Of a stretch of 64,000 nucleotides of DNA, positions 1 to 64,000 are shown piece after piece. Source of the stretch: Anaerolineae bacterium (GTDB lineage: Bacteria; Chloroflexota; Anaerolineae; Promineifilales; Promineifilaceae); the NCBI GenBank assembly GCA_019637635.1, contig JAHBVI010000013.1:1-64000 (forward strand). Direction: 5' to 3'. Under the pieces are notes generated by a model. The model was not told the DNA's origin. It saw nothing but the letters and a program-made list of their open reading frames with translations, and did no database searches. The position numbers and the translations under genes were made by a program. Within the stretch, counting starts at the first letter, position 1, and the number at the start of each line of letters is the position of its first letter.

Positions 1-28
1 GAACATACGAAATGGTTTGCTAAACCCA

Positions 29-511
29 TCAGGGGAAAAGGGTTTCATCGGCCGTCATACGACGGGCCGTCACCCGACGCCACAAGAAAAAACTTAGCCC
101 CAGAATGAAGAGCAGGTAGCTGCCCACCAGCAAAAGATAGAGCAGGCGCAACCACAAAGGCGTCCCGTAGCCGCTTAGAGATGATATGTAAAAGATGAAA
201 GCGGCCAGCCAACTGACTGCAAAGCCCAACAAAATGGGATTGATGCGCCGGGCCAGCGGCAGCCCGCGCCAGGTGGGCGAAATGAGCAGCAGAAACGAAG
301 CGGCCGGTGGTCCCAAAAGCAGCATGAGCCAGAGGAAAAACCCGGTTCGACCCAGGTAATCGGCCGCGCCGGAAAAGGCAAACAAGAGAAAGGTCAAGGC
401 CGCCCCCAGCGCCAGGTACATGAGGCGCAGGATGGATTCTAACTGGTGTTGCAGGGAAACGGCCATAGGCATTTCCTCAAATCCTTCATATTCAAAATGA
501 TGTTGTTTCAT
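29..511 (-). CDS. Small multi-pass membrane protein, PadR-linked
   Basis: About 160 residues with four or five hydrophobic segments separated by short basic loops, so an integral membrane protein. I do not recognise a named family. It follows the PadR gene, and the regulator's stop overlaps the first possible ATG (517). A GGAGG directly abuts that ATG but sits 6 nt before the next ATG at 511, so I choose 511. The tight coupling suggests that the protein is the regulator's target or effector, as with many PadR-controlled membrane proteins. Function unknown. Confidence 0.75.
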   Translation of the reverse strand: MKQHHFEYEGFEEMPMAVSLQHQLESILRLMYLALGAALTFLLFAFSGAADYLGRTGFFLWLMLLLGPPAASFLLLISPTWRGLPLARRINPILLGFAVSWLAAFIFYISSLSGYGTPLWLRLLYLLLVGSYLLFILGLSFFLWRRVTARRMTADETLFP

Positions 512-513
512 GA

Positions 514-885
514 TCATCCTCCGTCTTTTACAGAATCTATTGCCGCCGCCACCTCTGGCCGGGCAAAAATACGAATGTTGCGTTCGATGAAACGGGCCAA
601 CAACTGCTGACCTGATGGCGTGAGCGTGTAGTAGCGGCGCGGTGGCCCCACATCCGAGTTTTGTGTCTGGCTTTGAATCAGGCCATTCTCTTCAAAACGT
701 TTGAGCGCCCGGTAGATACTCTTTTCATCGGCCGTTACTGTGCCCTGGCTCAAGTCGGTAATCATCGCCGTCATTTCGTAGGCGTAGGCGGCACGGCCGT
801 GTAGCAGCAGCAGCATCCAAAAAGAGAGAAGTCCCTTTTTATAGTTGTCTTCCCACTGTTGTAGCAGGTCATCTAATTGGGCCAT
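514..885 (-). CDS. PadR-family transcriptional regulator
   Basis: A 123-residue winged-helix protein of PadR type. The N-terminal helix is followed by the LLLLHGRAAYAYEM block, the TADEKSIYRALKRFEENGLI recognition region and the PPRRYYTLTPSG wing, which is diagnostic for the family. PadR proteins are dimeric repressors that usually control a neighbouring membrane or efflux gene and themselves. The gene overlaps the downstream membrane-protein gene and has an inverted-repeat operator over its own -10 box, so negative autoregulation is likely. The ligand cannot be inferred. Confidence 0.9.
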   Translation of the reverse strand: MAQLDDLLQQWEDNYKKGLLSFWMLLLLHGRAAYAYEMTAMITDLSQGTVTADEKSIYRALKRFEENGLIQSQTQNSDVGPPRRYYTLTPSGQQLLARFIERNIRIFARPEVAAAIDSVKDGG

Positions 886-904
886 TCTTGTGTTTGCGCT
901 CGCT

Positions 905-964
905 ATTCTACCGTCAGTTGAATACCACTAACGGTAGAATACAGTGGTTTACGGCCGTTGTCAA
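905..964 (-). promoter_or_regulatory. padR promoter with overlapping inverted-repeat operator
   Basis: On the minus strand TTGACA (964-959) and TATTCT (941-936) are 17 nt apart. A perfect 10-bp inverted repeat, ATTCTACCGT (905-914) and ACGGTAGAAT (931-940) with a 16-nt spacer, covers the -10 box and the expected start site. This is the expected geometry for an autorepressing PadR dimer. The promoter spacer contains ACGGCCGT (951-958). Confidence 0.7.
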
Positions 965-990
965 GCAGTCCGTGTTAGATGATTGGTGGA

Positions 991-996
991 TATAAT
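991..996 (+). promoter_or_regulatory. -10 box of a possible leaderless promoter
   Basis: A perfect TATAAT lies exactly 7 nt upstream of the ATG at 1004, so transcription would begin at or next to the start codon. No good -35 hexamer is seen. Confidence 0.4.
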
Positions 997-1003
997 AAGC
1001 GAG

Positions 1004-1720
1004 ATGGAAGCAAGAGATGGGAACGCGGGTATTACCTTTTTGGCCGAGGCCGGGTTAAATTTGTTGGCGGTATTGGATTGTGCGGTCCTGCCTACGGCCG
1101 TTGCCGATCTCATGCTGGCTTCTGGTGTGCCGTTAGCCGACTACCGACGGCTGATGTTGCTGGGGCATGGCGGGCGGCGGTTGTGGACGGCGCTGCAAGA
1201 ATGGGGGATGGAAACGGCTGATCCCGTTGACCAGTACAGCCTAACCATCACCCGCCAATTTATCCGCGACTATCTGGGTGATCCGCCGGTTTGCTGGCTC
1301 TATCCGCAAACTGATTATCTCGTGCCCTTACAGCAGTTGGGCACGCTGGCGGGTTGGAGCCATCCGTCGCCGTTGGGATTGGGCATTCACCCGGAATTTG
1401 GCGTCTGGTTTGCTTACCGTGCCGCTTTTTTGACGACGGCCGTTTTGCCATTGTGGGTGGAAGCGGTACGGCCGTCGCCCTGCGCCACCTGTACCGACAA
1501 ACCGTGCATCACCACCTGCCCGGTGGGGGCGGTGCAGTTCGCGCATTTTGATGTAGACGGTTGTGCCCATTACCGGCTGCGTCCCCATTCTCCCTGCGCC
1601 GACCGCTGCCTGGCGCGGCTGGCCTGCCCCTTTTTCCCGGAGCACCGTTACACCCTGCCGCAAATCCAGTACCATTATCGCCATTCGTTGGGAACTTTAC
1701 GCGACTGGTACGGGGCGTAA
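1004..1720 (+). CDS. QueG-like 4Fe-4S ferredoxin-domain protein
   Basis: About 238 residues. The C-terminal half carries two cysteine clusters, CATCTDKPCITTCPVGAV and CADRCLARLACPFFPEHRY, resembling the two-cluster ferredoxin module of epoxyqueuosine reductase (QueG) and related proteins. The N-terminal half lacks an obvious cobalamin-binding signature, so I call it an iron-sulfur electron-transfer protein of unknown substrate rather than QueG. A TTG at 983 could extend it by 7 residues, but the TATAAT at 991-996 falls inside that extension and favours ATG 1004. It is convergent with uvrA. Confidence 0.6.
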   Translation: MEARDGNAGITFLAEAGLNLLAVLDCAVLPTAVADLMLASGVPLADYRRLMLLGHGGRRLWTALQEWGMETADPVDQYSLTITRQFIRDYLGDPPVCWLYPQTDYLVPLQQLGTLAGWSHPSPLGLGIHPEFGVWFAYRAAFLTTAVLPLWVEAVRPSPCATCTDKPCITTCPVGAVQFAHFDVDGCAHYRLRPHSPCADRCLARLACPFFPEHRYTLPQIQYHYRHSLGTLRDWYGA

Positions 1721-1730
1721 GATGCAAGTG

Positions 1731-1792
1731 GTGCCAGGCAAGGGGCAGAACCGTTTTGATTGACCAATGCTGTACAGCCCCTTACCTGGCAC
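1731..1792. repeat. REP-like inverted repeat, copy A
   Basis: A 62-bp element with 16-bp arms, GTGCCAGGCAAGGGGC and GCCCCTTACCTGGCAC (one mismatch), around the core CAGAACCGTTTTGATTGACC. Related copies lie at 53540, 56670 and 59576 (inverted). Here it sits between two convergent genes and may fold in both transcripts. Confidence 0.85.
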
Positions 1793-1796
1793 TATC

Positions 1797-1965
1797 CGCC
1801 GAAAAGCACCGGCTGGCGTTTCAAGAGCGGTTTCCGGGCATGGCCCGAAGCCGCTTCGGGCTCGCCGTGTACCTGGTGGATGGTGAAATGTTCTCCTGGT
1901 ACGGCAGCCGTTTGTTATCAGCAGCCGATTATTTATGCCAGTTCACGGCCACACCTGACACCTGA
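1797..1965 (+). pseudogene. Possible orphan coding remnant
   Basis: Directly after the repeat one frame reads naturally for about 55 residues (EKHRLAFQERFPGMARSRFG, then a stretch with LAVYLVDGEMFSWYGS) and ends in a heptad repeat. It has no start codon near its beginning and no recognised family. It may be the tail of a gene broken by the repeat, or chance. Confidence 0.2.
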
Positions 1966-1986
1966 ACACCTGACACCCGAACACTT
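1952..1986. repeat. Short tandem repeat, ACACCTG type
   Basis: Four units of 7-8 bp (ACACCTGAC and ACACCTGAAC variants) lie just downstream of the uvrA stop. It belongs to the class of short tandem repeats found throughout the window. Confidence 0.7.
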
Positions 1987-1987
1987 T

Positions 1988-4879
1988 TCAGACACGGCCG
2001 TTCAAATATCCTCGCAAAAACTGTCCCGTATACGAAGCCTCCACCCGCGCCACTTCCTCTGGTGTGCCCTGGGCCACTATCTCGCCGCCCCGGTCGCCCC
2101 CTTCCGGCCCCATGTCAATAATCGTGTCCGCCACCTTGATGATGTCCAGATTATGCTCAATGATGATGACCGTGTTCCCCTTGTCCACCAGCCGGTTTAG
2201 CGCCACAATCAGTTTCGCCACATCATGTGAATGTAAACCCACGCTCGGCTCATCCAGAATGTAGATGGTGCGGCCGGTAGCAATTTTGGACAGCTCACGG
2301 CTGAGTTTGATGCGCTGCGCCTCGCCGCCGCTGAGGGTGGGCGCCGGTTGGCCCAGCGTAATGTAGCCCAACCCCACATCCATCATCGTCTGCAATTTGC
2401 GCCGGATGGCGGGCATATTCTCGAAAAAATCCAACGCCTGCTCCACATTCAAATCCAGCACCTCGGCAATGTTCAACCCCTTGTAACGCACTTGCAGCGT
2501 CTCCCGGTTATAGCGTGTGCCGTGACAGACATCGCAGGGCACGTAAATGTCCGGCAGGAACTGCATTTCAATCCGGTTTTGCCCCTGTCCCTCACATGCT
2601 TCGCAGCGGCCACCCTTCACATTAAAACTGAACCGCCCCGCCTTGTAACCGCGCACCTTGCTCTCTGGCAGGTTGGTAAACAGGTCGCGGATGGGGTTGA
2701 ACAGGTTGGTGTACGTGGCCGGGTTGGAGCGCGGGGTACGGCCGATGGGCGACTGGTCAATTTCAATTACCTTATCCAGATGCTCCAGCCCTTCAATGGC
2801 CTGATGTTTGCCCGGCAGCACTTTGGATCTGTAAAAGTGCTGGTTTAACTTTTTCGCCAATACTTCAATGAGAAATGAACTTTTGCCGCTGCCGCTAACA
2901 CCCGTTACGCAGACTAACTGGCCCAACGGAATGCAAATATCGGTGCCTTTCAAATTGTTCTCGGTTGGGCCAATTACCTTGATAAACTCACCTGTCCCTT
3001 TGCGCCGTTTATGGGGCACGGGGATGCGGGTACGGCCGCTCAGATAGGCCCCGGTGATGGAGTTTTCATTGGCTGCCACTGCTTCCGGTGTGCCTTCGGC
3101 CACAATTTCGCCGCCGTGCAGCCCCGCGCCTGGCCCCAGGTCAATGATCCAGTCGGCGGCGCGCATGGTGTCTTCGTCGTGTTCCACTACCAGCACCGTA
3201 TTGCCCAGGTCGCGCATCCCTTTGAGGGTGTGGATGAGGCGGGCATTATCGCGTTGGTGCAGGCCGATGCTCGGCTCGTCCAGCACGTATAGCACGCCCA
3301 TGAGCTGGCTGCCGATTTGCGTCGCCAGGCGGATGCGCTGCCCTTCGCCGCCGGAGAGGGTGCCGGCCGCCCGATCCAGCGTCAGATAATCCAGCCCGAC
3401 ATTGATCATGAACTGTACCCGGTCGCCAATTTCCTTGAGGATGGAGCGGGCGATGAGTTGCTGGCGCGCAGTGAGTGGGGAGTCGGTTTCGTGGCGCAGT
3501 TTGTCCACCCAGGGCAGGAGGTGGATCACGGCCGTCTTCACCACCGCATTGATCGTCCGCCCATCAATATCCACCGCCCGCGCCACCGGATTCAGCCGCG
3601 AGCCGCCGCAGGTTTCACAGGGCATGTCCACCATGAACTCTTCCAGCTTGTCGCGTACATACTCTGATGTGCTTTCATGGTAACGCCGCCACAGATTGGG
3701 CACCACGCCTTCATATTTAGTGCGATACTCCCGTTTGTCGCCCTCGCGGTTGACATAATACACCACGATGTCCTCTGAGCCACTGCCATGCAGCAGAATG
3801 TGGAGTTGGGCGTCGCTCAGGTTTTTGACCGGGACGTTGGTGGGGATGTTGAAGTGTACGGCCGTAGCCTGCAAAATCTGCCAGTAATACCCCTGCCTGT
3901 CCTCCGTCGGCCAGCCAATAATCGCCCCATCTTCCAGTGATAAATCCCTGTTGGGCATCACCAGATCAGGGTCAATCTGCTTTGTCGTGCCCAAACCCTG
4001 GCAGGCCGGGCAGGCCCCGTGTGGGCTGTTGAAGCTAAACGTGCGCGGCTCAATTTCGGGGATGCTGGTGCCGTCATACGGGCAGTAGAGATGCTCCGAA
4101 TACAACTGGTCGCTCTGCTTTTCCGGGTCGGTCACGTCGTTGATGATGACAATGCCGCTGCCCAACCGCAGCGCCGTTTCAATCGAGTCTGTCAGGCGGG
4201 AACGAGCCGACAGCGCCTCTTCACCGTTATCTTGCGGCTCGTGACGGATGACCAGCCGGTCTACCACCGCTTCAATGCTGTGGTTTTTGTACCGATCCAG
4301 TTCAATTTCTTCGTCCACGGCCTTTACCTCGCCGTTGACGCGCACGCGCACAAAACCGGCTTTGCGCACATCGTCAAAGATGCCTTCATGCCGCCCTTTG
4401 CGGTCGCGGATGAGGGGGGCCAATACCTGAATGCGGCTGTTGAGGGGCATATGGGCCACGGCGTCCACAATTTGTTCGGCCGATTGGGGCATGACGGGAC
4501 GGCCGCACGCCGGGCAGTGCGGGGTACCCACGCGAGCATAGAGCAGGCGCAGGTAGTCGTAAATCTCCGTCACCGTGCCCACCGTCGAGCGGGGGTTGTG
4601 GCTGACCCCTTTCTGGTCAATGGAGACGGCCGGGCTAAGGCCCTCGATCTGGTCTACGTCTGGCTTTTCCATTTGCCCCAAAAATTGGCGGGCGTAGGCG
4701 GAGAGGGATTCCACGTAGCGTCGCTGCCCTTCGGCGAAGATGGTGTCAAAGGCCAGCGACGATTTGCCAGAGCCAGACAGCCCGGTGAGGACAACTAATT
4801 TATCACGTGGGATTTCCACGGTGATGTTTTTCAGATTATGCGCGCGCGCGCCGCGCACGATGATTTTGTCTAAGGACAT
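1988..4879 (-). CDS. uvrA: UvrABC excinuclease subunit A
   Basis: A 963-residue ABC-type ATPase that recognises damaged DNA and loads UvrB in nucleotide excision repair. Visible are the N-terminal Walker [10 protein letters not shown] (about residue 33), the CPACGRP zinc module, the signature [17 protein letters not shown], the second Walker [10 protein letters not shown], the CEACEGQGQ...[10 protein letters not shown] zinc finger and the second signature [15 protein letters not shown] with [11 protein letters not shown]. Length and domain order are full and canonical. It stands alone with no uvrB or uvrC nearby. The start is the ATG before [15 protein letters not shown], which matches the usual UvrA N-terminus. 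Confidence 0.98.
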
Positions 4880-4887
4880 GGTTTTCT

Positions 4888-4915
4888 CTTAACGCAAAGA
4901 CGCGGAGGTGCAGTG
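4888..4915. repeat. ACGCAAAGACGCGGAG-type dispersed repeat
   Basis: Just upstream of uvrA. It resembles the CACAGAGGCGCAGAG family also seen at about 11193, 32361, 47791 and 61435. Beyond this, the 4880-5170 gap holds only the terminator at 5020-5052. Confidence 0.5.
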
Positions 4916-5019
4916 AGGGGATTGGTCTCGGCGTGTGTTGACGGTTTGTTTTAAGCAATCGGGGATTCTACCACGTGGCGCGAGGTGAGACCATGAGAGG
5001 AAAATGGGTATTGTTGAGA

Positions 5020-5052
5020 AATAAAAATACCCGTTGGCAAAACAACGGGTAT
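5020..5052 (-). terminator. Rho-independent terminator of the sigma/anti-sigma operon
   Basis: On the minus strand a 10-bp stem (ATACCCGTTG with CAACGGGTAT, 5027-5052) is followed by TTTTTAT. It lies about 120 nt after the anti-sigma stop codon. Confidence 0.8.
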
Positions 5053-5170
5053 ATGAACGTTTGTGAGATTGATCCCAGCCAGTGCATTGTGCCCGAAACA
5101 ATTTCACTTCCTACCAGTTATGCTGGATTTCGCTGGTGCTCACACGAAGCAGGCAGGAGGATGTGCGATT

Positions 5171-6121
5171 TCAATTTGAAGGTTCCAATAATTCTGCGAT
5201 GTGCAAAAGTGTCGCGGTGTCAAGTCCTGGCCCAATTAAATGAAGGCTAACGCCATTTTCTTCCCATACGACCGAAGTTCCATCTATCAGAGCGGCCGTT
5301 ATATCCCCGACTAATACATCCTCCATTGATCCTTCCGTAACGACACCGGATGATTGAACAACAATTTGGGTGGTGTACTCATCCACTTCAGTTTGAGCAA
5401 TATCTCCTCCCTTTGATTGGTAAAGCCCGATACGACCAGATGGCCCTTCATAAATGACGAAGACTTCATACGGAGGAAGGCCCATAAGCCTGGTCTCCAC
5501 CAACGAATAGCCGTCCGGCACATAACCTGGCAGCATAAGCGGATAACCCGCTTGCGTAAGGGCTTGTTCTACTGAAACGATCTCATTTCGTACACTATCG
5601 GCACAGCAACCACCAAAATTGCGCCCCTCAAAGCTGTAAGACCATGCACGGCCCTCAGCTTTCTCATGCTCGAATCGCGCTCTTAACTCATCGAGGTTTT
5701 CCGGTTCGCTGTCTGGCGTTACCTGACTGGCCGTGGTATTCTCCCATCGTAATTCACGAAGAATTTCTTGCACAGATGCTAATGCCAAACGACCTGTCGG
5801 CAGGACAAGAAACAGGCCCAACAGGACAATGATTGCTATTGCTAATCGTGACATCAGCCGATGCCCTGGTATCACTAGATGGGACAGCGACCACCATCGG
5901 GCATCAGATTCCTGTTTTGCTTCTAACTGTTGCCATAGTTGATGACGAAGTTGGCGCTTCAACTGTTTGCTGGCAGGGAACTCAAGTGTGTGTAAACGAC
6001 CGGCCAGGAGGACCAAGTCATCGGCGTGACTTATATCCTGGCTTCTGTCCTGTTGCTTGCCCGCAAGTAATGCATCTATTTCCTTTGAAAACTCTATTGC
6101 TTTTTGTTCAAATTCGTTCAT
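5171..6121 (-). CDS. Membrane anti-sigma-factor-like protein
   Basis: A 316-residue protein with a helical, charged N-terminal cytoplasmic part (about 1-105), one transmembrane segment (LAIAIIVLLGLFLVLPTG, about 112-130) and a large extracytoplasmic domain. Its start codon overlaps the ECF sigma stop codon as TAATG, so the pair is translationally coupled and this is most likely the cognate anti-sigma factor. No zinc HxxxCxxC motif is visible, so it is not a classical ZAS anti-sigma. The external part resembles DUF4367-like sensor domains. There is no ACGGCCGT in the pair, unlike most neighbours. Confidence 0.7.
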   Translation of the reverse strand: MNEFEQKAIEFSKEIDALLAGKQQDRSQDISHADDLVLLAGRLHTLEFPASKQLKRQLRHQLWQQLEAKQESDARWWSLSHLVIPGHRLMSRLAIAIIVLLGLFLVLPTGRLALASVQEILRELRWENTTASQVTPDSEPENLDELRARFEHEKAEGRAWSYSFEGRNFGGCCADSVRNEIVSVEQALTQAGYPLMLPGYVPDGYSLVETRLMGLPPYEVFVIYEGPSGRIGLYQSKGGDIAQTEVDEYTTQIVVQSSGVVTEGSMEDVLVGDITAALIDGTSVVWEENGVSLHLIGPGLDTATLLHIAELLEPSN

Positions 6122-6681
6122 TATTCACCTTCCTCTGATATTCCTTGCCGCAGTTTTTTCATAGCCCGGTAAAGAATGACAGCCACATGGTTTTCTGACA
6201 CATTGAGCAAATTGGCGATCTGGCTGTTGCCCAGCCCGGCACCGAATTTTAAACCGATGATTTCTCTTTCTCGATTGCCAAGTAAAGCAATTTTGGCGAG
6301 GATATCTTCATCGCTTAACTGGTCAATTACCTGCCGCTCAGTAAACCGGGTAGTTGATATTTCTAGAACGCTTTCCTCAAGCGGCACTTCTGACCGGGCT
6401 TTCTTGCGGTAATAGTCCACGACAACATTATGGGCAATACGAAAGAGCCAGGGACTAAATTCACCGTTTCTTTCTCGGTAGCTGTCGATCTGTTCTACTA
6501 TCTTCAAAAAGATGGTTGAAACGAGGTCTTCAGTTGCTGTGCGTTCCCCTACACGATAGTAAACATATTTGTAAACGCGAGGGAAATAATGCTCATAGAG
6601 TTCGGTAAATGCCTGTATATCATTTTGCGAACGTTGGACTAATTCTGCTTCTAGCTTTTTGCTCAAGATCGTTTCGCTCAT
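6121..6681 (-). CDS. ECF RNA polymerase sigma factor
   Basis: A 186-residue sigma-70 family protein of the extracytoplasmic-function class. Region 2 is seen as VYKYVYYRVGERTATEDLVS followed by SPWLFRIAHNVVVDYYRKK. Region 4 is seen as LGNREREIIGLKFGAGLGNS followed by VSENHVAVILYRAMKKLRQ. I start at ATG 6681 (MSETILSKK) because the 33 residues before it are not sigma-like. It is coupled to the downstream membrane anti-sigma gene, so activity should be released by an envelope signal. The target regulon is unknown. Confidence 0.93.
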   Translation of the reverse strand: MSETILSKKLEAELVQRSQNDIQAFTELYEHYFPRVYKYVYYRVGERTATEDLVSTIFLKIVEQIDSYRERNGEFSPWLFRIAHNVVVDYYRKKARSEVPLEESVLEISTTRFTERQVIDQLSDEDILAKIALLGNREREIIGLKFGAGLGNSQIANLLNVSENHVAVILYRAMKKLRQGISEEGE

Positions 6682-6825
6682 ATGATCATTTCCATTTAGC
6701 CTTTCTTGCAGAGTATATACGGTTAACTGGCAGGAATATGACAGAGCTTGGGAAAAATAGATGGCCTGGATACCATCCATTGGTTATCAGGAAACGGTAA
6801 ATTGGTGATATGCAAACAACAGCGA

Positions 6826-7980
6826 TTACCGACTACCGATTACGGCCGTCAGCCCCGCCAGCAGCGCCTCCATATCTTCCACGGTGTTGTAGCCCTGCGC
6901 GGAGATGCGGACAAAAGTACGGCCGTGCCACTCCGTAATCGGTATTTCCACCTTGAATTCTTGCAGGAGGCGCTGTTTAAGATCACGGCCGTCTACGGGC
7001 GGCAAGGCAGCAATCGCCATCTGGTGATAGTCGGCGTCGCGGTGATACATCGGTTCCAAACCGGTGAGGGCGTGGATGTGGCCGAGCGTCTGGCACAGCA
7101 GATCGTGGCATTGCTGGCGCACGGCCGTCCAGTTATGTTCCGCCTGGAATTGGATGGCCGCGGGCACGGAGAGGTAGGCAGCGGGGTCCATGGTGCCTAA
7201 CCATTGCTGGTAATCGAGGAAATCCGAGCCAAAAGTAAGCGTCCGGTCAGCACCCCAGCCCCAGCCCACGACTAGTGGCTCGACCAAATGCTGTACTTCC
7301 GGGCGGGCATACAAAAACGCGGACCCTTTAGGCGCGCACAGCCATTTGTGGCAGTTGCCGGTGTAAAAGTCCGCGCCGATGGCGGCCATATCCAGCGGAA
7401 TCTGGCCCGGCGCGTGCGCGCCATCCACCACCGTCAGGATGCCTTCGACGCGGGCGCGGGCACAGATGGCGGCAATGGGGAAGGTCACGGCCGTGGCCGA
7501 CGTGATGTGGCTGATAAAGATCACCCGCGTTTGTGCCGTCACCCCTTCCCAGAGTTCCGCTACGATTTCATCCGGTGTGCCCGTTGGTAGGCTGATGGGC
7601 TGGTTAACATAACGGAAGCCCTGTTTCTGGCTCAAAAAGCGCCAGATATTGTCGCACGCGCCATACTCGTGATCGGTCGCCAGCACTTCGTCCCCCTCGC
7701 CGAGTGCCAGTGACCGGGCCACCACGTTGACGGCGAAGGTGGCATTAGGCACAAAAACAAGGTCGTCTGACGGCGAGTTGGCATAATTACCCAATGTTTG
7801 CCGCGTTTCAGCCAAATGATTGAACAATTCAGTGGCAATAAACTGCACCGGCTGCCGTTCCAGCCGCCGCTGCCACTCCTGGTAAACGGCAAATACCGGC
7901 GACGGTGTGGCCCCAAACGAGCCATGATTGAGAAAGTGTACATTGGGATCGAGGAGGAAGAGGGTTTTGAGGGAGTTCAT
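6826..7980 (-). CDS. Class V aminotransferase-fold PLP enzyme, isopenicillin N epimerase-like
   Basis: 384 residues of fold-type I PLP enzyme. HFLNHGSFGATP at the N-terminus, the Asp in VVDGAHAPGQ and the Schiff-base Lys in GNCHKWLCAPKGSAFLYARP match the isopenicillin N epimerase/cysteine desulfurase-like branch of class V aminotransferases. Members act on varied amino-acid substrates, so the reaction cannot be fixed. It has its own start. A heptad-repeat hairpin separates it from the upstream lipoprotein gene on the same strand. Confidence 0.85.
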   Translation of the reverse strand: MNSLKTLFLLDPNVHFLNHGSFGATPSPVFAVYQEWQRRLERQPVQFIATELFNHLAETRQTLGNYANSPSDDLVFVPNATFAVNVVARSLALGEGDEVLATDHEYGACDNIWRFLSQKQGFRYVNQPISLPTGTPDEIVAELWEGVTAQTRVIFISHITSATAVTFPIAAICARARVEGILTVVDGAHAPGQIPLDMAAIGADFYTGNCHKWLCAPKGSAFLYARPEVQHLVEPLVVGWGWGADRTLTFGSDFLDYQQWLGTMDPAAYLSVPAAIQFQAEHNWTAVRQQCHDLLCQTLGHIHALTGLEPMYHRDADYHQMAIAALPPVDGRDLKQRLLQEFKVEIPITEWHGRTFVRISAQGYNTVEDMEALLAGLTAVIGSR

Positions 7981-7996
7981 GGGGTGTTCCTTTGGT

Positions 7997-8066
7997 GAGA
8001 TTGGAGATTGGAGGTTGGAGATTGGAGATTGGGAGATTGGGCGAATATCTCAATCTCCCAATCCCC
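7997..8066. repeat. GATTGGA heptad repeat hairpin
   Basis: Tandem GGAGATT units are followed by the complementary AATCTCCC units, so the block can fold into one long hairpin. It lies between the stop of the lipoprotein gene and the start of the aminotransferase gene. Confidence 0.9.
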
Positions 8067-8069
8067 TCT

Positions 8070-9401
8070 TTACGGCTGCCAGATGCGCAGCACATTATCA
8101 GACCGGCCCAGGCCAACGGCCGTACCCCCATCCCCCATTGCCACGCCGGCCAGATTGCTTGCCAGTTTGCCGCCGATGTCCAGGTGGTACACGGCCGTTG
8201 CCCCTTCGTTTGCTCGTTGGATACCGCCCAATTGGGTCAGGTCTGGGGTGGGCAGCAGGAGTTCGATACGGCCGTCGCCATTAAAATCCCCGGCCATGGC
8301 CATATCCAGATTGCGCGAGCCAATCACATGGGATGTGTAACCGGGCAGTTCGGCCACCAGTGTCAATTCACTACCCTGCCAGCGGTAAAATTCTACGACG
8401 CTTTCCAGATGGGGAGTGCGCACGGCCGTCAGTTCCATTTCACCGTTGGGGCCAAACGGGGCAATGGCGATTTGATGCTGCCACCTGTTGCCTTGCCCAA
8501 TGGGTGGCGCAGTCGCCAACTGCATCCCATCTTCGGCAAACAACGCCAACTGCGCTCCCTGTTCAGCGGCAGAGAGGGTGAGCAGGATTTCCCGATTCCC
8601 GTCGCCGTTCCAATCGGCCCACAGCGGCATGATGCCTTCCACCACCTGTGGTTCGGGGATGAGGAAGTGGGCAATGACCTTGATTTCCGGGTCGGTCTGA
8701 ATGAGAGCAAAACCGCCGGCTTCGATGGTATCACCCAACGCCCCATGGGGATAACCGTCGGTGGGGTCGGTGAGCAGCAGCAAACGGCCGTGCCCGTCAA
8801 ACAATATCCGTGCATCGGGCAGGGCGGTGATGGACGGCTGGCCGATGATTTCACCGGCGTGTACCAGCGTCAAGGCCCCGGCTGTATTGGCGTGCGCCAG
8901 ATGCCCGGCGTTGTTGTAGATAATGGGGGCGCTGCCCGCCGGGTCGGCGGAGGGGGGATTGAGGAAAAGCGCCTGCCCCTGCACCGGGTCAACGGTCAGC
9001 ACCGGGGCAATGTGCGGCGTGAGATCATTGCTGTCAATGGGCGTGACTTCGCCTTCATCCACTAGGAAAGCCTGGGTACGGCCGTCGGTTAACACCACCC
9101 CCCACAACACCCCTTTGGCCAGGGGCACGGCCGTGACCCATTGCGGCGTCCCTTCAAGCGGAATGTCAATGGGCGTCAAGTTGGGTACATCGCCCTGCCC
9201 GGCAACCACCCGGTTGCCGTCGGCGCGCTGGTAGGTGTAACCATACGGTCGGGCCAGCGCCGACTCTTGCGGGATAGAGACGGCGACTTCCGGCGCCGGG
9301 TTGAAGGGGATGGTAGGCACGGGGGTGGGTACGGCCGTTGGTTCCCGGCTACACCCAATCCCTATGAAGATAACAATGATAAACCAGATGAGTTTGTTCA
9401 T
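8070..9401 (-). CDS. VCBS/FG-GAP repeat lipoprotein
   Basis: About 443 residues. The N-terminus MNKLIWFIIVIFIGIGC is a lipoprotein signal with the lipobox Cys at residue 17, followed by a Pro/Thr-rich linker (TAVPTPVPTIPF). The rest contains repeated WNGDGNREILL and GDFNGDGRIELLLP motifs, typical calcium-binding FG-GAP/VCBS beta-propeller blades. It is a surface-anchored protein, probably involved in binding or adhesion. Start 9401 gives the cleanest signal peptide; an upstream start at 9416 would add five residues. Confidence 0.8.
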   Translation of the reverse strand: MNKLIWFIIVIFIGIGCSREPTAVPTPVPTIPFNPAPEVAVSIPQESALARPYGYTYQRADGNRVVAGQGDVPNLTPIDIPLEGTPQWVTAVPLAKGVLWGVVLTDGRTQAFLVDEGEVTPIDSNDLTPHIAPVLTVDPVQGQALFLNPPSADPAGSAPIIYNNAGHLAHANTAGALTLVHAGEIIGQPSITALPDARILFDGHGRLLLLTDPTDGYPHGALGDTIEAGGFALIQTDPEIKVIAHFLIPEPQVVEGIMPLWADWNGDGNREILLTLSAAEQGAQLALFAEDGMQLATAPPIGQGNRWQHQIAIAPFGPNGEMELTAVRTPHLESVVEFYRWQGSELTLVAELPGYTSHVIGSRNLDMAMAGDFNGDGRIELLLPTPDLTQLGGIQRANEGATAVYHLDIGGKLASNLAGVAMGDGGTAVGLGRSDNVLRIWQP

Positions 9402-9509
9402 ATCAGGGCAGGTCACACCTGTTTCCTATCAGTTTGCATAGAATTGTCCCCAAAAGACAGAAAGATCGCCAGAATTGTGGGCAACTATTACCTGAAGTAT
9501 TGCTAGATG

Positions 9510-9544
9510 GATTGGTTCAATCTTGGAGATTGAACCAATCTTTT
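9510..9544 (+). terminator. Strong hairpin with T tail ahead of a small membrane gene
   Basis: A perfect 13-bp stem, GATTGGTTCAATC and GATTGAACCAATC with a 5-nt loop, followed by TTTT. No plus-strand gene lies upstream, so it may act as a leader attenuator for the gene at 9565. Confidence 0.5.
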
Positions 9545-9564
9545 CAATTGAGGATGACCGGCAG

Positions 9565-9834
9565 ATGAAACAAAAAATACAGGCGTGGTGGGAGAGCGTT
9601 TCTCCTCAGGACATCATGTGGTGGGCAGCCATTTTTCTGGCGACGATGTTGGGCACGGCCGTGAGCGCCGCTATCCTCAAGTGGGGCATGATCGCCTATG
9701 GGGAATGGGGGGCGCTGGCCCGTCTGGCCGTCAGCCTGGCGGCGACGGTGGCTTATGGCCTGGTGGTAGTGGCCGTTTTCTACGCTTTTTTCCCGGAAAC
9801 AAAAACCGTCTTGCAGCGCATCTGGCGTAAATAG
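9565..9834 (+). CDS. Small two-TM membrane protein, unknown
   Basis: 89 residues with two transmembrane helices (IMWWAAIFLATMLGTAVSAA, and one built around ARLAVSLAATVAYGLVVVAV) and a short basic C-terminus. No family recognised. A TTG at 9523 would give a longer reading frame, but it lies in the loop of the 9510-9540 hairpin, whereas ATG 9565 has AGGA 10 nt upstream. A strong bidirectional terminator follows. Confidence 0.6.
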   Translation: MKQKIQAWWESVSPQDIMWWAAIFLATMLGTAVSAAILKWGMIAYGEWGALARLAVSLAATVAYGLVVVAVFYAFFPETKTVLQRIWRK

Positions 9835-9847
9835 TTCGGCGAAGCAC

Positions 9848-9885
9848 AAAAAAAGCCGGGCATCGCTTCGACGCCCGGCTTTTTT
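9848..9885. terminator. Bidirectional Rho-independent terminator
   Basis: AAAAAAA, GCCGGGC (9855-9861), GCCCGGC (9873-9879), TTTTTT. It lies between convergent genes and works in both directions. Confidence 0.92.
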
Positions 9886-9900
9886 GCTATCTGCATCAGG

Positions 9901-10170
9901 CTATTTGGCCATGGCCCGCTGCACCAATCCCACCACAAAGAGCAGGATGACCGCGCCTAAGATGGCCACCACCAGGCTGTACAGGTTGAACCCGCTCGCG
10001 CCCGACGCGCCAAACAGGTTCATCACCCAGCCGCCGATAACGGCGCCGACAATACCTACCACAATGTTGGCGATGGCCCCCATTTGCGCATTTTTCTTCA
10101 TGATCATGCTGGCAATCCAGCCGGCCAATGCACCCAAAATCACCCATAACACAATATCTAGCAGAGTCAT
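9901..10170 (-). CDS. GlsB/YeaQ/YmgE-family stress membrane protein
   Basis: 89 residues, three transmembrane helices and the Gly-rich ILGALAGWIASMIMKK and IVVGIVGAVIGGWVMNLFG segments that define the family (also called transglycosylase-associated protein, although no enzyme activity is established). Usually induced by general stress. GGAGATAG lies close upstream of the ATG. It is convergent with the small membrane gene through a shared terminator. Confidence 0.92.
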   Translation of the reverse strand: MTLLDIVLWVILGALAGWIASMIMKKNAQMGAIANIVVGIVGAVIGGWVMNLFGASGASGFNLYSLVVAILGAVILLFVVGLVQRAMAK

Positions 10171-10282
10171 TTTCTATCTCCTTGTCAGTTGTTTGTGGTT
10201 GCGATGTGGGGTTTGATGATGGGTAAATGTATCAATCTATAAGATAAAACAGAATAACGGCCGTAAAGTTGCGCAATTTCCC

Positions 10283-10316
10283 AGACCCGAAGGGTTTTCC
10301 GAAACCCTTCGGGTCT
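10283..10316. terminator. Hairpin downstream of the LppX-like gene
   Basis: GACCCGAAGGGTTT and AAACCCTTCGGGTC form a 14-bp stem with a 4-nt loop, immediately after the stop of the minus-strand lipoprotein gene. The T tail is poor on that strand, so termination is uncertain. Confidence 0.55.
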
Positions 10317-10322
10317 TCATCT

Positions 10323-11108
10323 TTACTCGACAATCGGCGGCTGAATGTCTACCACCTCACCGTAATTGGCAAAGTCCACTTGCCAGATGCTTGGCTCCCC
10401 GGCCGCCGGTTCCGGCTCCGTTACCACCACCCGCACCAATTCAAACGTTTCGGGCCTGATCCACATCGCCACCGTCACCGCCTGCGGGCCAATCAGCGTA
10501 CCGCTCATGGTATACAGCCGCTCCCCGGCCACATCACCCGTCAGGTAATAGAGCAGTTGGTCAGAACTGCCGCCCGGCAACTTTTGTGGTTCGCCTAATT
10601 GCAGGTTGCTCACGTCATTTGTCAGGATGGTGGGCAGCCCCACCGCCGGGTCAAACAACACCGCCGGGTTAAAACCCCAATTCGGCGGCAGTTCTTCCCA
10701 TTGGCCGGTCGCCACGTTCGTTTGCCACTGCGTCTCGGCAATGCTGACCACGTTCACATCGGTAATCAGGCCGGGGCCGATGACGCGCACGGTGGCAGCG
10801 GCTTTGTCCGGGGCCACATACGCCCCGGCTGCCCGGCGAAAGGAGAGGATATTGTCTGGGTCCAGGTAAGCGGGCGCCCCCTCGCGGCTGATGTCAAATC
10901 GGAAGCCGGCCATTGCATTCATGCGGTCGGCGGCGTTTTGCACAATCTCGGCGGGTGGCAATTCGGGCAGGTTGGTGGAACGGCAGGCGGTGAGGGTTAG
11001 GAGGAGGAGTACGGCCGTGAGCAACCAGAAGCCGTAACCCGTGAACCGTAATCCGTGAACCGTGAACCGTAATCCGTAATCCGTGAACCGTGAGCCGTGA
11101 ACCGTCAT
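10323..11108 (-). CDS. LppX/LprAFG-like lipoprotein with repeat-derived N-terminus
   Basis: About 261 residues. The hydrophobic stretch FWLLTAVLLLLTLTAC ends in a lipobox Cys, followed by a mature domain resembling LppX_LprAFG lipid-binding lipoproteins (VQNAADRMNAMAGFRFDISR near the start, a long beta-rich core). The residues before the signal core (HGSRFTDYGLRFTVHGLRFT) are the translation of a heptanucleotide tandem repeat, so the original start has been replaced or extended by repeat DNA. Start 11108 (ATG) is the best guess; 11147 is also open. Likely function: binding or transport of lipid in the envelope. Confidence 0.7.
   Translation of the reverse strand: MTVHGSRFTDYGLRFTVHGLRFTGYGFWLLTAVLLLLTLTACRSTNLPELPPAEIVQNAADRMNAMAGFRFDISREGAPAYLDPDNILSFRRAAGAYVAPDKAAATVRVIGPGLITDVNVVSIAETQWQTNVATGQWEELPPNWGFNPAVLFDPAVGLPTILTNDVSNLQLGEPQKLPGGSSDQLLYYLTGDVAGERLYTMSGTLIGPQAVTVAMWIRPETFELVRVVVTEPEPAAGEPSIWQVDFANYGEVVDIQPPIVE
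11031..11105. repeat. GTGAACC/GTAATCC heptad array
   Basis: About ten 7-bp units (GTGAACC, GTAATCC, GTGAGCC). The array is translated as the first residues of the lipoprotein signal peptide. Confidence 0.9.
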
Positions 11109-11192
11109 GCGGCGTAGCTTACCCAGGCATAGGAAATTTGTCCACATGGTAGCTATGCCCTATTGGGAAGGGGTACGGCCGTTCGTACAATG

Positions 11193-11258
11193 ACCACAAA
11201 GTACGCGAAGGAGCGCAAAAATTTTCTCTGCGCCTCCGCGCCTCTGCGTTAATTTCTT
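11193..11258. repeat. Dispersed CACAAAG.../CTGCGCCTCCGCG inverted repeat
   Basis: ACCACAAAGTACGCGAAGG with a loosely complementary half, TCTGCGCCTCCGCGCCTCTG, immediately upstream of the CpaF gene's ribosome-binding site. Member of the CACAGAGGCGCAGAG family. Confidence 0.6.
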
Positions 11259-11275
11259 GAAGGAGCAGAAATAGA

Positions 11276-12589
11276 ATGGCTCAACAAACAGATGCCGCCG
11301 AGCGCGTGAAGACCTGCCTCTGGCTGGCCCAAAAAATTGAAAAATCCCTACCAGAAAACATCATTCTGGAACGTAATCCCCAGACCATCAAACTCATTGA
11401 AGATCGTTACAACCTGGCCAAACAGCGGGTTAACATCGCTCCTGCCGATGAAAGGCAATTCTTTGAGGACATGCTGGACGAAATTTTTGGTTTTGGCCCC
11501 ATTGAAAAAGCGATCAAAGATGACAGCGTCTCTGAAATCATGGTCAACCGCGCCGACCTGGTTTTTGTGGAGCAAAAGGGGCGTATTATTGAATCCAACA
11601 TCAAATTTGCCGACGACGCCCACGTCGAGCGGGTCATCAATAAAATTCTCAAGCCTTTGAATCGGTACGTGGGGCCGGATTCGCCACTGGTAGACGCCCG
11701 TCTGCCGGATGGTTCCCGCGTCAATGCCGTTGTTTCGCCTTGCGCCATTGATGGCCCCAACATCACCATCCGCAAATTCTCCAAAACCCCTTTCGGCGTG
11801 CAAGACCTGATCCGCTTCGGTACGCTAACGCCGGATATGGCTGAATTCCTGGAAGCCTGTGTGAAGTCCCACCTCAATATCGTGGTCTCCGGCGGCACCG
11901 GTTCCGGCAAGACAACGTTGCTCAACATTCTCTCCAGCTTCATCCCCGATAACGACCGTATTGTTACCATTGAAGACGCGGCCGAACTGAGCTTGCAGCA
12001 GCGGCACGTGGTGCGCCTGGAAACGAAAAAACCATCGCGCAAAGGGGATACCGAAGTCACTGTGCGTGACCTGGTGATGAACTCGCTGCGGATGCGCCCG
12101 GAGCGCATTGTGGTGGGGGAATGTCGTGGCGGCGAGGCGTTGGACATGCTGCAAGCGATGAACACCGGGCACGATGGCAGCCTGACCACCGTTCATGCCA
12201 ACACCCCGCGAGACACCATCTCCCGCCTGGAAACGCTGGTGTTAATGGCCGGCATGGATTTACCGCTATCGGTAGTGCGCAAGCAGATTGTCTCTGCCAT
12301 TCACCTGATTGTGCAGCAGGCGCGGCTGCGCGATGGCAGCCGCAAAATTACCAACATCACCGAAATCACCGGCATGGAAGGGGATACCCCGGTGATGCAA
12401 GACATTTTTAAGTTTCAGGAGACAGGACAAGACCAGAATGGCAAGGTGCTGGGTGAATATGTGCCCGGCGGCAACCGGCCAATGTGTGAGGAACGTTTGA
12501 AAAATCATGGGTTCAATTTACCGGCTACGATGTTTATGAGCAGCACCGCCTCTGCGCGCGGGGGAACTTTTGATAGACGTAAACGCTAA
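11276..12589 (+). CDS. cpaF: CpaF/TadA-type secretion ATPase
   Basis: 437 residues of VirB11/PulE superfamily ATPase. It shows Walker A SGGTGSGKTTLLN (about 208-220), the IEDAAEL Asp box and the RPERIVVGECRGGEALDMLQ Walker B region. N-terminal helices precede FGPIEKAIKDDSVSEIMVN, the CpaF hallmark. It powers Tad/Flp pilus assembly or type II/IV-like secretion. AAGGAG lies about 10 nt before the ATG. Oddly, no tadB/tadC or pilin gene follows: a terminator and mtaB come next, so it is an orphan in this window. Confidence 0.92.
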   Translation: MAQQTDAAERVKTCLWLAQKIEKSLPENIILERNPQTIKLIEDRYNLAKQRVNIAPADERQFFEDMLDEIFGFGPIEKAIKDDSVSEIMVNRADLVFVEQKGRIIESNIKFADDAHVERVINKILKPLNRYVGPDSPLVDARLPDGSRVNAVVSPCAIDGPNITIRKFSKTPFGVQDLIRFGTLTPDMAEFLEACVKSHLNIVVSGGTGSGKTTLLNILSSFIPDNDRIVTIEDAAELSLQQRHVVRLETKKPSRKGDTEVTVRDLVMNSLRMRPERIVVGECRGGEALDMLQAMNTGHDGSLTTVHANTPRDTISRLETLVLMAGMDLPLSVVRKQIVSAIHLIVQQARLRDGSRKITNITEITGMEGDTPVMQDIFKFQETGQDQNGKVLGEYVPGGNRPMCEERLKNHGFNLPATMFMSSTASARGGTFDRRKR

Positions 12590-12670
12590 ACAGAACTCAT
12601 TCTAGCACCCGGCAGGCAGCCCACCCCATGATTTTCCCCCAAACACGCTGCCGGCCACTTCTATCATCAA

Positions 12671-12702
12671 CCCTTCGGCCGGCAACGGCCGAAGGGTTTT
12701 TT
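12671..12702 (+). terminator. Rho-independent terminator after cpaF
   Basis: An 11-bp perfect stem CCCTTCGGCCG and CGGCCGAAGGG with a GCAA loop and TTTTTT. Confidence 0.93.
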
Positions 12703-12710
12703 ATGTGCGC

Positions 12711-12733
12711 ACGGCCGTACCCTCCGCTACAAT
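12711..12733 (+). promoter_or_regulatory. mtaB promoter, leaderless type
   Basis: TACAAT (12728-12733) ends exactly 7 nt before the ATG at 12741, so the transcript should start at the start codon. ACGGCCGT (12711-12718) lies 9 nt upstream of the -10. Confidence 0.45.
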
Positions 12734-12740
12734 TGCCCCC

Positions 12741-14063
12741 ATGAAACTATTGCTAGACAGTATTGGCTGTCGCCTGAACCATAGTGAAATGGAGACGCTG
12801 GCGCGGCAGATGATGGCCAATGGACATCAGATTGTGACCGATGCCGCCGAGGCGGACAAGGTTGTCATCAATACCTGCGCCGTCACGGCCGAGGCCGCCC
12901 GTGATGCCCGTCACCATACCCGTGCTTTCCATCGCGTCAACCCGGCGGTGGAAATTGTGTTGACAGGTTGTTATGCCACCATTGCCCCGGCAGAGGTGGG
13001 ACGGATTGAGGGGGCGGGGCAGGTGGTGGTGAATGCCCACAAAGCGCAGTTGGCGCAACTGCTTGATCCTCAGGCGCGGCGGGAACTGCCGGTCTTTGAC
13101 CAGGAACCGATCATGCGTGAATTCCTGGCGGGCAGTATGGGGGCGCATACCCGCGCTTTTATCAAAGTGCAGGATGGCTGCGACAACAAATGCACCTTTT
13201 GCGTGACGACGGTGGCGCGGGGCGACGGGCAAAGCCGCCATGTGGGGGATGTGGTGGCAGAGATTCAGGCGTTGGCGGGGGCGGGCTACCGGGAAGCGGT
13301 GTTGACGGGGGTGCATTTGGGCAGCTACGGCCGTGACCTTTCCAACCATACCAATTTAGCCACCCTCATCCGCGCCATCTTGCACCACACGGACATGCCC
13401 CGGCTGCGCCTCTCTTCTTTGGAGCCATGGGATGTGCCCGACCGCTTTTTTGACCTGTGGGCTGACCCCCGCCTGCTTCCCCACTTGCACCTGCCGCTGC
13501 AATCGGGCAGCGACGCCATTTTGCGGCGTATGGCGCGGCGCACCAGCCGCGCCAGCTTTCACGAATTGGCGCAGGCCGCCCGCGCCGCTGTCCCCCGCCT
13601 GAATTTGAGTACCGACCTGATTGTGGGTTTTCCCGGTGAGACGGAGGCAGATTTTGCCCATAGCCTGGAGTTTGTGCGCGCAATCGGTTTTACCCGGCTG
13701 CATGTGTTCAGCTATAGCCCACGCCCCGGCACGGCCGCTGCCCGCTTCCCCGACCAGATTCCCGGCCCGGTGAAAAAGGAGCGCGCGCGGCGCATGATCG
13801 CCCTGGGACAGGAATTGAGCCTGGCGTTTCATCAGGGGATGGTGGGGCAGAGGGTGGGTGTGTTGTGGGAAACGGCCGTTGGCGCCGACAATGGTGGCTT
13901 ACGCTGGGTTGGTTACACAGACAACTATGTGCGCGTCACCGCCAATGGCCCGGCCGATCTGTTTAACCGTGTGACACCCGTTTTCATCACCACTGCTCGC
14001 CCGGATGGGCTAGAGGGCAGTCCATTACCTGACACACCTCTGGCTCCCAACGAAAAAGTTTGA
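12741..14063 (+). CDS. mtaB: tRNA (N6-threonylcarbamoyladenosine37) methylthiotransferase MtaB-like
   Basis: 440 residues. The UPF0004 N-terminal domain has its three cluster cysteines in LDSIGCRLN, VINTCAVT and VLTGCYAT. The radical-SAM domain has CDNKCTFC, and a TRAM-like C-terminus follows. The N-terminal signature SIGCRLNHSE is that of MtaB rather than MiaB or RimO. The enzyme adds the 2-methylthio group to t6A37 in ANN-decoding tRNAs. ATG 12741 (MKLLLDSIGC) is preferred over the upstream 12705, which would precede the -10 box. Confidence 0.9.
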   Translation: MKLLLDSIGCRLNHSEMETLARQMMANGHQIVTDAAEADKVVINTCAVTAEAARDARHHTRAFHRVNPAVEIVLTGCYATIAPAEVGRIEGAGQVVVNAHKAQLAQLLDPQARRELPVFDQEPIMREFLAGSMGAHTRAFIKVQDGCDNKCTFCVTTVARGDGQSRHVGDVVAEIQALAGAGYREAVLTGVHLGSYGRDLSNHTNLATLIRAILHHTDMPRLRLSSLEPWDVPDRFFDLWADPRLLPHLHLPLQSGSDAILRRMARRTSRASFHELAQAARAAVPRLNLSTDLIVGFPGETEADFAHSLEFVRAIGFTRLHVFSYSPRPGTAAARFPDQIPGPVKKERARRMIALGQELSLAFHQGMVGQRVGVLWETAVGADNGGLRWVGYTDNYVRVTANGPADLFNRVTPVFITTARPDGLEGSPLPDTPLAPNEKV

Positions 14064-14088
14064 CGCTGCTCCGGCCCTGTGCTATTAT
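14060..14088 (+). promoter_or_regulatory. infC operon promoter
   Basis: TTGACG (14060-14065), 17-nt spacer, TATTAT (14083-14088). The expected start is near 14095, giving a leader of about 70 nt that contains a CCGGTC/GACCGG hairpin (about 14102-14117). Confidence 0.8.
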
Positions 14089-14167
14089 CTCGCGTGCGGC
14101 GCCGGTCTAATGACCGGGCTGTTTGTTTATGGTTTGTCGAAATTGCATTAAAAACGGAGAATAAGAT

Positions 14168-14719
14168 ATTCGGAAGCGACGAAGTAAAACAGCGTATAAA
14201 ACAACCTCAACCACCAGTTACCGGGTGAACCGGGAGATTCGGGTACGTGAGGTCAGGCTCATTGATCACAACGGTGAAAATCATGGGGTTGTGCCTATTG
14301 CCAGGGCCAGGCAGTTAGCGGAAGACGCCGAACTTGATCTGGTTGAGGTAGCGCCTAATGCAGAACCTCCTGTTTGTCGTATCATGGACTTTGGCAAGTT
14401 TGCCTATGAAAAGACCAAAAAGGAACGGGAGGCGCATAAACACCAGAAGCAGATCGAGATTAAAACGATTCGCCTGACGCCGCGCACATCTGGTTTTCAT
14501 AAGGATGTGCATGTGCAGCGCGCTAAACAATGGTTGGGTGAAGGCAAGAAAGTAAAATTCCAGGTTCGGTTCAAAGGACGCGAGATCACGCATCCTGAAT
14601 TAGGCAAACAAACACTTGAAGAGATTGCCGGTGACTTGAGCGAACTGGCGACCATCGAACAAGAACCGAAACTGGAAGGGTGGTCCATGACGCTGTTGAT
14701 GACGCCCACAAATCTGTAG
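14168..14719 (+). CDS. infC: Translation initiation factor IF-3, probable ATT start
   Basis: 183 residues. The N-domain (NREIRVREVRLIDHNGENHG) and C-domain (KTIRLTPRTSGFHKDVHVQR, VKFQVRFKGREITHPELG) are complete. A GTG at 14225 would begin right at NREIR, but the frame stays open upstream to an ATT at 14168. That codon is preceded by GGAG with an 8-nt gap and would add the basic peptide RKRRSKTAYKTTSTTSYRV. AUU is the classical autoregulatory infC start codon: IF-3 rejects it, so excess IF-3 lowers its own translation. First gene of infC-rpmI-rplT. Confidence 0.9.
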   Translation: MRKRRSKTAYKTTSTTSYRVNREIRVREVRLIDHNGENHGVVPIARARQLAEDAELDLVEVAPNAEPPVCRIMDFGKFAYEKTKKEREAHKHQKQIEIKTIRLTPRTSGFHKDVHVQRAKQWLGEGKKVKFQVRFKGREITHPELGKQTLEEIAGDLSELATIEQEPKLEGWSMTLLMTPTNL

Positions 14720-14774
14720 GGTCTAAGTGACCACACAATGGCATTGTGTATCCGCCCCCTCTGGGGGCTTTTTT
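14720..14774 (+). terminator. Terminator/attenuator between infC and rpmI
   Basis: Three consecutive hairpins: GGTC/GACC, ACACAATG/CATTGTGT, then GCCCCC-TCT-GGGGGC followed by TTTTTT (14754-14774). The last is a full Rho-independent terminator only 16 nt before rpmI. Expression of rpmI-rplT therefore needs read-through or a second promoter, as in L20-controlled attenuation. Confidence 0.75.
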
Positions 14775-14790
14775 ATGAGGGTGATGTAAA

Positions 14791-15042
14791 ATGGCAAAAC
14801 AAAAAACAAAGAAGTACAAACTGAAAACATACAAGGCGGCGGCTAAACGTTTTCGGGCTACCGGAAGCGGCTTAGTTGTGCGCACCAAAGGTGGCAAAAG
14901 CCATCTGCGCCGGCGTAAGTCTAAGCGTGTTAAGCGGCAGTTTGATAAGATGCTGGTCGTCGAAAGCAAAGGCGAACAGAAGCGCATTAAACGCCTGCTG
15001 CCTTACATGACACAGTACAAGGCCAATCCGCCGGCCGGATAA
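14791..15042 (+). CDS. rpmI: 50S ribosomal protein L35
   Basis: 83 residues. The KTYKAAAKRFRATGSG and SHLRRRKSKRVKRQF motifs are diagnostic for bL35. The usual length is about 65, and this one has a C-terminal extension of roughly 17 residues (KRLLPYMTQYKANPPAG). It lies in the conserved infC-rpmI-rplT order. Structural component of the large ribosomal subunit. Confidence 0.95.
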   Translation: MAKQKTKKYKLKTYKAAAKRFRATGSGLVVRTKGGKSHLRRRKSKRVKRQFDKMLVVESKGEQKRIKRLLPYMTQYKANPPAG

Positions 15043-15082
15043 TTTTATTGGTGTTTGTTTATCGCTGCCTGGCCTCGGTGTT

Positions 15083-15115
15083 TCGGTAATCGGTAATCAG
15101 TGAACGGTGATCGGT
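15083..15115. repeat. TCGGTAA heptad repeat inside a ribosomal operon
   Basis: Four or five imperfect 7-bp units (TCGGTAA, TCAGTGA, TCGGTTG) in the 122-bp spacer between rpmI and rplT. Confidence 0.85.
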
Positions 15116-15164
15116 TGCGGTAAGGCTTGAGCGCCAGCGCCAACTAAATGCGAGGATATAAAGC

Positions 15165-15521
15165 ATGAGAGTGAAAGGTGGGTTTACAACCCAACGTCGT
15201 CATAAGAAAATTTTGCGTATGACCAAAGGCCAATGGGGTACGCGGAGCAAGTTGTTCCGCCGCGCCAATGAGGCCATGATGAAATCTTACTGGTATGCGT
15301 ACCGGGATCGTCGGGTGCGCCGCCGTGAATTTCGGCGGTTATGGATCGCCCGCATCAATGCGGCTTCCCGGATGCATGGCCTGAGCTACAGCCGTTTTAT
15401 GCATGGATTGAAGCTGGCTAATGTGCAGCTAGACCGGAAAGCGTTGGCTTATCTGGCAGTGACCGATGAGCAGACATTTACGGCCGTTGTCAATAAAGCG
15501 AAAGAAGCATTGGCTGCTTAG
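15165..15521 (+). CDS. rplT: 50S ribosomal protein L20
   Basis: 118 residues, full length. It carries [40 protein letters not shown] and [11 protein letters not shown], all canonical bL20. L20 is an early assembly protein and, in other bacteria, the autogenous repressor of the rpmI-rplT transcript, which fits the terminator upstream of rpmI. It is followed by a strong terminator. It contains the only ACGGCCGT of the infC-rpmI-rplT operon. Confidence 0.98.
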
Positions 15522-15551
15522 CTTCCATTCCAACCGACCCTCAACAGATGA

Positions 15552-15584
15552 AACGCCATTCCTGATACAGGAGTGGCGTTTTTA
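15552..15584 (+). terminator. Terminator after rplT
   Basis: A 13-bp stem AACGCCATTCCTG and CAGGAGTGGCGTT (one G-U pair), ATA loop, TTTTT tail. Confidence 0.93.
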
Positions 15585-15690
15585 TTTGCGTTTGCCAAAC
15601 GGCCGTTGATCGTAGTTGTCTGCTCTGTACCCTTTGCGTATGATCCCCAGGTTTACCCGTAACTCGTGATGCGTAGGCCGATGCCCGAAG

Positions 15691-15732
15691 TCGGATTACG
15701 GATTACGGGTCACGGATTACCGATTACGGATG
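15691..15732. repeat. GGATTAC heptad array at a glycosyltransferase 5' end
   Basis: Six 7-bp units (GGATTAC, CGATTAC, GGGTCAC) immediately upstream of the probable start at 15747. The array is open in the same frame, so it may be translated. Confidence 0.85.
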
Positions 15733-16207
15733 ACGAAGGCAGGCGAATGCAGGCACAACGACGATTTTTAGGCTGGATGTTAGCCGTGCTGTTCACGGCC
15801 GTCACCCTGCGCCTGTTTGCCCTTAGCCATATCCCCCCCGGCCTGACGCACGATGAAGCGGATCATGGGATTACGGCGCTCTCCATTTTGGAAGGAACGC
15901 GCGCTGTGTATTTCACCATTGGGTACGGCCGTGAACCACTCTATGACTACGCAACTGCCCTGCTGATGGTCGGTATTGGCCCCACGTATCTGGCCGGGCG
16001 GCTGACGGCCGTTTACGCCAGCCTGTTGACCATTGCCGCCATGGCCGCCTGGGTGCGGCGGGCGTTTGACTGGCAAACGGCCGTGTTCACCGCCGCCGGA
16101 TTAGCCGTCACTTTTTGGCCGCTCATGGCCGCCCGCCAATCATTACGTTCGATTATGCTGCCGCTGTTTTTTGTGCTGGCTGTCTTATTCTTTTGGCGAG
16201 GCTTAGG

Positions 16208-16341
16208 GAGTGTCAAGTGTCAGGTGTCAGGTGTAAGGTTGCCGAAACCAGACCACGCATCACGCATCACACATTACACCCCACCGCCCACTGCTCACCG
16301 CTCACTGCTTACTGCTTACCGCTCACCGTTCACTGCTTACG
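16208..16341. repeat. In-frame heptad block inside glycosyltransferase 1
   Basis: GTGTCAG units, then TCACGCA units, then degenerate CTCACTG/CTTACCG units. Translated as a linker of about 45 residues (SRITHY, HRSLLTAYRSPFTAY) between two transmembrane helices. Confidence 0.85.
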
Positions 16342-16954
16342 CCTTCGCCGGTCTCTTTCTCGGCTTCACCTTCTACACCTACATTCCGGCGCGCATTTTG
16401 TGGTTGGCGTTTCCATTGACGTTGGTTTATGTGGTGTTGGCGGCACGGCCGTATGTCTCCCAAATGTGGCGTGGTGTGCTGCTGATGCTGGTAGCGGCGG
16501 CGGTTGTGGCCCTGCCGCTGTTTCTGTATCTGGCAGCCAACCCGGAGGCGGAAGTGCGGATTCGGGAGTTGAGTGGGCCGCTCACGGCCGTGACCCAGGG
16601 CAACCTCTCCCCCCTCTGGCAAAACGCCCGTGAAGGAGCCGGTATCCTGTTCTGGCGCGGCGACGATTTCTGGCGCTATAACATTCCGGGACGGCCGTTG
16701 TGGGGGCCGGTGTGGGCATTGTTGTTCGGCGGCGGCTTATTGCTGGCAAGCTGGTGGGCGCTGCGCCCCCTCATCAAACGCCAGCCTGATGCTCATCTGC
16801 GCGGGACGGCCGTGTTCCTGGCGTTGTGTTGGCTGTTTCTCGGCCTGGCGCCGGTATTGGTCACAGGCGCATCGCTCAGCACCACCCAGGCAATGGGCAT
16901 GCAGCCAGTTCTATATCTGTTCCCGGCGCTGGCAATACGCGAAGCAGCCAGAAA

Positions 16955-17035
16955 ATGGGACGCGGATTTTCGCGGATTTTCGCGGATAAATCAAAAAAAA
17001 TCCGCGTTCATCCGCGTTCATCCGCGTTCAATTTC
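16955..17035. repeat. In-frame decamer inverted repeat inside glycosyltransferase 1
   Basis: About three CGCGGATTTT units, a short A-rich turn, then three CATCCGCGTT units, so a perfect hairpin former with period 10. It is translated as DADFRGFSRINQKKSAFIRV and a few following residues. Confidence 0.85.
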
Positions 17036-17891
17036 GAATTTGCTCATCGCTCTTCTGTTTGTGGGCACGGCCGTGATCACCGTTCGTGCCTATTTTGTGA
17101 CCTGGGCCAATGCGCCGGAGGTGCGGGTGCAATATGAGGCAGCGATGACGGCCGTGATGCACTATTTGAATGAGCAGGAGGGGGCCGATGTGGCCATTTC
17201 TACCATCACCCCTGGCCAATACCATACTCCGGCGCTGGCGCAGATGATGTTGACCAATGATCAGGTGAGGCCGCGTTGGTTTGACGGCCGAACCGGCCTG
17301 CTCATCCCCCATGCTCCCAACCCACTGATCATCCTATCCGGTTTTGCGCCATTGTCGGAGGCACTGCGTGGGTATCTGGACACGGCCGTACCCCTGACGA
17401 CCCTGCCCCAACCGGCCACCGATCTGGATCGGCCGTTAACCGTTTATCAGCTAAACCTGGATGAGTGGCAGGCGGCGCATCGGCCGGTTACGGCAATGAA
17501 CCCGCCGCGTACCGTTTGGCGAAGCGACGGCGTTGGTGGGGTATGATGTGGTGGGTACGGCCGTAGCCCCTGGCAGCACTGTACAACTGATCACCTGGTG
17601 GCAGCTAAACGCCTCGGTGGAAGATGTCCGTTTCTTCACCCACCTCACCGAGGCCGATGGTGTTCCTGTGGCTCAGGCCGACCTGCTGGCGGCCCCCGGC
17701 GAAAGCTGGTTAACCGGTGACCTGCTGCTGCAACTACACGAGATTGCCATCCCATCAGACCTGCCGCCCGGCCAATATGCGCTCACCGTCGGCTGGTATA
17801 CCTGCCTGGACGCCGCCTGCCAGCAAACCCAACGCCTGCTCACCCCCACCGCCCAAGACCACTTCACCCTCCAAGAGATTACCATCACCCC

Positions 17892-20078
17892 ATGAACCCC
17901 TCACGTATCACGCATCACGCATCACGCATCACGGATTACCGATTACGGATTACCGATTACGGATTACCTCTGGAAAAAATCCTCATCGTCAGCCTCACCC
18001 TGCTCGCCTTCGCCGCCCGCGTCTGGCAGTTGGCCGACTTCCCCCCCGGCTGGCGGGATGATGAGTTGATTAACTCGCTGGTCATTTCGCAAAAGGTGTT
18101 GGATGGCGACTGGCAGTTGTTTTACCCGGACGCATCCGGCAATGAAGGGTTCTACTTTATTTTGAATGCACCCATGCTGGCGCTGTTTGGCGCTAATTTT
18201 GTGGGACTGCGGCTGTTATCAGTCTTTTGGGGGTTAACGGCCGTGCCCCTCACCTGGCTGTTGGGGCGTAAACTGTTTGGCCCCTGGGTAGGGCTGCTGG
18301 CGGCCGCCGGGTTAGCCATTAGCTTCTGGTCGCTCATGTATTCCCGCTTCGCCCTGCGCCAGATTGTCACACCGACCTTATTATTGTTGGCGTTTTACTT
18401 TTTCTGGAGGGCGTTAACGGGTGTCAGGTATCAAGTGTCAGGTGTCACGCATCACGCATCACGCATCACGGATTACCGATTACGGATTACCGATTACGGA
18501 TTAGCCGGTTTCTGGCTGGCCTTAGGCTTCTACGTCTACTTTGCCGGGCGGGGCGTGCCGTTGATCCTGCTGGCGTTTTGTGGCTATATGGCGATTGTAG
18601 CCTGGCCGCTGCTGCGGCGCGAATGGCGGGGGATTGTGTTCATGTTTGTGGTAACGGCCGTACTCGTCATCCCCCTTTTCATCACCATCCAGCGCCAGCC
18701 GGAGGCGGAAGCGCGGGTTGGCGAATTGGCCGGTCCACTCATTGCCGCCCGCGCCGGCGACTTCAGCCTCATTCAAAAACACGTCGTTGCCACCCTGAGC
18801 ATGTTCCACGCCGACGGCGACGACGAATGGCTCTACAATATCCCCCACCGCCCGGTTTTTGGCTCCCTGGGCGCACTTTTCACGTGGGGCGGCGTTTTCA
18901 TTGCCCTGTATTACACCCTCAGACCCTTGCCGGAATGGGCGAGACAGGCGGGGACAAGGTTACGCGGCAAGCAAAAACCGCTCCCGCCTGTCCCGCCCCT
19001 ACCAATCACGCATCATGCATCACGCATCACGCATCACGGTTCACCGATTACGGATTACCGATTACCCTCTGCTTTTTTGCTCATCTGGTGGCTGGTCGGC
19101 ATTTCGCCCGGTTTTGTCAGCGTACCCCCCGCCAGCCTGGGGCACACCATTATTGCCCTGCCTGCCATCTATATGCTCATGGCGCTGCCAATATGGAGAT
19201 TAGGGATTGGAGATTGGAGATTGAAGAGAGCGTCCAAATCTCCAATCTCTAATCTCCAATCTCTGCTTCTCCCGCTCTTGGCCTTCATTTTGATCGCCAC
19301 CATCGCCATCCGTGATTTGCCTGATTATTTTGAGACGTGGCCGCAGCGGGGGATGGTGCGTTTTTTGTACCGGGCGGATTTGCATGAGTTGGCGGCTCAT
19401 CTGAATGAAAATCCAGGATTGGAAGAGTTTGCCATTGCCAGTTTGTTGGATGGGCCATGGGATAAGGTGGCCTTGCAGATTGACCTGGACGAAGACACGG
19501 CCGTAACCCCCCGCTGGTATCACCCAGAACGGGCGCTCTTTTTGCAGCCTGCCCTCAGCCTGCACTGGTCGCCCGTTGTCCCTTCGCCATATACCGATTG
19601 GCTGGAACCGGCTGCCGGACAGACGACCATCGGCCATTTTTCGCCGGTGCAGACGACCCTGGCCCTGCCGGAGCAAACGCCGGTCTGTTTTGCCAATGGT
19701 CTGTGCAACGTCCACGCCGCCTATGACCCGGCGACGGGAATTTTAGAGTTGGGGTGGCAGGTGGCACGGCCGTTAGACCTGCCCCCGTTCCACCTCATCA
19801 GCAATCCGCCGCCGCCGGGTGTGTATGCCGGGCCGCGCCTGTCGATCTTTGGGCAGTTGTTGGCCGCCGACGGCCGTTACCTCACCGGGGATGATGGCTT
19901 TTGGGTAGACCCCTATACTTTGCAGCCAGGCGACCTCTTTGTGCAGCAGCATCGCCTGACCCTGCCCCCGGACGCCCAACCGGCCACCGTCGCCTTCGGC
20001 CTGTATGATCCGATGACAGGTGAACGGATATTGACGGACGACGGCCGTGACCATATCACGCTAGAGATTGGAGATTAG
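17892..20078 (+). CDS. GT39/ArnT-like membrane glycosyltransferase 2 with four in-frame repeat blocks
   Basis: 728 residues and paralogous to the preceding gene: LADFPPGWRDDELINS carries the external Asp-Asp-Glu loop, followed by about ten helices and a beta-rich C-terminal domain. Heptad arrays are translated at the N-terminus (SRITHHASRITDYRLRITDY), after FFWRAL (about residue 175-205), before SAFLLIWWLVG (about 370-395) and after MALPIWRLG (about 435-460). All lie in predicted loops and keep the frame. Its start overlaps the upstream stop (ATGA). The last residues (LEIGD) and the stop codon are made of GATTGGA repeat. It probably acts in the same glycan pathway as its neighbours. Confidence 0.85.
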   Translation: MNPSRITHHASRITDYRLRITDYGLPLEKILIVSLTLLAFAARVWQLADFPPGWRDDELINSLVISQKVLDGDWQLFYPDASGNEGFYFILNAPMLALFGANFVGLRLLSVFWGLTAVPLTWLLGRKLFGPWVGLLAAAGLAISFWSLMYSRFALRQIVTPTLLLLAFYFFWRALTGVRYQVSGVTHHASRITDYRLRITDYGLAGFWLALGFYVYFAGRGVPLILLAFCGYMAIVAWPLLRREWRGIVFMFVVTAVLVIPLFITIQRQPEAEARVGELAGPLIAARAGDFSLIQKHVVATLSMFHADGDDEWLYNIPHRPVFGSLGALFTWGGVFIALYYTLRPLPEWARQAGTRLRGKQKPLPPVPPLPITHHASRITHHGSPITDYRLPSAFLLIWWLVGISPGFVSVPPASLGHTIIALPAIYMLMALPIWRLGIGDWRLKRASKSPISNLQSLLLPLLAFILIATIAIRDLPDYFETWPQRGMVRFLYRADLHELAAHLNENPGLEEFAIASLLDGPWDKVALQIDLDEDTAVTPRWYHPERALFLQPALSLHWSPVVPSPYTDWLEPAAGQTTIGHFSPVQTTLALPEQTPVCFANGLCNVHAAYDPATGILELGWQVARPLDLPPFHLISNPPPPGVYAGPRLSIFGQLLAADGRYLTGDDGFWVDPYTLQPGDLFVQQHRLTLPPDAQPATVAFGLYDPMTGERILTDDGRDHITLEIGD
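17900..17968. repeat. TCACGCA/GGATTAC heptad array, coding
   Basis: About ten units forming codons 4-26 of glycosyltransferase 2. Confidence 0.92.
18420..18503. repeat. In-frame heptad array at the conserved loop site
   Basis: About twelve units (GTGTCAG, TCACGCA, GGATTAC). The position in the protein matches that of the 16208-16341 block in the paralogue. Confidence 0.92.
19004..19065. repeat. In-frame TCACGCA/GATTACC array
   Basis: About nine units translated as ITHHASRITHHGSPITDYRL in glycosyltransferase 2. Confidence 0.9.
19194..19264. repeat. In-frame GATTGGA hairpin array
   Basis: GATTGGA units, a short spacer and the complementary TCCAATC units. Translated as LGIGDWRLKRASKSPISNLQ. 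Confidence 0.9.
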
Positions 20079-20134
20079 AGATTGGAGATTGACAGAGTCA
20101 CCCCCTCACCCCCTCACCCCCTCACCCCCTCACT
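20062..20134. repeat. GATTGGA heptads plus ACCCCCTC octads across a gene junction
   Basis: The heptads encode the last residues and stop of gene 2 and the TTG start of gene 3. Five ACCCCCTC octads then encode the Pro/Thr/Ser-rich N-terminus of gene 3. Confidence 0.9.
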
Positions 20135-22385
20135 CTGGATCGTGTTGGCCGCGTTCCTGCTGCTGGCAGTGGCGGGCAGCGTGATCAATCCGCTCCATGA
20201 GGCCACAGACGAACTACGTCATTACCGTTTTGTGCAGCACATCGTCCAGTTGCACCGGCTGCCGGTGCAGGGGGAAATGCCCTGCCAGGCACAGGGGCAT
20301 CACCCGCCGCTTTTTTATGCGCTGGGGGCGCTGACTACGTTCTGGATTGAGACGGGGCGGGAGGTGTGCGCCGAGCCGCCGCTCAACCCGTTCTGGCAAT
20401 ACCGCTACTGGGAAGTGGGGCGGGACAATAAAAACCTGTATCTGCATGGCGCGGATGAGGCGTTCCCCTGGCATGGCGAGGCGTTGGCGGCGCATATTGT
20501 CCGTTTTGTCAATATTCTCATTGGCGCAGGGACAGTTGTGCTGACCTGGCTGCTGGCGCGGGTGATCTGGCCGGCACGGCCGTACCTGGCCCTCGGTTCC
20601 GTCGCTTTTGTGGCCTTCAACCCCATGTTTGTGTTCATGTCCGGAGCGATTAACAATGATGTGATCGCGGCGTTGAGCGGCACGGCCGTACTCTATGCCT
20701 GTGTCGTGCTGGTCAAATCCCCCACCGGGCTGAGCCGCCGTTGGGGAGTGGTGTTGGGCGGGTTATACGCGCTGGCGCTGATGAGCAAATTTAGCCTGGC
20801 AGTCGTCGTAGTGTTGATTGCCGTCTCCGTAACCTATGTGGCCTGGCGCGATAAATCGTGGCGCTTGTGGCTGGAGGTGGCGCTGATTGCGGGGCTGGTC
20901 ACGGCCGTGTTGGCCGGCTGGTGGTTTGCACGCAACCAACTGCTCTACGGCGAACCGACCGGCGTGGAACGGCTGACCGAACTGTGGGGGGTGCGCAATC
21001 CGGCGGATAGTTGGGGATTAGCCATTCACGAACTGCCCTACACCTGGACGAGCCTGTGGGGGCGGTTTGGCTACGGCCAGATTCCGCTGCCGGAATGGAT
21101 GTACCTGGGGTTGCGCTGGCTGGTGGGTCTGGGTCTGGCGGGGCTGGCTGTACCTTTCCTGCGCCGCCAGTGGGCGGAACTGCGCCCGGCAGCCATGCCG
21201 CTGTTCCTGCTGGCGTTGGATGTGGCCCTGCTCTTTGCCGTCTTGTTCAACTATCTGCTCATCAGCCCGGCGGGGGCGATGGGCCGCTTCTTTTTCCCGG
21301 CGCTGCCGGCGCTGGCGATACTGACGTTTTATGGGTGGAGCCGGTGGGGGGGTTGGGTATGGGGAGATCGGAGATTGGAGATTGGAGATTCACCAATCTC
21401 CAATCTCCGATCTCCAATCTCCATTTTTGCCTGGATCATGAATGCACTCATGGCTTTGCTCACGGCCGTCGCCCTCTTTGGCTTTTTGCGCCCGGCCTAT
21501 GCCCGGCCGCCGGAATTTGCGGCCAATGCCCGTGTGCCCAACCCCACTAATGCCCAATTTGACGCCTTCGTCAACCTGCGCGGCTACGAACTGAGCGCCC
21601 AAACCGTGCAGCCGGGGGATGAATTGGTGGTGAAACTGTATTGGGAAGTGACCGGCCAACCGCCGGGCAACTACCTGCTCTTTGCCCATCTGATCAATGG
21701 TGACGACCTGATGATCGCCCAGCGGGACACACATCCTGGCCTGGGCAACTTCCCCAGCAGCCAGTGGCGGGTGGGCGACCGCTTTGTGGATACGGTACGC
21801 CTGCACATGCCAGAAACGATGATCGCCCCCGACGAAGCCACTCTGAGCATTGGCCTCTATGCCCCAGGCGCTTACCGGCTGGGCATCACCGCCGCTGACG
21901 GAACAGGGATTGGAGATGCCCTGCCATTAGGCGCCATAAATTTACAGCCAGCGCCCGGAGATTTGCCCAATCCCTTGAACCAGAACTTGGATAACAAGCT
22001 GCGGCTGGTGGGGTATGAATATAACAATCGGGTGCTGCGCCCAGGGGATGTATTGGCTGTAACGCTGTATTGGCAGGCGGCGGCCCCCCTTGATCGTGAT
22101 TATGAAGTGGCGGTGGGTGTGTGTGATGATCCCTGCCCGGATTGGATGGGCGCAAGAGTCACGGCCGTGACCCCCATCACCCCTGCCGCTTCTACCCTAC
22201 AGCCACAACAGGTTATCTCGAATACCGTATTACTCTCATTACCTGGAAATCTGCCACCCGGCGTTTACTTAATTCACGTCGCCTTGATTGATCCCCTGAC
22301 AAAAGAACCACAAAATGTGTTGGCCGCCGATGGACACATCCTGGATGATCGCTTATTATTAGCCCAGATACGGATTGTTGAATAA
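20082..22385 (+). CDS. GT39-like membrane glycosyltransferase 3
   Basis: 767 residues, with the hydrophobic core starting at LWIVLAAFLLLAVAGSVINP. The first external loop has INPLHEATDELRHYRFV with the acidic pair, and about ten helices follow. From about residue 500 a beta-rich extracytoplasmic domain begins (FVNLRGYELSAQTVQPGDEL), like those of the neighbouring paralogues. The only in-frame start before the first helix is the repeat-derived TTG at 20082. A GATTGGA hairpin (21361-21423) is translated between two helices. Four bases separate it from gene 2, so they form one transcription unit. Confidence 0.85.
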   Translation: MEIDRVTPSPPHPLTPSLWIVLAAFLLLAVAGSVINPLHEATDELRHYRFVQHIVQLHRLPVQGEMPCQAQGHHPPLFYALGALTTFWIETGREVCAEPPLNPFWQYRYWEVGRDNKNLYLHGADEAFPWHGEALAAHIVRFVNILIGAGTVVLTWLLARVIWPARPYLALGSVAFVAFNPMFVFMSGAINNDVIAALSGTAVLYACVVLVKSPTGLSRRWGVVLGGLYALALMSKFSLAVVVVLIAVSVTYVAWRDKSWRLWLEVALIAGLVTAVLAGWWFARNQLLYGEPTGVERLTELWGVRNPADSWGLAIHELPYTWTSLWGRFGYGQIPLPEWMYLGLRWLVGLGLAGLAVPFLRRQWAELRPAAMPLFLLALDVALLFAVLFNYLLISPAGAMGRFFFPALPALAILTFYGWSRWGGWVWGDRRLEIGDSPISNLRSPISIFAWIMNALMALLTAVALFGFLRPAYARPPEFAANARVPNPTNAQFDAFVNLRGYELSAQTVQPGDELVVKLYWEVTGQPPGNYLLFAHLINGDDLMIAQRDTHPGLGNFPSSQWRVGDRFVDTVRLHMPETMIAPDEATLSIGLYAPGAYRLGITAADGTGIGDALPLGAINLQPAPGDLPNPLNQNLDNKLRLVGYEYNNRVLRPGDVLAVTLYWQAAAPLDRDYEVAVGVCDDPCPDWMGARVTAVTPITPAASTLQPQQVISNTVLLSLPGNLPPGVYLIHVALIDPLTKEPQNVLAADGHILDDRLLLAQIRIVE
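21361..21423. repeat. In-frame GATTGGA hairpin array
   Basis: GGAGATT units followed by AATCTCC units inside glycosyltransferase 3. Translated as GDRRLEIGDSPISNLRSPIS. Confidence 0.9.
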
Positions 22386-22419
22386 AGCGGTAGACTGGTT
22401 GAGAGAGACCCAACAGGGT

Positions 22420-22489
22420 GTAATTTAGTAAGTGGGTAATTGAGTAATTGCGTAATTACCCAATTGCCCAATTACCCAATTACCCAATA
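22420..22489. repeat. GTAATTGC/CCAATTAC octad hairpin
   Basis: Eight-bp units, first GTAATTGA-like and then CCAATTAC-like, forming an inverted pair that ends one base before the kinase start codon. It lies in the spacer after glycosyltransferase 3. Confidence 0.88.
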
Positions 22490-25400
22490 GTGACAGAAGA
22501 ACGGCAAATTCGGCTCATCAGTGGGATTGTTACCATTGTTTTAGTTCTCAGTGGCGTTATTTTGTTGTCGCTGCCGTTCCTCACCTGGCGCTGGACGCAA
22601 ATCCCCTTTTCTGGCATTTTGTTTGACCCTAATCTGGTGGTCAATGACAGCGGCGAAGAGTCCTGGCCGGCGCAGCAGGGCAGCGATGACGCCGCCTTTC
22701 CCGATCGGGTGGTAGCCATAGACGGGGCGCCGGTAGCCAATGTGGCCGAAGTACAGGCGGTGTTGGCGGCTAAAGCGGTGGGCAGCCTCGTCCCCTTCAC
22801 CCTGGTGCAACCGCCGCCAGACAGTGGCTTCCCCGCCCGTTTTGCCGAGACCGAACGCAGTAAAGATGTCTTATTGATCCCCATTACGCTGTGGGATTTG
22901 GGGGAGCAGTTCTGGCTCTTTTACATGACCGGGGTGATTATGTTGGTGATGGGGGTTTTGGTGTTTGGGCTACGGCCGTATACCGAAGCCGCCCAGGTTT
23001 TTGCCCTGCTCATGGCGTTTACCGCTCTGGCGGTGGGTTTGTTGTTTGATACCCGCACCACCCACTACTTCGTCCGCCTGTGGACGCTGGCCCTCTCGTT
23101 GACCTGCGGCCTGAGCGTCTGGCTGGCGGCCGTTTTCCCCCATCCCTCACGGCTGGTGTCCCGTTATCCCTTCGTCAAATGGTTTGTCTTGCTGCCCGGT
23201 CTGGCAGCCGGGCTGTGGGCGCAGTGGATTCTCTTTGATGCCCAGTCCCCCTGGGCTTTTGTCTATGGCTGGCGGCTCTTGTTCTTATTGAATGCGGTAG
23301 GGCTGCTCATCACCATCCTTATTATGGCATACCGGGCCACGCGGTCACCGTCGGCGCGCGTCCGGCAGCAGGCGCGGATTATTCTGGCCGGGGCGGTAGT
23401 AGGGTATGGCCCCATCATTCTTTACTTCATCACGGCCACCATCGGCATTGAAAACACCTGGTTTCCGCAGCTATTTTTTGTCCCCCTGATCGTGCTGTAT
23501 CCGGCTACCATCGGTTTTACCATCGTCCGCTACCGGTTGTGGAACACAGATGAGGTGCTGCGGCAGGGCATGACCTATGGGTTGTTGGTGGGGGTGCTGG
23601 TATTGGCGTTGGCCATTGTGCTGTTCAGCCTGACAGTGTTGGTTGGCCCGGTTTTGAACAACCCGGTGTTGATTACCCTGTTTATTGTGCTGGTGGTGCT
23701 GGTGGTGGAGCCGCTCAAGCGCCGGTTGCAGGTGGAGGTGGAAGAGCGTTTCCTGAAACAGCCGGCCGTGCTGGACAACATGCTGCGCGATTTCAACCGG
23801 GAATTGACAACGGCCGTCACCGAAGACCAGGTCGCCTCCATGATGCTGCTCTACGTGCGCACGGGCATTCCCGACGCCAATCCCGACCTGTACCTGCCCG
23901 ATGGCGAAATGAGCGTCTACCGCAGCTATTACGGCAGCAACGACGTGCTGGTGGGCGCCGATTCTCCGCTTATCGCCGCCCTGAAACGGATGCACGGCGC
24001 CATTGACCTGACCGAAGAACGCACCTGGCCGCCCGTCTTTCAACAAGAAGCCGAGATTATCCGCACAATGGAAACGGCCGTACTCGTGCCCATGTACAAC
24101 GAACAAGACCTGCTCGGCTGGCTCACCCTCTCCCCCAAAGGCAACAACCAGCTTTACAACCAGTCTGAACTGGCCTATGTGGCCTCCCTGGCCGACCATT
24201 CCCTCATCGGCTTTGAACGCGCCAGCGTCGTCCGCAGCCTGGAAGCCCGCGTCTACGAACAAGACATGCTCAGCCAGTTCTCCCAGGCGCTCAACTTTAC
24301 CCTGACCCTGGACGACATGATGGAACTGGTCTGCACCAATTACGAGCGCCTCTTTAACCTGCGTGACTTCTTTATCTATTTGTGGGACGCTGACACCAAT
24401 CAAAACTACACCGCCTTTTATCTGGAAGATGGCGAGCGGCATGAAGAACGGGAAGGGATTACCCAGATTGTAACCGACCCGCGTATCCTGGGAGTTTTTG
24501 ACCGGGGCCAGTTTGTTACTGGCAAATTTGAGGCCGGTAATACCTGGATGGCCGCTCCCCTCAAAGCCGGGCGCGATACACTCGGCGTCATCTACACCTA
24601 CCACCGCAGCCCGGACATCACCCTGCGCCCCCGGCAGCGGCAGCTCTTCCTCACCCTGGCCGACCAGACCGCCACCGCCCTGGCCCGTCTGGAAACAAAC
24701 CGCCAATTGCAGGCGCGAGCGCAGCAGCTTGAGGTGATCAACCAGGTCACGTTTTCGCTGGCAACCACCATGGACCTGGCTGTTTTGCTGGAATTGATTC
24801 TGGACAAAGCCATGCAGTTGTTAGATACCGAAGCAGGCACGTTCATGGTCACCGACCTGGATAATGGCGAATTAGAATTCCGGGTGGCGCGCGGCCCGGC
24901 CAGTGAAGGGTTGGTGGGCAAACGGCTGCCGACCGGCACCGGGTTGGTGGGCACGGCCGCGCGCACCGGACTGCCCATTATTGTGAATGACGCGCGGGAA
25001 GATAAACGCTGGTATGACGAATTGGAGCAAGACACCACCTTCCGGGCGCGGGCGCTGCTGACCGTGCCGCTGATGCGGTATAACACCGCCTGGGGCATTA
25101 TCCAACTGATCAACAAACGCAACGGCGCGCCATTTACCGAAGAAGACCAGAATTTGCTGCTTACCTTTGCCAGCCAGGCGGTGGTGGCTATGGAAAACGC
25201 GCGGCTTTTGGCGCAAACGGATGAGGCGCTGCGTAAGAGCGTTAATGAGTTGTCGCTGCTCACCCAGCTTGACCGGGACTTGAACACCTCGCTTGACCTG
25301 GCGACGGTGATGAATCTGGCGCTGGATCGCACGCTGGCGATTTTTAATGGGTCGGCCGGGGCGATCTTGCTGGTGGATGAAGACGGCCGTCCGCAACGCC

Positions 25401-26461
25401 TGATTCATCGCAACTATGACCCCGCCTTCACCCTGGACGATCTCACGGCCGAAAGTGGGCTGGTGGGCAAAACTATCGCCAGCCGCCAGCCCTACGTGGC
25501 CGCCAATGTCCACGAAGAAGAGGGGTACATCGCCGCCAGTTTTGCTACCCATTCGCAAATGTCATTGCCGCTGCTGCACAAACAAAAACTGATCGGGGTG
25601 ATGGTGATTGAGAGCGACCGGCTGGATGCGTTTGATGAGGAGATGGTGGAAACGGCCGTGCGTATTACCAACCACGCCGCCATCGCCATTGCCAACGCCG
25701 TCCTGGTGGAGCAGGTGAATGCCGCCAATGAGGCCAAGTCAGACTTTGTGAGCATGGTCTCTCACGAACTCAAGACCCCGATGACCTCCGTAAAAGGGTA
25801 TACCGATTTACTGCTCTCCGGCATGACCGGCCAACTGAGCGACCAGCAGCGCGGCTTTCTGGAGACAATTGCCGCCAACATCCGCCGCATGAGCCAGCAA
25901 ATTCAAGACCTGACCGATATTTCCCGCATTGAAACCGGCAAACTGCACGTTACCCTGACGCCAACCTCGCTGGTTGAAGTGGTGAACGAAACGCTGCAAA
26001 TTATCCAGGGGCCGTTTGATGAAAAGGGGATTCGTTTACATCTGCACCTGCCGGAAGATTTACCGCTGGTGGTAGCCGATAAGGGGCGGCTGGTGCAGGT
26101 ACTCACCAACCTGCTCAGTAATGCCGGCAAGTATTCGCCGCCAGAAACAGATGTGGAACTCTGTTTTGAAACGCGCCTGATGCCCAACGGCAAAAATGAG
26201 CGCGTCACGCCCATGGTGGTTTGTTCGGTGCGCGATCATGGTTTTGGCATTTCGGCCGAAGACCGAAAAAAGCTGTTCACCAAGTTTTTCCGCTCCGAAG
26301 ACCCCAACATCCGCCAGGCCAAAGGCACCGGCCTGGGGCTGTCTATTACCAAAGGGATTGTGGAACTGCACCAGGGTGAGATGTGGGTGGAGAGCGAACT
26401 GGGGCAGGGCACCACGTTTACCTTCACCGTGCCCCAGGTGGGACTATTAGAGCGTAGGTAA
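22490..26461 (+). CDS. Membrane multi-GAF sensor histidine kinase
   Basis: About 1,323 residues. The N-terminus has one TM segment, a PDZ-like extracytoplasmic region (FPDRVVAIDGAPVANVAEVQ) and a multi-helix membrane block (about 140-440) resembling 7TM kinases. At least three GAF-like domains follow, of which GTFMVTDLDNGELEFRVARG and GAILLVDEDGRPQRLIHRNY are the clearest. The kinase core has the H box FVSMVSHELKTPMTSVKGY, N box NLLSNAGKYSPP, G1 RDHGFGIS and G2 GTGLGLSIT. No receiver domain and no adjacent response regulator, so it is an orphan. Start GTG 22490 follows the octad repeat; a longer frame from 22448 would translate the repeat. Confidence 0.93.
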   Translation: MTEERQIRLISGIVTIVLVLSGVILLSLPFLTWRWTQIPFSGILFDPNLVVNDSGEESWPAQQGSDDAAFPDRVVAIDGAPVANVAEVQAVLAAKAVGSLVPFTLVQPPPDSGFPARFAETERSKDVLLIPITLWDLGEQFWLFYMTGVIMLVMGVLVFGLRPYTEAAQVFALLMAFTALAVGLLFDTRTTHYFVRLWTLALSLTCGLSVWLAAVFPHPSRLVSRYPFVKWFVLLPGLAAGLWAQWILFDAQSPWAFVYGWRLLFLLNAVGLLITILIMAYRATRSPSARVRQQARIILAGAVVGYGPIILYFITATIGIENTWFPQLFFVPLIVLYPATIGFTIVRYRLWNTDEVLRQGMTYGLLVGVLVLALAIVLFSLTVLVGPVLNNPVLITLFIVLVVLVVEPLKRRLQVEVEERFLKQPAVLDNMLRDFNRELTTAVTEDQVASMMLLYVRTGIPDANPDLYLPDGEMSVYRSYYGSNDVLVGADSPLIAALKRMHGAIDLTEERTWPPVFQQEAEIIRTMETAVLVPMYNEQDLLGWLTLSPKGNNQLYNQSELAYVASLADHSLIGFERASVVRSLEARVYEQDMLSQFSQALNFTLTLDDMMELVCTNYERLFNLRDFFIYLWDADTNQNYTAFYLEDGERHEEREGITQIVTDPRILGVFDRGQFVTGKFEAGNTWMAAPLKAGRDTLGVIYTYHRSPDITLRPRQRQLFLTLADQTATALARLETNRQLQARAQQLEVINQVTFSLATTMDLAVLLELILDKAMQLLDTEAGTFMVTDLDNGELEFRVARGPASEGLVGKRLPTGTGLVGTAARTGLPIIVNDAREDKRWYDELEQDTTFRARALLTVPLMRYNTAWGIIQLINKRNGAPFTEEDQNLLLTFASQAVVAMENARLLAQTDEALRKSVNELSLLTQLDRDLNTSLDLATVMNLALDRTLAIFNGSAGAILLVDEDGRPQRLIHRNYDPAFTLDDLTAESGLVGKTIASRQPYVAANVHEEEGYIAASFATHSQMSLPLLHKQKLIGVMVIESDRLDAFDEEMVETAVRITNHAAIAIANAVLVEQVNAANEAKSDFVSMVSHELKTPMTSVKGYTDLLLSGMTGQLSDQQRGFLETIAANIRRMSQQIQDLTDISRIETGKLHVTLTPTSLVEVVNETLQIIQGPFDEKGIRLHLHLPEDLPLVVADKGRLVQVLTNLLSNAGKYSPPETDVELCFETRLMPNGKNERVTPMVVCSVRDHGFGISAEDRKKLFTKFFRSEDPNIRQAKGTGLGLSITKGIVELHQGEMWVESELGQGTTFTFTVPQVGLLERR

Positions 26462-26478
26462 ATCGTGGGCTGTGGTAA

Positions 26479-26506
26479 TTGACACGGCCGTACTATCAGT
26501 TATACT
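26479..26506 (+). promoter_or_regulatory. Strong promoter of a short leader RNA
   Basis: TTGACA (26479-26484), 16-nt spacer, TATACT (26501-26506). ACGGCCGT overlaps the end of the -35 (26484-26491), 9 nt before the -10. Confidence 0.7.
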
Positions 26507-26512
26507 TGGCGC

Positions 26513-26595
26513 ATGATTGACAAAACAATTTCAGAAACAAATCTGAAAGGTTTGAATTGGTCTTAAACGCACGCATTTGGCGTGCGTTTTTTGTT
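26513..26595 (+). ncRNA. Candidate small RNA or attenuated leader
   Basis: From the promoter above, a transcript of about 80 nt would contain a TTTCAGA/TCTGAAA hairpin (26529-26548) and end at a perfect 10-bp terminator stem, AAACGCACGC and GCGTGCGTTT, followed by a T-rich tail (26565-26596). It has no open reading frame of note. It may be a free sRNA or an attenuator for the SWIM gene, whose ATG is 34 nt further on. Confidence 0.5.
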
Positions 26596-26628
26596 TTATC
26601 AACCCCTAATGCAGAGAGGAGCGTGTAA

Positions 26629-26877
26629 ATGGACTACGGAATGATTGGCAAAATTGAGAAGGCAAAGTTTTATGCAGCCGAACCGGAACGGTTCCATTTT
26701 GATTCGTTCTCGGTGCGTCTGGAAGGAGATAACGGTCAGGAACACCGCGTCACTTACGATGCGGGCAAGTGGGATTGTGATTGCAGTTTCTTCCACACAC
26801 GCGGTTTTTGCAGCCACACCATGGCGTTGGAAAGAGTGCTGGGACAGATGCTTTCCACTCCGGTATGGGCTACCTGA
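26629..26877 (+). CDS. SWIM zinc-finger protein
   Basis: 82 residues. The C-terminal half has the CxCx(n)CxH pattern of a SWIM finger in WDCDCSFFHTRGFCSHTMA, which binds zinc and usually mediates DNA or protein contacts. The N-terminal half is a beta-rich stretch (FDSFSVRLEGDNGQEHRVTY). Stand-alone short SWIM proteins of unknown partner are common. It lies behind a terminator-bearing leader and is followed by its own terminator, so it is an independent unit. The gene itself has no ACGGCCGT. Confidence 0.85.
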   Translation: MDYGMIGKIEKAKFYAAEPERFHFDSFSVRLEGDNGQEHRVTYDAGKWDCDCSFFHTRGFCSHTMALERVLGQMLSTPVWAT

Positions 26878-26915
26878 TCTGGCTTTCCGGACAGCAAAAA
26901 ATTGAATGAAACCAC

Positions 26916-26946
26916 AAGCCCGGCCAGATGGCCGGGCTTTTTATTT
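26916..26946 (+). terminator. Terminator after the SWIM gene
   Basis: Perfect 10-bp stem AAGCCCGGCC and GGCCGGGCTT, AGAT loop, TTTTATTT tail. Confidence 0.93.
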
Positions 26947-27013
26947 ACTTGAAAATCCTTCCCGCCGGGCGTACCATTCAGGAAGCATTATTGGTGGTTT
27001 AAGGAGACAACAC

Positions 27014-27065
27014 GGGCAGCAGCCCACCCACATAAATGAAAACCGAAGGACAAGTTGCCAACTTG
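27014..27065. repeat. GGGCAGCAGCCCAC element plus CAAGTTGCCAACTTG palindrome
   Basis: A 32-bp stretch (27014-27045) is nearly identical to 28337-28367, and the short palindrome CAAGTTG-C-CAACTTG follows at 27051-27065. Both lie in the leader of the aminotransferase gene. Confidence 0.75.
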
Positions 27066-27095
27066 CCCTATATTCCCAAAGGAGTTAACCAGAAC

Positions 27096-28241
27096 ATGTT
27101 CTCAATTAACGAAACCCATCGCTTTTTTGCCCCCCAACTGGATGTGCCACCGCGCCTGCTGCTTGGCCCCGGCCCTTCCAATGCCCACCCCCGCGTTTTG
27201 CAGGCCATTGCCATGCCCCAAATAGGCCATCTGGACCCGGCTTTCATCCAGGTGATGAACGATATTCAGGAGATGCTGCGCTACGCCTGGCAGACGGATA
27301 ACCCCTTCACCTTACCCGTCAGCGGCACCGGCAGCGCGGCCATGGAAGCGGCCATCGCCAACCTGGTGGAGCCGGGTGATGTTGTTCTCATCGGCGTCAT
27401 CGGCTACTTTGGCGAGCGGTTGGTGGAGATGGCCTCGCGTTATGGTGCGGATGTGCGTCGCATAGATAAATCCTGGGGCGAAGTTTTTACGCTGGAGGAA
27501 ATCCGGCAAGGCGTGGAAACGCATCGCCCGGCGCTGCTGGCGCTGGTTCATGCGGAAACGTCTACCGGCGCCTTGCAGCCGATGGATGGCGTGGGCGACC
27601 TGTGCCGCGCCCACGACTGCCTGCTGCTGATTGATACCGTCACCAGCCTGGGCACCACGCCCATCTTTTTGGATGCGTGGGGTGTGGATGCCGCCTATTC
27701 CTGTTCGCAAAAGGGGCTAAGCTGCCCACCCGGTGCCTCCCCGTTTACATTGGGAGAACGGGCGCTGGCAAAACTGCACGGCCGTCGCACCAAAGTCGCT
27801 AACTGGTATCTGGATATGTCCATTCTCAGCCAGTATTGGGACGGCAAAACGCGCAGCTACCACCATACCGCCCCCATCAACTCCATGTACGCCGCGCGCG
27901 AGGGGCTGCGGCTGGTGGTGGAAGAAGGGCTGGCCGCCCGGTGGGCGCGTCACCAGGCTAACGTCGAGCGGCTATGGGAGGGGTTGACGGAATTAGACCT
28001 GGCCTGCCACGTCAACGACCCGGCCCACCGCATTCCGGCATTGACCACCGTTCGCGTACCGGCGGAAATAGATGCACGGGACACGGCCGTGCGCCTGCTT
28101 AACAACTACAACATTGAAATTGCCGGCGGTTTTGGCCCGTTGGCGGGCAAAGTATGGCGCATCGGCCTCATGGGCCACAACAGCCGCCCCGAAAACGTCA
28201 CCCTGCTCCTCGCCGCCCTAAAAGAAATTTTGGGCCGGTAA
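27096..28241 (+). CDS. Alanine-glyoxylate/serine-pyruvate aminotransferase-like enzyme
   Basis: 381 residues of class V PLP aminotransferase. LLLGPGPSNAHPRVLQA at the N-terminus, SGTGSAAMEAAIANL for the cofactor phosphate, LLIDTVTSLGTTP with the Asp on the pyridine nitrogen, and the Schiff-base Lys in YSCSQKGLSCPPG match the AGT/SPT subgroup. It likely transfers an amino group from alanine or serine to glyoxylate or pyruvate. ATG 27096 has AAAGGAG upstream; frames extending to 27036 translate a repeat. Confidence 0.92.
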   Translation: MFSINETHRFFAPQLDVPPRLLLGPGPSNAHPRVLQAIAMPQIGHLDPAFIQVMNDIQEMLRYAWQTDNPFTLPVSGTGSAAMEAAIANLVEPGDVVLIGVIGYFGERLVEMASRYGADVRRIDKSWGEVFTLEEIRQGVETHRPALLALVHAETSTGALQPMDGVGDLCRAHDCLLLIDTVTSLGTTPIFLDAWGVDAAYSCSQKGLSCPPGASPFTLGERALAKLHGRRTKVANWYLDMSILSQYWDGKTRSYHHTAPINSMYAAREGLRLVVEEGLAARWARHQANVERLWEGLTELDLACHVNDPAHRIPALTTVRVPAEIDARDTAVRLLNNYNIEIAGGFGPLAGKVWRIGLMGHNSRPENVTLLLAALKEILGR

Positions 28242-28336
28242 ATAGCCGATCACACCCTTTTTGCACCTTTTTGGCGCTGTTGGCGGCTGTTTCACTCTTT
28301 TACCATTCAGGCTGGCGTAATTGCAGAAAACTTCAT

Positions 28337-28367
28337 GGGCAGCAGCCCACACAACAAATGAAAATCG
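28337..28367. repeat. GGGCAGCAGCCCAC element, second copy
   Basis: Near-copy of 27014-27045 (GGGCAGCAGCCCACACAACA, then AATGAAAATCG), directly followed by the TAGTAGGC inverted repeat. Confidence 0.75.
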
Positions 28368-28370
28368 TTC

Positions 28371-28417
28371 GTAGTAGGCACTTTAGTGCCGTCATAAGGC
28401 GATAAAGTACCTGCTAG
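28371..28417. repeat. TAGTAGGC inverted repeat, imperfect copy
   Basis: GTAGTAGGCACTTTAGTGCC, a 7-nt turn, then GGCGATAAAGTACCTGCTAG. The perfect relative is at 60849-60895. Confidence 0.8.
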
Positions 28418-28445
28418 AAACATTTTCGCAAAGGAGGGAAACGAA

Positions 28446-28775
28446 ATGAGACAAAATAATGCAGGTTGTTTGACGGGCGTGATTGCCAGTTTTTCGCGGC
28501 TGTTACTGCTCATGTTCTGGCTGGCGCGCCCGGTGACGATGGACGCCATGTTCAGCACGTTCCTGGTGCCTTGCCTGGGCTTCTTCTTTTTGCCGCTGAC
28601 CACGCTGATGTACGTCTTGCTACAATCATCGGCCGTAGGCGGTTTGCAAGGGCTGGATTATTTGTGGCTGGTATTGGCGGCGGTGATGGATCTCGCCAGC
28701 CTGGGCAGCGCCGGTTACACCAATCGAGATCGTCTCCCGGCTAACTTCCCCGGCTCAACCCCTCAAGGTGGCTAA
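28446..28775 (+). CDS. Small membrane protein, unknown
   Basis: 109 residues with three likely transmembrane helices (VIASFSRLLLLMFWLARPV, FLVPCLGFFFLPLTTLMYVLL and LDYLWLVLAAVMDLASLG). No named family recognised. AAAGGAGG lies upstream of the ATG. It is followed after 94 bp by an HdeD-like membrane gene on the same strand and may share a transcript. No ACGGCCGT here. Confidence 0.75.
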   Translation: MRQNNAGCLTGVIASFSRLLLLMFWLARPVTMDAMFSTFLVPCLGFFFLPLTTLMYVLLQSSAVGGLQGLDYLWLVLAAVMDLASLGSAGYTNRDRLPANFPGSTPQGG

Positions 28776-28869
28776 CCATCATCCTCACTTTGAAACCATC
28801 AGCCCTGATCCGGGGTTGTATTCGACAAGATCAGTTTTATTTACCTACAAGTTTAAGGAGGAAATTCAC

Positions 28870-29418
28870 ATGTCGGCAACAGCAATGGAAACAAAAACAC
28901 GTCCCTGGGGATTGTTACTGATCCAGGGCATCGTCTTACTGGTTATTGGCGCGGTCTTTCTCTGGGCGCCGGCCAAGACCAGGGCAGATGCCTGGATGTT
29001 ACTGGTGACGCTGTTAGGCATTTACTGGATAATTGGCGGTATTCTCGATCTGGTGCATATGTTCCAGGATCATACAGCCTGGGCCTGGAAATTATTCATG
29101 GGGGTGATCAGCATCCTGGCCGGTGGTTATATCCTGATGTATCCGATTGCCTCGGCGCTGGCGCTGCCCAAGATATTTGTTTTGGTATTGGGCATCTGGG
29201 GCGTCATTCAGGGCTCCGTCGCCCTGATCATGGCCTTCCGCAGTGGTAGTTGGGCCATGGGCATCCTGGGCGTCATTGCCCTGCTCTTTGGCTTCATCTT
29301 GATCGGGGATTATTCACTACCGGGTATGGGTCTCACCTTTATCTGGGTAGCCGCGCTGTGGGCGTTCATTGGCGGTATTATTATGATCGTGCAAGCCTTC
29401 CGGCAGCGTTCGGCTTAA
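28870..29418 (+). CDS. HdeD/DUF308 family membrane protein
   Basis: 182 residues with six transmembrane helices in paired repeats, matching the HdeD/DUF308 family (linked to acid or general stress in enterics; mechanism unknown). ATG 28870 is chosen because AAGGAGG lies just upstream; a frame from 28768 would add a non-hydrophobic extension. It probably forms a unit with the small membrane gene at 28446. Confidence 0.85.
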   Translation: MSATAMETKTRPWGLLLIQGIVLLVIGAVFLWAPAKTRADAWMLLVTLLGIYWIIGGILDLVHMFQDHTAWAWKLFMGVISILAGGYILMYPIASALALPKIFVLVLGIWGVIQGSVALIMAFRSGSWAMGILGVIALLFGFILIGDYSLPGMGLTFIWVAALWAFIGGIIMIVQAFRQRSA

Positions 29419-29434
29419 GACGGCCTCTCCTGTG

Positions 29435-29473
29435 GCTGGCCTGCCTGGGGATTAACCGGACAGGCCAGCTTTC
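29435..29473 (+). terminator. Hairpin after the HdeD gene
   Basis: GCTGGCCTG (29435-29443) pairs with CAGGCCAGC (29461-29469), followed by TTTCC. It lies between convergent genes. Confidence 0.55.
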
Positions 29474-29478
29474 CTGTA

Positions 29479-30180
29479 TCACACTGACCGTGTGATCCCC
29501 CCATCCACCCGTATGTTTTGCCCGGTGATATACCCGGCGGCGTCTGATAACAAAAAGGCGGCGGTTTGGGCAATTTCAGTCACCGTGCCAGAACGTTGCA
29601 GGGGGATTTTTTGTCGGGTCTCTTCGCCAATGGGGTAGCTCTCAATGTAACCGGGCAGCACATTGTTCATACGGATGCCATCGGCGGCGTAGCGGTCGGC
29701 ATACAGCTTGGCAAAGCTGCCCAGGGCGGCCCGCAGTGAAGAGGAAACGGGGAAGGCCAGCGATGGCTCAAAAGCGGCGAAGGTGGAGATGTTGACAATG
29801 GCTCCGCCGCCCTGCTGCTGCATGATCGGCGTCACCAGCCGGGCCATGCGCACCACATTGAGCAGCAGCATGTCCAGCCCGATATGCCACGACTCGTCGC
29901 TTATGTCAAGCAGATCGCCTTTGGGTGGGTGTCCGGTGTTGTTGATGAGGGCGTCTACACGGCCGTACCGCCCCACCGTCTCCTTTACCAACCGCTCTAA
30001 ATCGGCCGGTTCCGTTACCGACCCGGCCATGCCCCAGCCGCCCAACTCCTGCGCCAGCGCCGCCGCACTGCCCGAAGGCGACATGAGCGCCACCGTGTAT
30101 CCCTGTGCCGCCAATTCTCGCGCACACGCCGCCCCCATGCCGCGCCCGGCGGCGGTGATAATAGCTACTTTTTGAGTCAT
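29479..30180 (-). CDS. Divergent short-chain dehydrogenase/reductase lacking the YxxxK pair
   Basis: 233 residues with a Rossmann fold: TAAGRGMG at the cofactor site, NNTG in place of NNAG, and a C-terminal LLSDAAGYITGQNIRVDGG typical of FabG-like SDRs. Where active members have YxxxK this protein has FPVSSSLRAALGSFAKLYAD, so both Tyr and Lys are absent. NAD(P)-dependent catalysis by the usual mechanism is therefore doubtful. ATG 30180 follows AGGAG; the frame is open to 30231. It is preceded on the same strand by a GNAT gene, 26 bp away. Confidence 0.85.
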   Translation of the reverse strand: MTQKVAIITAAGRGMGAACARELAAQGYTVALMSPSGSAAALAQELGGWGMAGSVTEPADLERLVKETVGRYGRVDALINNTGHPPKGDLLDISDESWHIGLDMLLLNVVRMARLVTPIMQQQGGGAIVNISTFAAFEPSLAFPVSSSLRAALGSFAKLYADRYAADGIRMNNVLPGYIESYPIGEETRQKIPLQRSGTVTEIAQTAAFLLSDAAGYITGQNIRVDGGITRSV

Positions 30181-30206
30181 CAAATCTCCTAAATAATGAA
30201 CAACGG

Positions 30207-31088
30207 CTATGTGATATGCTTCGAGAACCACAGTTTTTCAGATGTGCATACAAAGCCTGACTTCTCCGCTAATTTCTGCATGGCTACATTGTCACTGCTT
30301 GTACCGAGTTCTACCCTGATTGCGCCTGCATTTTGGAGCATCAGTAGCCCGGCAGAGATAACTGCTTTTGCCAGGCCCAAACCTTGATAATGAGGGTGAA
30401 CGCCAATGGGGTCGGTATATCCCACTTTTTTATCCAGGTCATCAAACCCGCAAACACAAAAGGCCGCCAATTTGCCATTGGGTGCAACCACGACCAGATC
30501 CATTGCCGACAGGTAGTGTGGCGTGTGCATCATCGCCAGGCGTTGCGCAACGGTCATATTATCTGTGCCAAAGGCAGCCTGGTGCAAGGATACAAGGCTT
30601 TGTACTTCATCGTCGCCTTGCACACACCGGATCGAAAAGCCATCAGGCAGTGGGTAGGTGATAATCGGTAAATCAAGTGGGTGTAAATAGCGTCGTGTGC
30701 GCGTTGGCTGCTGCACAAACCCATGTCTTTCCAGCAGGTGAATGCGCCGGGCATCTTCTGTGCGGCATGAGCAATCCAGCGTGTTCGCCTCACCGGTTTC
30801 CTGGTTGCGTTTGTCAATGCAGGCGCTTCCCCATGCAATGATCTGCCGTTCCAATTCACGTAAACAGGGATAATTGGCATCGGTTTCAAACCAGAGATTG
30901 TAATAATCGTCCACATAGGCAAAACCAACCATTTTGTGTGCATCTGTGAAGATGCGCACAGTGACTTTGACTGTGGGCAGCAACATCTGTTCGTCGAAGT
31001 CAGCCAGGGTGCAGTGAGGCGCGAGGCGGGTTATGAACTCCCGTATTGCCTGAATATCATTCTCGCTGTGCAGCATTGAACTTTGCAT
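30207..31088 (-). CDS. GNAT-family N-acetyltransferase
   Basis: 293 residues with two GNAT-like halves. The C-terminal half carries VGYTDPIGVHPHYQGLGLAK, the acetyl-CoA pyrophosphate-binding loop, and ends with LGTSSDNVAMQKLAEKSGF. The N-terminal half is degenerate. Substrate unknown. No ACGGCCGT and a lower GC content than its neighbours. An internal Met at 31076 is an alternative start. Confidence 0.85.
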   Translation of the reverse strand: MQSSMLHSENDIQAIREFITRLAPHCTLADFDEQMLLPTVKVTVRIFTDAHKMVGFAYVDDYYNLWFETDANYPCLRELERQIIAWGSACIDKRNQETGEANTLDCSCRTEDARRIHLLERHGFVQQPTRTRRYLHPLDLPIITYPLPDGFSIRCVQGDDEVQSLVSLHQAAFGTDNMTVAQRLAMMHTPHYLSAMDLVVVAPNGKLAAFCVCGFDDLDKKVGYTDPIGVHPHYQGLGLAKAVISAGLLMLQNAGAIRVELGTSSDNVAMQKLAEKSGFVCTSEKLWFSKHIT

Positions 31089-31117
31089 ACCAGATACTTC
31101 TATACCTTATTTGGCGT

Positions 31118-32344
31118 TTAAGATTGACGCTGCCATAACCCCACCACATCCACATGAAACGTCTGTGGCCGCGTGTCAATGGGTTGGATTTCTACCAGAT
31201 TGTAGCCATCGCGGATAAAGGCACGGCCGTCCCGCGCCAACGTGGCTATATCTGCACTGACGTAGACGATGCGAGACGGCCGTAAACCCGCCACCACCTT
31301 TGCCGCTTCCCGCGACAGCCCTTCTTTGGGCGGGTGCAAGACCAGCACGTCTGGTTTTATGTCTAGTTCCGGCAGCACTTCTTCTACCGTGCCTTCATAC
31401 AGAGAAACGTGATCGGCGTCCAGGTTCACGGCCGTGTCCGCCACCGCATCCGGGTTCATCTCAATCGCAACCAATTCCGCCGCGCCTTCGGCCAGAAAGG
31501 CCGTCAAGATGCCCACGCCGCTGTACAGTTCCAACACCTGTTCCACGCCCGTTAGCCGGGCATAGCGCCGCACCGTGTCTACCACCAGTTCCATACCGGC
31601 GGCGCTGGGCGGCAGGTAACAACCCGCCGAGATGCGAAAATCGCGCCCTTGAATTGTTTGCATGGTGAAGTTGTCGCCGATCAGGTTCACGGCCGTGTCA
31701 TCCGGCAGCACAATCACCACCGACAGCGGAAAGTCGGCTTCCAACTCTGGCGGCTCCACGCCATCCACCTCAACCGCCGCCAACAGCGCCTCATCATCCC
31801 CCACCCGCAGCGTCAACTTACGTAGTCCCGGCAGGTCCAGGTCAACGTCGTGCAGCAAATCCACCAGTTCCAGGCGAGAAATGGGGCAGCTTTCAATGGG
31901 AATGATCCGTTTTTCGGCCGGCGACCAGAAACCCAGGCCGCCGCCTGCCACCGGACTGAGGTTCATCTCCATGCTATACCCCCACGGCTGCGGATGCGGC
32001 AGCGTGGGTCTGACCGGGGCATCTTTCATGTTGCCGATGCGCCACATCTGGTCAATCACCACCGCATGCTTAGCCTGCAATTGCGCCGTATAGGCCATGT
32101 GCTGGAAATGGCAGCCGCCGCAGACGCCAAAATGGGGGCAGCGCGGCGTCGCCCGCTCCGGCGATGCTTTCAACACCTGCTGCAAATGGGCATAGGCCAC
32201 CTTATTTTTTTCGGTGTGGATGGCCACTTTCACCTTTTCGCCGGGAATGGCGTAGGGCACAAACACCGTGCGCCCCCGGCTGGCTCGCCCTACGGCATAG
32301 CCGCCATTGGCAAATTCTGTCACATCCAGCGTGATACTCTCCAT
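31118..32344 (-). CDS. TrmA/RlmD-like RNA methyltransferase lacking the catalytic Cys
   Basis: 408 residues. A TRAM domain (GRASRGRTVFVPYAIPGEKV) is followed by the [4Fe-4S] ligands CPHFGVCGGC plus a later Cys in PIESCP, then a SAM-binding domain with LELYSGVGILTAF. In TrmA/RlmC/RlmD the nucleophile lies in VSCNP and the substrate Gln in FFQ. Here the sites read YVSADIATLARD and AGCYLPP, and DPPR is HPPK. The fold and cluster are kept but the m5U chemistry should not work. ATG 32344 has GGAG upstream. Confidence 0.85.
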   Translation of the reverse strand: MESITLDVTEFANGGYAVGRASRGRTVFVPYAIPGEKVKVAIHTEKNKVAYAHLQQVLKASPERATPRCPHFGVCGGCHFQHMAYTAQLQAKHAVVIDQMWRIGNMKDAPVRPTLPHPQPWGYSMEMNLSPVAGGGLGFWSPAEKRIIPIESCPISRLELVDLLHDVDLDLPGLRKLTLRVGDDEALLAAVEVDGVEPPELEADFPLSVVIVLPDDTAVNLIGDNFTMQTIQGRDFRISAGCYLPPSAAGMELVVDTVRRYARLTGVEQVLELYSGVGILTAFLAEGAAELVAIEMNPDAVADTAVNLDADHVSLYEGTVEEVLPELDIKPDVLVLHPPKEGLSREAAKVVAGLRPSRIVYVSADIATLARDGRAFIRDGYNLVEIQPIDTRPQTFHVDVVGLWQRQS

Positions 32345-32360
32345 CAAATCTCCAAAGACC

Positions 32361-32405
32361 TTAACGCAAAGGCGCAAAGATACGAAAGCGGCAAAGACCG
32401 GGAGG
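32361..32405. repeat. AACGCAAAGGCGCAAAG-type repeat
   Basis: Member of the dispersed CACAGAGGCGCAGAG/ACGCAAAGG family, between the methyltransferase and CPBP genes. Confidence 0.5.
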
Positions 32406-32422
32406 AGGCGACCCTCACCTCA

Positions 32423-33061
32423 TCACCAAATGCGCCCCGTCGCCACCAGCATGGTGAAGGCGGCAATGAACCAGTGGATGAAAAAGGGGTAGACGAACGA
32501 TTGGGTTTGCCAGGCGATGAAACCAAAACCGACGCCGCCAAAGAGGGTGGTGAACGTTTCCATTTGCGGTTTGCCCAGGTGCATAAAGGCAAAAGGGATG
32601 GCTTGCAGCCAGATAGCGGCGCCCGGCCCAAAGGCGCGGGCAAAGGCAAACAGCATAAACCCCCGCCAGACAAATTCCCAGCCAAACAGGTCTACGCCGG
32701 TGTAATAAATGATGGGCAGCACCCCTTTGGGGGCGCGTAGCTGGTAATAGGCCACCATGCTCGGCTGCCGGGCCACGACAATCAGAATGACGGCCATGAC
32801 CAGGCAGACGCCGGCCGTCCAGGCCAGCCCCAGCCGCCAGTTGCCCCACCGAAAGCCGTAATCGCTCATTGGCTCCCGAAACAGCAGGGTAATGGTCAGC
32901 GCCGGAATGATGAAGTACCAGATCACCCGGTCATATGCTTTGACGTTGGTAATCTTGTGGCCATACCAGTCCAACATAGGGATGATGGTGCAAATGATGA
33001 TGACCAGCACAATGTGCCAGTCAAAGGTGATGCCGCCAATGGTCACGGTGTGTTTCCTCAT
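32423..33061 (-). CDS. CPBP-family intramembrane metalloprotease-like protein
   Basis: 212 residues with six or seven TM helices. The conserved CPBP motifs are present in slightly altered form: WEFVWRGF (the EExxxR motif reduced to E-F-x-x-R), FAFMHLGKP (FxxxH) and FFIHWFIA. Members are Rce1-like glutamic/metallo endopeptidases, often in bacteriocin self-immunity or membrane-protein processing. It precedes the methyltransferase gene on the same strand with a small gap holding repeat DNA. Confidence 0.85.
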   Translation of the reverse strand: MRKHTVTIGGITFDWHIVLVIIICTIIPMLDWYGHKITNVKAYDRVIWYFIIPALTITLLFREPMSDYGFRWGNWRLGLAWTAGVCLVMAVILIVVARQPSMVAYYQLRAPKGVLPIIYYTGVDLFGWEFVWRGFMLFAFARAFGPGAAIWLQAIPFAFMHLGKPQMETFTTLFGGVGFGFIAWQTQSFVYPFFIHWFIAAFTMLVATGRIW

Positions 33062-33070
33062 ATGCCTGGA

Positions 33071-33132
33071 AGAGATTGGAGATTAGAGATTGGAGATTGA
33101 CTGAATCTCTCATCTCCAATCTCCAATCTCCC
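33071..33132. repeat. GATTGGA heptad hairpin
   Basis: GAGATTGGAGATT-type units followed by AATCTCC units, perfectly placed between the cupin stop and the CPBP start. A candidate transcription-ending hairpin. Confidence 0.9.
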
Positions 33133-33453
33133 TTAAGGGGCGGGCGCAATACCCACCAGCAGGGTCAAACGGCCGTCGCCTACATTCTCGACCCCATGCG
33201 CCAATCCGGCCGGACACCAGACCAGTTCCCCGGCAGCAGCTTCTACGTGTGAGTCGCCCAGCTGGAAACGGCCGTGTCCCGCCGCCACGAAATAAAATTT
33301 ATCCTGGTCATCATGGGTGTGGGCGCTTTGCACCTGGCCCGGTTCCAGGCAGTTCAGCCCCACCATCAGGGCATCACCGCGAAAAAGCGTCGTCTTGTAA
33401 AACTTCGCCGGGTTCACCCCTTCATGGTCAGCAATCTTCTTCACATAGGACAT
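33133..33453 (-). CDS. Small cupin-domain protein
   Basis: 106 residues forming one cupin barrel. Motif 1 is QSAHTHDDQDKFYFVAAGHG with two His and a Glu-to-Asp change, and motif 2 is GELVWCPAGLAHGVEN. It probably binds a metal; the ligand or reaction is unknown. ATG 33453 has AAGGTG 6-7 nt upstream and is preferred over the TTG at 33468. A possible -10 (TATAAT, minus strand 33618-33613) lies upstream. Confidence 0.85.
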   Translation of the reverse strand: MSYVKKIADHEGVNPAKFYKTTLFRGDALMVGLNCLEPGQVQSAHTHDDQDKFYFVAAGHGRFQLGDSHVEAAAGELVWCPAGLAHGVENVGDGRLTLLVGIAPAP

Positions 33454-33643
33454 CGTTTTCACCTTCAATGATATGGTTCACTTTCTCTGGAAACGGGGCT
33501 TTACATTTCTCTGATGGCGGACGGCTGACCGTAGAGCGCCTGTGGCAGGCAAATTGCCGTCCGTGGTCGGCCGTCGGCGGTCGAATTTGGAAAGATCGTT
33601 CGCACCATGCCGATTATACAAAAAGCACCCCACAATTACCCAA

Positions 33644-35908
33644 TTACTCAATGACCTCTACCCACCCCGCCAGGTAAACATCATGCGGCTGCCGTTCGCC
33701 GCCCACAAAGAGCGGCTGGCGCTGCCCGGTAGCGGCGTCATACATGCCAATCCAGACCTGGTAACGGCCGTGCGGTAAATCTGCCGGCATTATCAGCCGG
33801 TATTGATCGTCAATCACCTCGCCCGCCGCCCAGACACGGGTGGGGTACTGCCCGGCAAGGGGCTGGTTATCGCCCGTCGCCAGCGGCGGCTGGCCCGCTT
33901 CGGCCAGATGCACCAGCGTGGTCAAATTCATGCCCGGCGGGGCTAACGCCTGCCAGGTTATGTCAACCTGGACGGTATCACCGGGGCGCGCTATTTGCGG
34001 GCTGAGGGCTACGACCGTAACCACCATCCCGTCCCCCACCTGCGCCAGCGGTGCGCTGCTTTCCGGCCAATCGGCCGGGATCACTTTCACTTCGGCCACG
34101 TCCGTGCCCGTCGCCCCATCCGCCAATCGCACAAAAAGACGGGCTAATACAGGGGTCACGGCCGTGCCGTCCAGGCGAATGCCGATGCGGTCGGCCACCA
34201 GTGCGCCGGGAGGCCACAAATTGGCCGGGTATTTGCCCTGCCCGTGATAGCTGTGGTAATTGCCCAGCAGCGCCAGGTCACGGCCAAACAGTTCCGCCAC
34301 CAGTTCCGGTGGCCTGGCTGCAACCGGGTCGGCGCGCCAGTAGAGGGTAAACCAGACCGGGGCGCCGGGCACGGCCGTGTCCGTTTCCATCGCCACGCCC
34401 ACCAGTTTCAACCCTTCGCCCACATCTAAATCCAGGGGTACGGCCGTTGCCGGTAATTGGGCAAGCAGCGGTGGCAGCGCATACGCCGGGCGGATGACAA
34501 AAAAAGCGCAGTACAGCGTCGTCAAAAAGGCCAGGCCGACGACCAGCGCATCCACACCCCGCCAGCGCCAGCGCGTCAGGCCAAAGGCCAACGCCAGCGC
34601 CAGGGGCACAATTGCCGGGAAGAGCAGCCGCCCCTGCGCCGCCGGGGTGCGCAGCATAAACATCAGCAATCCGGCGTAGACCAGCGCCAGCCAGAGGAAG
34701 AGCAGGAAGCCGGGGAACCAGGGGGCGGAGAGATTAGAGATTAGAGATTGGAGATTCACCCAATCTCCAATCTCTAATCTCCAATCTCTATGGCTTTGCC
34801 TGCTGCGCCACCCGACCCATACGCCCAGCACGGCCGTGCCCACCATGCCCGCCCACACTGCATACACCCAGGCCGGGGCCAGCAGGTTGAACCAGCCAAA
34901 GACGGCAAACAGCGAGCGCACCAGCCCGCCCGTTTCGCCCAAGACCTGCCACAGGTTGTAGCCCCGGTCGCCTTCGGCCAGGCGAATGAACGGTTCGGTG
35001 GCGGTGAAATCGCCATACAACTGCTGGTTGCGCAGCCACAACCAACCGGCAATGAGCAGGGTGGGCAAGACGACAAACACGGCCGTTTGCCATCCCCACT
35101 TCCAGACATCCGATTTTTTAAAAAAATCGGATGTCTTAACTGCGCGCAAAAAGAGAAAACCGACGGCATAGGCCAGCAGCAGCAGCCCGGCATTTTTGGT
35201 CAGCGCCGCCAGACCACAGGTGATGCCCACCAGCAGCAGGCGCGGCCGTGTCACCGGATGAAACCATAGCCAGAGCAACTGCCACAAGGCCAGCGAAGCC
35301 AGCAAAATGATGAGCGGGTCGTTGCTGATGCTGGCGTGGACGAAGTTGAATTGGGGCAGGAAGGCGGTCACGGCCGTAGCCAGCAGCGCCGGGCGGGCGT
35401 CATCCGGCCAGAGCAAACGGCCGCAGCCATAAATGCACACCAGCGTGCCTACCCCCATCAACGCCGACACCACCCGCAGCAAATGGGCGGCCAGCGCCAC
35501 CCCCTGCCAGGGCCACGCTTCTTGGGGCGTATGAACGACCCGGTTCACATTGGACAGCCGGGCCGCGTCACCGGCATAAAAGAAGGGGTTCAGCCACACC
35601 TGGTCACGGGCGTTGGTAGTAGAGATGGGCAGGATAACGGCCGTGCCCAACAGATAATACAGCGGCGGCTGCGCCGCTTCCTGCGCCGTCCAGGGGTCAA
35701 ATGGCTCGTCCACAAAGGGCAGCGCCCGATTATCCTTCACATACTGCACCGTGAAATAGTGCCAATGTTCATCCGGCGCTTCAAACAGTGGGTTGACCAC
35801 GCTGTAAACCAGCGTCACCAACAGGTAGGCGATGAGAATAAGAGCAAGAGGTAATCGGTAATTGGTAATCGGTGATCGGTGATCGGTGATTGGTGCTTGC
35901 TCATTCAT
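33644..35908 (-). CDS. GT39-like membrane glycosyltransferase 4
   Basis: 754 residues, same architecture as the 20082 gene: VVNPLFEAPDEHWHYF loop with acidic residues, about ten TM helices, then a beta-rich exported domain (ARPGDTVQVDITWQALAPPG). The N-terminus (ITDHRSPITNYRLP) and an internal loop (RDWRLEIGDWVNLQSLISNL) are translated heptad repeats. The stop codon falls in a CCAATTAC octad. It stands apart from the other glycosyltransferases. Confidence 0.85.
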   Translation of the reverse strand: MNEQAPITDHRSPITNYRLPLALILIAYLLVTLVYSVVNPLFEAPDEHWHYFTVQYVKDNRALPFVDEPFDPWTAQEAAQPPLYYLLGTAVILPISTTNARDQVWLNPFFYAGDAARLSNVNRVVHTPQEAWPWQGVALAAHLLRVVSALMGVGTLVCIYGCGRLLWPDDARPALLATAVTAFLPQFNFVHASISNDPLIILLASLALWQLLWLWFHPVTRPRLLLVGITCGLAALTKNAGLLLLAYAVGFLFLRAVKTSDFFKKSDVWKWGWQTAVFVVLPTLLIAGWLWLRNQQLYGDFTATEPFIRLAEGDRGYNLWQVLGETGGLVRSLFAVFGWFNLLAPAWVYAVWAGMVGTAVLGVWVGWRSRQSHRDWRLEIGDWVNLQSLISNLSAPWFPGFLLFLWLALVYAGLLMFMLRTPAAQGRLLFPAIVPLALALAFGLTRWRWRGVDALVVGLAFLTTLYCAFFVIRPAYALPPLLAQLPATAVPLDLDVGEGLKLVGVAMETDTAVPGAPVWFTLYWRADPVAARPPELVAELFGRDLALLGNYHSYHGQGKYPANLWPPGALVADRIGIRLDGTAVTPVLARLFVRLADGATGTDVAEVKVIPADWPESSAPLAQVGDGMVVTVVALSPQIARPGDTVQVDITWQALAPPGMNLTTLVHLAEAGQPPLATGDNQPLAGQYPTRVWAAGEVIDDQYRLIMPADLPHGRYQVWIGMYDAATGQRQPLFVGGERQPHDVYLAGWVEVIE
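34728..34790. repeat. In-frame GATTGGA hairpin array
   Basis: Heptads and their complement inside glycosyltransferase 4, located between TM helices just as in the 20082 gene. Confidence 0.9.
35848..35895. repeat. TAATCGG/TGATCGG heptad array, coding
   Basis: Encodes the N-terminus of glycosyltransferase 4. A looser continuation of similar units lies upstream to about 35970. Confidence 0.88.
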
Positions 35909-36013
35909 CAGTCAGATATCGGATTACGGACTTCAGACTGCAACGGATAGGGGAAATAACGGATTACCCGACAGAATTATCCGTTTATTTCTGAATCCGA
36001 TGTAGTCAACGGC

Positions 36014-36565
36014 TCACGCCCTGTAAACCGACGGGTTCAATTCGGCAATATAGGGCAGGGTGCGGAAGCGTTCGGCATAATCCAGGCCATACCCCACCAC
36101 CCACACATCGGGGATTTCAAAACCGAGGTAATCAACGGGTACGGCCGTGTGCTGCCGTTCTTTCCTTACCAGAGCGCACGTTTTCAGCGAGGCCGGCTGC
36201 CGCCCTTGCAGGGCTTCCACCAGATAATTCAGGGTAAGGCCCTTGTCTACAATATCTTCCACAATGAGGACATGCTCATCTTCAATGGGTTCGCGCAAAT
36301 CCATCACCAGCCGCACCGCGCCGGAAACTGCGCCCGCCTTGCCATAGCTGGACAGAGCCATAAAATCTACCACGTGCGGAATGGTGATCTGGCGGCACAG
36401 GTCGGCCAGGAAAATAAACGCGCCCTTGAGGACGCCCACCACATACAGGCGTTCCACACCGGCATAATCGGCCGAAATTTGCTGCGCCAGCTCCCACACA
36501 TGCTGTTGAATGGTAACTTCAGAAACGAGAATACGAGTCAGGTCAGGGGAAAGTTGGTTTGTCAT
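36014..36565 (-). CDS. hpt: Hypoxanthine phosphoribosyltransferase
   Basis: 183 residues, full length. VVGVLKGAFIFLADLCRQI, DFMALSSYG and the PRPP loop VLIVEDIVDKGLTL are diagnostic, and the C-terminal VVGYGLDYAERFRTLPYI matches the family. It salvages hypoxanthine and guanine with PRPP to IMP and GMP. TATTAT on the minus strand (36578-36573) ends exactly 7 nt before the ATG, so the mRNA may be leaderless. Confidence 0.95.
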   Translation of the reverse strand: MTNQLSPDLTRILVSEVTIQQHVWELAQQISADYAGVERLYVVGVLKGAFIFLADLCRQITIPHVVDFMALSSYGKAGAVSGAVRLVMDLREPIEDEHVLIVEDIVDKGLTLNYLVEALQGRQPASLKTCALVRKERQHTAVPVDYLGFEIPDVWVVGYGLDYAERFRTLPYIAELNPSVYRA

Positions 36566-36632
36566 GGTCGGGATAATACCGCAACGGCCGTGACTTGTTC
36601 AACTTTGCCCAGGGCCGCTCGTAAACAGACCC

Positions 36633-36689
36633 TTGACAGAAACTAAAGCGCCCGTATAATTCCCTACATATAGATAATTTTCGATATGT
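36633..36689 (+). promoter_or_regulatory. arsR promoter and operator
   Basis: TTGACA (36633-36638), 16 nt, TATAAT (36655-36660). An inverted repeat ACATAT (36666-36671) and ATATGT (36684-36689) lies at the start site, 5 nt before the ATG. Confidence 0.8.
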
Positions 36690-36694
36690 GACTT

Positions 36695-36985
36695 ATGAAC
36701 TCGGTAATATTTGGAAAAGCAATTGCCGATGAAACCCGGCAAACCATCATGCGGCTGCTGTGCTGCCAATGGCTGTGCGTGGGCGATGTGGTCGAGCAGT
36801 TGGGCAATCTTTCGCAGCCGACGGTCTCCCATCACCTGAGCATCTTGCGGGATGCCGGGCTGGTGCATACGCGCCGGGAGGGGAAGCAGGTGTATTACTC
36901 CTTAAACCAGGGCGCGGTGGCTGTGTGTTGTGGCAACCTGATGCAGGTCTTTGCGCCTGAGGTGCATGTGGAAATAGGCGAGTAA
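36695..36985 (+). CDS. arsR: ArsR/SmtB-family repressor
   Basis: 96-residue winged helix: ETRQTIMRLLCCQWLCVGDV, then NLSQPTVSHHLSILRDAGLV and the wing REGKQVYYSLN. The canonical As(III) site ELCVCDL reads WLCVGDV, with CC three residues upstream and another CC near the C-terminus, so thiol ligands are available in an altered arrangement. The neighbour arsM and the shared ACATAT/ATATGT sites argue for arsenite-responsive control. Confidence 0.9.
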   Translation: MNSVIFGKAIADETRQTIMRLLCCQWLCVGDVVEQLGNLSQPTVSHHLSILRDAGLVHTRREGKQVYYSLNQGAVAVCCGNLMQVFAPEVHVEIGE

Positions 36986-37028
36986 ACACTGGCTGCCGGC
37001 GGCCGTATTTGCTCTCTTTTTTTATCAA

Positions 37029-37044
37029 ACATATAGACATATGT
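37029..37044 (+). promoter_or_regulatory. Second ArsR-type operator before arsM
   Basis: ACATAT-AGAC-ATATGT, the same half-sites as upstream of arsR but with a 4-nt spacer, about 25 nt before the arsM start. Confidence 0.55.
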
Positions 37045-37068
37045 AAATAACTCAATATGGAGGTCTTG

Positions 37069-37860
37069 ATGACAACGTTAACACCCGAACAGATACACGA
37101 AGAAGTGAAGGCGCGCTACGGCCGTCTCGCCAGTGAATTCAAAGTAGAACTGCTGCCGACCGAATCGGCCAGTTGTTGCGGCGACACGGTGAGTGATGGC
37201 TACTGCGGTGCTGAGCTTTATGACGTAGACGTCAGTGAACTGCCCACCGATGTGACCGGTATGTCCTTAGGCTGTGGCGACCCCATTGCCATTGCCGCCT
37301 TGCAGCCAGGGCAAACGGTGCTGGATTTAGGCTCCGGCGGCGGCATTGATTGTTTCCTGGCGGCGCAGCGGGTAGGGCCAACAGGCCACGTCATTGGCGT
37401 AGACATGACCGAAGCGATGCTGGAAAAAGCCAACCGTAACAAAGAGAAGATGGGGGCAGACAATGTAGAGTTCCGCTATGGGCACATTGAAAAGTTGCCG
37501 GTAGCCTCAAACAGTGTGGATGTCATCCTCTCTAACTGTGTGATCAATCTCAGCCCGGATAAGGCGGCCGTTTTTCAGGAAGCATTCCGGGTACTCAAAT
37601 CGGGCGGCCAGGTGGCCGTCTCGGATATGGTGACGCTGGGTCGGTTTACGCCGGAAGAACGGGCCGATATGTCGCGTTGGGCCGGCTGCATCACCGGCGC
37701 GGAAGATGTGGCCGATTATGCGGCCTGGATGCGGGCTGCCGGCTTCTCGCAAATTTCCATCCGGGATAAGGCTCACCCAGATGTAGAGCTGGCAGACGCG
37801 CCGCGTGCGGAAGGGGCGGCCCGGATTTTTAGCGCGCGCATCACGGCCGTGAAAGCCTGA
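37069..37860 (+). CDS. arsM: Arsenite S-adenosylmethionine methyltransferase
   Basis: 263 residues. SAM motif LDLGSGGGIDCFLAAQRVG; conserved arsenic-binding cysteines in ASCCGD, SNCVINLSPDK and AGCITGA, as in characterised ArsM. It methylates As(III) to mono-, di- and trimethyl species, which are volatile or exported. GGAGG lies 5 nt before ATG 37069, so the 4-residue longer start at 37057 is unlikely. Co-directional with arsR, with an operator between them. Confidence 0.95.
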   Translation: MTTLTPEQIHEEVKARYGRLASEFKVELLPTESASCCGDTVSDGYCGAELYDVDVSELPTDVTGMSLGCGDPIAIAALQPGQTVLDLGSGGGIDCFLAAQRVGPTGHVIGVDMTEAMLEKANRNKEKMGADNVEFRYGHIEKLPVASNSVDVILSNCVINLSPDKAAVFQEAFRVLKSGGQVAVSDMVTLGRFTPEERADMSRWAGCITGAEDVADYAAWMRAAGFSQISIRDKAHPDVELADAPRAEGAARIFSARITAVKA

Positions 37861-37916
37861 TACGTGATGCGTGACGAGTGATGCGTGAGAAAATCACTCG
37901 TCACTCGTCACGTATC
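37861..37916. repeat. TGATGCG/TCACTCG heptad hairpin
   Basis: TACGTGATGCGTGACGAGTG units and their complement, forming a hairpin immediately after the arsM stop codon. Confidence 0.9.
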
Positions 37917-38003
37917 GTGCTACTCCCCACGAAATCCTACCGGGCCTCTTTTTTTTCCAGTACCAAAGTCCGGTTTAATACGGCCGTAGCCTCCCGCACA
38001 ATG

Positions 38004-38045
38004 TTCCGTAATCGGTAATCGGTAATCGGTGATCGGTCATCGGAA
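38004..38045. repeat. TAATCGG heptad array
   Basis: Six units upstream of the beta-helix gene start. Confidence 0.88.
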
Positions 38046-38055
38046 TGTGAAGCGA

Positions 38056-39951
38056 ATGAGGCAGGCCATGAAAACGAAAAAATTCACTCTCTATTTTTCC
38101 CGATGGGTACCCCTTTTGTTGTTGCTGCTGTTATTGGCAAAACCCGTGCAAGGAGCGGGTGTGGTGGGCAATGGGTCGCCGGGCAGTTGCACCCAGAGCG
38201 CCCTGGCAGCGGCGCTCAGTGGCGGCGGGTTGGTGACGTTCAACTGCGGCGGCGCACACACCATTACCCTGACGAGCCAGCAAACGATCACGGCCAGCAC
38301 CACCATTGACGGCGCGGGCATTATCACCCTGAGCGGCGGCAGCAGCACCCGTGTATTTAACATCCAAAATGGGGCCACTGTTACCATCCGCAACCTGACC
38401 ATTGCTAATGGCCACAGCAGCGAAGATGGCGGCGGCATTTATGCCGAACGGTTGAGTACGTTAATCATTGAAAACAGCACCCTCATCGGCAATACCGGGC
38501 GCAACGGCGGCGGCCTGGCTACCAACGGCTGGGGTGCGCATGACGCAGGGGTGGCGGTGACAATTAGCGGCAGTACGTTTACCAACAATACGGCGACGGC
38601 CGTAGCCATTCCCGGCGGCGGCAACGGCGGCGGTGGCATCTACCTCTCCGGCGGTTCGGCAGCCACCGTCACAGACAGCACCTTTAGCGGCAACCATTCC
38701 CAAAATGGTGGGGCCATTCACCTGCTGCACAGCGACCTGCACACTGTCAACGTCACCTTCAGCAACAATACGGCCAACAACATGGCGGGCGGCGGGGGCG
38801 GCGGCGCCATCTACATGGATGGCGCCAAAAATTTGAGCGGCGAACTGTTGATTGAACGCAGCACCTTTACCGGCAACAGCACCAATCAATTGGGTGGGGC
38901 TATTTTTAGTTTTCCCGAAGGCACGGAACACACCATCATTAACCAGAGTACATTTGACGGCAATACTGCCAGCAACAGCGCCCAGGGTGGAGCCATTTAT
39001 CATCAGTCGGCTGCGGGTAACGGGCCATTAACCATCAGCAATAGCACTTTTGTGGATAATGTGGCCATTGCCAACCAGGCGGGTGAAGCCGGGACAGGTG
39101 GGGCATTATGGGTGTGGAATGGCAATGTCTCCATTACCAACAGTACCTTTAGCGGCAACCAGGCGATCCATTCGCTTAACCTGCCGGGTGATGACTGGCA
39201 TCGCGGCTTCGGCGGGGCGGCGACTTTTGGCAACAACACCAATACGACTATCGTCAACAGCACCTTTGCGTATAATCACGCGGGGTTTGTAGGAGGGGCC
39301 ATTGCCGGGCCGTCGATGGTGCGCAACACGATTATCAGCCAGAATACGGGCGGCAACGTCTGGCAAATCCAGCAAAATTGCACCAATGAACTGAACAATG
39401 GCGGCCACAACATCCAATTTCCGCAGCGGGTGACGGGCAATGGGAATGATTACGAATGTTTTGCCGGGCAAACGGCCGTGAACCCTCTGCTCGGCTCCCT
39501 GGGCAATTATGGCGGCCCTACGCAGACGATCCCGCTGCTGGCGGGCAGCCCGGCCATCAATGCGGCGACGAATTGCCCTACAACCGACCAGCGCGGTTTT
39601 GCCCGCAACGGCGCGTGTGACATTGGCGCGTATGAGTACGGCGGTGGCCTGCTGCTCACCAGCATCAGCCCCTCCATGTCTGGCCTGAATGGGGTGCAAT
39701 CCTTTACGCTGACGGCGCAAGGCGTGGGGTTTACGCCCTCTACGGTGGTGCGCTGGGAAGGGGCCAGCCGGACGACGACGTATGTGAGCGAGTTTATGGT
39801 CACGGCCGTGATCCCTGCCAGCGACGTAGATGAAGCCGGCGTCTTCAACGTCACCGTCTACGACCCCGACCGCAGCCTGGAATCTGCCCCCTTGCCGTTT
39901 ACGGTAGTTCCCATGCTGCACCGCGTCTATCTGCCATTTATCCGAAAATGA
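38056..39951 (+). CDS. Secreted beta-helix repeat protein 1
   Basis: About 631 residues. The signal peptide WVPLLLLLLLLAKPVQGAG precedes a right-handed beta-helix of repeated STFxxNxAxxGGAI units (for example ISNSTFVDNVAIANQAGEAG), the choice-of-anchor Q end motif GACDIGAYEYGGG and an IPT/TIG-like domain (ITSISPSMSGLNGVQSFTL). It ends in VYLPFIRK. It is a surface or released adhesin-like protein. Start 38056 or 38068. ACGGCCGT and a possible CACAAT -10 lie upstream. Partner of the similar protein at 44405. Confidence 0.85.
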   Translation: MRQAMKTKKFTLYFSRWVPLLLLLLLLAKPVQGAGVVGNGSPGSCTQSALAAALSGGGLVTFNCGGAHTITLTSQQTITASTTIDGAGIITLSGGSSTRVFNIQNGATVTIRNLTIANGHSSEDGGGIYAERLSTLIIENSTLIGNTGRNGGGLATNGWGAHDAGVAVTISGSTFTNNTATAVAIPGGGNGGGGIYLSGGSAATVTDSTFSGNHSQNGGAIHLLHSDLHTVNVTFSNNTANNMAGGGGGGAIYMDGAKNLSGELLIERSTFTGNSTNQLGGAIFSFPEGTEHTIINQSTFDGNTASNSAQGGAIYHQSAAGNGPLTISNSTFVDNVAIANQAGEAGTGGALWVWNGNVSITNSTFSGNQAIHSLNLPGDDWHRGFGGAATFGNNTNTTIVNSTFAYNHAGFVGGAIAGPSMVRNTIISQNTGGNVWQIQQNCTNELNNGGHNIQFPQRVTGNGNDYECFAGQTAVNPLLGSLGNYGGPTQTIPLLAGSPAINAATNCPTTDQRGFARNGACDIGAYEYGGGLLLTSISPSMSGLNGVQSFTLTAQGVGFTPSTVVRWEGASRTTTYVSEFMVTAVIPASDVDEAGVFNVTVYDPDRSLESAPLPFTVVPMLHRVYLPFIRK

Positions 39952-39967
39952 CTTTCATAAGAAAGTG

Positions 39968-39987
39968 ACTTTCATATGTATGAAAGT
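39968..39987. promoter_or_regulatory. ACTTTCATA palindrome
   Basis: ACTTTCATA-TG-TATGAAAGT, with an extra direct ACTTTCATA at 39952-39960, in the 142-bp gap between the beta-helix gene and the next glycosyltransferase. Possibly a regulator site or a 3' hairpin. Confidence 0.4.
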
Positions 39988-40093
39988 GAACGGCAAATCA
40001 ACAGCCTGAACGCCTGACGCCAATTTGTGATAAACTCCGCCGCCGTTGTCGTGGGTACACACGACGACATGAGTATGAGTTTGCAGGTCAGGC

Positions 40094-42667
40094 ATGTTTC
40101 AGGTTGATGGATTGACGGCCCTCCTCTTTTTGATCGGACTGGCGGCGGCATTTGCCGTGTCATTACTGGTTTGGGCCAAACGGGCCGGCGCTCATACCCC
40201 GCATAAACTAGACTGGTTGGAAGGGGTGTTGGTGGCGCTGCTCAGTGTGGTGGTTTTTGCCGGGTGGGTAGGGGTGCTGCTGGCTTCGTTTGGGCGGTTT
40301 TCATTGACAGGGCTTACGGCCGTGTTGATTCTTACATCCGGTGTGGTGCTGGTGTGGCAACGGCCGTCTCTCCGCCCCTCTTTTACCGCCCTTTCATGGC
40401 AAGATTGGTTGTTGTTGTTGTTGCTGCCCCTCTTTGCCTTGCTTTATTTCCGGCCACACGAATACATCATGGGCAGCGCCGACGCCGGCGGCTATATGAA
40501 CATCGCTGCCACCCTGGCCCAAACAGGCGATTTCATTATTCAAGATGAATGGACGCCCCTGCTGCGTGGCTACGCCGACGTCACGCTGCGCCAGCAGCCG
40601 CCCGAATGGCAAACGCGCTACCTGCAATTTGTAGGCTGGTACATAGATGACGCTGACCCGGCGCGGCTAATTCCTCAATTCTTCCCCTTTCATCCGGTGC
40701 TGCTGGCGGTGGGGGTGGCCCTGGGGGGACTGTATGGCGGCTTGTTGGTGACGCCGTTGTGGGGAGTTTTGAGCCTGGTGGCTGTGTATTTACTCACCCG
40801 CAAATTGTTTGACGCCAGCATTGCTTTGCTGGCTGCCTTTTTGCTGGGCATCACCGCCACGCATATCTTCTTTGCCCGCTATCCCACTACGGAACCATTG
40901 ACGCTGCTGTTGGTGTTTGCCCTGCTGCTGGCCTGGCAGCGCCTGTGGGATGACCATCCGGCCGATCCCATTTGGGGCGTATTTGGCGGGCTGATGCTGG
41001 GGGCGGCCAATTTGACGCGCATTGATCTGCCGCTGCTGGTAGCAGTGGTGGCCCTTTTTTGCGGGCTGCGTTGGTTGCAAGGGGGCTGGTCACGGGCGTG
41101 GACGTGGTTTGGGGTCACGGCCGTGCTGCTGCTGCTTCATGCGGTGCTGTCGGCGGTGTGGCTCAACTGGCCGTATACGTGGAATACGTACAGCAGCGTT
41201 TTTCGCTTGTTGAACCAGGCCGGGGTGGTTACGGCCGTGCTGGCGGTTGGCCTGTTGGGGATAGTTGCTATCGCGGTGGCCTGGTGGCGTGGCTGGTTGC
41301 AGGGAGCGTATTGGCAGCGTATATCCCAGTCAACCCACCTGCGGTGGCTGCTGGCCGCCAGTGTGGTGGCTCTCAGCCTGTTTGCCTATTTTGTCCGGCC
41401 CGTTTGGCAGCCTGTTCAGAGTTATAACACCTGGCCCGGTGGGCAAAGTGTGCCTGTGCTGGATGGTGAAAATTGGCTGCGCCTGGGCTGGTATCTGACG
41501 CCGCTGGGATTGGCGCTGGCAACTGGCGGCCTGGCCTGGATCATCTTGCGCCGTTTGCAGATGCGGCTGGGGTTTTTCCTGTGTATAGGGCTGCTGACAA
41601 CGGTGCAATATGTGTACCGTATTTTTAATACGCCGTATCACATATATGCCATGCGCCGGTATGTGCCGGTGGTGATTCCGGTGTTGATCGTGTTTGCCGC
41701 CGTTGCCCTCTTCGCCCTTTTTCGGTATCGTGGGCCGCGGGGTCTGACAGTGGCGGCGCGCATCGGAGCGGCTGCACTGACCGTCTTACTGGCAGCCGGC
41801 CTGTTGTTTCAAGCCCGGTATGTGCTGCCCCGCTCTGATTTTACGGGTGCGGTGGCCCAATTAACTGCCTTTCACGATTTGTTGGATCCGGAGGCGCTGA
41901 TCATTATTAGCGAGCCGCCGGAAGCGCTGTTTGCCGACCGGGTAGGTACGCCGCTGCGCTTTTTGTGGGGGCACGATGTGGCCACCATTCGCAGCGATGG
42001 CCCGGAATTGGCCGCTTTTGTGCAGGAGATGGCGGCTTATGCGGCGGAACGGGGACGGCCGTTGCAGTTTATCGCCATTGACCCCATTCCCACGGCCGTG
42101 CGCCAGATGTTTGCTTTGAAACCTGTGGCTATGTTTCCGCTTAAACTCGACATGCTGCAAAACACCTTCACAGGGTATCCCGCCCAACGCCAGACCGTTT
42201 ATTATGGCATTGAGATCTATGACGTTGTCCCCGCTGCTGTGCTGGAGACGGCCGTTTCCTCCTGGTATATAGATGTGGGCACATTGGATGCTGCCTATAT
42301 TGAGTCCGGTTTTTACCCAAAAGAGCCGCTGCCGGGTGACATTACCATGCGCTGGACAAAGGAGGAAGCCGTATTGGCATTACCGTTGGATGACGATGCC
42401 CCGCTGACCATCAGCCTGAACGCCAAAATTTTCCGCCCGGAGGGAGTACCGCCCACGCCGGTGACGGTATGGCTGGACGGCCGTGAAATCGGCCAATTCA
42501 CCCCGGATGCTACCTGGCAAACCTACACCTTCACCGGCCAACCGGCGCCCACCGATGGCCTTTCCCGGCTGCGTCTGGTGAGCGAAACGTTCAATCCGGC
42601 GGCGCTGGGGGTAAATGCCGACGGCCGTGACTTAGGTTTTCTGCTTGACTGGGTTACAATCAAATAA
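40094..42667 (+). CDS. Large membrane glycosyltransferase (ArnT/PMT-like)
   Basis: 857 residues with about 14 TM helices, then a C-terminal soluble domain (about 720-857) with a carbohydrate-binding-like beta fold. The external loop PHEYIMGSADAGGYMNIAAT and the motif FFARYPTTEPLTLLLVFALL recall GT-C enzymes using polyprenyl-linked sugars. Unlike the four other GT39-like genes it holds no tandem repeat. Two bases separate its stop from the sulfotransferase start, so the two are likely co-transcribed. Confidence 0.8.
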   Translation: MFQVDGLTALLFLIGLAAAFAVSLLVWAKRAGAHTPHKLDWLEGVLVALLSVVVFAGWVGVLLASFGRFSLTGLTAVLILTSGVVLVWQRPSLRPSFTALSWQDWLLLLLLPLFALLYFRPHEYIMGSADAGGYMNIAATLAQTGDFIIQDEWTPLLRGYADVTLRQQPPEWQTRYLQFVGWYIDDADPARLIPQFFPFHPVLLAVGVALGGLYGGLLVTPLWGVLSLVAVYLLTRKLFDASIALLAAFLLGITATHIFFARYPTTEPLTLLLVFALLLAWQRLWDDHPADPIWGVFGGLMLGAANLTRIDLPLLVAVVALFCGLRWLQGGWSRAWTWFGVTAVLLLLHAVLSAVWLNWPYTWNTYSSVFRLLNQAGVVTAVLAVGLLGIVAIAVAWWRGWLQGAYWQRISQSTHLRWLLAASVVALSLFAYFVRPVWQPVQSYNTWPGGQSVPVLDGENWLRLGWYLTPLGLALATGGLAWIILRRLQMRLGFFLCIGLLTTVQYVYRIFNTPYHIYAMRRYVPVVIPVLIVFAAVALFALFRYRGPRGLTVAARIGAAALTVLLAAGLLFQARYVLPRSDFTGAVAQLTAFHDLLDPEALIIISEPPEALFADRVGTPLRFLWGHDVATIRSDGPELAAFVQEMAAYAAERGRPLQFIAIDPIPTAVRQMFALKPVAMFPLKLDMLQNTFTGYPAQRQTVYYGIEIYDVVPAAVLETAVSSWYIDVGTLDAAYIESGFYPKEPLPGDITMRWTKEEAVLALPLDDDAPLTISLNAKIFRPEGVPPTPVTVWLDGREIGQFTPDATWQTYTFTGQPAPTDGLSRLRLVSETFNPAALGVNADGRDLGFLLDWVTIK

Positions 42668-42669
42668 CG

Positions 42670-43533
42670 ATGGAAGAAATGACGCCCACCCGTTCCTATA
42701 TCATTTGCGCTATGCCTCGCAGCGGCACCCACCTATTGGGTGAGGCGCTCACCAATACGGGCATCGCCGGTAAGCCGGATGAGTATTTCATTTGCGACGC
42801 ACACGGCCGTTTGCCCAATGAAGTGGGCCATGTGCCTGAGATTTACGGCCAGATGACACTGCCCGAATTTCGAGACTTCGTTCTGCAATTTGGCAGTACC
42901 CCTAACGGCGTTTTTGGCATAACCATCATGGATACGTACCTCTCGCAAATTGTAAAAAATTATCGCCAATTACCTGCTTATCGCCATCTGAATAGAAAAC
43001 AACTGCTAGACACCCTATTTTATGAACCGCGTTACATCTGGCTCATTCGCCAGGATAAGGTGAAACAGGCTATTTCTTGGTCAAAAGCACTGCAAACAGA
43101 TGTTTGGGGTGAACAAGGCAACGCCGCTATCTCCAGCCGAACCCACATTTCTCCCCAATCGCCATCATTTACATACAAGGGCATAGAACGACTACGTCGA
43201 ACCCTGGTAAAGGCAGAAGCGCGATGGGAGAAATACTTTAAAGAAAACAATATCCAGCCATTCAAAGTCATTTACGAAGAGTTGGTTCACAATTACGAGC
43301 AAACGGCCGTGGACATCTTAGATTTTCTAGATATTCCCAGACCGCCTGAATTGAGCTTCGGTGAAAGGCGATTGCAAAAACAGGCTGGTGCTTTGAACGA
43401 GGAGTGGGAAAAGCGATATTATCAAATTCACCACACCCGCTTTCCCATGCTCACCTGGTACGGCATCAAACTGAGCCATCGCCTGCGACGCATAACCGTC
43501 CGTCGCTGGCTGCGACAGTTGTTTGAAAGATAG
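42670..43533 (+). CDS. Stf0-family sulfotransferase
   Basis: 287 residues. The PAPS 5'-phosphosulfate loop is IICAMPRSGTHLLGEALTNTG followed by GKPDEYF, the Stf0 (trehalose 2-sulfotransferase) signature. IWLIRQDKVKQAISWSKALQ gives the 3'-phosphate-binding block. It probably sulfates a sugar of the surface glycan built by the surrounding glycosyltransferases (inference from context). A hairpin follows it. Confidence 0.88.
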   Translation: MEEMTPTRSYIICAMPRSGTHLLGEALTNTGIAGKPDEYFICDAHGRLPNEVGHVPEIYGQMTLPEFRDFVLQFGSTPNGVFGITIMDTYLSQIVKNYRQLPAYRHLNRKQLLDTLFYEPRYIWLIRQDKVKQAISWSKALQTDVWGEQGNAAISSRTHISPQSPSFTYKGIERLRRTLVKAEARWEKYFKENNIQPFKVIYEELVHNYEQTAVDILDFLDIPRPPELSFGERRLQKQAGALNEEWEKRYYQIHHTRFPMLTWYGIKLSHRLRRITVRRWLRQLFER

Positions 43534-43544
43534 TTGATGGTGGC

Positions 43545-43578
43545 TAGTTGCAGGTGTAAGTTACCAGCAACTATTTTC
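43545..43578 (+). terminator. Hairpin after the sulfotransferase gene
   Basis: TAGTTGC-A-GGT and ACC-A-GCAACTA with a 7-nt loop, followed by TTTTC. Confidence 0.55.
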
Positions 43579-43589
43579 AGGACAGAACA

Positions 43590-44378
43590 ATGGAACTAAA
43601 GGAACTACAAAAAAATTGGAACGCCTACGGCGCGGAAGACCCGCTATGGGCCATTTTGACCGTGCCAGAACTAAAAGGGGGCAAGTGGGATCCCGATCTC
43701 TTTTTCCAAAATGGAGAGCAAGAGATAGGCGAACAAATGGCAATCGTCAAGGCGCTGGGCATTGAACTGCGTCACGGCCGTGCCCTGGATTTTGGCTGTG
43801 GTGTTGGTCGGCTCACCCAGGCCCTTTGCCTGCATTTTGATGAATGTCACGGCGTGGACATTGCCCCTTCGATGATTGAGGCGGCACGGACTTTTAACCG
43901 TCACGGGGATAAATGTCATTATCACTTGAACGAAGCGGATAATTTAAGCCTGTTTACCGACAACCAGTTTGACTTCATTTACACCGTGATCGTCTTACAA
44001 CACATGCAGCCCACCTACAGTCGCCGCTACATTCAGGAATTTATGCGGGTGTTGGCTCCTGGTGGCTTGTTAGTTTTTCAACTGCCATCCTCATTGGTAA
44101 ACCCATTACCACCGCGCCCGGACTTGCCGGCGCCGCTGCGCCCATCACCCTGGCAGCGGGTGCGTCACTGGTACGGCCGTGTCCGTCACCGTCTCGCCCC
44201 AACCCCACCACCACCGCCCGCCGACAAACCATTCCAACCGCGCATGGAAATGCACGCCGTTCCCCAGGAGGAAGTTCTGGCGCTGCTGGCACAGGCTGGC
44301 GGCGTGGTCAAAGAAATCAGGCCAGACACCTGGGCCGGCCCTGCCTGGAACAGTTACACCTATTACGTTCTCAAGTAG
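43590..44378 (+). CDS. Class I SAM-dependent methyltransferase
   Basis: 262 residues. Motif I is ALDFGCGVGRLTQAL, with acidic motif II GVDIAPSMIEAA and LAPGGLLVFQLPSS after the core. A Pro-rich linker (APTPPPPPADKPFQP) near residue 205 precedes a C-terminal strand pair. The substrate is likely a small molecule or sugar, given neighbours in glycan synthesis; none can be assigned from sequence. Confidence 0.87.
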   Translation: MELKELQKNWNAYGAEDPLWAILTVPELKGGKWDPDLFFQNGEQEIGEQMAIVKALGIELRHGRALDFGCGVGRLTQALCLHFDECHGVDIAPSMIEAARTFNRHGDKCHYHLNEADNLSLFTDNQFDFIYTVIVLQHMQPTYSRRYIQEFMRVLAPGGLLVFQLPSSLVNPLPPRPDLPAPLRPSPWQRVRHWYGRVRHRLAPTPPPPPADKPFQPRMEMHAVPQEEVLALLAQAGGVVKEIRPDTWAGPAWNSYTYYVLK

Positions 44379-44404
44379 TAACAGCCTTATGGAGACTGAT
44401 TTAT

Positions 44405-46465
44405 ATGAAGCGTTCTAGTAAATTGCTGTTGTTAACAGGTATGGCGGCGGCGTTTTTGGTCATAACCAATATCTTTGCCGCCCCGCAGTCCACCACTTAC
44501 CGCGTCTCGCCTACCGGCGCCGACAGCCCCACGTGTGGTTCGGCTGCTGAGCCTTGCCGTACCATTCAACACGCCGTCAACCTGGCTGCGAATGGAGATA
44601 CGATCCTGGTCGCAGCCGGAACCTATGCAGGCAGCCAGAGCTGTTCTGTGGGCGTGCAATCCGCTTTCCTTTGCATCCAAAACAAACACCTGACCGTTTT
44701 AGGCGGTTATGCCAACGGCAATTGGATCAACGCCGACCCCGCTGCCAATATAACCGCCATTGATGGTCAGAATACACAGCGGGTCTTGTACATCTACTCG
44801 GTCACAAACAGCAGCGGTTCCGTGCATATGGAAGGGTTCACCATTCAAAATGGGCGGGTGCAAGGGGCCAGCAGCGGCGCAGATAATGTCACCTTTGCCT
44901 TTGGCGGTGGCATTTTGGTAGACCGTGCCCAGACAACCATGCGGCACATGATCTTCAAGAACAACCAGGCCATTGGCGGCAGCACCAATAACGACTATGG
45001 CGGAGCGGCCGGCGGCGGTGGCCTGGCCATTCGCGCTACCAATCCGGCTACACTGGAACACATCCTCTTTGAAAATAACGAGGCGCGTGGCGGCAGTGGC
45101 CTCAACCGGGGCGGGTATGCCATTGGTGGTGGCCTTTACACATTCCAGACAGATATGAGCGGCGGTTACCTTACCTTCCGCGAAAATCTGGCCGTAGGCG
45201 GCAATTCGAACGGCTCCAGCGTGAGCGGCAACAACAATTCTGATGCCCAGGGAGGAGGCGTGGCTTTTCAAATTGGCAGCATCATCAACGCCCATCACCT
45301 GGAAATCTATGATAACCAGGCCATTGGGGGAGATACGCCCAATGGTGACGCAGGCGGTGCCTTTGGTGGTGGTATGTTTGCCGAAGTTGCCCAGCTCATT
45401 CTGAAAGACATGAATATGGTTGATAACCTGGCGTTGGGGGGCAACGGCCGTAATGAAAACCCAGGCTCCGGGTTGGCCCTGGGCGGCGGTATCTCCACCG
45501 GCACGGCCGATATTGAACTGGACCGGATACGGGTAGTCCATAACATCGCTCGTGGCGGCAACGGCCAGATCCGCGCCGGTTCCGGCGGCGGTGGCGGTTA
45601 TTACATCGCCGGTTTTTCTGAGGTGAACATTTCTAATGCCATCTTTGCCGATAATCTGGCGGAAATGGGCAGCCAGGGCACGCTGCCCGGTGGCGGCGGC
45701 GGTGGCATTTTTGCCAACTTCGCCAATATCAACGTTACCCATTCCACCTTTGCCCGCAACCGGTTGGGGGACGCGCCCATGCAGGGTACCGGACTGGTAG
45801 TTATCAACAATGGCAGTATCAACCTCTCTTACAGCATCATTGCCGAACATACCGAATACTCCCCAACGAACGCCATTCATGCGCAACCGGGTAATACTGT
45901 CAACCTGAACAAGAATCTCTTTTTTGGTAATACCAGCGATACTGGCGGCGGCGGTGTTTTTAATGGTTCTGGGACTAACCTGAGCGGTAATCCCGCTTTT
46001 CTTTCACCCGGCGCGCCCAATTATGATTACCACATTACCAGCGATTCGGCGGCCATTAACCAGGCGACGGGCAGCAGCACGGCCGTAGATATTGACAACC
46101 AAAGCCGCACCCTGCTGCCCCCGCCCGATGTGGGCGCGGACGAATTTGTGCCGCTCACCCTACGCGCCAGCCCCGGTGATGGCTTATTGCGGCTGAACTG
46201 GACGGCCGTGCCTGGCCTGTTGATCGGTTTGGAGCAGTATCAGGTATTGGTCACGCCCGGTCCCGGCGCGGTTCCCCCCACGCAGGGCACTTCGTTTTCG
46301 GTGGGCTTGAACACCAACGTTACCCTCACCGGCCTCACCAACTATGCCGATTACACCATTCGCGTTGAAGCCCGTAACGGGAGCGGCGTCACCATTGGCA
46401 CTTCCAATACCGTCACTGCCTCTCCTACTGATCGGCAGGTGTTTCTGCCCCTGGTAACAAAGTAA
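44405..46465 (+). CDS. Secreted beta-helix repeat protein 2 with FN3-like tail
   Basis: 686 residues. Signal peptide LLLLTGMAAAFLVITNIFAA, a DUF1565-type start (YRVSPTGADSPTCGSAAEPC), Gly/Asn-rich parallel beta-helix coils, a choice-of-anchor end (PPPDVGADEFVPL), a fibronectin-III-like domain (TALRLNW-type LLRLNWTAVPGLLIGLEQYQ) and the C-terminal VFLPLVTK. GGAG lies 10 nt before the ATG. Same class as the protein at 38056, and likely a surface-exposed or secreted adhesin or carbohydrate-binding protein. Confidence 0.85.
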   Translation: MKRSSKLLLLTGMAAAFLVITNIFAAPQSTTYRVSPTGADSPTCGSAAEPCRTIQHAVNLAANGDTILVAAGTYAGSQSCSVGVQSAFLCIQNKHLTVLGGYANGNWINADPAANITAIDGQNTQRVLYIYSVTNSSGSVHMEGFTIQNGRVQGASSGADNVTFAFGGGILVDRAQTTMRHMIFKNNQAIGGSTNNDYGGAAGGGGLAIRATNPATLEHILFENNEARGGSGLNRGGYAIGGGLYTFQTDMSGGYLTFRENLAVGGNSNGSSVSGNNNSDAQGGGVAFQIGSIINAHHLEIYDNQAIGGDTPNGDAGGAFGGGMFAEVAQLILKDMNMVDNLALGGNGRNENPGSGLALGGGISTGTADIELDRIRVVHNIARGGNGQIRAGSGGGGGYYIAGFSEVNISNAIFADNLAEMGSQGTLPGGGGGGIFANFANINVTHSTFARNRLGDAPMQGTGLVVINNGSINLSYSIIAEHTEYSPTNAIHAQPGNTVNLNKNLFFGNTSDTGGGGVFNGSGTNLSGNPAFLSPGAPNYDYHITSDSAAINQATGSSTAVDIDNQSRTLLPPPDVGADEFVPLTLRASPGDGLLRLNWTAVPGLLIGLEQYQVLVTPGPGAVPPTQGTSFSVGLNTNVTLTGLTNYADYTIRVEARNGSGVTIGTSNTVTASPTDRQVFLPLVTK

Positions 46466-46473
46466 TTCACGTC

Positions 46474-47769
46474 ATGCGCGTCTCGGTCATCATTCCGGTG
46501 TGGTATGGAGAAGATGTCATTGGGCAATGCCTCACGGCCGTAACCCAACACGCCACCCCCGCCCTCCACGAAATCATCTGTGTGGACAATGGCTCGCCTG
46601 ACGGCGCGGCTGCGCTCATTGCGGCGCAGTTCCCTCAGGTACGCCTGCTGCCCCAGCCGGTGAACCTCGGTTTTGCCGGGGGTGTGAATGCCGGGATGCA
46701 GGCGGCGCAGGGTGACGTGTTCCTGCTGCTGAATCAGGATTGTCTGGTGCATGAGGGCTGGCTCACGGCCGTTGCCGCCACCTTCGCCCAACACCCCACC
46801 GCCGGTATCCTCGGCGGTACCCTGTACAACACTGACGGTTCCGTTAACCACGCCGGCGCCGCCATCCAAAAACCAACCGGGTATGGGTTACACCTGACGG
46901 CCGTACCCGCTGACGGCCATACGCAGCCTGCCGATTACGTGACCGGCGCCTTGTTTGCCCTGCGCCGCGCCGTTTGGGAACAGGTTGGCCCCCTGGACGA
47001 AGGTTTTTATCCCGCCTACTTTGAAGAAAGCGACTACTGCTACCGCGCTCGCCACAAGGGGTTTGAAATCCTTTACACCCCGGCGCTGGCCGGCACCCAT
47101 CTCTTCAGCAGCCGCCAGTGGCAAAAAGAGCCGGTGCGCCATACCATCCAGCAGCACCGTTCCCGCTACCGCTTCATCTGTAAACATTTTGCCGCCGACC
47201 TGACCCCCTTTTTTCAAGCGGAAACGGACGCTATTGCCGCCGACGCCTATCACGACCAGACCATCGGCCGCCTGATCGCCGCCCGCCACACCGTGCGCCA
47301 TTTGCCGGCTATTTTGGCCGCGCGCCAGCGCGATCTGGATATGGCCACGCCGCCCGCCCAGTCCCGTCACCTCAGCGTGGGTTTTGGCGAACTGGCGCGG
47401 CGCGCCTGGGAAAAGTGGCAGCAGCCCGGTGATACGGCCGCCCAACTGGTTGCCAGCCAGCAATTGCTGCAAACGCTTCGCCAGCAAGAGTATGAGTTGC
47501 TGGCGCGTATCTATTTCCGCCACCCCACCGACCGGTCGCCGGAAACGGCCGTGCGCCGTTGGTGGCGGCTGTTGGTGAAACGGCCGCTCAGCATCCTCAC
47601 CCTGCGCGACTACTTCTTGCAGGCCAGGCTCAACACCTTGCATGTGGCTCGCCTGGATGAAATGGCGCAGATGCAGCAGCTTGTGGCGCAGCAGCTAACC
47701 CACCGTCTGCGCCTGCTGGAAACATTGAATGCATATGAACAAGATCAGGCAGAAGTCGCGCGGTCATAG
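46474..47769 (+). CDS. GT2-family glycosyltransferase
   Basis: 431 residues. The GT-A fold (about 1-250) starts SVIIPVWYGEDVIGQCLTAV, with the nucleotide-binding Asp in ICVDNGSPDG, the DxD-equivalent LLLNQDCLV and the EESDYCYRARHKG acceptor motif, as in rhamnosyl- and galactofuranosyl-like transferases. The C-terminal 170 residues are helical and charged. Starts 8 bp after the beta-helix gene. Confidence 0.88.
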   Translation: MRVSVIIPVWYGEDVIGQCLTAVTQHATPALHEIICVDNGSPDGAAALIAAQFPQVRLLPQPVNLGFAGGVNAGMQAAQGDVFLLLNQDCLVHEGWLTAVAATFAQHPTAGILGGTLYNTDGSVNHAGAAIQKPTGYGLHLTAVPADGHTQPADYVTGALFALRRAVWEQVGPLDEGFYPAYFEESDYCYRARHKGFEILYTPALAGTHLFSSRQWQKEPVRHTIQQHRSRYRFICKHFAADLTPFFQAETDAIAADAYHDQTIGRLIAARHTVRHLPAILAARQRDLDMATPPAQSRHLSVGFGELARRAWEKWQQPGDTAAQLVASQQLLQTLRQQEYELLARIYFRHPTDRSPETAVRRWWRLLVKRPLSILTLRDYFLQARLNTLHVARLDEMAQMQQLVAQQLTHRLRLLETLNAYEQDQAEVARS

Positions 47770-47790
47770 ACCGGCCACAGCAAATAAGGT

Positions 47791-47855
47791 CAACACAGAG
47801 ACGCAGAGGCGCAGAGGGAATACTATTCGCACATCTTCGCGCCCTTCGCAGATCC
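47791..47855. repeat. CACAGAGACGCAGAGGCGCAG repeat pair
   Basis: AACACAGAGACGCAGAGGCG units followed by a diverged complementary half (TTCGCGCCCTTCGCAGATCC) in the gap before the fused glycosyltransferase. Confidence 0.65.
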
Positions 47856-47861
47856 ATTTCT

Positions 47862-50141
47862 ATGGTTGAGCATACTTTTTCGCTGGTGGTGAACACCATT
47901 GATCGCGTCAGGCCGCTGCAAACCTTATTGCGCGCCCTGGAAAGCCAGTCATACCCCTATTTTGAGGTGATTGTGGTGGTGGGGCCAACCAGAGACAATA
48001 CTGTGGAGATGCTGGCGGCATACGACGGCCGTATTCGCCTGCACCGCTGCCCCACCGCCAACCTCAGTCAATCGCGCAATATCGGCCTGCTGGCGGCGCG
48101 CGGCGACCTGGTGGCCTTTATTGACGATGATGCTGTGCCCAGCCACCACTGGCTGGCGCAGCTCAACCGTCTCTTTGCCGACCCGCAGTTGGCCGGAACG
48201 GGCGGCAAGGTCTATCGCATTCACCCAGACAAACCACTCATCCAGCACCACATTGGTGTCGCCTCCGGGCTGGCAGAGCAGGTGGACGTGCGCAGTTCCT
48301 GGCTGGAAGCCATTGTGCCGCCGGGTGAGGGGTATCAGTGGCACGGCCGTATGATGGGCACCAACATGGTTTTTCGCCGCCAGGATTTGCTGGCGGTGGG
48401 CGGTTTTGACGAGTTCTACCAATGGGTCTACGATGATACTGACATGGCCTTGCGGCTGGTGAACCAGGGCAAACTGGTACATCCGGTCAAAGAGACGGTG
48501 GTCTACCATGTACCCGCTTCCAGCCGCAACCGCGCCGTCAATACCTCTTTGGGTAATTGGTGGATTCAAACCAAAGCCGCCTTTTATTTCAGCCTGAAAA
48601 ATGGGCCGTTGGGCGGCAACGGCCGTAGCGACATTTTCCGCCGCTGCCTGCATTTGTGGCACGGCCATCTGCTCTGGTATTCCTATTTGCGCCGCCAGCG
48701 ACTCATTACTGCCGGGCAGCATTGGCGGATGCGGCTGCAAGAGGCGCGGGGGGCGCTCAGCGGCTCCTATTACGGCCTGCGCCGCCCGGTTAAACGGCTG
48801 TCCCTGGAAACAATCAATCAAATGCCCCACCCAAACGAACCCATTCTCCCTTTTCAAAATGAGACCTCGGCCGTGCAGCCCGTTGTCGATCCTCTCAGTG
48901 GGCGGCAGCCTCAAATTACGCTGGTGGAGCCGCCGCTGCGTATCTGTCTGTTGAGCATGGCTTACCCGCCGCACCAGTACGAAGGGGTGGGCCGCCACAC
49001 CCACCTGATGGCGCAAGGGTTGTTTGAATTGGGGCACGCCGTCCACGTGATCACGCGCGGCGAAAGCGACGCGGTCTCCTTTTATGATGGCGCGTATGTT
49101 CACCAGACGCCTTTTCAGACGCGGCGTTACGGCCGTTACCGCCTGTTTCCTCGCCTGCACAATGCCCTCAACTACAGCCATGCTGTCTACGAGCAAGTGC
49201 GCCGCCTGATGTTGAATGACGGCATTCAGGTGGTAGATTCGCCTCTGTGGCAGATGGATGGGCTGGTCACGGCCGTGTCCGGCGAAATTCCGGTGGCCCT
49301 GCGGCTGCAAACGGCCGTCAAACAAATCGCCGGTATTCAGCAAAACAGCGATACCGACTCCCGTCTGTTGGGGGAAATGGAACAAAGCTTCATCCAGCAC
49401 GCGGCCTACCTGATCCCCAATTCACAGGCAACGGTAACGGCCGTGCAAAAAGTGTATGACTTCACCCCCCGGCCCGACCGCCTGACCATCATCCCCCACG
49501 GCATTGTGCCCGCGCCGGAGGAAATGGTACGGCCGTTTGACCAGCAAAATCCCCCAGACACTCTCACCGTCCTTTATGTGGGGCGGCTGGAAAAACGCAA
49601 AGGCATCCGCGACCTGTTCGCCGCTATTCCCCGCGTGGCCGGGCGGTTGCCACACGTCCAGTTTGTGATTGTGGGCGCCGATAACAGCCACCAGGATGGT
49701 TTTTTGGCTAAACACGGCGCCGATTATGCTACCACCTTTCAGCGCCAACACCCGGAACTGGCCGGGCGTGTCCACTTTACCGGCGCGGTCAGCGAAGACG
49801 AATTACAGCAGCATTACCAGAGATGCGACCTGTTTGTGGCTCCATCGCTGTATGAATCGTTTGGGCTGATCTATCTGGAAGCGATGAATTATGCCAAACC
49901 GGTGATTGGCTGCGCCGCCGGCGGTATTCCCGAAGTGGTAGAGAATGGCGTCACCGGCTTGCTGGTGGAGCCGGAAGCGCCATCTGCCCTGGCCGAAGCC
50001 ATGCTTACCTTGCTGCAATCCCCAGATAAACTATATGAGATGGGCATGGCCGGTCGGCAGCGGTTGCTACAAAAATTTACCCACATTGAGATGGCGCGGC
50101 AGTTCACGGCCGTGTACCGGCAAATGATCGGCATGGGGTGA
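47862..50141 (+). CDS. Fused GT2-GT4 bifunctional glycosyltransferase
   Basis: 759 residues in two catalytic parts. Residues 1-340 are GT-A/GT2: TFSLVVNTIDRVRPLQTLL, AFIDDDAVPSHHWL with the DDD metal site, YQWVYDDTDMALRLV. Residues 365-759 are GT-B/GT4: ICLLSMAYPPHQYEGVGRHT, VLYVGRLEKRKGIRDLFAAI, and PSLYESFGLIYLEAMNYAKP with the EX7E motif. It probably adds two successive sugars of one glycan. No repeats or frameshift at the joint. Confidence 0.9.
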   Translation: MVEHTFSLVVNTIDRVRPLQTLLRALESQSYPYFEVIVVVGPTRDNTVEMLAAYDGRIRLHRCPTANLSQSRNIGLLAARGDLVAFIDDDAVPSHHWLAQLNRLFADPQLAGTGGKVYRIHPDKPLIQHHIGVASGLAEQVDVRSSWLEAIVPPGEGYQWHGRMMGTNMVFRRQDLLAVGGFDEFYQWVYDDTDMALRLVNQGKLVHPVKETVVYHVPASSRNRAVNTSLGNWWIQTKAAFYFSLKNGPLGGNGRSDIFRRCLHLWHGHLLWYSYLRRQRLITAGQHWRMRLQEARGALSGSYYGLRRPVKRLSLETINQMPHPNEPILPFQNETSAVQPVVDPLSGRQPQITLVEPPLRICLLSMAYPPHQYEGVGRHTHLMAQGLFELGHAVHVITRGESDAVSFYDGAYVHQTPFQTRRYGRYRLFPRLHNALNYSHAVYEQVRRLMLNDGIQVVDSPLWQMDGLVTAVSGEIPVALRLQTAVKQIAGIQQNSDTDSRLLGEMEQSFIQHAAYLIPNSQATVTAVQKVYDFTPRPDRLTIIPHGIVPAPEEMVRPFDQQNPPDTLTVLYVGRLEKRKGIRDLFAAIPRVAGRLPHVQFVIVGADNSHQDGFLAKHGADYATTFQRQHPELAGRVHFTGAVSEDELQQHYQRCDLFVAPSLYESFGLIYLEAMNYAKPVIGCAAGGIPEVVENGVTGLLVEPEAPSALAEAMLTLLQSPDKLYEMGMAGRQRLLQKFTHIEMARQFTAVYRQMIGMG

Positions 50142-50150
50142 TGAGGTGAT

Positions 50151-50801
50151 ATGAAAAATGTGTTGACCGCTCAAGACGTTTTAAGCGATATTGAATTTGA
50201 ATTGGTGCAGGGCGCTATTTCTAAAGATGAACTGGGGCGCGGCGTGGTCCAGGTGAAAGAGTACCAGAACAAACTGCGCAGCGAGCTTTTCCAGCCGGGG
50301 CAGGAACAGCCAGACTGGCAAGAAGTGGCGGCGCGCCAGTTTCAACTGAATGATATGCTGCTGACGCTGCTGCAAGAGATGGCCGCCGCGCACCAGGAGC
50401 GGATTGTCCAGGCGCGGCGGCAAAATCAGCAACGTCCGCGGCCAACGGCCGTAACCACGCCAACGGCCGTTGCCTCAGGCGATGACCCGATCTGGCGAGA
50501 TACAGGCAGCATTGAAGATGCTATGGCGGAAACATTGGAGATCAAGCTGGATGCGCGCCCCACCAACATCCCACTGTTGGGGGCCTGGCTGCACCGCCTG
50601 AAATATGAAACACACAGCCTGGTTATTTTTTATCTGCAAAAGCTGGCGCAGCGGCAAACGGCCGTCAACCGCACCTATGGCGACTGGCTGCTTTTCTTCG
50701 ACGCCCTGCACCAGCACCAGGATGGTCAGCTACAGGCACAATTAGCCGAATTAGAAAACCGGCTGGCAAAATTGGAAGGCAAACCCACCGAAAATGTTTA
50801 G
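50151..50801 (+). CDS. Hypothetical protein of the glycan locus
   Basis: 216 residues, soluble, mostly helical, with a possible coiled coil at the end (LQAQLAELENRLAKLEG) and a low-complexity middle (QRPRPTAVTTPTAVASG) made partly from ACGGCCGT-encoded TAV. No family recognised. It lies 9 bp after the fused glycosyltransferase and 60 bp before a GT4 gene, so probably the same operon. It may be a structural or scaffolding partner. Confidence 0.65.
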   Translation: MKNVLTAQDVLSDIEFELVQGAISKDELGRGVVQVKEYQNKLRSELFQPGQEQPDWQEVAARQFQLNDMLLTLLQEMAAAHQERIVQARRQNQQRPRPTAVTTPTAVASGDDPIWRDTGSIEDAMAETLEIKLDARPTNIPLLGAWLHRLKYETHSLVIFYLQKLAQRQTAVNRTYGDWLLFFDALHQHQDGQLQAQLAELENRLAKLEGKPTENV

Positions 50802-50861
50802 CCTATCCCCGCCCGCGCTCAACGCCGGGTGGAGGCCGATTTTTGAGACAAAAACCTGCTC

Positions 50862-52115
50862 ATGCGTATTCTGATGGTATCTCCGGCCTACCCGCCCTTT
50901 CCGGGTGGCGGCGAACGGTATGTAGCGGCGCTGGCGGCGGAATTGGTGCGGCGGGGGCATGAGGTTACGGCCGTGACCGGCGCCGCGACTCTGGAAAAAA
51001 TGCTCTGGCAGGGCGCAGGGCCACAGCGGCCCACAGCCGTTATAGAAGAGGGGGTCACGGTCATTCGCTGTGGGTTACGGCCGTTTCCCGGCGGCCGCCC
51101 CGCGCTCATGGGTTGGCGTAAGGCGATGGTCATGGTTTCGATGCTGCCCGGCAACCAGACGGCCGTCCTCAGCCGCATGGCCCGTTACATTCCGCCCATC
51201 ACCCACCTGGAAGCTGCCCTATCGTCGTTGTCCCGACGGTTCCACATCGTACATGGGTTCAACATCTCCTGGGAATGGCCGCTGCTGATCGGGTGGCAGT
51301 TTGCCCGGCAGCAGCATATCCCCTTTATCGCCACCCCTTTTGCCCATTTAGGCACCGGGCATGACCGCGTTACCCGCAACTCCACCATGCAACACCAACT
51401 GCGCCTGTTGGTTGACGCTGACCGCGTTTTGGCCTTGACGGAAATTGAAAAAAACGGCCTGGCTGCCTGGGGCGTCTCGCCAAAACGACTGGACGTGGTC
51501 GGCTCTGGTTTAGACCCCTTACCAACCTGGCCTGAGCTGGCCCCCTTGCTGGCGCAGCATCGCGTACCGCCGCCGTATGTGCTGTTTGTGGGACGGGTCA
51601 GTTTTGAGAAAGGGGCGATTGATGCGGCGCGGGCGGCCCTGGCATTGCGGCGACAGGGCACGGCCGTGACCCTGCTGCTCATCGGCCAGACATCTCCTGA
51701 ATTTGACCGCTTTTATGCCCGGCTGGATGAAAACGAGAAGGAGGTGGTACGGCCGTTGGGCATCCTCAGCGACGCCGATAAACATGGTTTGTTGGCCGGG
51801 GCTACTGCTCTGCTGCTGCCCTCGCGTACCGATTCCTTTGGCATTGTGCTGCTGGAAGCGTGGGCGCATGGTGTCCCCGTCATCGTCGCCCGTGCCGGTG
51901 GCCTGCCCGGTGTGGTAGATGACGGCCAGAATGGGCTGCTGGTACAATTTGGTGACGTACCCGGCCTCAGCCAGGCCATCCACCAACTGCTGGCGGACGA
52001 AGCATTGCGAACCAGGTTAGGGCAGCACGGCCGTACCAAAACCGAAACCACTTACACCTGGACGGCCGTCGCCGACCGCGTCCTGGCAAATTATGAGATA
52101 GCCCGTAAACCGTGA
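50862..52115 (+). CDS. GT4-family glycosyltransferase
   Basis: 417 residues of GT-B fold. The N-domain MRILMVSPAYPPFPGGGERY is followed by a C-domain with VLFVGRVSFEKGAIDAARAA and LPSRTDSFGIVLLEAWAHGV (EX7E). The nucleotide sugar is not predictable. The last codons (ARKP) and stop run into a heptad hairpin. Confidence 0.92.
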   Translation: MRILMVSPAYPPFPGGGERYVAALAAELVRRGHEVTAVTGAATLEKMLWQGAGPQRPTAVIEEGVTVIRCGLRPFPGGRPALMGWRKAMVMVSMLPGNQTAVLSRMARYIPPITHLEAALSSLSRRFHIVHGFNISWEWPLLIGWQFARQQHIPFIATPFAHLGTGHDRVTRNSTMQHQLRLLVDADRVLALTEIEKNGLAAWGVSPKRLDVVGSGLDPLPTWPELAPLLAQHRVPPPYVLFVGRVSFEKGAIDAARAALALRRQGTAVTLLLIGQTSPEFDRFYARLDENEKEVVRPLGILSDADKHGLLAGATALLLPSRTDSFGIVLLEAWAHGVPVIVARAGGLPGVVDDGQNGLLVQFGDVPGLSQAIHQLLADEALRTRLGQHGRTKTETTYTWTAVADRVLANYEIARKP

Positions 52116-52170
52116 TGCGTGATGCGTGACCCGTGAGAAGCGGTCACGCATCACGCATCACGCATCACGA
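52104..52170. repeat. GTGATGC/TCACGCA heptad hairpin
   Basis: GTGATGC units followed by CACGCAT units between two glycosyltransferase genes. It contains the stop codon of the first. Confidence 0.92.
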
Positions 52171-52173
52171 AAA

Positions 52174-53424
52174 ATGCGCATCCTCCACCTCATCCACCAA
52201 TATCTGCCCGAAAAAGTGGGTGGTTCGGAACTGTATACCCAGGCGTTAGCGCGCTATCAGGTACAAGAAGGTCATTCTGTTGCCATCTTCACCCCTGCCG
52301 CCCTCCCGATTACCGATCACCAACTACCGGTCACCGATGATGGATTACGCATCTACCGCATCCCGGTGGGAAAACGCAGCCCGACGGCCGTCTTTCGCAG
52401 CAATTTTCACCAGCCTGAATTGAGCCAGACCTTTGCCCAGACATTGCAGCAGGAGCGACCGGAGATTGTCCATATCCAGCATCTTATGGGGCTGCCGTTG
52501 AGTCTGGTGCAAGCCATACAGCGGGCCGGTTTGCCCTATGTGATCACCCTCCATGATTATTGGTATGTGTGCGCCAATGCGCAATTGCTCACCAATTTTG
52601 ACGAGAGCGTGTGCGCCGGGCCACATTACTGGCTAAATTGTGCCCATTGTGCCCTGGCGCGGACGGGGCGCCAAAATTTTACTCCAGCCATTCCCTTTCT
52701 AGCGCCGCTGTTTGCCTACCGGCACGGCCGTTTGCAATCCGTCCTCAAAAAAGCACACTGCCTCATCACCCCCTCCCACTTTACAGCCCATATCTACAGA
52801 CAAATAGGCATACCGGCTGACCACATGGAAGTAATTCCCTATGGCATTCACACACCAACCCGGCCGCCAGTACCTCTGCCGCATGACGACCTGCACATAG
52901 GTTATATCGGCGGCATTGCTTCGCAAAAAGGAGTTCATGTGCTTATTGAGGCGGCCAATCGTCTGCCCCATAACGGTGTTCGTGTGACAATTTATGGCGA
53001 CCAACAAACCTTTCCCGATTACGTAGCGGGTCTTCAAATGCTGGCATCTCATCCCGGCATCACCTTTGCTGGCCGCCTATTGCCTGAGAATCTCTGGGAT
53101 GCTCTGGCTGAATTGGATGTGGTGGTGGTTCCTAGCCTCTGGTATGAAACGGCCGTTTTGGTGGTACAGGAAGCGTTTGCCGCCGGCGTGCCTGTCATAG
53201 CCTCTAGCATTGGCGTATTGCCGGAGCGGGTGCGTGACGGGGTAGATGGCCTGCTCTTTCCGCCTGGTGATGCGGCGGCGCTGGCCGCTATCTTGCGCGA
53301 TCTGGTGGAGCAACCAGATAAGCTGCTCCCTCTGCGGGCTGGTATCCAACCGGTGGTGACGATTGCCGAAAATGTGGCGCGGGTCACGGCCGTGTATGAA
53401 GAATGTGTTCGGGTGTTGAAGTGA
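52174..53424 (+). CDS. GT4-family glycosyltransferase
   Basis: 416 residues of GT-B fold. MRILHLIHQYLPEKVGGSEL at the start; C-domain IGYIGGIASQKGVHVLIEAA and VPSLWYETAVLVVQEAFAAG (EX7E variant). ATG 52174 is preferred, because the longer frame from 52126 translates the upstream heptads (RSRITHHASRK). A degenerate heptad stretch (52306-52350, LPITDHQLPVTDDGLRI) is also translated near residue 50. Confidence 0.9.
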   Translation: MRILHLIHQYLPEKVGGSELYTQALARYQVQEGHSVAIFTPAALPITDHQLPVTDDGLRIYRIPVGKRSPTAVFRSNFHQPELSQTFAQTLQQERPEIVHIQHLMGLPLSLVQAIQRAGLPYVITLHDYWYVCANAQLLTNFDESVCAGPHYWLNCAHCALARTGRQNFTPAIPFLAPLFAYRHGRLQSVLKKAHCLITPSHFTAHIYRQIGIPADHMEVIPYGIHTPTRPPVPLPHDDLHIGYIGGIASQKGVHVLIEAANRLPHNGVRVTIYGDQQTFPDYVAGLQMLASHPGITFAGRLLPENLWDALAELDVVVVPSLWYETAVLVVQEAFAAGVPVIASSIGVLPERVRDGVDGLLFPPGDAAALAAILRDLVEQPDKLLPLRAGIQPVVTIAENVARVTAVYEECVRVLK

Positions 53425-53491
53425 GCGGGTATTTGACCTGAACAGCCGAACACTTAGCAATGGTTAATAGAACGAAGGGAGGATGGGGTCT

Positions 53492-53513
53492 ACGGCCGTG
53501 TTTGCGTTATAAT
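53492..53513 (+). promoter_or_regulatory. Possible promoter before the ABC-2 permease
   Basis: TATAAT (53508-53513), preceded by ACGGCCGT (53492-53499) with an 8-nt gap. No consensus -35. Confidence 0.4.
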
Positions 53514-53539
53514 CCCGCCCGTTTGATACGCATTTGACA

Positions 53540-53600
53540 GTGCCAGGCACTGGACGCCAGGTCAGCAAATGACCAACGCTTTATGTCCCGTGCCTGGCAC
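53540..53600. repeat. REP-like inverted repeat, copy B
   Basis: GTGCCAGGCAC and GTGCCTGGCAC ends around a diverged core (GGTCAGCAAATGACCAACGC). It lies just upstream of the permease start. Confidence 0.8.
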
Positions 53601-53610
53601 TACCTGATAT

Positions 53611-54498
53611 ATGGATTCTAACCGGCTGTATTCCACCGAAGTGTTCGACACCGACGCCATCCGCTCTCCCTGGGGGCAGTTGCGGGAGACGTTTCGCTAT
53701 AATTACTTGCTGCGCAATCTGGTGCTGCGCGATGTGAAGGTGCGCTACAAGAACTCGCTTTTGGGCGTGGTGTGGAGCTTGCTCAACCCTTTGTTGATGA
53801 TGCTGGTCTATACCATCTTGTTTACCATTTTGCGCCCCAACAATACCATCCAATACTTTCACATTTTTATCCTGGTGGCGCTGATTCCCTGGCAATTTCT
53901 GGCCGGGACGGTGTTGGGCGGCACGGTCTCCATCACCCAAAATGCCTCGCTGGTGAAGAAGGTCTTTTTTCCGCGCGCCCTGCTGCCTACCAGCGTCATG
54001 TTTTCGCAGTTGGTTAATTTTGTCCTCTCTTTTGTGGTGCTGGTGGTACTGTTGTATGTTTCCGGCATTGGCCTGACGCGCCACGTGTTGTGGGTGCCGG
54101 CTATTTTGATCACCCAAATGATTTTCATGTTGGGGCTGGCGCTGGCATTGTCGGCCGCGCAAACCTTTTACACCGATACGCTGCAAATTGTGCAGGTGGG
54201 CATCCTGGCCTGGTTTTTTCTGACGCCCATTTTTTACCCGTTTGAAGATTTTGCCAATACCGCCGAGATGATGGGGCTGTCCTTTAATCCGGCACGGCTG
54301 ATGCGCTGGATAAACCCCATGGCCTCGATTGTGGACAGCTACCGCACGGTGTTGTGGGGCACCATGAACAGCCAGGGGCAGCCGGTGTCCATGGACCCGC
54401 TGATGTTGGGACGGACGTTTGTCACGGCCGTGATCACCCTGGTTATTGGTTACTACCTCTTTAGCAAAACGGAATACCTTTTCGGGGAGAAGTTATAG
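53611..54498 (+). CDS. ABC-2 type polysaccharide export permease
   Basis: 295 residues with six TM helices. The N-terminal amphipathic LRNLVLRDVKVRYKNSLLGV and the VVWSLLNPLLMMLVYTILF helix are typical of Wzm/TagG/KpsM-type O-antigen or teichoic-acid exporters. The matching ATPase (wzt/tagH) is not next to it here, which is unusual. It likely exports the glycan made by the upstream glycosyltransferases across the cytoplasmic membrane. Confidence 0.9.
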   Translation: MDSNRLYSTEVFDTDAIRSPWGQLRETFRYNYLLRNLVLRDVKVRYKNSLLGVVWSLLNPLLMMLVYTILFTILRPNNTIQYFHIFILVALIPWQFLAGTVLGGTVSITQNASLVKKVFFPRALLPTSVMFSQLVNFVLSFVVLVVLLYVSGIGLTRHVLWVPAILITQMIFMLGLALALSAAQTFYTDTLQIVQVGILAWFFLTPIFYPFEDFANTAEMMGLSFNPARLMRWINPMASIVDSYRTVLWGTMNSQGQPVSMDPLMLGRTFVTAVITLVIGYYLFSKTEYLFGEKL

Positions 54499-54578
54499 GG
54501 AGATTGGAGATCAGAGATTGGAGATTGGTAATTGGCAATTGCTCCCATCTCTAATCTCTAATCTCCAATCTCTACTCT
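54498..54578. repeat. GATTGGA heptad hairpin between permease and LCP genes
   Basis: GGAGATT/GAGATTG units, a TAATTGGCAATTG centre, then AATCTCTAATCTCC units. Spans the entire intergenic gap. Confidence 0.92.
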
Positions 54579-54586
54579 CTAACATC

Positions 54587-56161
54587 ATGGCTATCAAATT
54601 ACCACATATTCTCTCTTTCATTTTGGCGGGGGCCGCTTTGTTTCTGGTGGGTTGCGCTACGGCTGCGCCTACCCCCTTTCCGACGGTGGTCGTCACGGCT
54701 GTGGCCGTTTTGCCCAGCCCCACCAACATTACCTCGGACGCTATAGAAGGGGTAGGCGCGCCGCCAACCGGGACGGCGCTGCCGACGGATACGGCCACGC
54801 CCCGGCAAACCCATACACCCGGCCCTTCACCCACCGCCTCCAACACGCCACGGCCGTCCAATACTCCCACGCACACCCCCTCGCCCAGCGTCACCCCTAC
54901 CTACCGTCCTCAGGTAGCCCCGACCCTGGCAGAAACGGGCGCGCCGACGGAGTTCCGCGAAGGGGTGCCCACGCCGTCTACGGCCGTGCCCTCCCCCGTA
55001 CCCACCTTTGAAACGCCGCGCGAAATTACCAACGTCTTGCTGCTCGGCAGCGATACGCCGCTCGGCTCAACCAGCGTGCGCACCGACACCATGATCATTG
55101 TCTCCATCAACCATGACCGGCAAACGGCTTCCATGGTCTCTTTGCCGCGCGACCTGTACGTGTACCATCCGGGGCGAATCATGGGGCGATTGAACACGGC
55201 CGTGAACCTGGGCGGCATCGAGCAGCTACAACAAACCATCCTCTACAATTTTGGCATCCCCATCCACTATTATGCCCAGATTGATTTTGATGGCTTTGAG
55301 CGCGCCGTAGATGCAATGGGCGGCGTAGACGTGGCCGTTAGCTGCCGCCTGCAAGATTGGCGGCTCATCTCCCCGGAACTGGACCCCCAGGATGAAGACA
55401 ACTGGCATCAATACGCCCTGGAACCGGGCATCCACCATATGGATGGCGACACGGCGCTCTGGTATGCCCGTTCTCGTCTTTCCACCAGCGACTTTGATCG
55501 CGGCCGGCGCCAACAGCAGTTGCTCCACGCCATGCTCAACCAGGGGGTAGATTTGAACCTGATTTCCCAGGCGCCCACCCTCTGGAACACCTATAAAGAT
55601 GTGGTGCAAACAGATATTGATATTGGTCGCCTGCTGCAATTTGCCGCATTGGCCCCGGCGGTGCGCCAGAATGGCGTGCAGCACCTCTATCTGGCGCGGG
55701 GTACCGAATCCTGGACAACCCCGGATGGCGCTTCGGTGCGGCTGCCCATTTGGGAAGGGGAGGGCAACTTTGCCGAAACGTTCACCCGGCTCTACCGGCC
55801 ACCGGCGCTCAATCGGGCTACCCGCCCGCCCATCACCGTGCAGATCGTGAACGCCAGCGGCAACCCGGATATGGCGCTGCTGGCGGCCGATAATCTGGCC
55901 TGGTACGGCTTCATCCCCGTCATCAGCGCGGAAACGCCCGAACCGATAGCCACGACCAAACTGGAGTATTTCCGCGACAACTTCAAAGATGCGTATGAAT
56001 GGCTGATTAGCTGGATTTTTGGCCGCCGCCGCTCGCAAATTGAGCAGGTAGCCGAACCGGGCGTCACCTATCAATACCGTGTCACTCTGGGGCAGGATTA
56101 CAACCCCTGCCTGAATCAGTTTTTGCAGCCGCAGGAATTCCTCGAGAGTGGTGATCAGTAA
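54587..56161 (+). CDS. LytR-CpsA-Psr (LCP) family lipoprotein
   Basis: 524 residues. FILAGAALFLVGC gives a lipobox, then a long Pro/Thr-rich spacer (about 25-190). The LCP catalytic domain has NVLLLGSDTPLGSTSVRTDT, SMVSLPRDLYVYHPG with the conserved Arg, and ALWYARSRLSTSDFDRGRRQ, followed by a LytR_C-like tail (ITVQIVNASGNPDMALLAAD). LCP enzymes transfer polyprenyl-linked glycans to peptidoglycan or another acceptor, fitting the end of this glycan locus. ATG 54587 follows the repeat. The stop lies in another heptad array. Confidence 0.9.
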   Translation: MAIKLPHILSFILAGAALFLVGCATAAPTPFPTVVVTAVAVLPSPTNITSDAIEGVGAPPTGTALPTDTATPRQTHTPGPSPTASNTPRPSNTPTHTPSPSVTPTYRPQVAPTLAETGAPTEFREGVPTPSTAVPSPVPTFETPREITNVLLLGSDTPLGSTSVRTDTMIIVSINHDRQTASMVSLPRDLYVYHPGRIMGRLNTAVNLGGIEQLQQTILYNFGIPIHYYAQIDFDGFERAVDAMGGVDVAVSCRLQDWRLISPELDPQDEDNWHQYALEPGIHHMDGDTALWYARSRLSTSDFDRGRRQQQLLHAMLNQGVDLNLISQAPTLWNTYKDVVQTDIDIGRLLQFAALAPAVRQNGVQHLYLARGTESWTTPDGASVRLPIWEGEGNFAETFTRLYRPPALNRATRPPITVQIVNASGNPDMALLAADNLAWYGFIPVISAETPEPIATTKLEYFRDNFKDAYEWLISWIFGRRRSQIEQVAEPGVTYQYRVTLGQDYNPCLNQFLQPQEFLESGDQ

Positions 56162-56201
56162 TCGGTAATCGGTTCTTCCCCCGATTACCGATTACCAATC
56201 C
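56152..56201. repeat. TAATCGG/GATTACC heptad hairpin
   Basis: Two short complementary arrays spanning the convergent stops of the LCP gene and arfB. Confidence 0.88.
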
Positions 56202-56617
56202 CCCCGGCGTTCCCGCTTCCTTTCGCTTTGTTTGCGTTTTTCGGTGAGGCGTTTTTCAACGGCCGTGCGGCTCGGCCGTGTCTTTTTGCGGGGTTTGGTG
56301 GGTTGGAGCGCCTGCGCCAGCAGGGTTTGGAAACGGGCCAGCGCCAGTTCGCGGTTTTGGAACTGGCTGCGCGCCGTTTGCGCCTGAATGTGCAGCACTC
56401 CGTCGCTGTCAATGCGATTCGCCAGCTTTTCCAGAATCGTGGCGCGCTGCCCTTCCGTCAGGCTGGGGGAATGGGCCACGTTAAACAAGAGCGTCGCCTT
56501 CGTCGCCGTCTTGTTTACATGTTGCCCACCCGGCCCGCTGCTGCCGGAAAAACGAAATTCAACCTCCGCCAGCGGGATGTGCAGGTGAGCGTTGATGATA
56601 ATGCTGGCCTCATCCAT
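56192..56617 (-). CDS. arfB: Alternative ribosome-rescue factor ArfB
   Basis: 141 residues. The class I release-factor GGQ motif is in FSGSSGPGGQHVNKTATKAT, and a basic C-terminal tail (KPRKKTRPSRTAVEKRLTEK) follows, which in ArfB inserts in the empty mRNA channel. It hydrolyses peptidyl-tRNA on stalled ribosomes. ATG 56617 fits the usual length; a start at 56656 would add 13 residues. Confidence 0.92.
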   Translation of the reverse strand: MDEASIIINAHLHIPLAEVEFRFSGSSGPGGQHVNKTATKATLLFNVAHSPSLTEGQRATILEKLANRIDSDGVLHIQAQTARSQFQNRELALARFQTLLAQALQPTKPRKKTRPSRTAVEKRLTEKRKQSERKRERRGDW

Positions 56618-56669
56618 GCCCTTAACGCTAAACCAATTTGTGATAGCTGGCAACATTTTACGCCGGGCA

Positions 56670-56730
56670 GTGCCCAGGAAGGGGCAAAACCGTTTTAATT
56701 GACCAATGCCGCCTGGCCCCTTGCCTGGTA
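56670..56730. repeat. REP-like inverted repeat, copy C
   Basis: GTGCCCAGGAAGGGGC arm, CAAAACCGTTTTAATTGACC core and GCCCCTTGCCTGG arm. It lies between divergent arfB and the toxin-antitoxin pair. Confidence 0.85.
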
Positions 56731-56734
56731 ATAC

Positions 56735-56782
56735 TTGTCATAGTTGAAACATGCTATAATTCAATTGTGCAGAAAATCTGCA
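56735..56782 (+). promoter_or_regulatory. Promoter and operators of the toxin-antitoxin pair
   Basis: TTGTCA (56735-56740), only 14 nt, then TATAAT (56755-56760). TTGAA (56744-56748) and TTCAA (56760-56764) flank the -10, and TGCAGA-AAA-TCTGCA (56768-56782) lies at the start site. Both are suitable for autoregulation by AbrB-type antitoxin. AAGGAG precedes the ATG. Confidence 0.6.
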
Positions 56783-56804
56783 TCGGCTGAAAAGGAGCAA
56801 CACG

Positions 56805-57095
56805 ATGGACGCTACTATTCAAGTAAGACAGCGAGGCACAATTACGTTGCCAGTAGAACTACGACAAAAATATGACATCAGCGATGGCGACATTCTACGG
56901 TTAGTTGACCTGGATGGCATTCTGGTGTTGACGCCGATGACTCCTATGGTACCGGAACTGGCGCGTGAAATTGAACGTATTCGGCTGGAAGCCGGCTTGA
57001 CGGTTGAGGAGTTATTGGTGAGCCTGCGTGAACAACGAGAACGTTACTACGCTGAAAATTATACAAGCAGCCTGAAAGATGCTACCAACCCATAG
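56805..57095 (+). CDS. AbrB/MazE-type antitoxin
   Basis: 96 residues. The SpoVT/AbrB swapped-hairpin DNA-binding domain reads VRQRGTITLPVELRQKYDIS, then GDILRLVDLDGILVLTP. A helical tail (LAREIERIRLEAGLTVEELL) should bind the toxin. It overlaps the PIN toxin gene by 17 bp. A dyad at its promoter fits autoregulation. Confidence 0.9.
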   Translation: MDATIQVRQRGTITLPVELRQKYDISDGDILRLVDLDGILVLTPMTPMVPELAREIERIRLEAGLTVEELLVSLREQRERYYAENYTSSLKDATNP

Positions 57096-57531
57096 AACCA
57101 GAACGCGCGTTTTTCTAGATGCCGATGTCTTGTTTGCCGGTTCTGCCAGCCCGCAGCAGCACAGCGCCAGCCAGGTCATTTTACGGATGGCGGAGATCAC
57201 GTTATTAGAGGCATTAACCTGTGAACAGGTCATCGTTGAAACGGACCGGAATTTGCAAGAGAAGATGCCAGTAGCTTTGCCCGCGTTCCATCTTTTGGTC
57301 AGCCGTTCCTTGCGTATTGTGGCTAACCCAACGGCCGTAGACATTCTCCCTAACAACGGCAAAGCAGACCCTAAAGATTTGCCAATTTTGGTTGCCGCTT
57401 ACCGGGAAAACTGCACCTGGTTGGTCACATTTAACACACGACATTATCAACCCGGACTATCTGATGTTACGGTTATAAAACCGGGCGATTTTATTATGCG
57501 GGTGAGGGATTTATTGCTGGGTTTGATGTAA
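57079..57531 (+). CDS. PIN-domain toxin (VapC-like)
   Basis: 150 residues. VFLDADVLFAGSAS gives the first catalytic Asp, CEQVIVETDRN the Glu region, and KADPKDLPILVAAYRENC with the later TFNTRHY the C-terminal acidic site. PIN toxins cleave RNA. The start lies inside the antitoxin gene. The stop overlaps the following thioredoxin ATG (TAATG), so all three genes are coupled. Confidence 0.87.
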   Translation: MLPTHRTRTRVFLDADVLFAGSASPQQHSASQVILRMAEITLLEALTCEQVIVETDRNLQEKMPVALPAFHLLVSRSLRIVANPTAVDILPNNGKADPKDLPILVAAYRENCTWLVTFNTRHYQPGLSDVTVIKPGDFIMRVRDLLLGLM

Positions 57532-58022
57532 TGATGCTTTTTAATCAGTTTTCAGGGGTTTTGGTATATCTGGTGGTGGGCATTGGCCTGTTGGTCGTTG
57601 TTTTGAGCCGGATAGCGCCGGAAAAAAGGCGGGTAGGGCTGTTGGTGGGGGCCGCTGTCCTGCTCTTTGGCGGCTTGATCGTCTTCCGGCCCGAACAGCG
57701 CGGCGTCACGGCCGTGACCGTACAACAAACAGTCGCCGCTGCCAACGGCCGTCCCGTCCTGCTGGAGCTGTACTCTGATTATTGACTGGCCTGCCGCCGG
57801 GCAAGGCCCATCGTGGATGGGTTGGCTGCTGAATGGGGCGACGCGGTGACGGTGCTGCGGGTGAATGTGCAAGACCCCACCGCCCAACCGCTGCTGGCGG
57901 AACTCAATTTCCGTTTCACACCCACGTTTATTTTGTTTGACGGCCACGGCCGTGAAATCTGGCGCACCAACGGCGTCATTAACCCGGATGAAGTGAATGA
58001 GCAACTCGACCGTATCCCGTGA
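57531..58022 (+). CDS. Membrane-anchored thioredoxin-fold protein with in-frame TGA, candidate selenoprotein
   Basis: One frame runs from ATG 57531 to TGA 58022, interrupted only by TGA at 57783-57785. Residues 7-30 and 36-52 are two TM helices. From about 75 a thioredoxin domain reads RPVLLELYSDY-[TGA]-LACRRARP, then VTVLRVNVQD and FRFTPTFILFDGHG with the cis-Pro at 131. The TGA is codon 85 and Cys is 88, so it stands precisely where the first Cys of CxxC belongs. Reading TGA as selenocysteine gives a UxxC redox site and a 163-residue protein. A hairpin at 57805-57823 matches bacterial SECIS geometry. The alternative is a nonsense mutation; no sel genes are in the window. Confidence 0.72.
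57805..57823 (+). promoter_or_regulatory. Candidate bacterial SECIS hairpin
   Basis: Stem GGCCCATC and GATGGGTT (six Watson-Crick pairs plus two G-U), loop GTG beginning 27 nt after the TGA, with G at the first loop position. A second hairpin (57788-57808: GGCCTGCC, GCCG loop, GGCAAGGCC) lies closer and competes with it. Confidence 0.5.
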
Positions 58023-59022
58023 TCCGTATGCCGTAATCCGTAAACCGATTACCGATTACCGATTACCGATTACCGATTACCGCTACGTCCACATTTTCTT
58101 CATGGATGGCGTGGGCATGGGCGCGGCCGACCCGGAGATAAACCCGTTTGTGAGGGCGCATATGCCCTATCTGACCGGTTTGTTTAGCGAGGGCTGGTAT
58201 GTGCCCAACGGCCGTGTCGTCAACGGCCGCGCCACCCTCATCCCCACCGACGCCAACCTGGGCCTGCCCGGCAGGCCACAAAGCGCCACCGGGCAGGCCG
58301 CCATCCTCACCGGGCGCAACGCGCCCCAGTTGGTTGGCGAACATTACGGCCCCAAACCAAACCAGCCCGTGCGGGACGTGATTGCCCAGGGGACGTTGTT
58401 TGCGGAGGTCACGGCCGTCGGCGGCCGCGCCGCCCTCCTTTCCCCTTATCCGCAACGTTATTTTGATTCCATCGAGAGTGGTAAACGGCTCTATTCTTCT
58501 GTGCCCCTGGCGGCCACAGAAGCGGGATTGGCCCTGATGACGGCGGAGGATTTGCGGCACGGCCGTGCCGTCAGCCCGGACTTCACCGGGCAGGGCTGGC
58601 GGGAGTACCTGGGTTATGCCGATATTCCCGTTTACACGCCATATGAAGCCGGGCAGCAGTTGGCGCGGCTGGCGCGTGGGTATCATTTCAGCTTCTTTGA
58701 GCATTGGCCCAGCGACCGCGCCGGGCATCGCGGCTCGCTGGCTGAGGCCGCTCAACACCTGGAACTGCTTGACGCCGCCCTGGGTGGCCTGATCGAAACC
58801 TGGCACCAGGAAAACGCTGACGGCCTGCTTATCATTACCAGCGATCATGGTAACATTGAAGAAAAAGGGCACCGCCAACATACGCGCAACCCGGTGCCCA
58901 CCATCCTGGCCGGCCCCGGCCACGCCGAACTGGCCGCCGAGATACACGATTTGACAGATATTGCGAAGGTTGTGCGTCGCTATTTGCAATTGAGAGATCG
59001 GAGATTGGAGATTAGAGATTGA
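57997..59022 (+). CDS. Alkaline-phosphatase-superfamily metalloenzyme (phosphomutase-like)
   Basis: 341 residues. FFMDGVGMGAADPEINPF carries the first metal-binding Asp, PTDANLGLPGRPQSATGQAA the Thr/Ser nucleophile region, and ITSDHGNIEEKGHRQHTRNP the DHGN metal site, as in cofactor-independent phosphoglycerate mutases. The first 30 residues (PITDYRLPITDYRY) and the last few (RRLEIRD) are translated heptads. The only ATG upstream of the metal site is inside the thioredoxin gene (26-bp overlap), so the repeat has replaced the native start. Substrate unknown. Confidence 0.82.
   Translation: MSNSTVSRDPYAVIRKPITDYRLPITDYRYVHIFFMDGVGMGAADPEINPFVRAHMPYLTGLFSEGWYVPNGRVVNGRATLIPTDANLGLPGRPQSATGQAAILTGRNAPQLVGEHYGPKPNQPVRDVIAQGTLFAEVTAVGGRAALLSPYPQRYFDSIESGKRLYSSVPLAATEAGLALMTAEDLRHGRAVSPDFTGQGWREYLGYADIPVYTPYEAGQQLARLARGYHFSFFEHWPSDRAGHRGSLAEAAQHLELLDAALGGLIETWHQENADGLLIITSDHGNIEEKGHRQHTRNPVPTILAGPGHAELAAEIHDLTDIAKVVRRYLQLRDRRLEIRD
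58017..58082. repeat. GATTACC heptad array across a gene junction
   Basis: About nine units (GTAATCC, GATTACC) begin at the stop of the thioredoxin gene and encode the N-terminus of the next one. Confidence 0.92.
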
Positions 59023-59052
59023 ACAATCTCCAATCTCCAATCTCCAATCTCT
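58991..59052. repeat. GATTGGA heptad hairpin
   Basis: GAGATTG units encoding the last residues and stop of the phosphomutase-like gene, followed by complementary AATCTCC units. Confidence 0.92.
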
Positions 59053-59066
59053 AAAACGAGGAGTAT

Positions 59067-59564
59067 ATGACAGTATTATCCGACGATTACCGCGATGTAT
59101 TGCGCCATTTTCCGGCGGGGGTGACGATTGTGACGGTGACGGCGCCGGGGCAGCCGCAGCCACACGGGCTGACGGTTTCGGCGTTTGCCTCCATTTCCCC
59201 CACGCCGCCGCTGGTGATGATCGCCATTGATCACCGGGGGTTGGGGCATGAAATGTTTGAGATAGAAGGGGCCGTATTTGCCGTCAATATCCTGGCGGAG
59301 GAGCAGACTGAACTTTCCAACCGGTTTGCCTGGATCAAGGACGAAGACCGGTTTGCGCTGGGGGAATGGGGCACGGCCGTGACCGGCGCGCCCATTCTGC
59401 AAGATGCGTTGGCGTGGCTGGATTGTACGATACACGGCCGTATCGTCGCCGGCACCCACACCATCTACATCGGCGAAGTACAGGCCAGCGGCGTCCCCCG
59501 TCCGGATGAACTGCCGCTCATCTACTGGAATCGCGGCTATCGCAAACTGGCCCGCCTGGAGTAG
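59067..59564 (+). CDS. Flavin reductase-like FMN-binding protein
   Basis: 165 residues. YRDVLRHFPAGVTIVTV and GLTVSAFASISPTPPLVMIA are the FMN-binding signature of the flavin-reductase family (split barrel), with HTIYIGEVQASGV and LIYWNRGYRKL at the end. It reduces FMN/FAD with NAD(P)H or serves a two-component monooxygenase, of which no partner is nearby. GAGGAG lies upstream of the ATG. Confidence 0.92.
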   Translation: MTVLSDDYRDVLRHFPAGVTIVTVTAPGQPQPHGLTVSAFASISPTPPLVMIAIDHRGLGHEMFEIEGAVFAVNILAEEQTELSNRFAWIKDEDRFALGEWGTAVTGAPILQDALAWLDCTIHGRIVAGTHTIYIGEVQASGVPRPDELPLIYWNRGYRKLARLE

Positions 59565-59575
59565 TTGTATTTGCA

Positions 59576-59637
59576 GTGCCAGGCAAGGGGCTGGTAAACG
59601 TTGGCTGACCAAGACGGTTCTGCCCCTTGCCTGGCAC
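59576..59637. repeat. REP-like inverted repeat, copy D (inverted)
   Basis: GTGCCAGGCAAGGGGC and GCCCCTTGCCTGGCAC, perfect 16-bp arms. The core is the reverse complement of that in copy A (CAGAACCGTCTTGGTCAGCC). Confidence 0.88.
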
Positions 59638-59665
59638 TACGTGTCAGTTTAGAATTCAAGCGCAA

Positions 59666-59738
59666 GCCCCAGTAGCTCAATGGACAGAGCACCAGACTTC
59701 TAATCTGATGGTCGGGGGTTCGATTCCCTCCTGGGGTA
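59666..59738 (+). tRNA. tRNA-Arg (anticodon TCT)
   Basis: Acceptor GCCCCAG pairs with CTGGGGT (first pair G-U). D arm AGCTCAATGGACAGAGC, anticodon loop CTTCTAA in the CAGA/TCTG stem giving TCT, T arm GGGGGTTCGATTCCCTC, discriminator A. CCA is not encoded. Decodes AGA/AGG. Confidence 0.95.
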
Positions 59739-59744
59739 CTTCCA

Positions 59745-59819
59745 TTGAGATTGAGAGATTGGGAGATTAAGAGATTGTCCAATCTCCCAATCTCCCAATC
59801 TCCTAATCTCCTAATCTCC
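59745..59819. repeat. GATTGGG/TCTCCCAA heptad-octad hairpin after tRNA-Arg
   Basis: GAGATTG units followed by CAATCTCC and TAATCTCC units, filling the gap between the tRNA and the epimerase gene. Could act in transcript ending. Confidence 0.9.
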
Positions 59820-59842
59820 GTTCTCTCCTAAGGCACCTATCT

Positions 59843-60841
59843 ATGATCCTCATCACCGGCGCGACAGGCTTTTTGGGTCACAATCTGGTACCACAACTGG
59901 TTGCCGCCGGTTATAAAGTGCGGGCTCTGGTGCGCCCCACCAGCGATTCCCGTTTCTTGCAAGAATTAGGCGCCGAGCTGGCCTTCACCGACGACATCAC
60001 CGACGGTTATGCGGCGCTGCAAGCGATGAAAGGGTGCCGCCAGGTCATTCATGCCGCCGGGTTGTTCCGCTTTTGGGGCGAGGCGCATCATTTCTGGCAG
60101 ACGAATGTGGGGGGGACAACGGCCGTACTCAATGCTGCCCTCGCCGAACAAGTAGAAAAATTCATCTACATATCCTCCATCGCCGTAGTGGGCCGCACAC
60201 CCACCCAGGCCATCATAGACGAAAACACCGCTTGCCGCCCACAAGAGCCATACCAGCTTTCCAAATTGGAAGCGGAAACGCGCGTGCTGGCCTATCACCA
60301 GGAAGGGCTGCCCGCCATTGTGCTGCGGCCAGGTGCATTTTATGGCCCCTGGGGGCGCTACGCCTTCAACCGCCTCTTTTTTGAAGAGCCTCTCAAAGGC
60401 TGGCGCATTAAAGTAGACGGCGGCCAGCACATCATCTTCCCTGTTTTTGTGCCCGATGTGGCCCAGGGCATTATGCTGGCGTTGGCCGAAGGGCGCGTAG
60501 GCGAGATTTACAACATCTGCGGCCGTTCCCTTACCCACAACGAAGCCAATGCTATTGTCAGCGACCTGGCCGGTATTCACCGCTGGCGCATCAACATGCC
60601 CACCTGGGTGGTGCTGGCGCTGGCGCGCAACTGGACGCGCCTCTCACAGGTGACGCGCAAAGAGCCGTTCTACCCCATCAACATGGCCCCTTACGTCTTT
60701 CAGGATTGGCCTGTCTCCATCGCCAAAGCAGAGCGCGAACTGGGTTTTGTGCCTACCCCCTTTGCCGAAGGCGCCTGCCAGACCATGAAATGGTACAAAG
60801 AACAGGGAATCTTGAAATTGCGCCGGTTCAAAGGTTCATAG
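59843..60841 (+). CDS. NAD-dependent epimerase/dehydratase (extended SDR)
   Basis: 332 residues. MILITGATGFLGHNLVPQLV has the GxxGxxG motif, and the catalytic Ser in FIYISSIAVVGR and YQLSK (YxxxK) are intact. The pattern resembles dihydroflavonol-reductase-like or hopanoid-associated sugar epimerases (HpnA-like), but the substrate is not certain. Context with glycan genes is loose. Confidence 0.88.
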   Translation: MILITGATGFLGHNLVPQLVAAGYKVRALVRPTSDSRFLQELGAELAFTDDITDGYAALQAMKGCRQVIHAAGLFRFWGEAHHFWQTNVGGTTAVLNAALAEQVEKFIYISSIAVVGRTPTQAIIDENTACRPQEPYQLSKLEAETRVLAYHQEGLPAIVLRPGAFYGPWGRYAFNRLFFEEPLKGWRIKVDGGQHIIFPVFVPDVAQGIMLALAEGRVGEIYNICGRSLTHNEANAIVSDLAGIHRWRINMPTWVVLALARNWTRLSQVTRKEPFYPINMAPYVFQDWPVSIAKAERELGFVPTPFAEGACQTMKWYKEQGILKLRRFKGS

Positions 60842-60848
60842 TTCGTTT

Positions 60849-60895
60849 GTAGTAGGCGATTTATCGCCGTAAGAAGGCGATAAATCGCCTACTAC
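60849..60895. repeat. TAGTAGGCGATTTATCGCC inverted repeat, perfect copy
   Basis: Two 20-bp arms, GTAGTAGGCGATTTATCGCC and its exact complement, with a 7-nt loop GTAAGAA. It lies between the epimerase stop and the nnr start. Related to 28371-28417. Confidence 0.93.
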
Positions 60896-60917
60896 GAACA
60901 GGCAGGGGAGAAACTAG

Positions 60918-62540
60918 GTGAAAGTTTTTACCGTCTCTGAAATGGTTGCTGCGGAAAAAGCGGCTGATGCGGCCGGCGTCTCCTATGCCCAGATGATGGA
61001 AAGCGCGGGGCGGGCGGTGGCGGAGGCGATTATGGCCCGCTACTCGGTGGCCGGGATGCGGGTGTTGGTGTTGGTGGGGCCGGGCAATAATGGCGGGGAT
61101 GGGCTGGTGTGCGGCCGTTATCTGGCACAGGCGGGGGCGGATGTGGCCTTTTACCTGAGCAAACCACGCAACCCGGCGACGGATGCAAATTACGCTCAGA
61201 TTCAGCAAATGGGGTTGTTTGCTGTGGAAGCCGGGTTTGACCAGCGATTCCGGGTTTTACGCACCCGCCTGTCGGTGTCTGACCTGGTGGTGGATGCGTT
61301 ATTGGGAACCGGTGTCACCCGCCCCATCGTTGGCGAACTGGCAAAACTGATGCGCCAGTGTGCTGCCGGAATCGAAGAACGCCGTACTGCTTTACTTGAG
61401 CAAACCCGGTCTCGTTTGGTGTCGCTTGATTTTAACACAGAGGCGCAGAGGCGCAGAGAGGGGAGTGGCTTGCCTGTTTTTGCCGTTGATTGCCCCAGCG
61501 GGTTGAATTGTGATACGGGGGCGTTGGATGCGCTGGCTGTGCCGGCCGACCTGACGGTGACGTTTGCCGGGCCGAAACGAGGGCACTTCATTTTCCCCGG
61601 TGCGGCGGCGTGTGGGGAATTGGTGGTGGCAGATATTGGCATACCAGCCGATTTGCCGGTGGTGCAGGCGGTGGATGTGGAAGTGGTTACGGCCGTTCTC
61701 GCCCACGCCCTCTTACCACCCCGCCCGAAAGACGGCCACAAGGGGTCCTTTGGCAAAGTGCTGATCGCCGCCGGTTGTGACCAGTATCGTGGCGCGCCCG
61801 TGCTGGCGGCAAAAGGAGCATTCCGCGCTGGGGCGGGGCTGGTGGCGCTGGCCACGCCGGATGTGGTGCGGCAAACGGCCGTCGTCGCCCTGCCCGAAGC
61901 CACCTATCCCCCCATCGCCGCCGAAAAGGTGTTGGCGGCAGAGACGGCCGTCCAATTGCTGCCTACACTGCCTCAGTACGATGCGTTGCTGGTGGGGCCG
62001 GGCTTGGGGCAAACGGCCGTTGACTTCCTGACCACCCTGCTCACCGCTCCCTCTTTGCCGCCGCTCGTTCTGGACGCCGACGGCCTGAACGGGCTGGCGC
62101 AGTTACCAGACTGGCCGCGCCTGCTGCCGCCAGACACCGTTCTCACCCCCCATCCGGCGGAAATGGCGCGGCTGATGGGCATTTCCCTGGCCGACCTGCT
62201 GGCGCGGGATCGTGTGGAGGTGGCGCAAGAACAGGCGCGGGCGTGGGGGCAGGTGGTGCTGCTGAAGGGGGCGTATACGGTGGTGGCTGCACCAGACGGC
62301 CGTGTCACCATTCTCCCTTTTGCCAACCCGGCGCTGGCCGTAGGCGGCAGCGGCGATGTGTTAAGCGGAGTTATCGTAGCGTTGTTGGGGCAGGGGGTAC
62401 GGCCGTATGCAGCGGCCATCTTGGGTGGTTATCTGCACGGCGCGGCGGCGGCGCTTTATCCCGGCGACACCGGCCTGCTGGCCGGGGAACTGGCTGACCT
62501 CATACCACAGGCGATAAGGTTGCTTAAAAGTAATCGGTAA
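60918..62540 (+). CDS. nnr: Bifunctional NAD(P)H-hydrate epimerase/dehydratase
   Basis: 540 residues. The N-terminal epimerase domain (NnrE) shows VGPGNNGGDGLVCGRYL and DCPSG. The C-terminal ADP-dependent dehydratase (NnrD) shows HKGSFGKVLIAAG, TPHPAEMARLMG and GGSGDVLSGVIVALLG. It repairs hydrated NADH/NADPH. Between VGELAKL and VFAVDCPSG an insertion of about 35 residues includes FNTEAQRRREG, the translation of a CACAGAGGCGCAGAG repeat. Start is GTG with GGGGAG upstream. Confidence 0.95.
   Translation: MKVFTVSEMVAAEKAADAAGVSYAQMMESAGRAVAEAIMARYSVAGMRVLVLVGPGNNGGDGLVCGRYLAQAGADVAFYLSKPRNPATDANYAQIQQMGLFAVEAGFDQRFRVLRTRLSVSDLVVDALLGTGVTRPIVGELAKLMRQCAAGIEERRTALLEQTRSRLVSLDFNTEAQRRREGSGLPVFAVDCPSGLNCDTGALDALAVPADLTVTFAGPKRGHFIFPGAAACGELVVADIGIPADLPVVQAVDVEVVTAVLAHALLPPRPKDGHKGSFGKVLIAAGCDQYRGAPVLAAKGAFRAGAGLVALATPDVVRQTAVVALPEATYPPIAAEKVLAAETAVQLLPTLPQYDALLVGPGLGQTAVDFLTTLLTAPSLPPLVLDADGLNGLAQLPDWPRLLPPDTVLTPHPAEMARLMGISLADLLARDRVEVAQEQARAWGQVVLLKGAYTVVAAPDGRVTILPFANPALAVGGSGDVLSGVIVALLGQGVRPYAAAILGGYLHGAAAALYPGDTGLLAGELADLIPQAIRLLKSNR
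61435..61463. repeat. CACAGAGGCGCAGAG repeat inside nnr
   Basis: ACACAGAGGCGCAGAGGCGC in frame, giving NTEAQRRREG in a loop of the epimerase domain. Confidence 0.8.
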
Positions 62541-62570
62541 GCGACGTTACCAGGCCGAATCAGCAGAGTA

Positions 62571-64000
62571 TCAATTTTCCACAAGCAAATCGGGGAGCCA
62601 CCATTTGAGTGTTTTCTTTTCGTGAGGAATTAGCTCTTCCACAGTTTCCTGCCAACGATCCTGGTAATGTTGTGCCAGGTCAACCTTATTTTGCATTCTT
62701 GCTGTGCAGATCAACCCCCAATAAGCGGCCACTATGTAAATTTTCTCCTGGGCTTTTTCTAGCACCTCATTCCATATTTGCGTAGCCGCCTGATATTGTT
62801 GTTGTGCCAGGTAAAGTTCACCCAAATAATGGAGTATTCGAAAATGTCTCCCTGTTAGCCCTTGTTGGCGGGCAATAGAGGAGGCCTCATTGAGGCATGA
62901 TGCTGCTTTAGCATAATCACCCAGAGTAAGAGACCTTTTACCCGTCTCGGCCAATAAAAAGAGGAGGGCACGCAGATAGCCTGTCTGGCGGGCAATGTCG
63001 GTTGCTTCCTGGAGGTACACATCTGCCTGGGCCAGGTCACCGGTTTTATAACATATGGTACTTTGTAACCCTAAAACACCAATTAAAGATGTTGTGTGAC
63101 CGTATATGCGGCCCAGTTTTTCCCCTTCTCGAAGGTAAACAACCGCTTCGTCATATTCCAGTTTGAGCGCGTGTACAGAAGCCAGACTATGCAGGATGTT
63201 AATGACTAGATGATAATCATGGCTTTGCCGGGCGCGCGCCAGGGCTTCCTGATACAGGAGTATAGCTTCCCCATAACGCCCTTCCTCATATAACAAACCA
63301 CCCAAATTATTACCGGAAACAATAATGGCTCTTGTGTAATTGATCTCGTTGGCAAGTTTCCAACCAGCTTCATGGTATTTTCTGGCTGTTTGAAGTTCGC
63401 CTTGCCAACCGAAAGTAGCAGCTAATCCATTAAGAATATCGCATCTGACTCTTTGAGTCTGTTCATCATGGTTGTTATCACTGTCTATGTGCGCTAACGC
63501 CTCTAAAAACAGGGTGTTGCTTTCCTGGAAATATCCCGTTTCCGCTTTTATTCTCCCCTTTTTTGCTAAAAGATCGGCTAATAGCAGTTTGCTGCCCAGG
63601 TTGGGGGCAATCTGTATCGCATGATCTATATCTTTGTCATGTTGGATAATATGTCCTTGGGAGAAAAGGAACCGGTGATAAACAGTGACACACCGTAAAA
63701 AGTGTTCATGGAGTTGACGCTCGCGAGTGATCGTTATTGTGGCCAGGATGTTACTGATGTCTGGTAATAGCACCTGGTATGTATAGGCCTCTAGTGATTC
63801 AACCAGATTGATATAGAAGGAAGCCATACGAATATACTGCATTTCCGAAGGCATGTTTTCTCTGGCATAGTCACGTAGTAGCGGATGAAGACGGTATCTG
63901 GTGGGGCGGGTCATTTGCACTAGAGAGAGCTGACCAAGTATATCGAGCCTGGCTCGGGCGTCTGGTTCAGATAATTCGGTAACATAGGCTACGACCGTGA
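62571..64000 (-). CDS. STAND-type TPR regulator, N-terminus outside the window
   Basis: The frame is open through the window edge; at least 475 C-terminal residues are seen. A winged-helix end (LDILGQLSLVQMTRPTRYRL followed by HPLLRDYA) precedes about ten TPR units (for example EEGRYGEAILLYQEALARAR), the layout of NB-ARC/MalT-like STAND ATPases. The missing N-terminal part should hold the nucleotide-binding domain. Lower GC than its neighbours and no ACGGCCGT, so possibly acquired. Confidence 0.82.
   Translation of the reverse strand, partial: TVVAYVTELSEPDARARLDILGQLSLVQMTRPTRYRLHPLLRDYARENMPSEMQYIRMASFYINLVESLEAYTYQVLLPDISNILATITITRERQLHEHFLRCVTVYHRFLFSQGHIIQHDKDIDHAIQIAPNLGSKLLLADLLAKKGRIKAETGYFQESNTLFLEALAHIDSDNNHDEQTQRVRCDILNGLAATFGWQGELQTARKYHEAGWKLANEINYTRAIIVSGNNLGGLLYEEGRYGEAILLYQEALARARQSHDYHLVINILHSLASVHALKLEYDEAVVYLREGEKLGRIYGHTTSLIGVLGLQSTICYKTGDLAQADVYLQEATDIARQTGYLRALLFLLAETGKRSLTLGDYAKAASCLNEASSIARQQGLTGRHFRILHYLGELYLAQQQYQAATQIWNEVLEKAQEKIYIVAAYWGLICTARMQNKVDLAQHYQDRWQETVEELIPHEKKTLKWWLPDLLVEN

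Follow-up and report, generated by a model that had tools for sequence, protein, structure and literature searches.

Loops of paralogous membrane glycosyltransferases as probable landing sites of genome-wide seven- and eight-base repeat arrays in an Anaerolineae-like bacterium

The analyzed window, a stretch of 64,000 nucleotides from an uncultured Anaerolineae-like bacterium, includes a cluster of membrane protein genes on the forward strand, designated here as GT1, GT2, and GT3. GT1 is predicted to be a GT-C-type membrane glycosyltransferase from its ORF, a weak PMT_2 match, and its AlphaFold model (pLDDT 84); its score for Pfam PF13231 (15.8) is below the gathering score of 26.1. The transmembrane part occupies positions 15747..17546, the ORF being open from 15666 with its start at ATG 15747. 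A one-base frameshift at about 17510, unique to the present genome, displaces the C-terminal (Wzt_C-like) domain (17533..17895) into another frame; GT1 orthologues of ~700 aa encode it in a single frame. Relatives of GT1 are present in all 52 genomes of the family. The paralogous GT2 (17892..20078) is a predicted GT-C-type glycosyltransferase with a C-terminal beta domain. Its score for Pfam PF02366 (23.6) is above the gathering score of 22.7. The GT2 AlphaFold model (pLDDT 84) matched AglB, OST, and ArnT in Foldseek with e-values from 1.5e-8 to 5e-7, as well as PMT and ALG12, and it is predicted to have the GT-C fold of the PMT/ArnT/AglB type. The first external loop carries an acidic motif, D57-E58 in GT2 and D63-E64 in GT1, that is invariant in the alignments. 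The third membrane protein gene of the cluster, GT3, is an ORF at 20082..22385.

Both GT1 and GT2 contain repeat arrays at the same loop, designated as loop A, as the sequence-only reading had proposed. In GT1, the G-rich left part consists of GTGTCAG heptads (16209..16239, forward strand) and the C-rich right part of ATCACGC heptads followed by CACTGCT/TTACCGC heptads (16254..16333/16340). In GT2, the heptads GTGTCAG, ATCACGC, and GATTACC share one register (18420..18503, forward strand), and the reported peptide SRITDYRLRITDYG was confirmed. The arrays follow FFWRGL in GT1 and FFWRAL in GT2 and precede AGLFLGFTFYTYIPA and AGFWLALGFYVYFAG, respectively; they are in frame without an in-frame stop, and the two proteins align across the loop. 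The two arrays are real, but the original claim was too narrow, since more arrays are found at other homologous loops, at or before the N-terminus, and in the next gene.

Among these, an array of CGGATTA-type heptads (15692..15735, +) lies at the leader or extreme 5' end of GT1. It is probably a non-coding 5' leader, because GT1 starts at ATG 15747 and a change of -14 in the genome G002 is out of frame. Loop C of GT1 has an inverted 10-mer array, CGCGGATTTT / ATCCGCGTTC (16961..17030, +). In GT2, ATCACGC / GATTACC heptads are located in the N-terminal tail (17901..17968, +; length changes -21, -21, and +63) and in loop B (19005..19066, +; -21 and +63), and an inverted pair, (GGAGATT)n / (AATCTCC)n, is located in loop C (19198..19263, +). 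The same type of inverted pair is present inside GT3 (21363..21423, +), and a like pair is found in another membrane protein gene (33644-35908) at 34729..34788 on the reverse strand. These three pairs are in-frame palindromes inside ORFs. The junction of GT2 and GT3 carries octads, AGAGATTGGAGATT and then TCACCCCC (20064..20133, +); in G002, its place is taken by a segment of about 1 kb that includes a DNA methyltransferase-like gene.

The coding arrays change length without disturbing the frame. All 28 non-zero length changes within the genus are multiples of three, in contrast to 9 of 23 for non-coding or gene-edge arrays, a comparison that excludes the leader site at 15692. As the unit length of 7 is not divisible by 3, the units of a heptad array fall into each of the three frames in turn within 21 bases; thus, a unit free of stops is so in every frame, and three added units correspond to seven codons. 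The sequence-only reading had suggested this three-unit growth, which is real (-21, +63, and -42; 8 of the 28 changes), but other routes exist. The dN/dS is 0.09-0.19 outside the arrays and 0.41-0.76 inside; the flanks are under purifying selection and the arrays are relaxed. Translation through the arrays is likely from the conservation of the frame in the sequences. Most array sites also coincide with segments of low confidence in the AlphaFold models (1-23, 180-189, 370-387, and 441-446 in GT2; 1-19 and 199-217 in GT1), and the modeling placed the loops between helices, as had been proposed. Low-confidence segments are seen outside the arrays at 638-646 in GT2 and 606-626 in GT1, and loop C of GT1 does not fall below pLDDT 50. 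Judging from where the catalytic acidic motif lies, the loops are probably on the cytoplasmic side.

Surface-sugar enzymes are classic contingency loci, and the rapid growth and shrinkage of the arrays would also suit repeats that tune enzyme assembly or serve as phase-variation switches. Such functional loops are improbable here: the between-species length changes in coding arrays all keep the frame, unlike the frame-shifting changes of contingency repeats, the arrays are relaxed, and unrelated peptides occupy the same site. The array peptide is probably carried passively, unselected for its sequence, within an enzyme under selection, and the loops may have no function of their own. A structural role of the loops is conceivable, given the recurrence of some peptides and the greater length of array-bearing loops.

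Across many genera, 37 homologues contain 72 internal arrays, of which 70 are located in the three homologous loops A, B, and C (by hand count, 39/40 in GT1 homologues and 31/32 in GT2 homologues), which together make up about one sixth of the protein; the homologues share ancestry, so the arrays within a genus are not independent events. At least six unit families are represented, with periods mostly of 7 or 8, and loop A in other genera is occupied by unrelated unit families encoding unrelated peptides. ITDYG, HASRITHH, and RLEIGDW are recurrent array peptides. Unrelated but equally long loops in array-free homologues, which the sequence-only reading had named as a refutation, are seen only in part: array-free loops are shorter (median 26 vs. 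35 residues, p = 0.0015), with overlapping lengths. Some array-free loops resemble decayed arrays.

That reading had offered two explanations for the shared site: a loop that serves as a hotspot for insertions because the fold tolerates them, or an array already in place when GT1 and GT2 duplicated. The hotspot is supported by the common sites with unrelated families, the low-confidence loops, the preserved frame, and the relaxed arrays. The inherited array would account for the occupation of the same loops in both paralogues, observed in the present genus and some others. No array was detected, however, in 13 of 27 GT1 homologues or in GT2 of the genome G001 (loop RAWASGRPRMTTYALA), and the GT1 tree requires at least five changes of presence or absence and at least nine changes of kind. 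The unit families differ by lineage, and divergence is already large within the genus. An ancestral array that has since diverged was rejected on the grounds of array-free homologues and unit turnover, and is very improbable.

The repeats extend far beyond this cluster. In 462 kb of the 7.5 Mb genome, on which all genome-wide counts rest, about 107 period-7 arrays were found, against 0 in one replicate of sequence randomized by a first-order Markov (dinucleotide-based) model. Among the remaining periods between 4 and 13, all are rare apart from period 8 (22 arrays). The arrays are intergenic in 44 cases, at gene edges in 26, and intragenic in 37, while ~87% of bases are coding; the genes were called by a simple codon-bias script, and gene starts and some edge assignments are approximate. 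Being tandem seven-base units, dispersed and in excess outside genes (70/107 intergenic or gene-edge), they resemble the heptad LSSR/STRR class. The commonest units, GGAGATT, ACGGATT, and GATTACC, contain no GGG, and thus do not have the G-quadruplex-forming GGG tracts of the Xanthomonas and Nostoc subset. Unit families are common to coding and intergenic arrays within one genome. Four or more membrane segments are predicted in 12 of 17 genes with internal arrays vs. 58 of 369 genes (Fisher p = 1.6e-6, uncorrected for gene length). Long multi-loop proteins offer arrays more room. The genome-wide occurrence had been missed by the sequence-only reading, as had the fixed polarity of inverted pairs and the in-place replacement of units.

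The polarity is nearly uniform: the G-rich arm comes first in 63 of 65 inverted pairs from several phyla. This includes 49 of 51 pairs of many unit families in 14 scanned genomes, and 14 of 14 among the loci listed from Cyanobacteria, Xanthomonadales, Acidobacteria, Planctomycetota, and Chloroflexota, an uneven sample retrieved with one unit pattern. An exact pattern test on 249 genomes gave 99 forward matches, overlapping ones included, in 13 genomes vs. 2 matches of the opposite order in one genome. Such an order would result if addition or slippage placed G-rich repeats on the 3' strands at either side of a break or gap and the ends were then joined, generating 5'-(G-rich)n-spacer-(C-rich)m-3'. 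A single event would make both arms, with a common unit family and an independent order of variants. In agreement with this, the two arms of a pair resemble each other no more than arms taken from different pairs of one family do (0.792 vs. 0.793, p = 0.52; p = 0.04 for the longest match), the spacers are short and variable, and the arms are often unequal. However, syntenic comparison with five congeners revealed no clean empty sites with target duplications or junctions, the array-free counterparts being diverged, and a mirror order could have been erased by later slippage. This origin is possible but rather unlikely.

Alternatively, tandem arrays would come from ordinary replication slippage, and the inverted arm would be made and repaired when the nascent strand snaps back and switches template (the quasipalindrome mechanism). 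Alone, this mechanism leaves the G-rich-first order unexplained, and to our knowledge it is not known to impose such an order or to generate tandem heptads. The arms are not mirror copies in unit order, so that mirror copying received no support there. On the other side, the two arms of a pair vary in step from species to species, with complementarity scores at 19198 and 21363 of 18-23 within species vs. 6-9.5 between G002 and G000. Such joint change of the arms accompanies the in situ replacement of units. Template switching is reported to homogenize inverted-repeat arms in other organisms (PMC8604942, PMC7202029). This origin is a serious candidate, with the odds somewhat against it.

Dispersed inverted elements within and between genes could also be copies of a mobile palindromic element (of the MITE, REP, or Rickettsia palindromic element type) inserted in frame, for which Rickettsia provides a precedent (PMC10969869). 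Unit, period, arm, and spacer differ between copies and between orthologous sites, no full-length element is conserved, and units are swapped at fixed sites. An element of fixed sequence was ruled out by the absence of a conserved element, and a mobile origin in general is improbable.

It is very likely that the loops are landing and growth sites of a genome-wide process generating seven- or eight-base arrays. This process would produce many arrays as convergent G-rich/C-rich pairs, and intragenic arrays would survive only where the protein is indifferent, in the N-terminal tail and three flexible loops of GT-C-type transferases, provided that the length remains divisible by three and the frame stays free of stops. 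The process may be slippage combined with break or fold-back repair. A bolder conjecture, to which we give little credence, is that the G-rich-first order is the footprint of an unrecognized DNA-end reaction, in which a polymerase or repair system adds species-preferred G-rich units of 7-8 bases to both 3' ends of a break and then joins them, with a telomere-type outcome, repeatedly supplying membrane proteins with new in-frame loops.

Under the landing-site reading, a non-coding repeat process would feed protein evolution, with tolerant loops refilled in frame by unrelated repeats in different lineages and peptides turning over wholesale while the enzyme stays unchanged. It would also provide an annotation rule for recurrent junk-like peptides in such genomes (RLEIGDW/ISNLQSP, HASRITHH, ITDYG, and SLLTAYR). 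Any mechanism proposed for bacterial heptad repeats would have to account for the G-rich-first polarity seen across phyla, which makes it a sharp and testable constraint.

Earlier work has described heptad repeats as such, their convergent pairs in Xanthomonas, and palindromes within reading frames in Rickettsia, and LSSRs have been surveyed (Mrazek 2007, as cited in PMC4679880). Literature searches gave nothing specific on heptad repeats in Chloroflexota, and the literature searched contains no report of the present combination; the new observations are the in situ replacement of units with joint change of arms and the G-rich-first rule across phyla. The joint change is what quasipalindrome template switching predicts (PMC7202029, PMC8604942). 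The Rickettsia palindromic elements, sequence-conserved families of ~150 bp (Ogata et al. 2000, 2002, as cited in PMC10969869), are likewise in-frame palindromic DNA in coding genes at fold-compatible places; compared with that account, only short tandem units varying by site and species are seen here, without a conserved element. The TAACTGA heptamers of Beggiatoaceae are also dispersed direct repeats, some within ORFs, based on a single unit mainly upstream of start codons, with one inverted pair reported (PMC4679880). A further close system is that of the heptanucleotide LSSRs, which include the STRRs of heterocystous cyanobacteria and the units GGGGAYT (Nostoc) and GGGAATC (Xanthomonas); two Xanthomonas species have 70 and 75 convergent pairs (Rehm 2015, PMC4692102). 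They share dispersed, mostly intergenic seven-base arrays with the present genome, and the convergent pairs of Xanthomonas show the same G-rich-first polarity. Unlike them, most units here are without GGG tracts, many unit families occur together with an octad class, in-frame arrays occupy homologous protein loops, and units are swapped in place between sister species.

GT1 (15747-17546) and GT2 (17892-20078) are adjoining, paralogous GT-C-type membrane glycosyltransferase genes. They are encoded on contig 35 of a draft genome (7.49 Mb, 299 contigs, estimated contamination 8%), and their proteins share about 30-35% identity in the alignment. GT2 passed the Pfam PMT model, and its predicted structure matched AglB, OST, ArnT, PMT, and ALG12 in PDB. 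GT1 was recognized as a homolog of GT2, and its relatives were found from 52 of the 52 genomes of the family searched. Around position 17510, outside the arrays, the window has one extra base compared with three same-genus genomes (congeners), which separates GT1 from its C-terminal domain. As read from the sequence, this frameshift, absent from relatives, may be either an assembly error or a recent pseudogenisation. The sequence-only reading had placed in-frame heptad arrays in the same loop of GT1 and GT2, and re-examination of the sequence confirmed both the positions (16209-16333 in GT1, 18420-18503 in GT2) and the frame.

Arrays with a period of 5-12 from 27 GT1 and 10 GT2 homologs were placed on alignments. 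By hand count, 39 of 40 internal arrays in GT1 homologs and 31 of 32 in GT2 homologs fall within three homologous loops: A (GT1 182-226, GT2 177-204), B (GT1 360-382, GT2 345-392), and C (GT1 428-460, GT2 434-459). The unit families in loop A vary with lineage: GTGTCAG with CACTGCT or GATTACC in the genus of the window, GGAGATT with AATCTCC in several genera, and GTGGCAA, TTCACTT, CATCACC, or G-rich octads in others. The array-free homologs whose alignment had been proposed earlier do exist; this mapping detected no loop A array in 13 of the 27 GT1 homologs, and in GT2 of the genome G001 the loop is bare and 16 residues long. Some array-free loops, such as RDWRLETGHQSPI in locus L037, look like decayed arrays. 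The GT1 tree requires at least five presence/absence changes and at least nine changes of array kind.

AlphaFold models of GT1 and GT2 both have a mean pLDDT of 84. Their low-confidence segments coincide with array sites at the N-terminal tail and loops A, B, and C of GT2 and at the tail and loop A of GT1. Because the catalytic acidic motif follows the first helix, the tail and the three loops would be cytoplasmic.

The arrays are not restricted to these genes. A lag-7 self-match scan of 462 kb of the genome revealed 107 arrays; lag 8 gave 22, and every other lag from 4 to 13 gave three or fewer. One replicate of dinucleotide-based randomisation (first-order Markov) contained no lag-7 array. 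With genes called by a simple codon-bias script, which makes gene starts and some edge assignments approximate, 44 arrays are intergenic, 26 at gene edges, and 37 intragenic; with about 87% of the bases coding, coding sequence contains far fewer arrays than its share of the genome would predict. The majority of genes with internal arrays encode polytopic membrane proteins: at least four membrane segments are predicted for 12 of 17, versus 58 of 369 genes (p = 1.6e-6, uncorrected for gene length). Large membrane protein genes also form a second cluster (L069-L070, G000 C225:38000-51000), in which almost every gene has at least one internal array. Among the matches listed from named public genomes, the same units occur in many Anaerolineae and cyanobacteria, which makes the source probably an Anaerolineae-type Chloroflexota bacterium. 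The window (1-64000) also contains 149 sites of the palindromic octamer ACGGCCGT, versus 1.4 expected; it is a HIP1-like highly iterated palindrome, in a genome that is probably non-cyanobacterial.

Compared with the five congeners, all 28 non-zero length differences of intragenic arrays, a count omitting the leader array at 15692, are multiples of three, and eight of them are 21-base steps (-21, -42, +63). For non-coding or edge arrays, 9 of 23 differences are multiples of three. Intragenic arrays are therefore probably translated and tolerated by the protein. The dN/dS is 0.09-0.19 outside arrays versus 0.41-0.76 inside, where alignment within replaced arrays is uncertain.

Array sites are common to the genome of the window (G000) and the genomes G002, G003, and G004. 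Flanks are 83-87% identical to G000, and array identity is lower (72% in G002, 67% in G004). Within these shared sites, one unit type has taken the place of another: at 19198-19263, G000 and G003 carry GGAGATT/AATCTCC, and G002 has a AATTACCC octad pair. The pair of G002 at 21363-21423 is made of ATATCCCC units, and at 16961-17030 the 10-mer CGCGGATTTT/ATCCGCGTTC of G000 corresponds to an ACAGATT/AATCTGTG pair in G004. Arm complementarity at 19198 and 21363 is 18-23 within species versus 6-9.5 between G002 and G000 arms; thus, the two arms of a pair change in concert.

Other replacements were seen in G002. Opposite 20062-20140, at the junction of GT2 and the third membrane protein gene GT3, a gene of about 1 kb replaces the array in G002 only (L073); from its TDPAYAGMN motif, it looks like a DNA methyltransferase gene. 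The intergenic GGAGATT/AATCTCC pair at 33061-33135 is represented in G002 (L073/L074) by the non-tandem hairpin CGTAGAGATGTTACCATGCAACGTCTCTACG. Separately, the inverted heptad pair of about 58 bp at 37859-37917, GTGATGCGTGACGAG / CACTCGTCACGTATC, has dozens of near copies in congeneric genomes, with identity up to 98%.

Of 51 inverted pairs (14 genomes scanned, about twenty unit types), 49 have the G-rich arm in front, counts that are partly non-independent as some pairs are orthologous between congeners; the two exceptions both have units of weak G/C asymmetry. The same order was seen in 14 of 14 pairs at loci of Cyanobacteria, Xanthomonadales, Acidobacteria, Phycisphaerae, and Chloroflexota, an uneven sample fetched with one unit pattern. 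Exact-pattern search of 249 genomes of the class found it in 13 genomes (99 forward matches including overlaps), and the opposite order in one genome only, G172, with two matches. There (L187, L188), AATCTCC precedes GGAGATT, alongside usual G-rich-first pairs. This convergent order was also noted for Xanthomonas GGGAATC repeats (PMC4692102). Because a palindrome is identical on either strand, neither gene strand nor replication strand causes the order. In unit order, the two arms of a pair resemble each other no more than arms taken from different pairs of one family do (p = 0.52). This result argues against plain mirror copying, although later slippage could mask copying.

The heptad and octad arrays are produced by a process that acts throughout the genome, with unit families specific to each genome; within genes, selection retains the arrays only where they are tolerated and preserves the frame. 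The tolerance part of this explanation is considered very probable; any single mechanism of origin is at best tentative. Arrays would grow by slippage, and fold-back or two-ended repair could give rise to paired arms; judging by the polarity, extension may start with the G-rich strand. The array peptide probably has no function of its own.

To our knowledge, the literature searched contains no description of in-frame refilling of homologous loops, of in-place unit replacement with both arms in concert, or of the cross-phylum generality of the G-rich-first polarity. The arrays themselves belong to the broad class of heptanucleotide simple sequence repeats (Mrazek 2007, cited in PMC4679880; Rehm 2015, PMC4692102), and they lie outside the quadruplex-forming subset because most units lack GGG. 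Like Rickettsia palindromic elements (PMC10969869), they are palindromic DNA kept in frame where the fold permits; unlike those elements, they are built without a conserved element.
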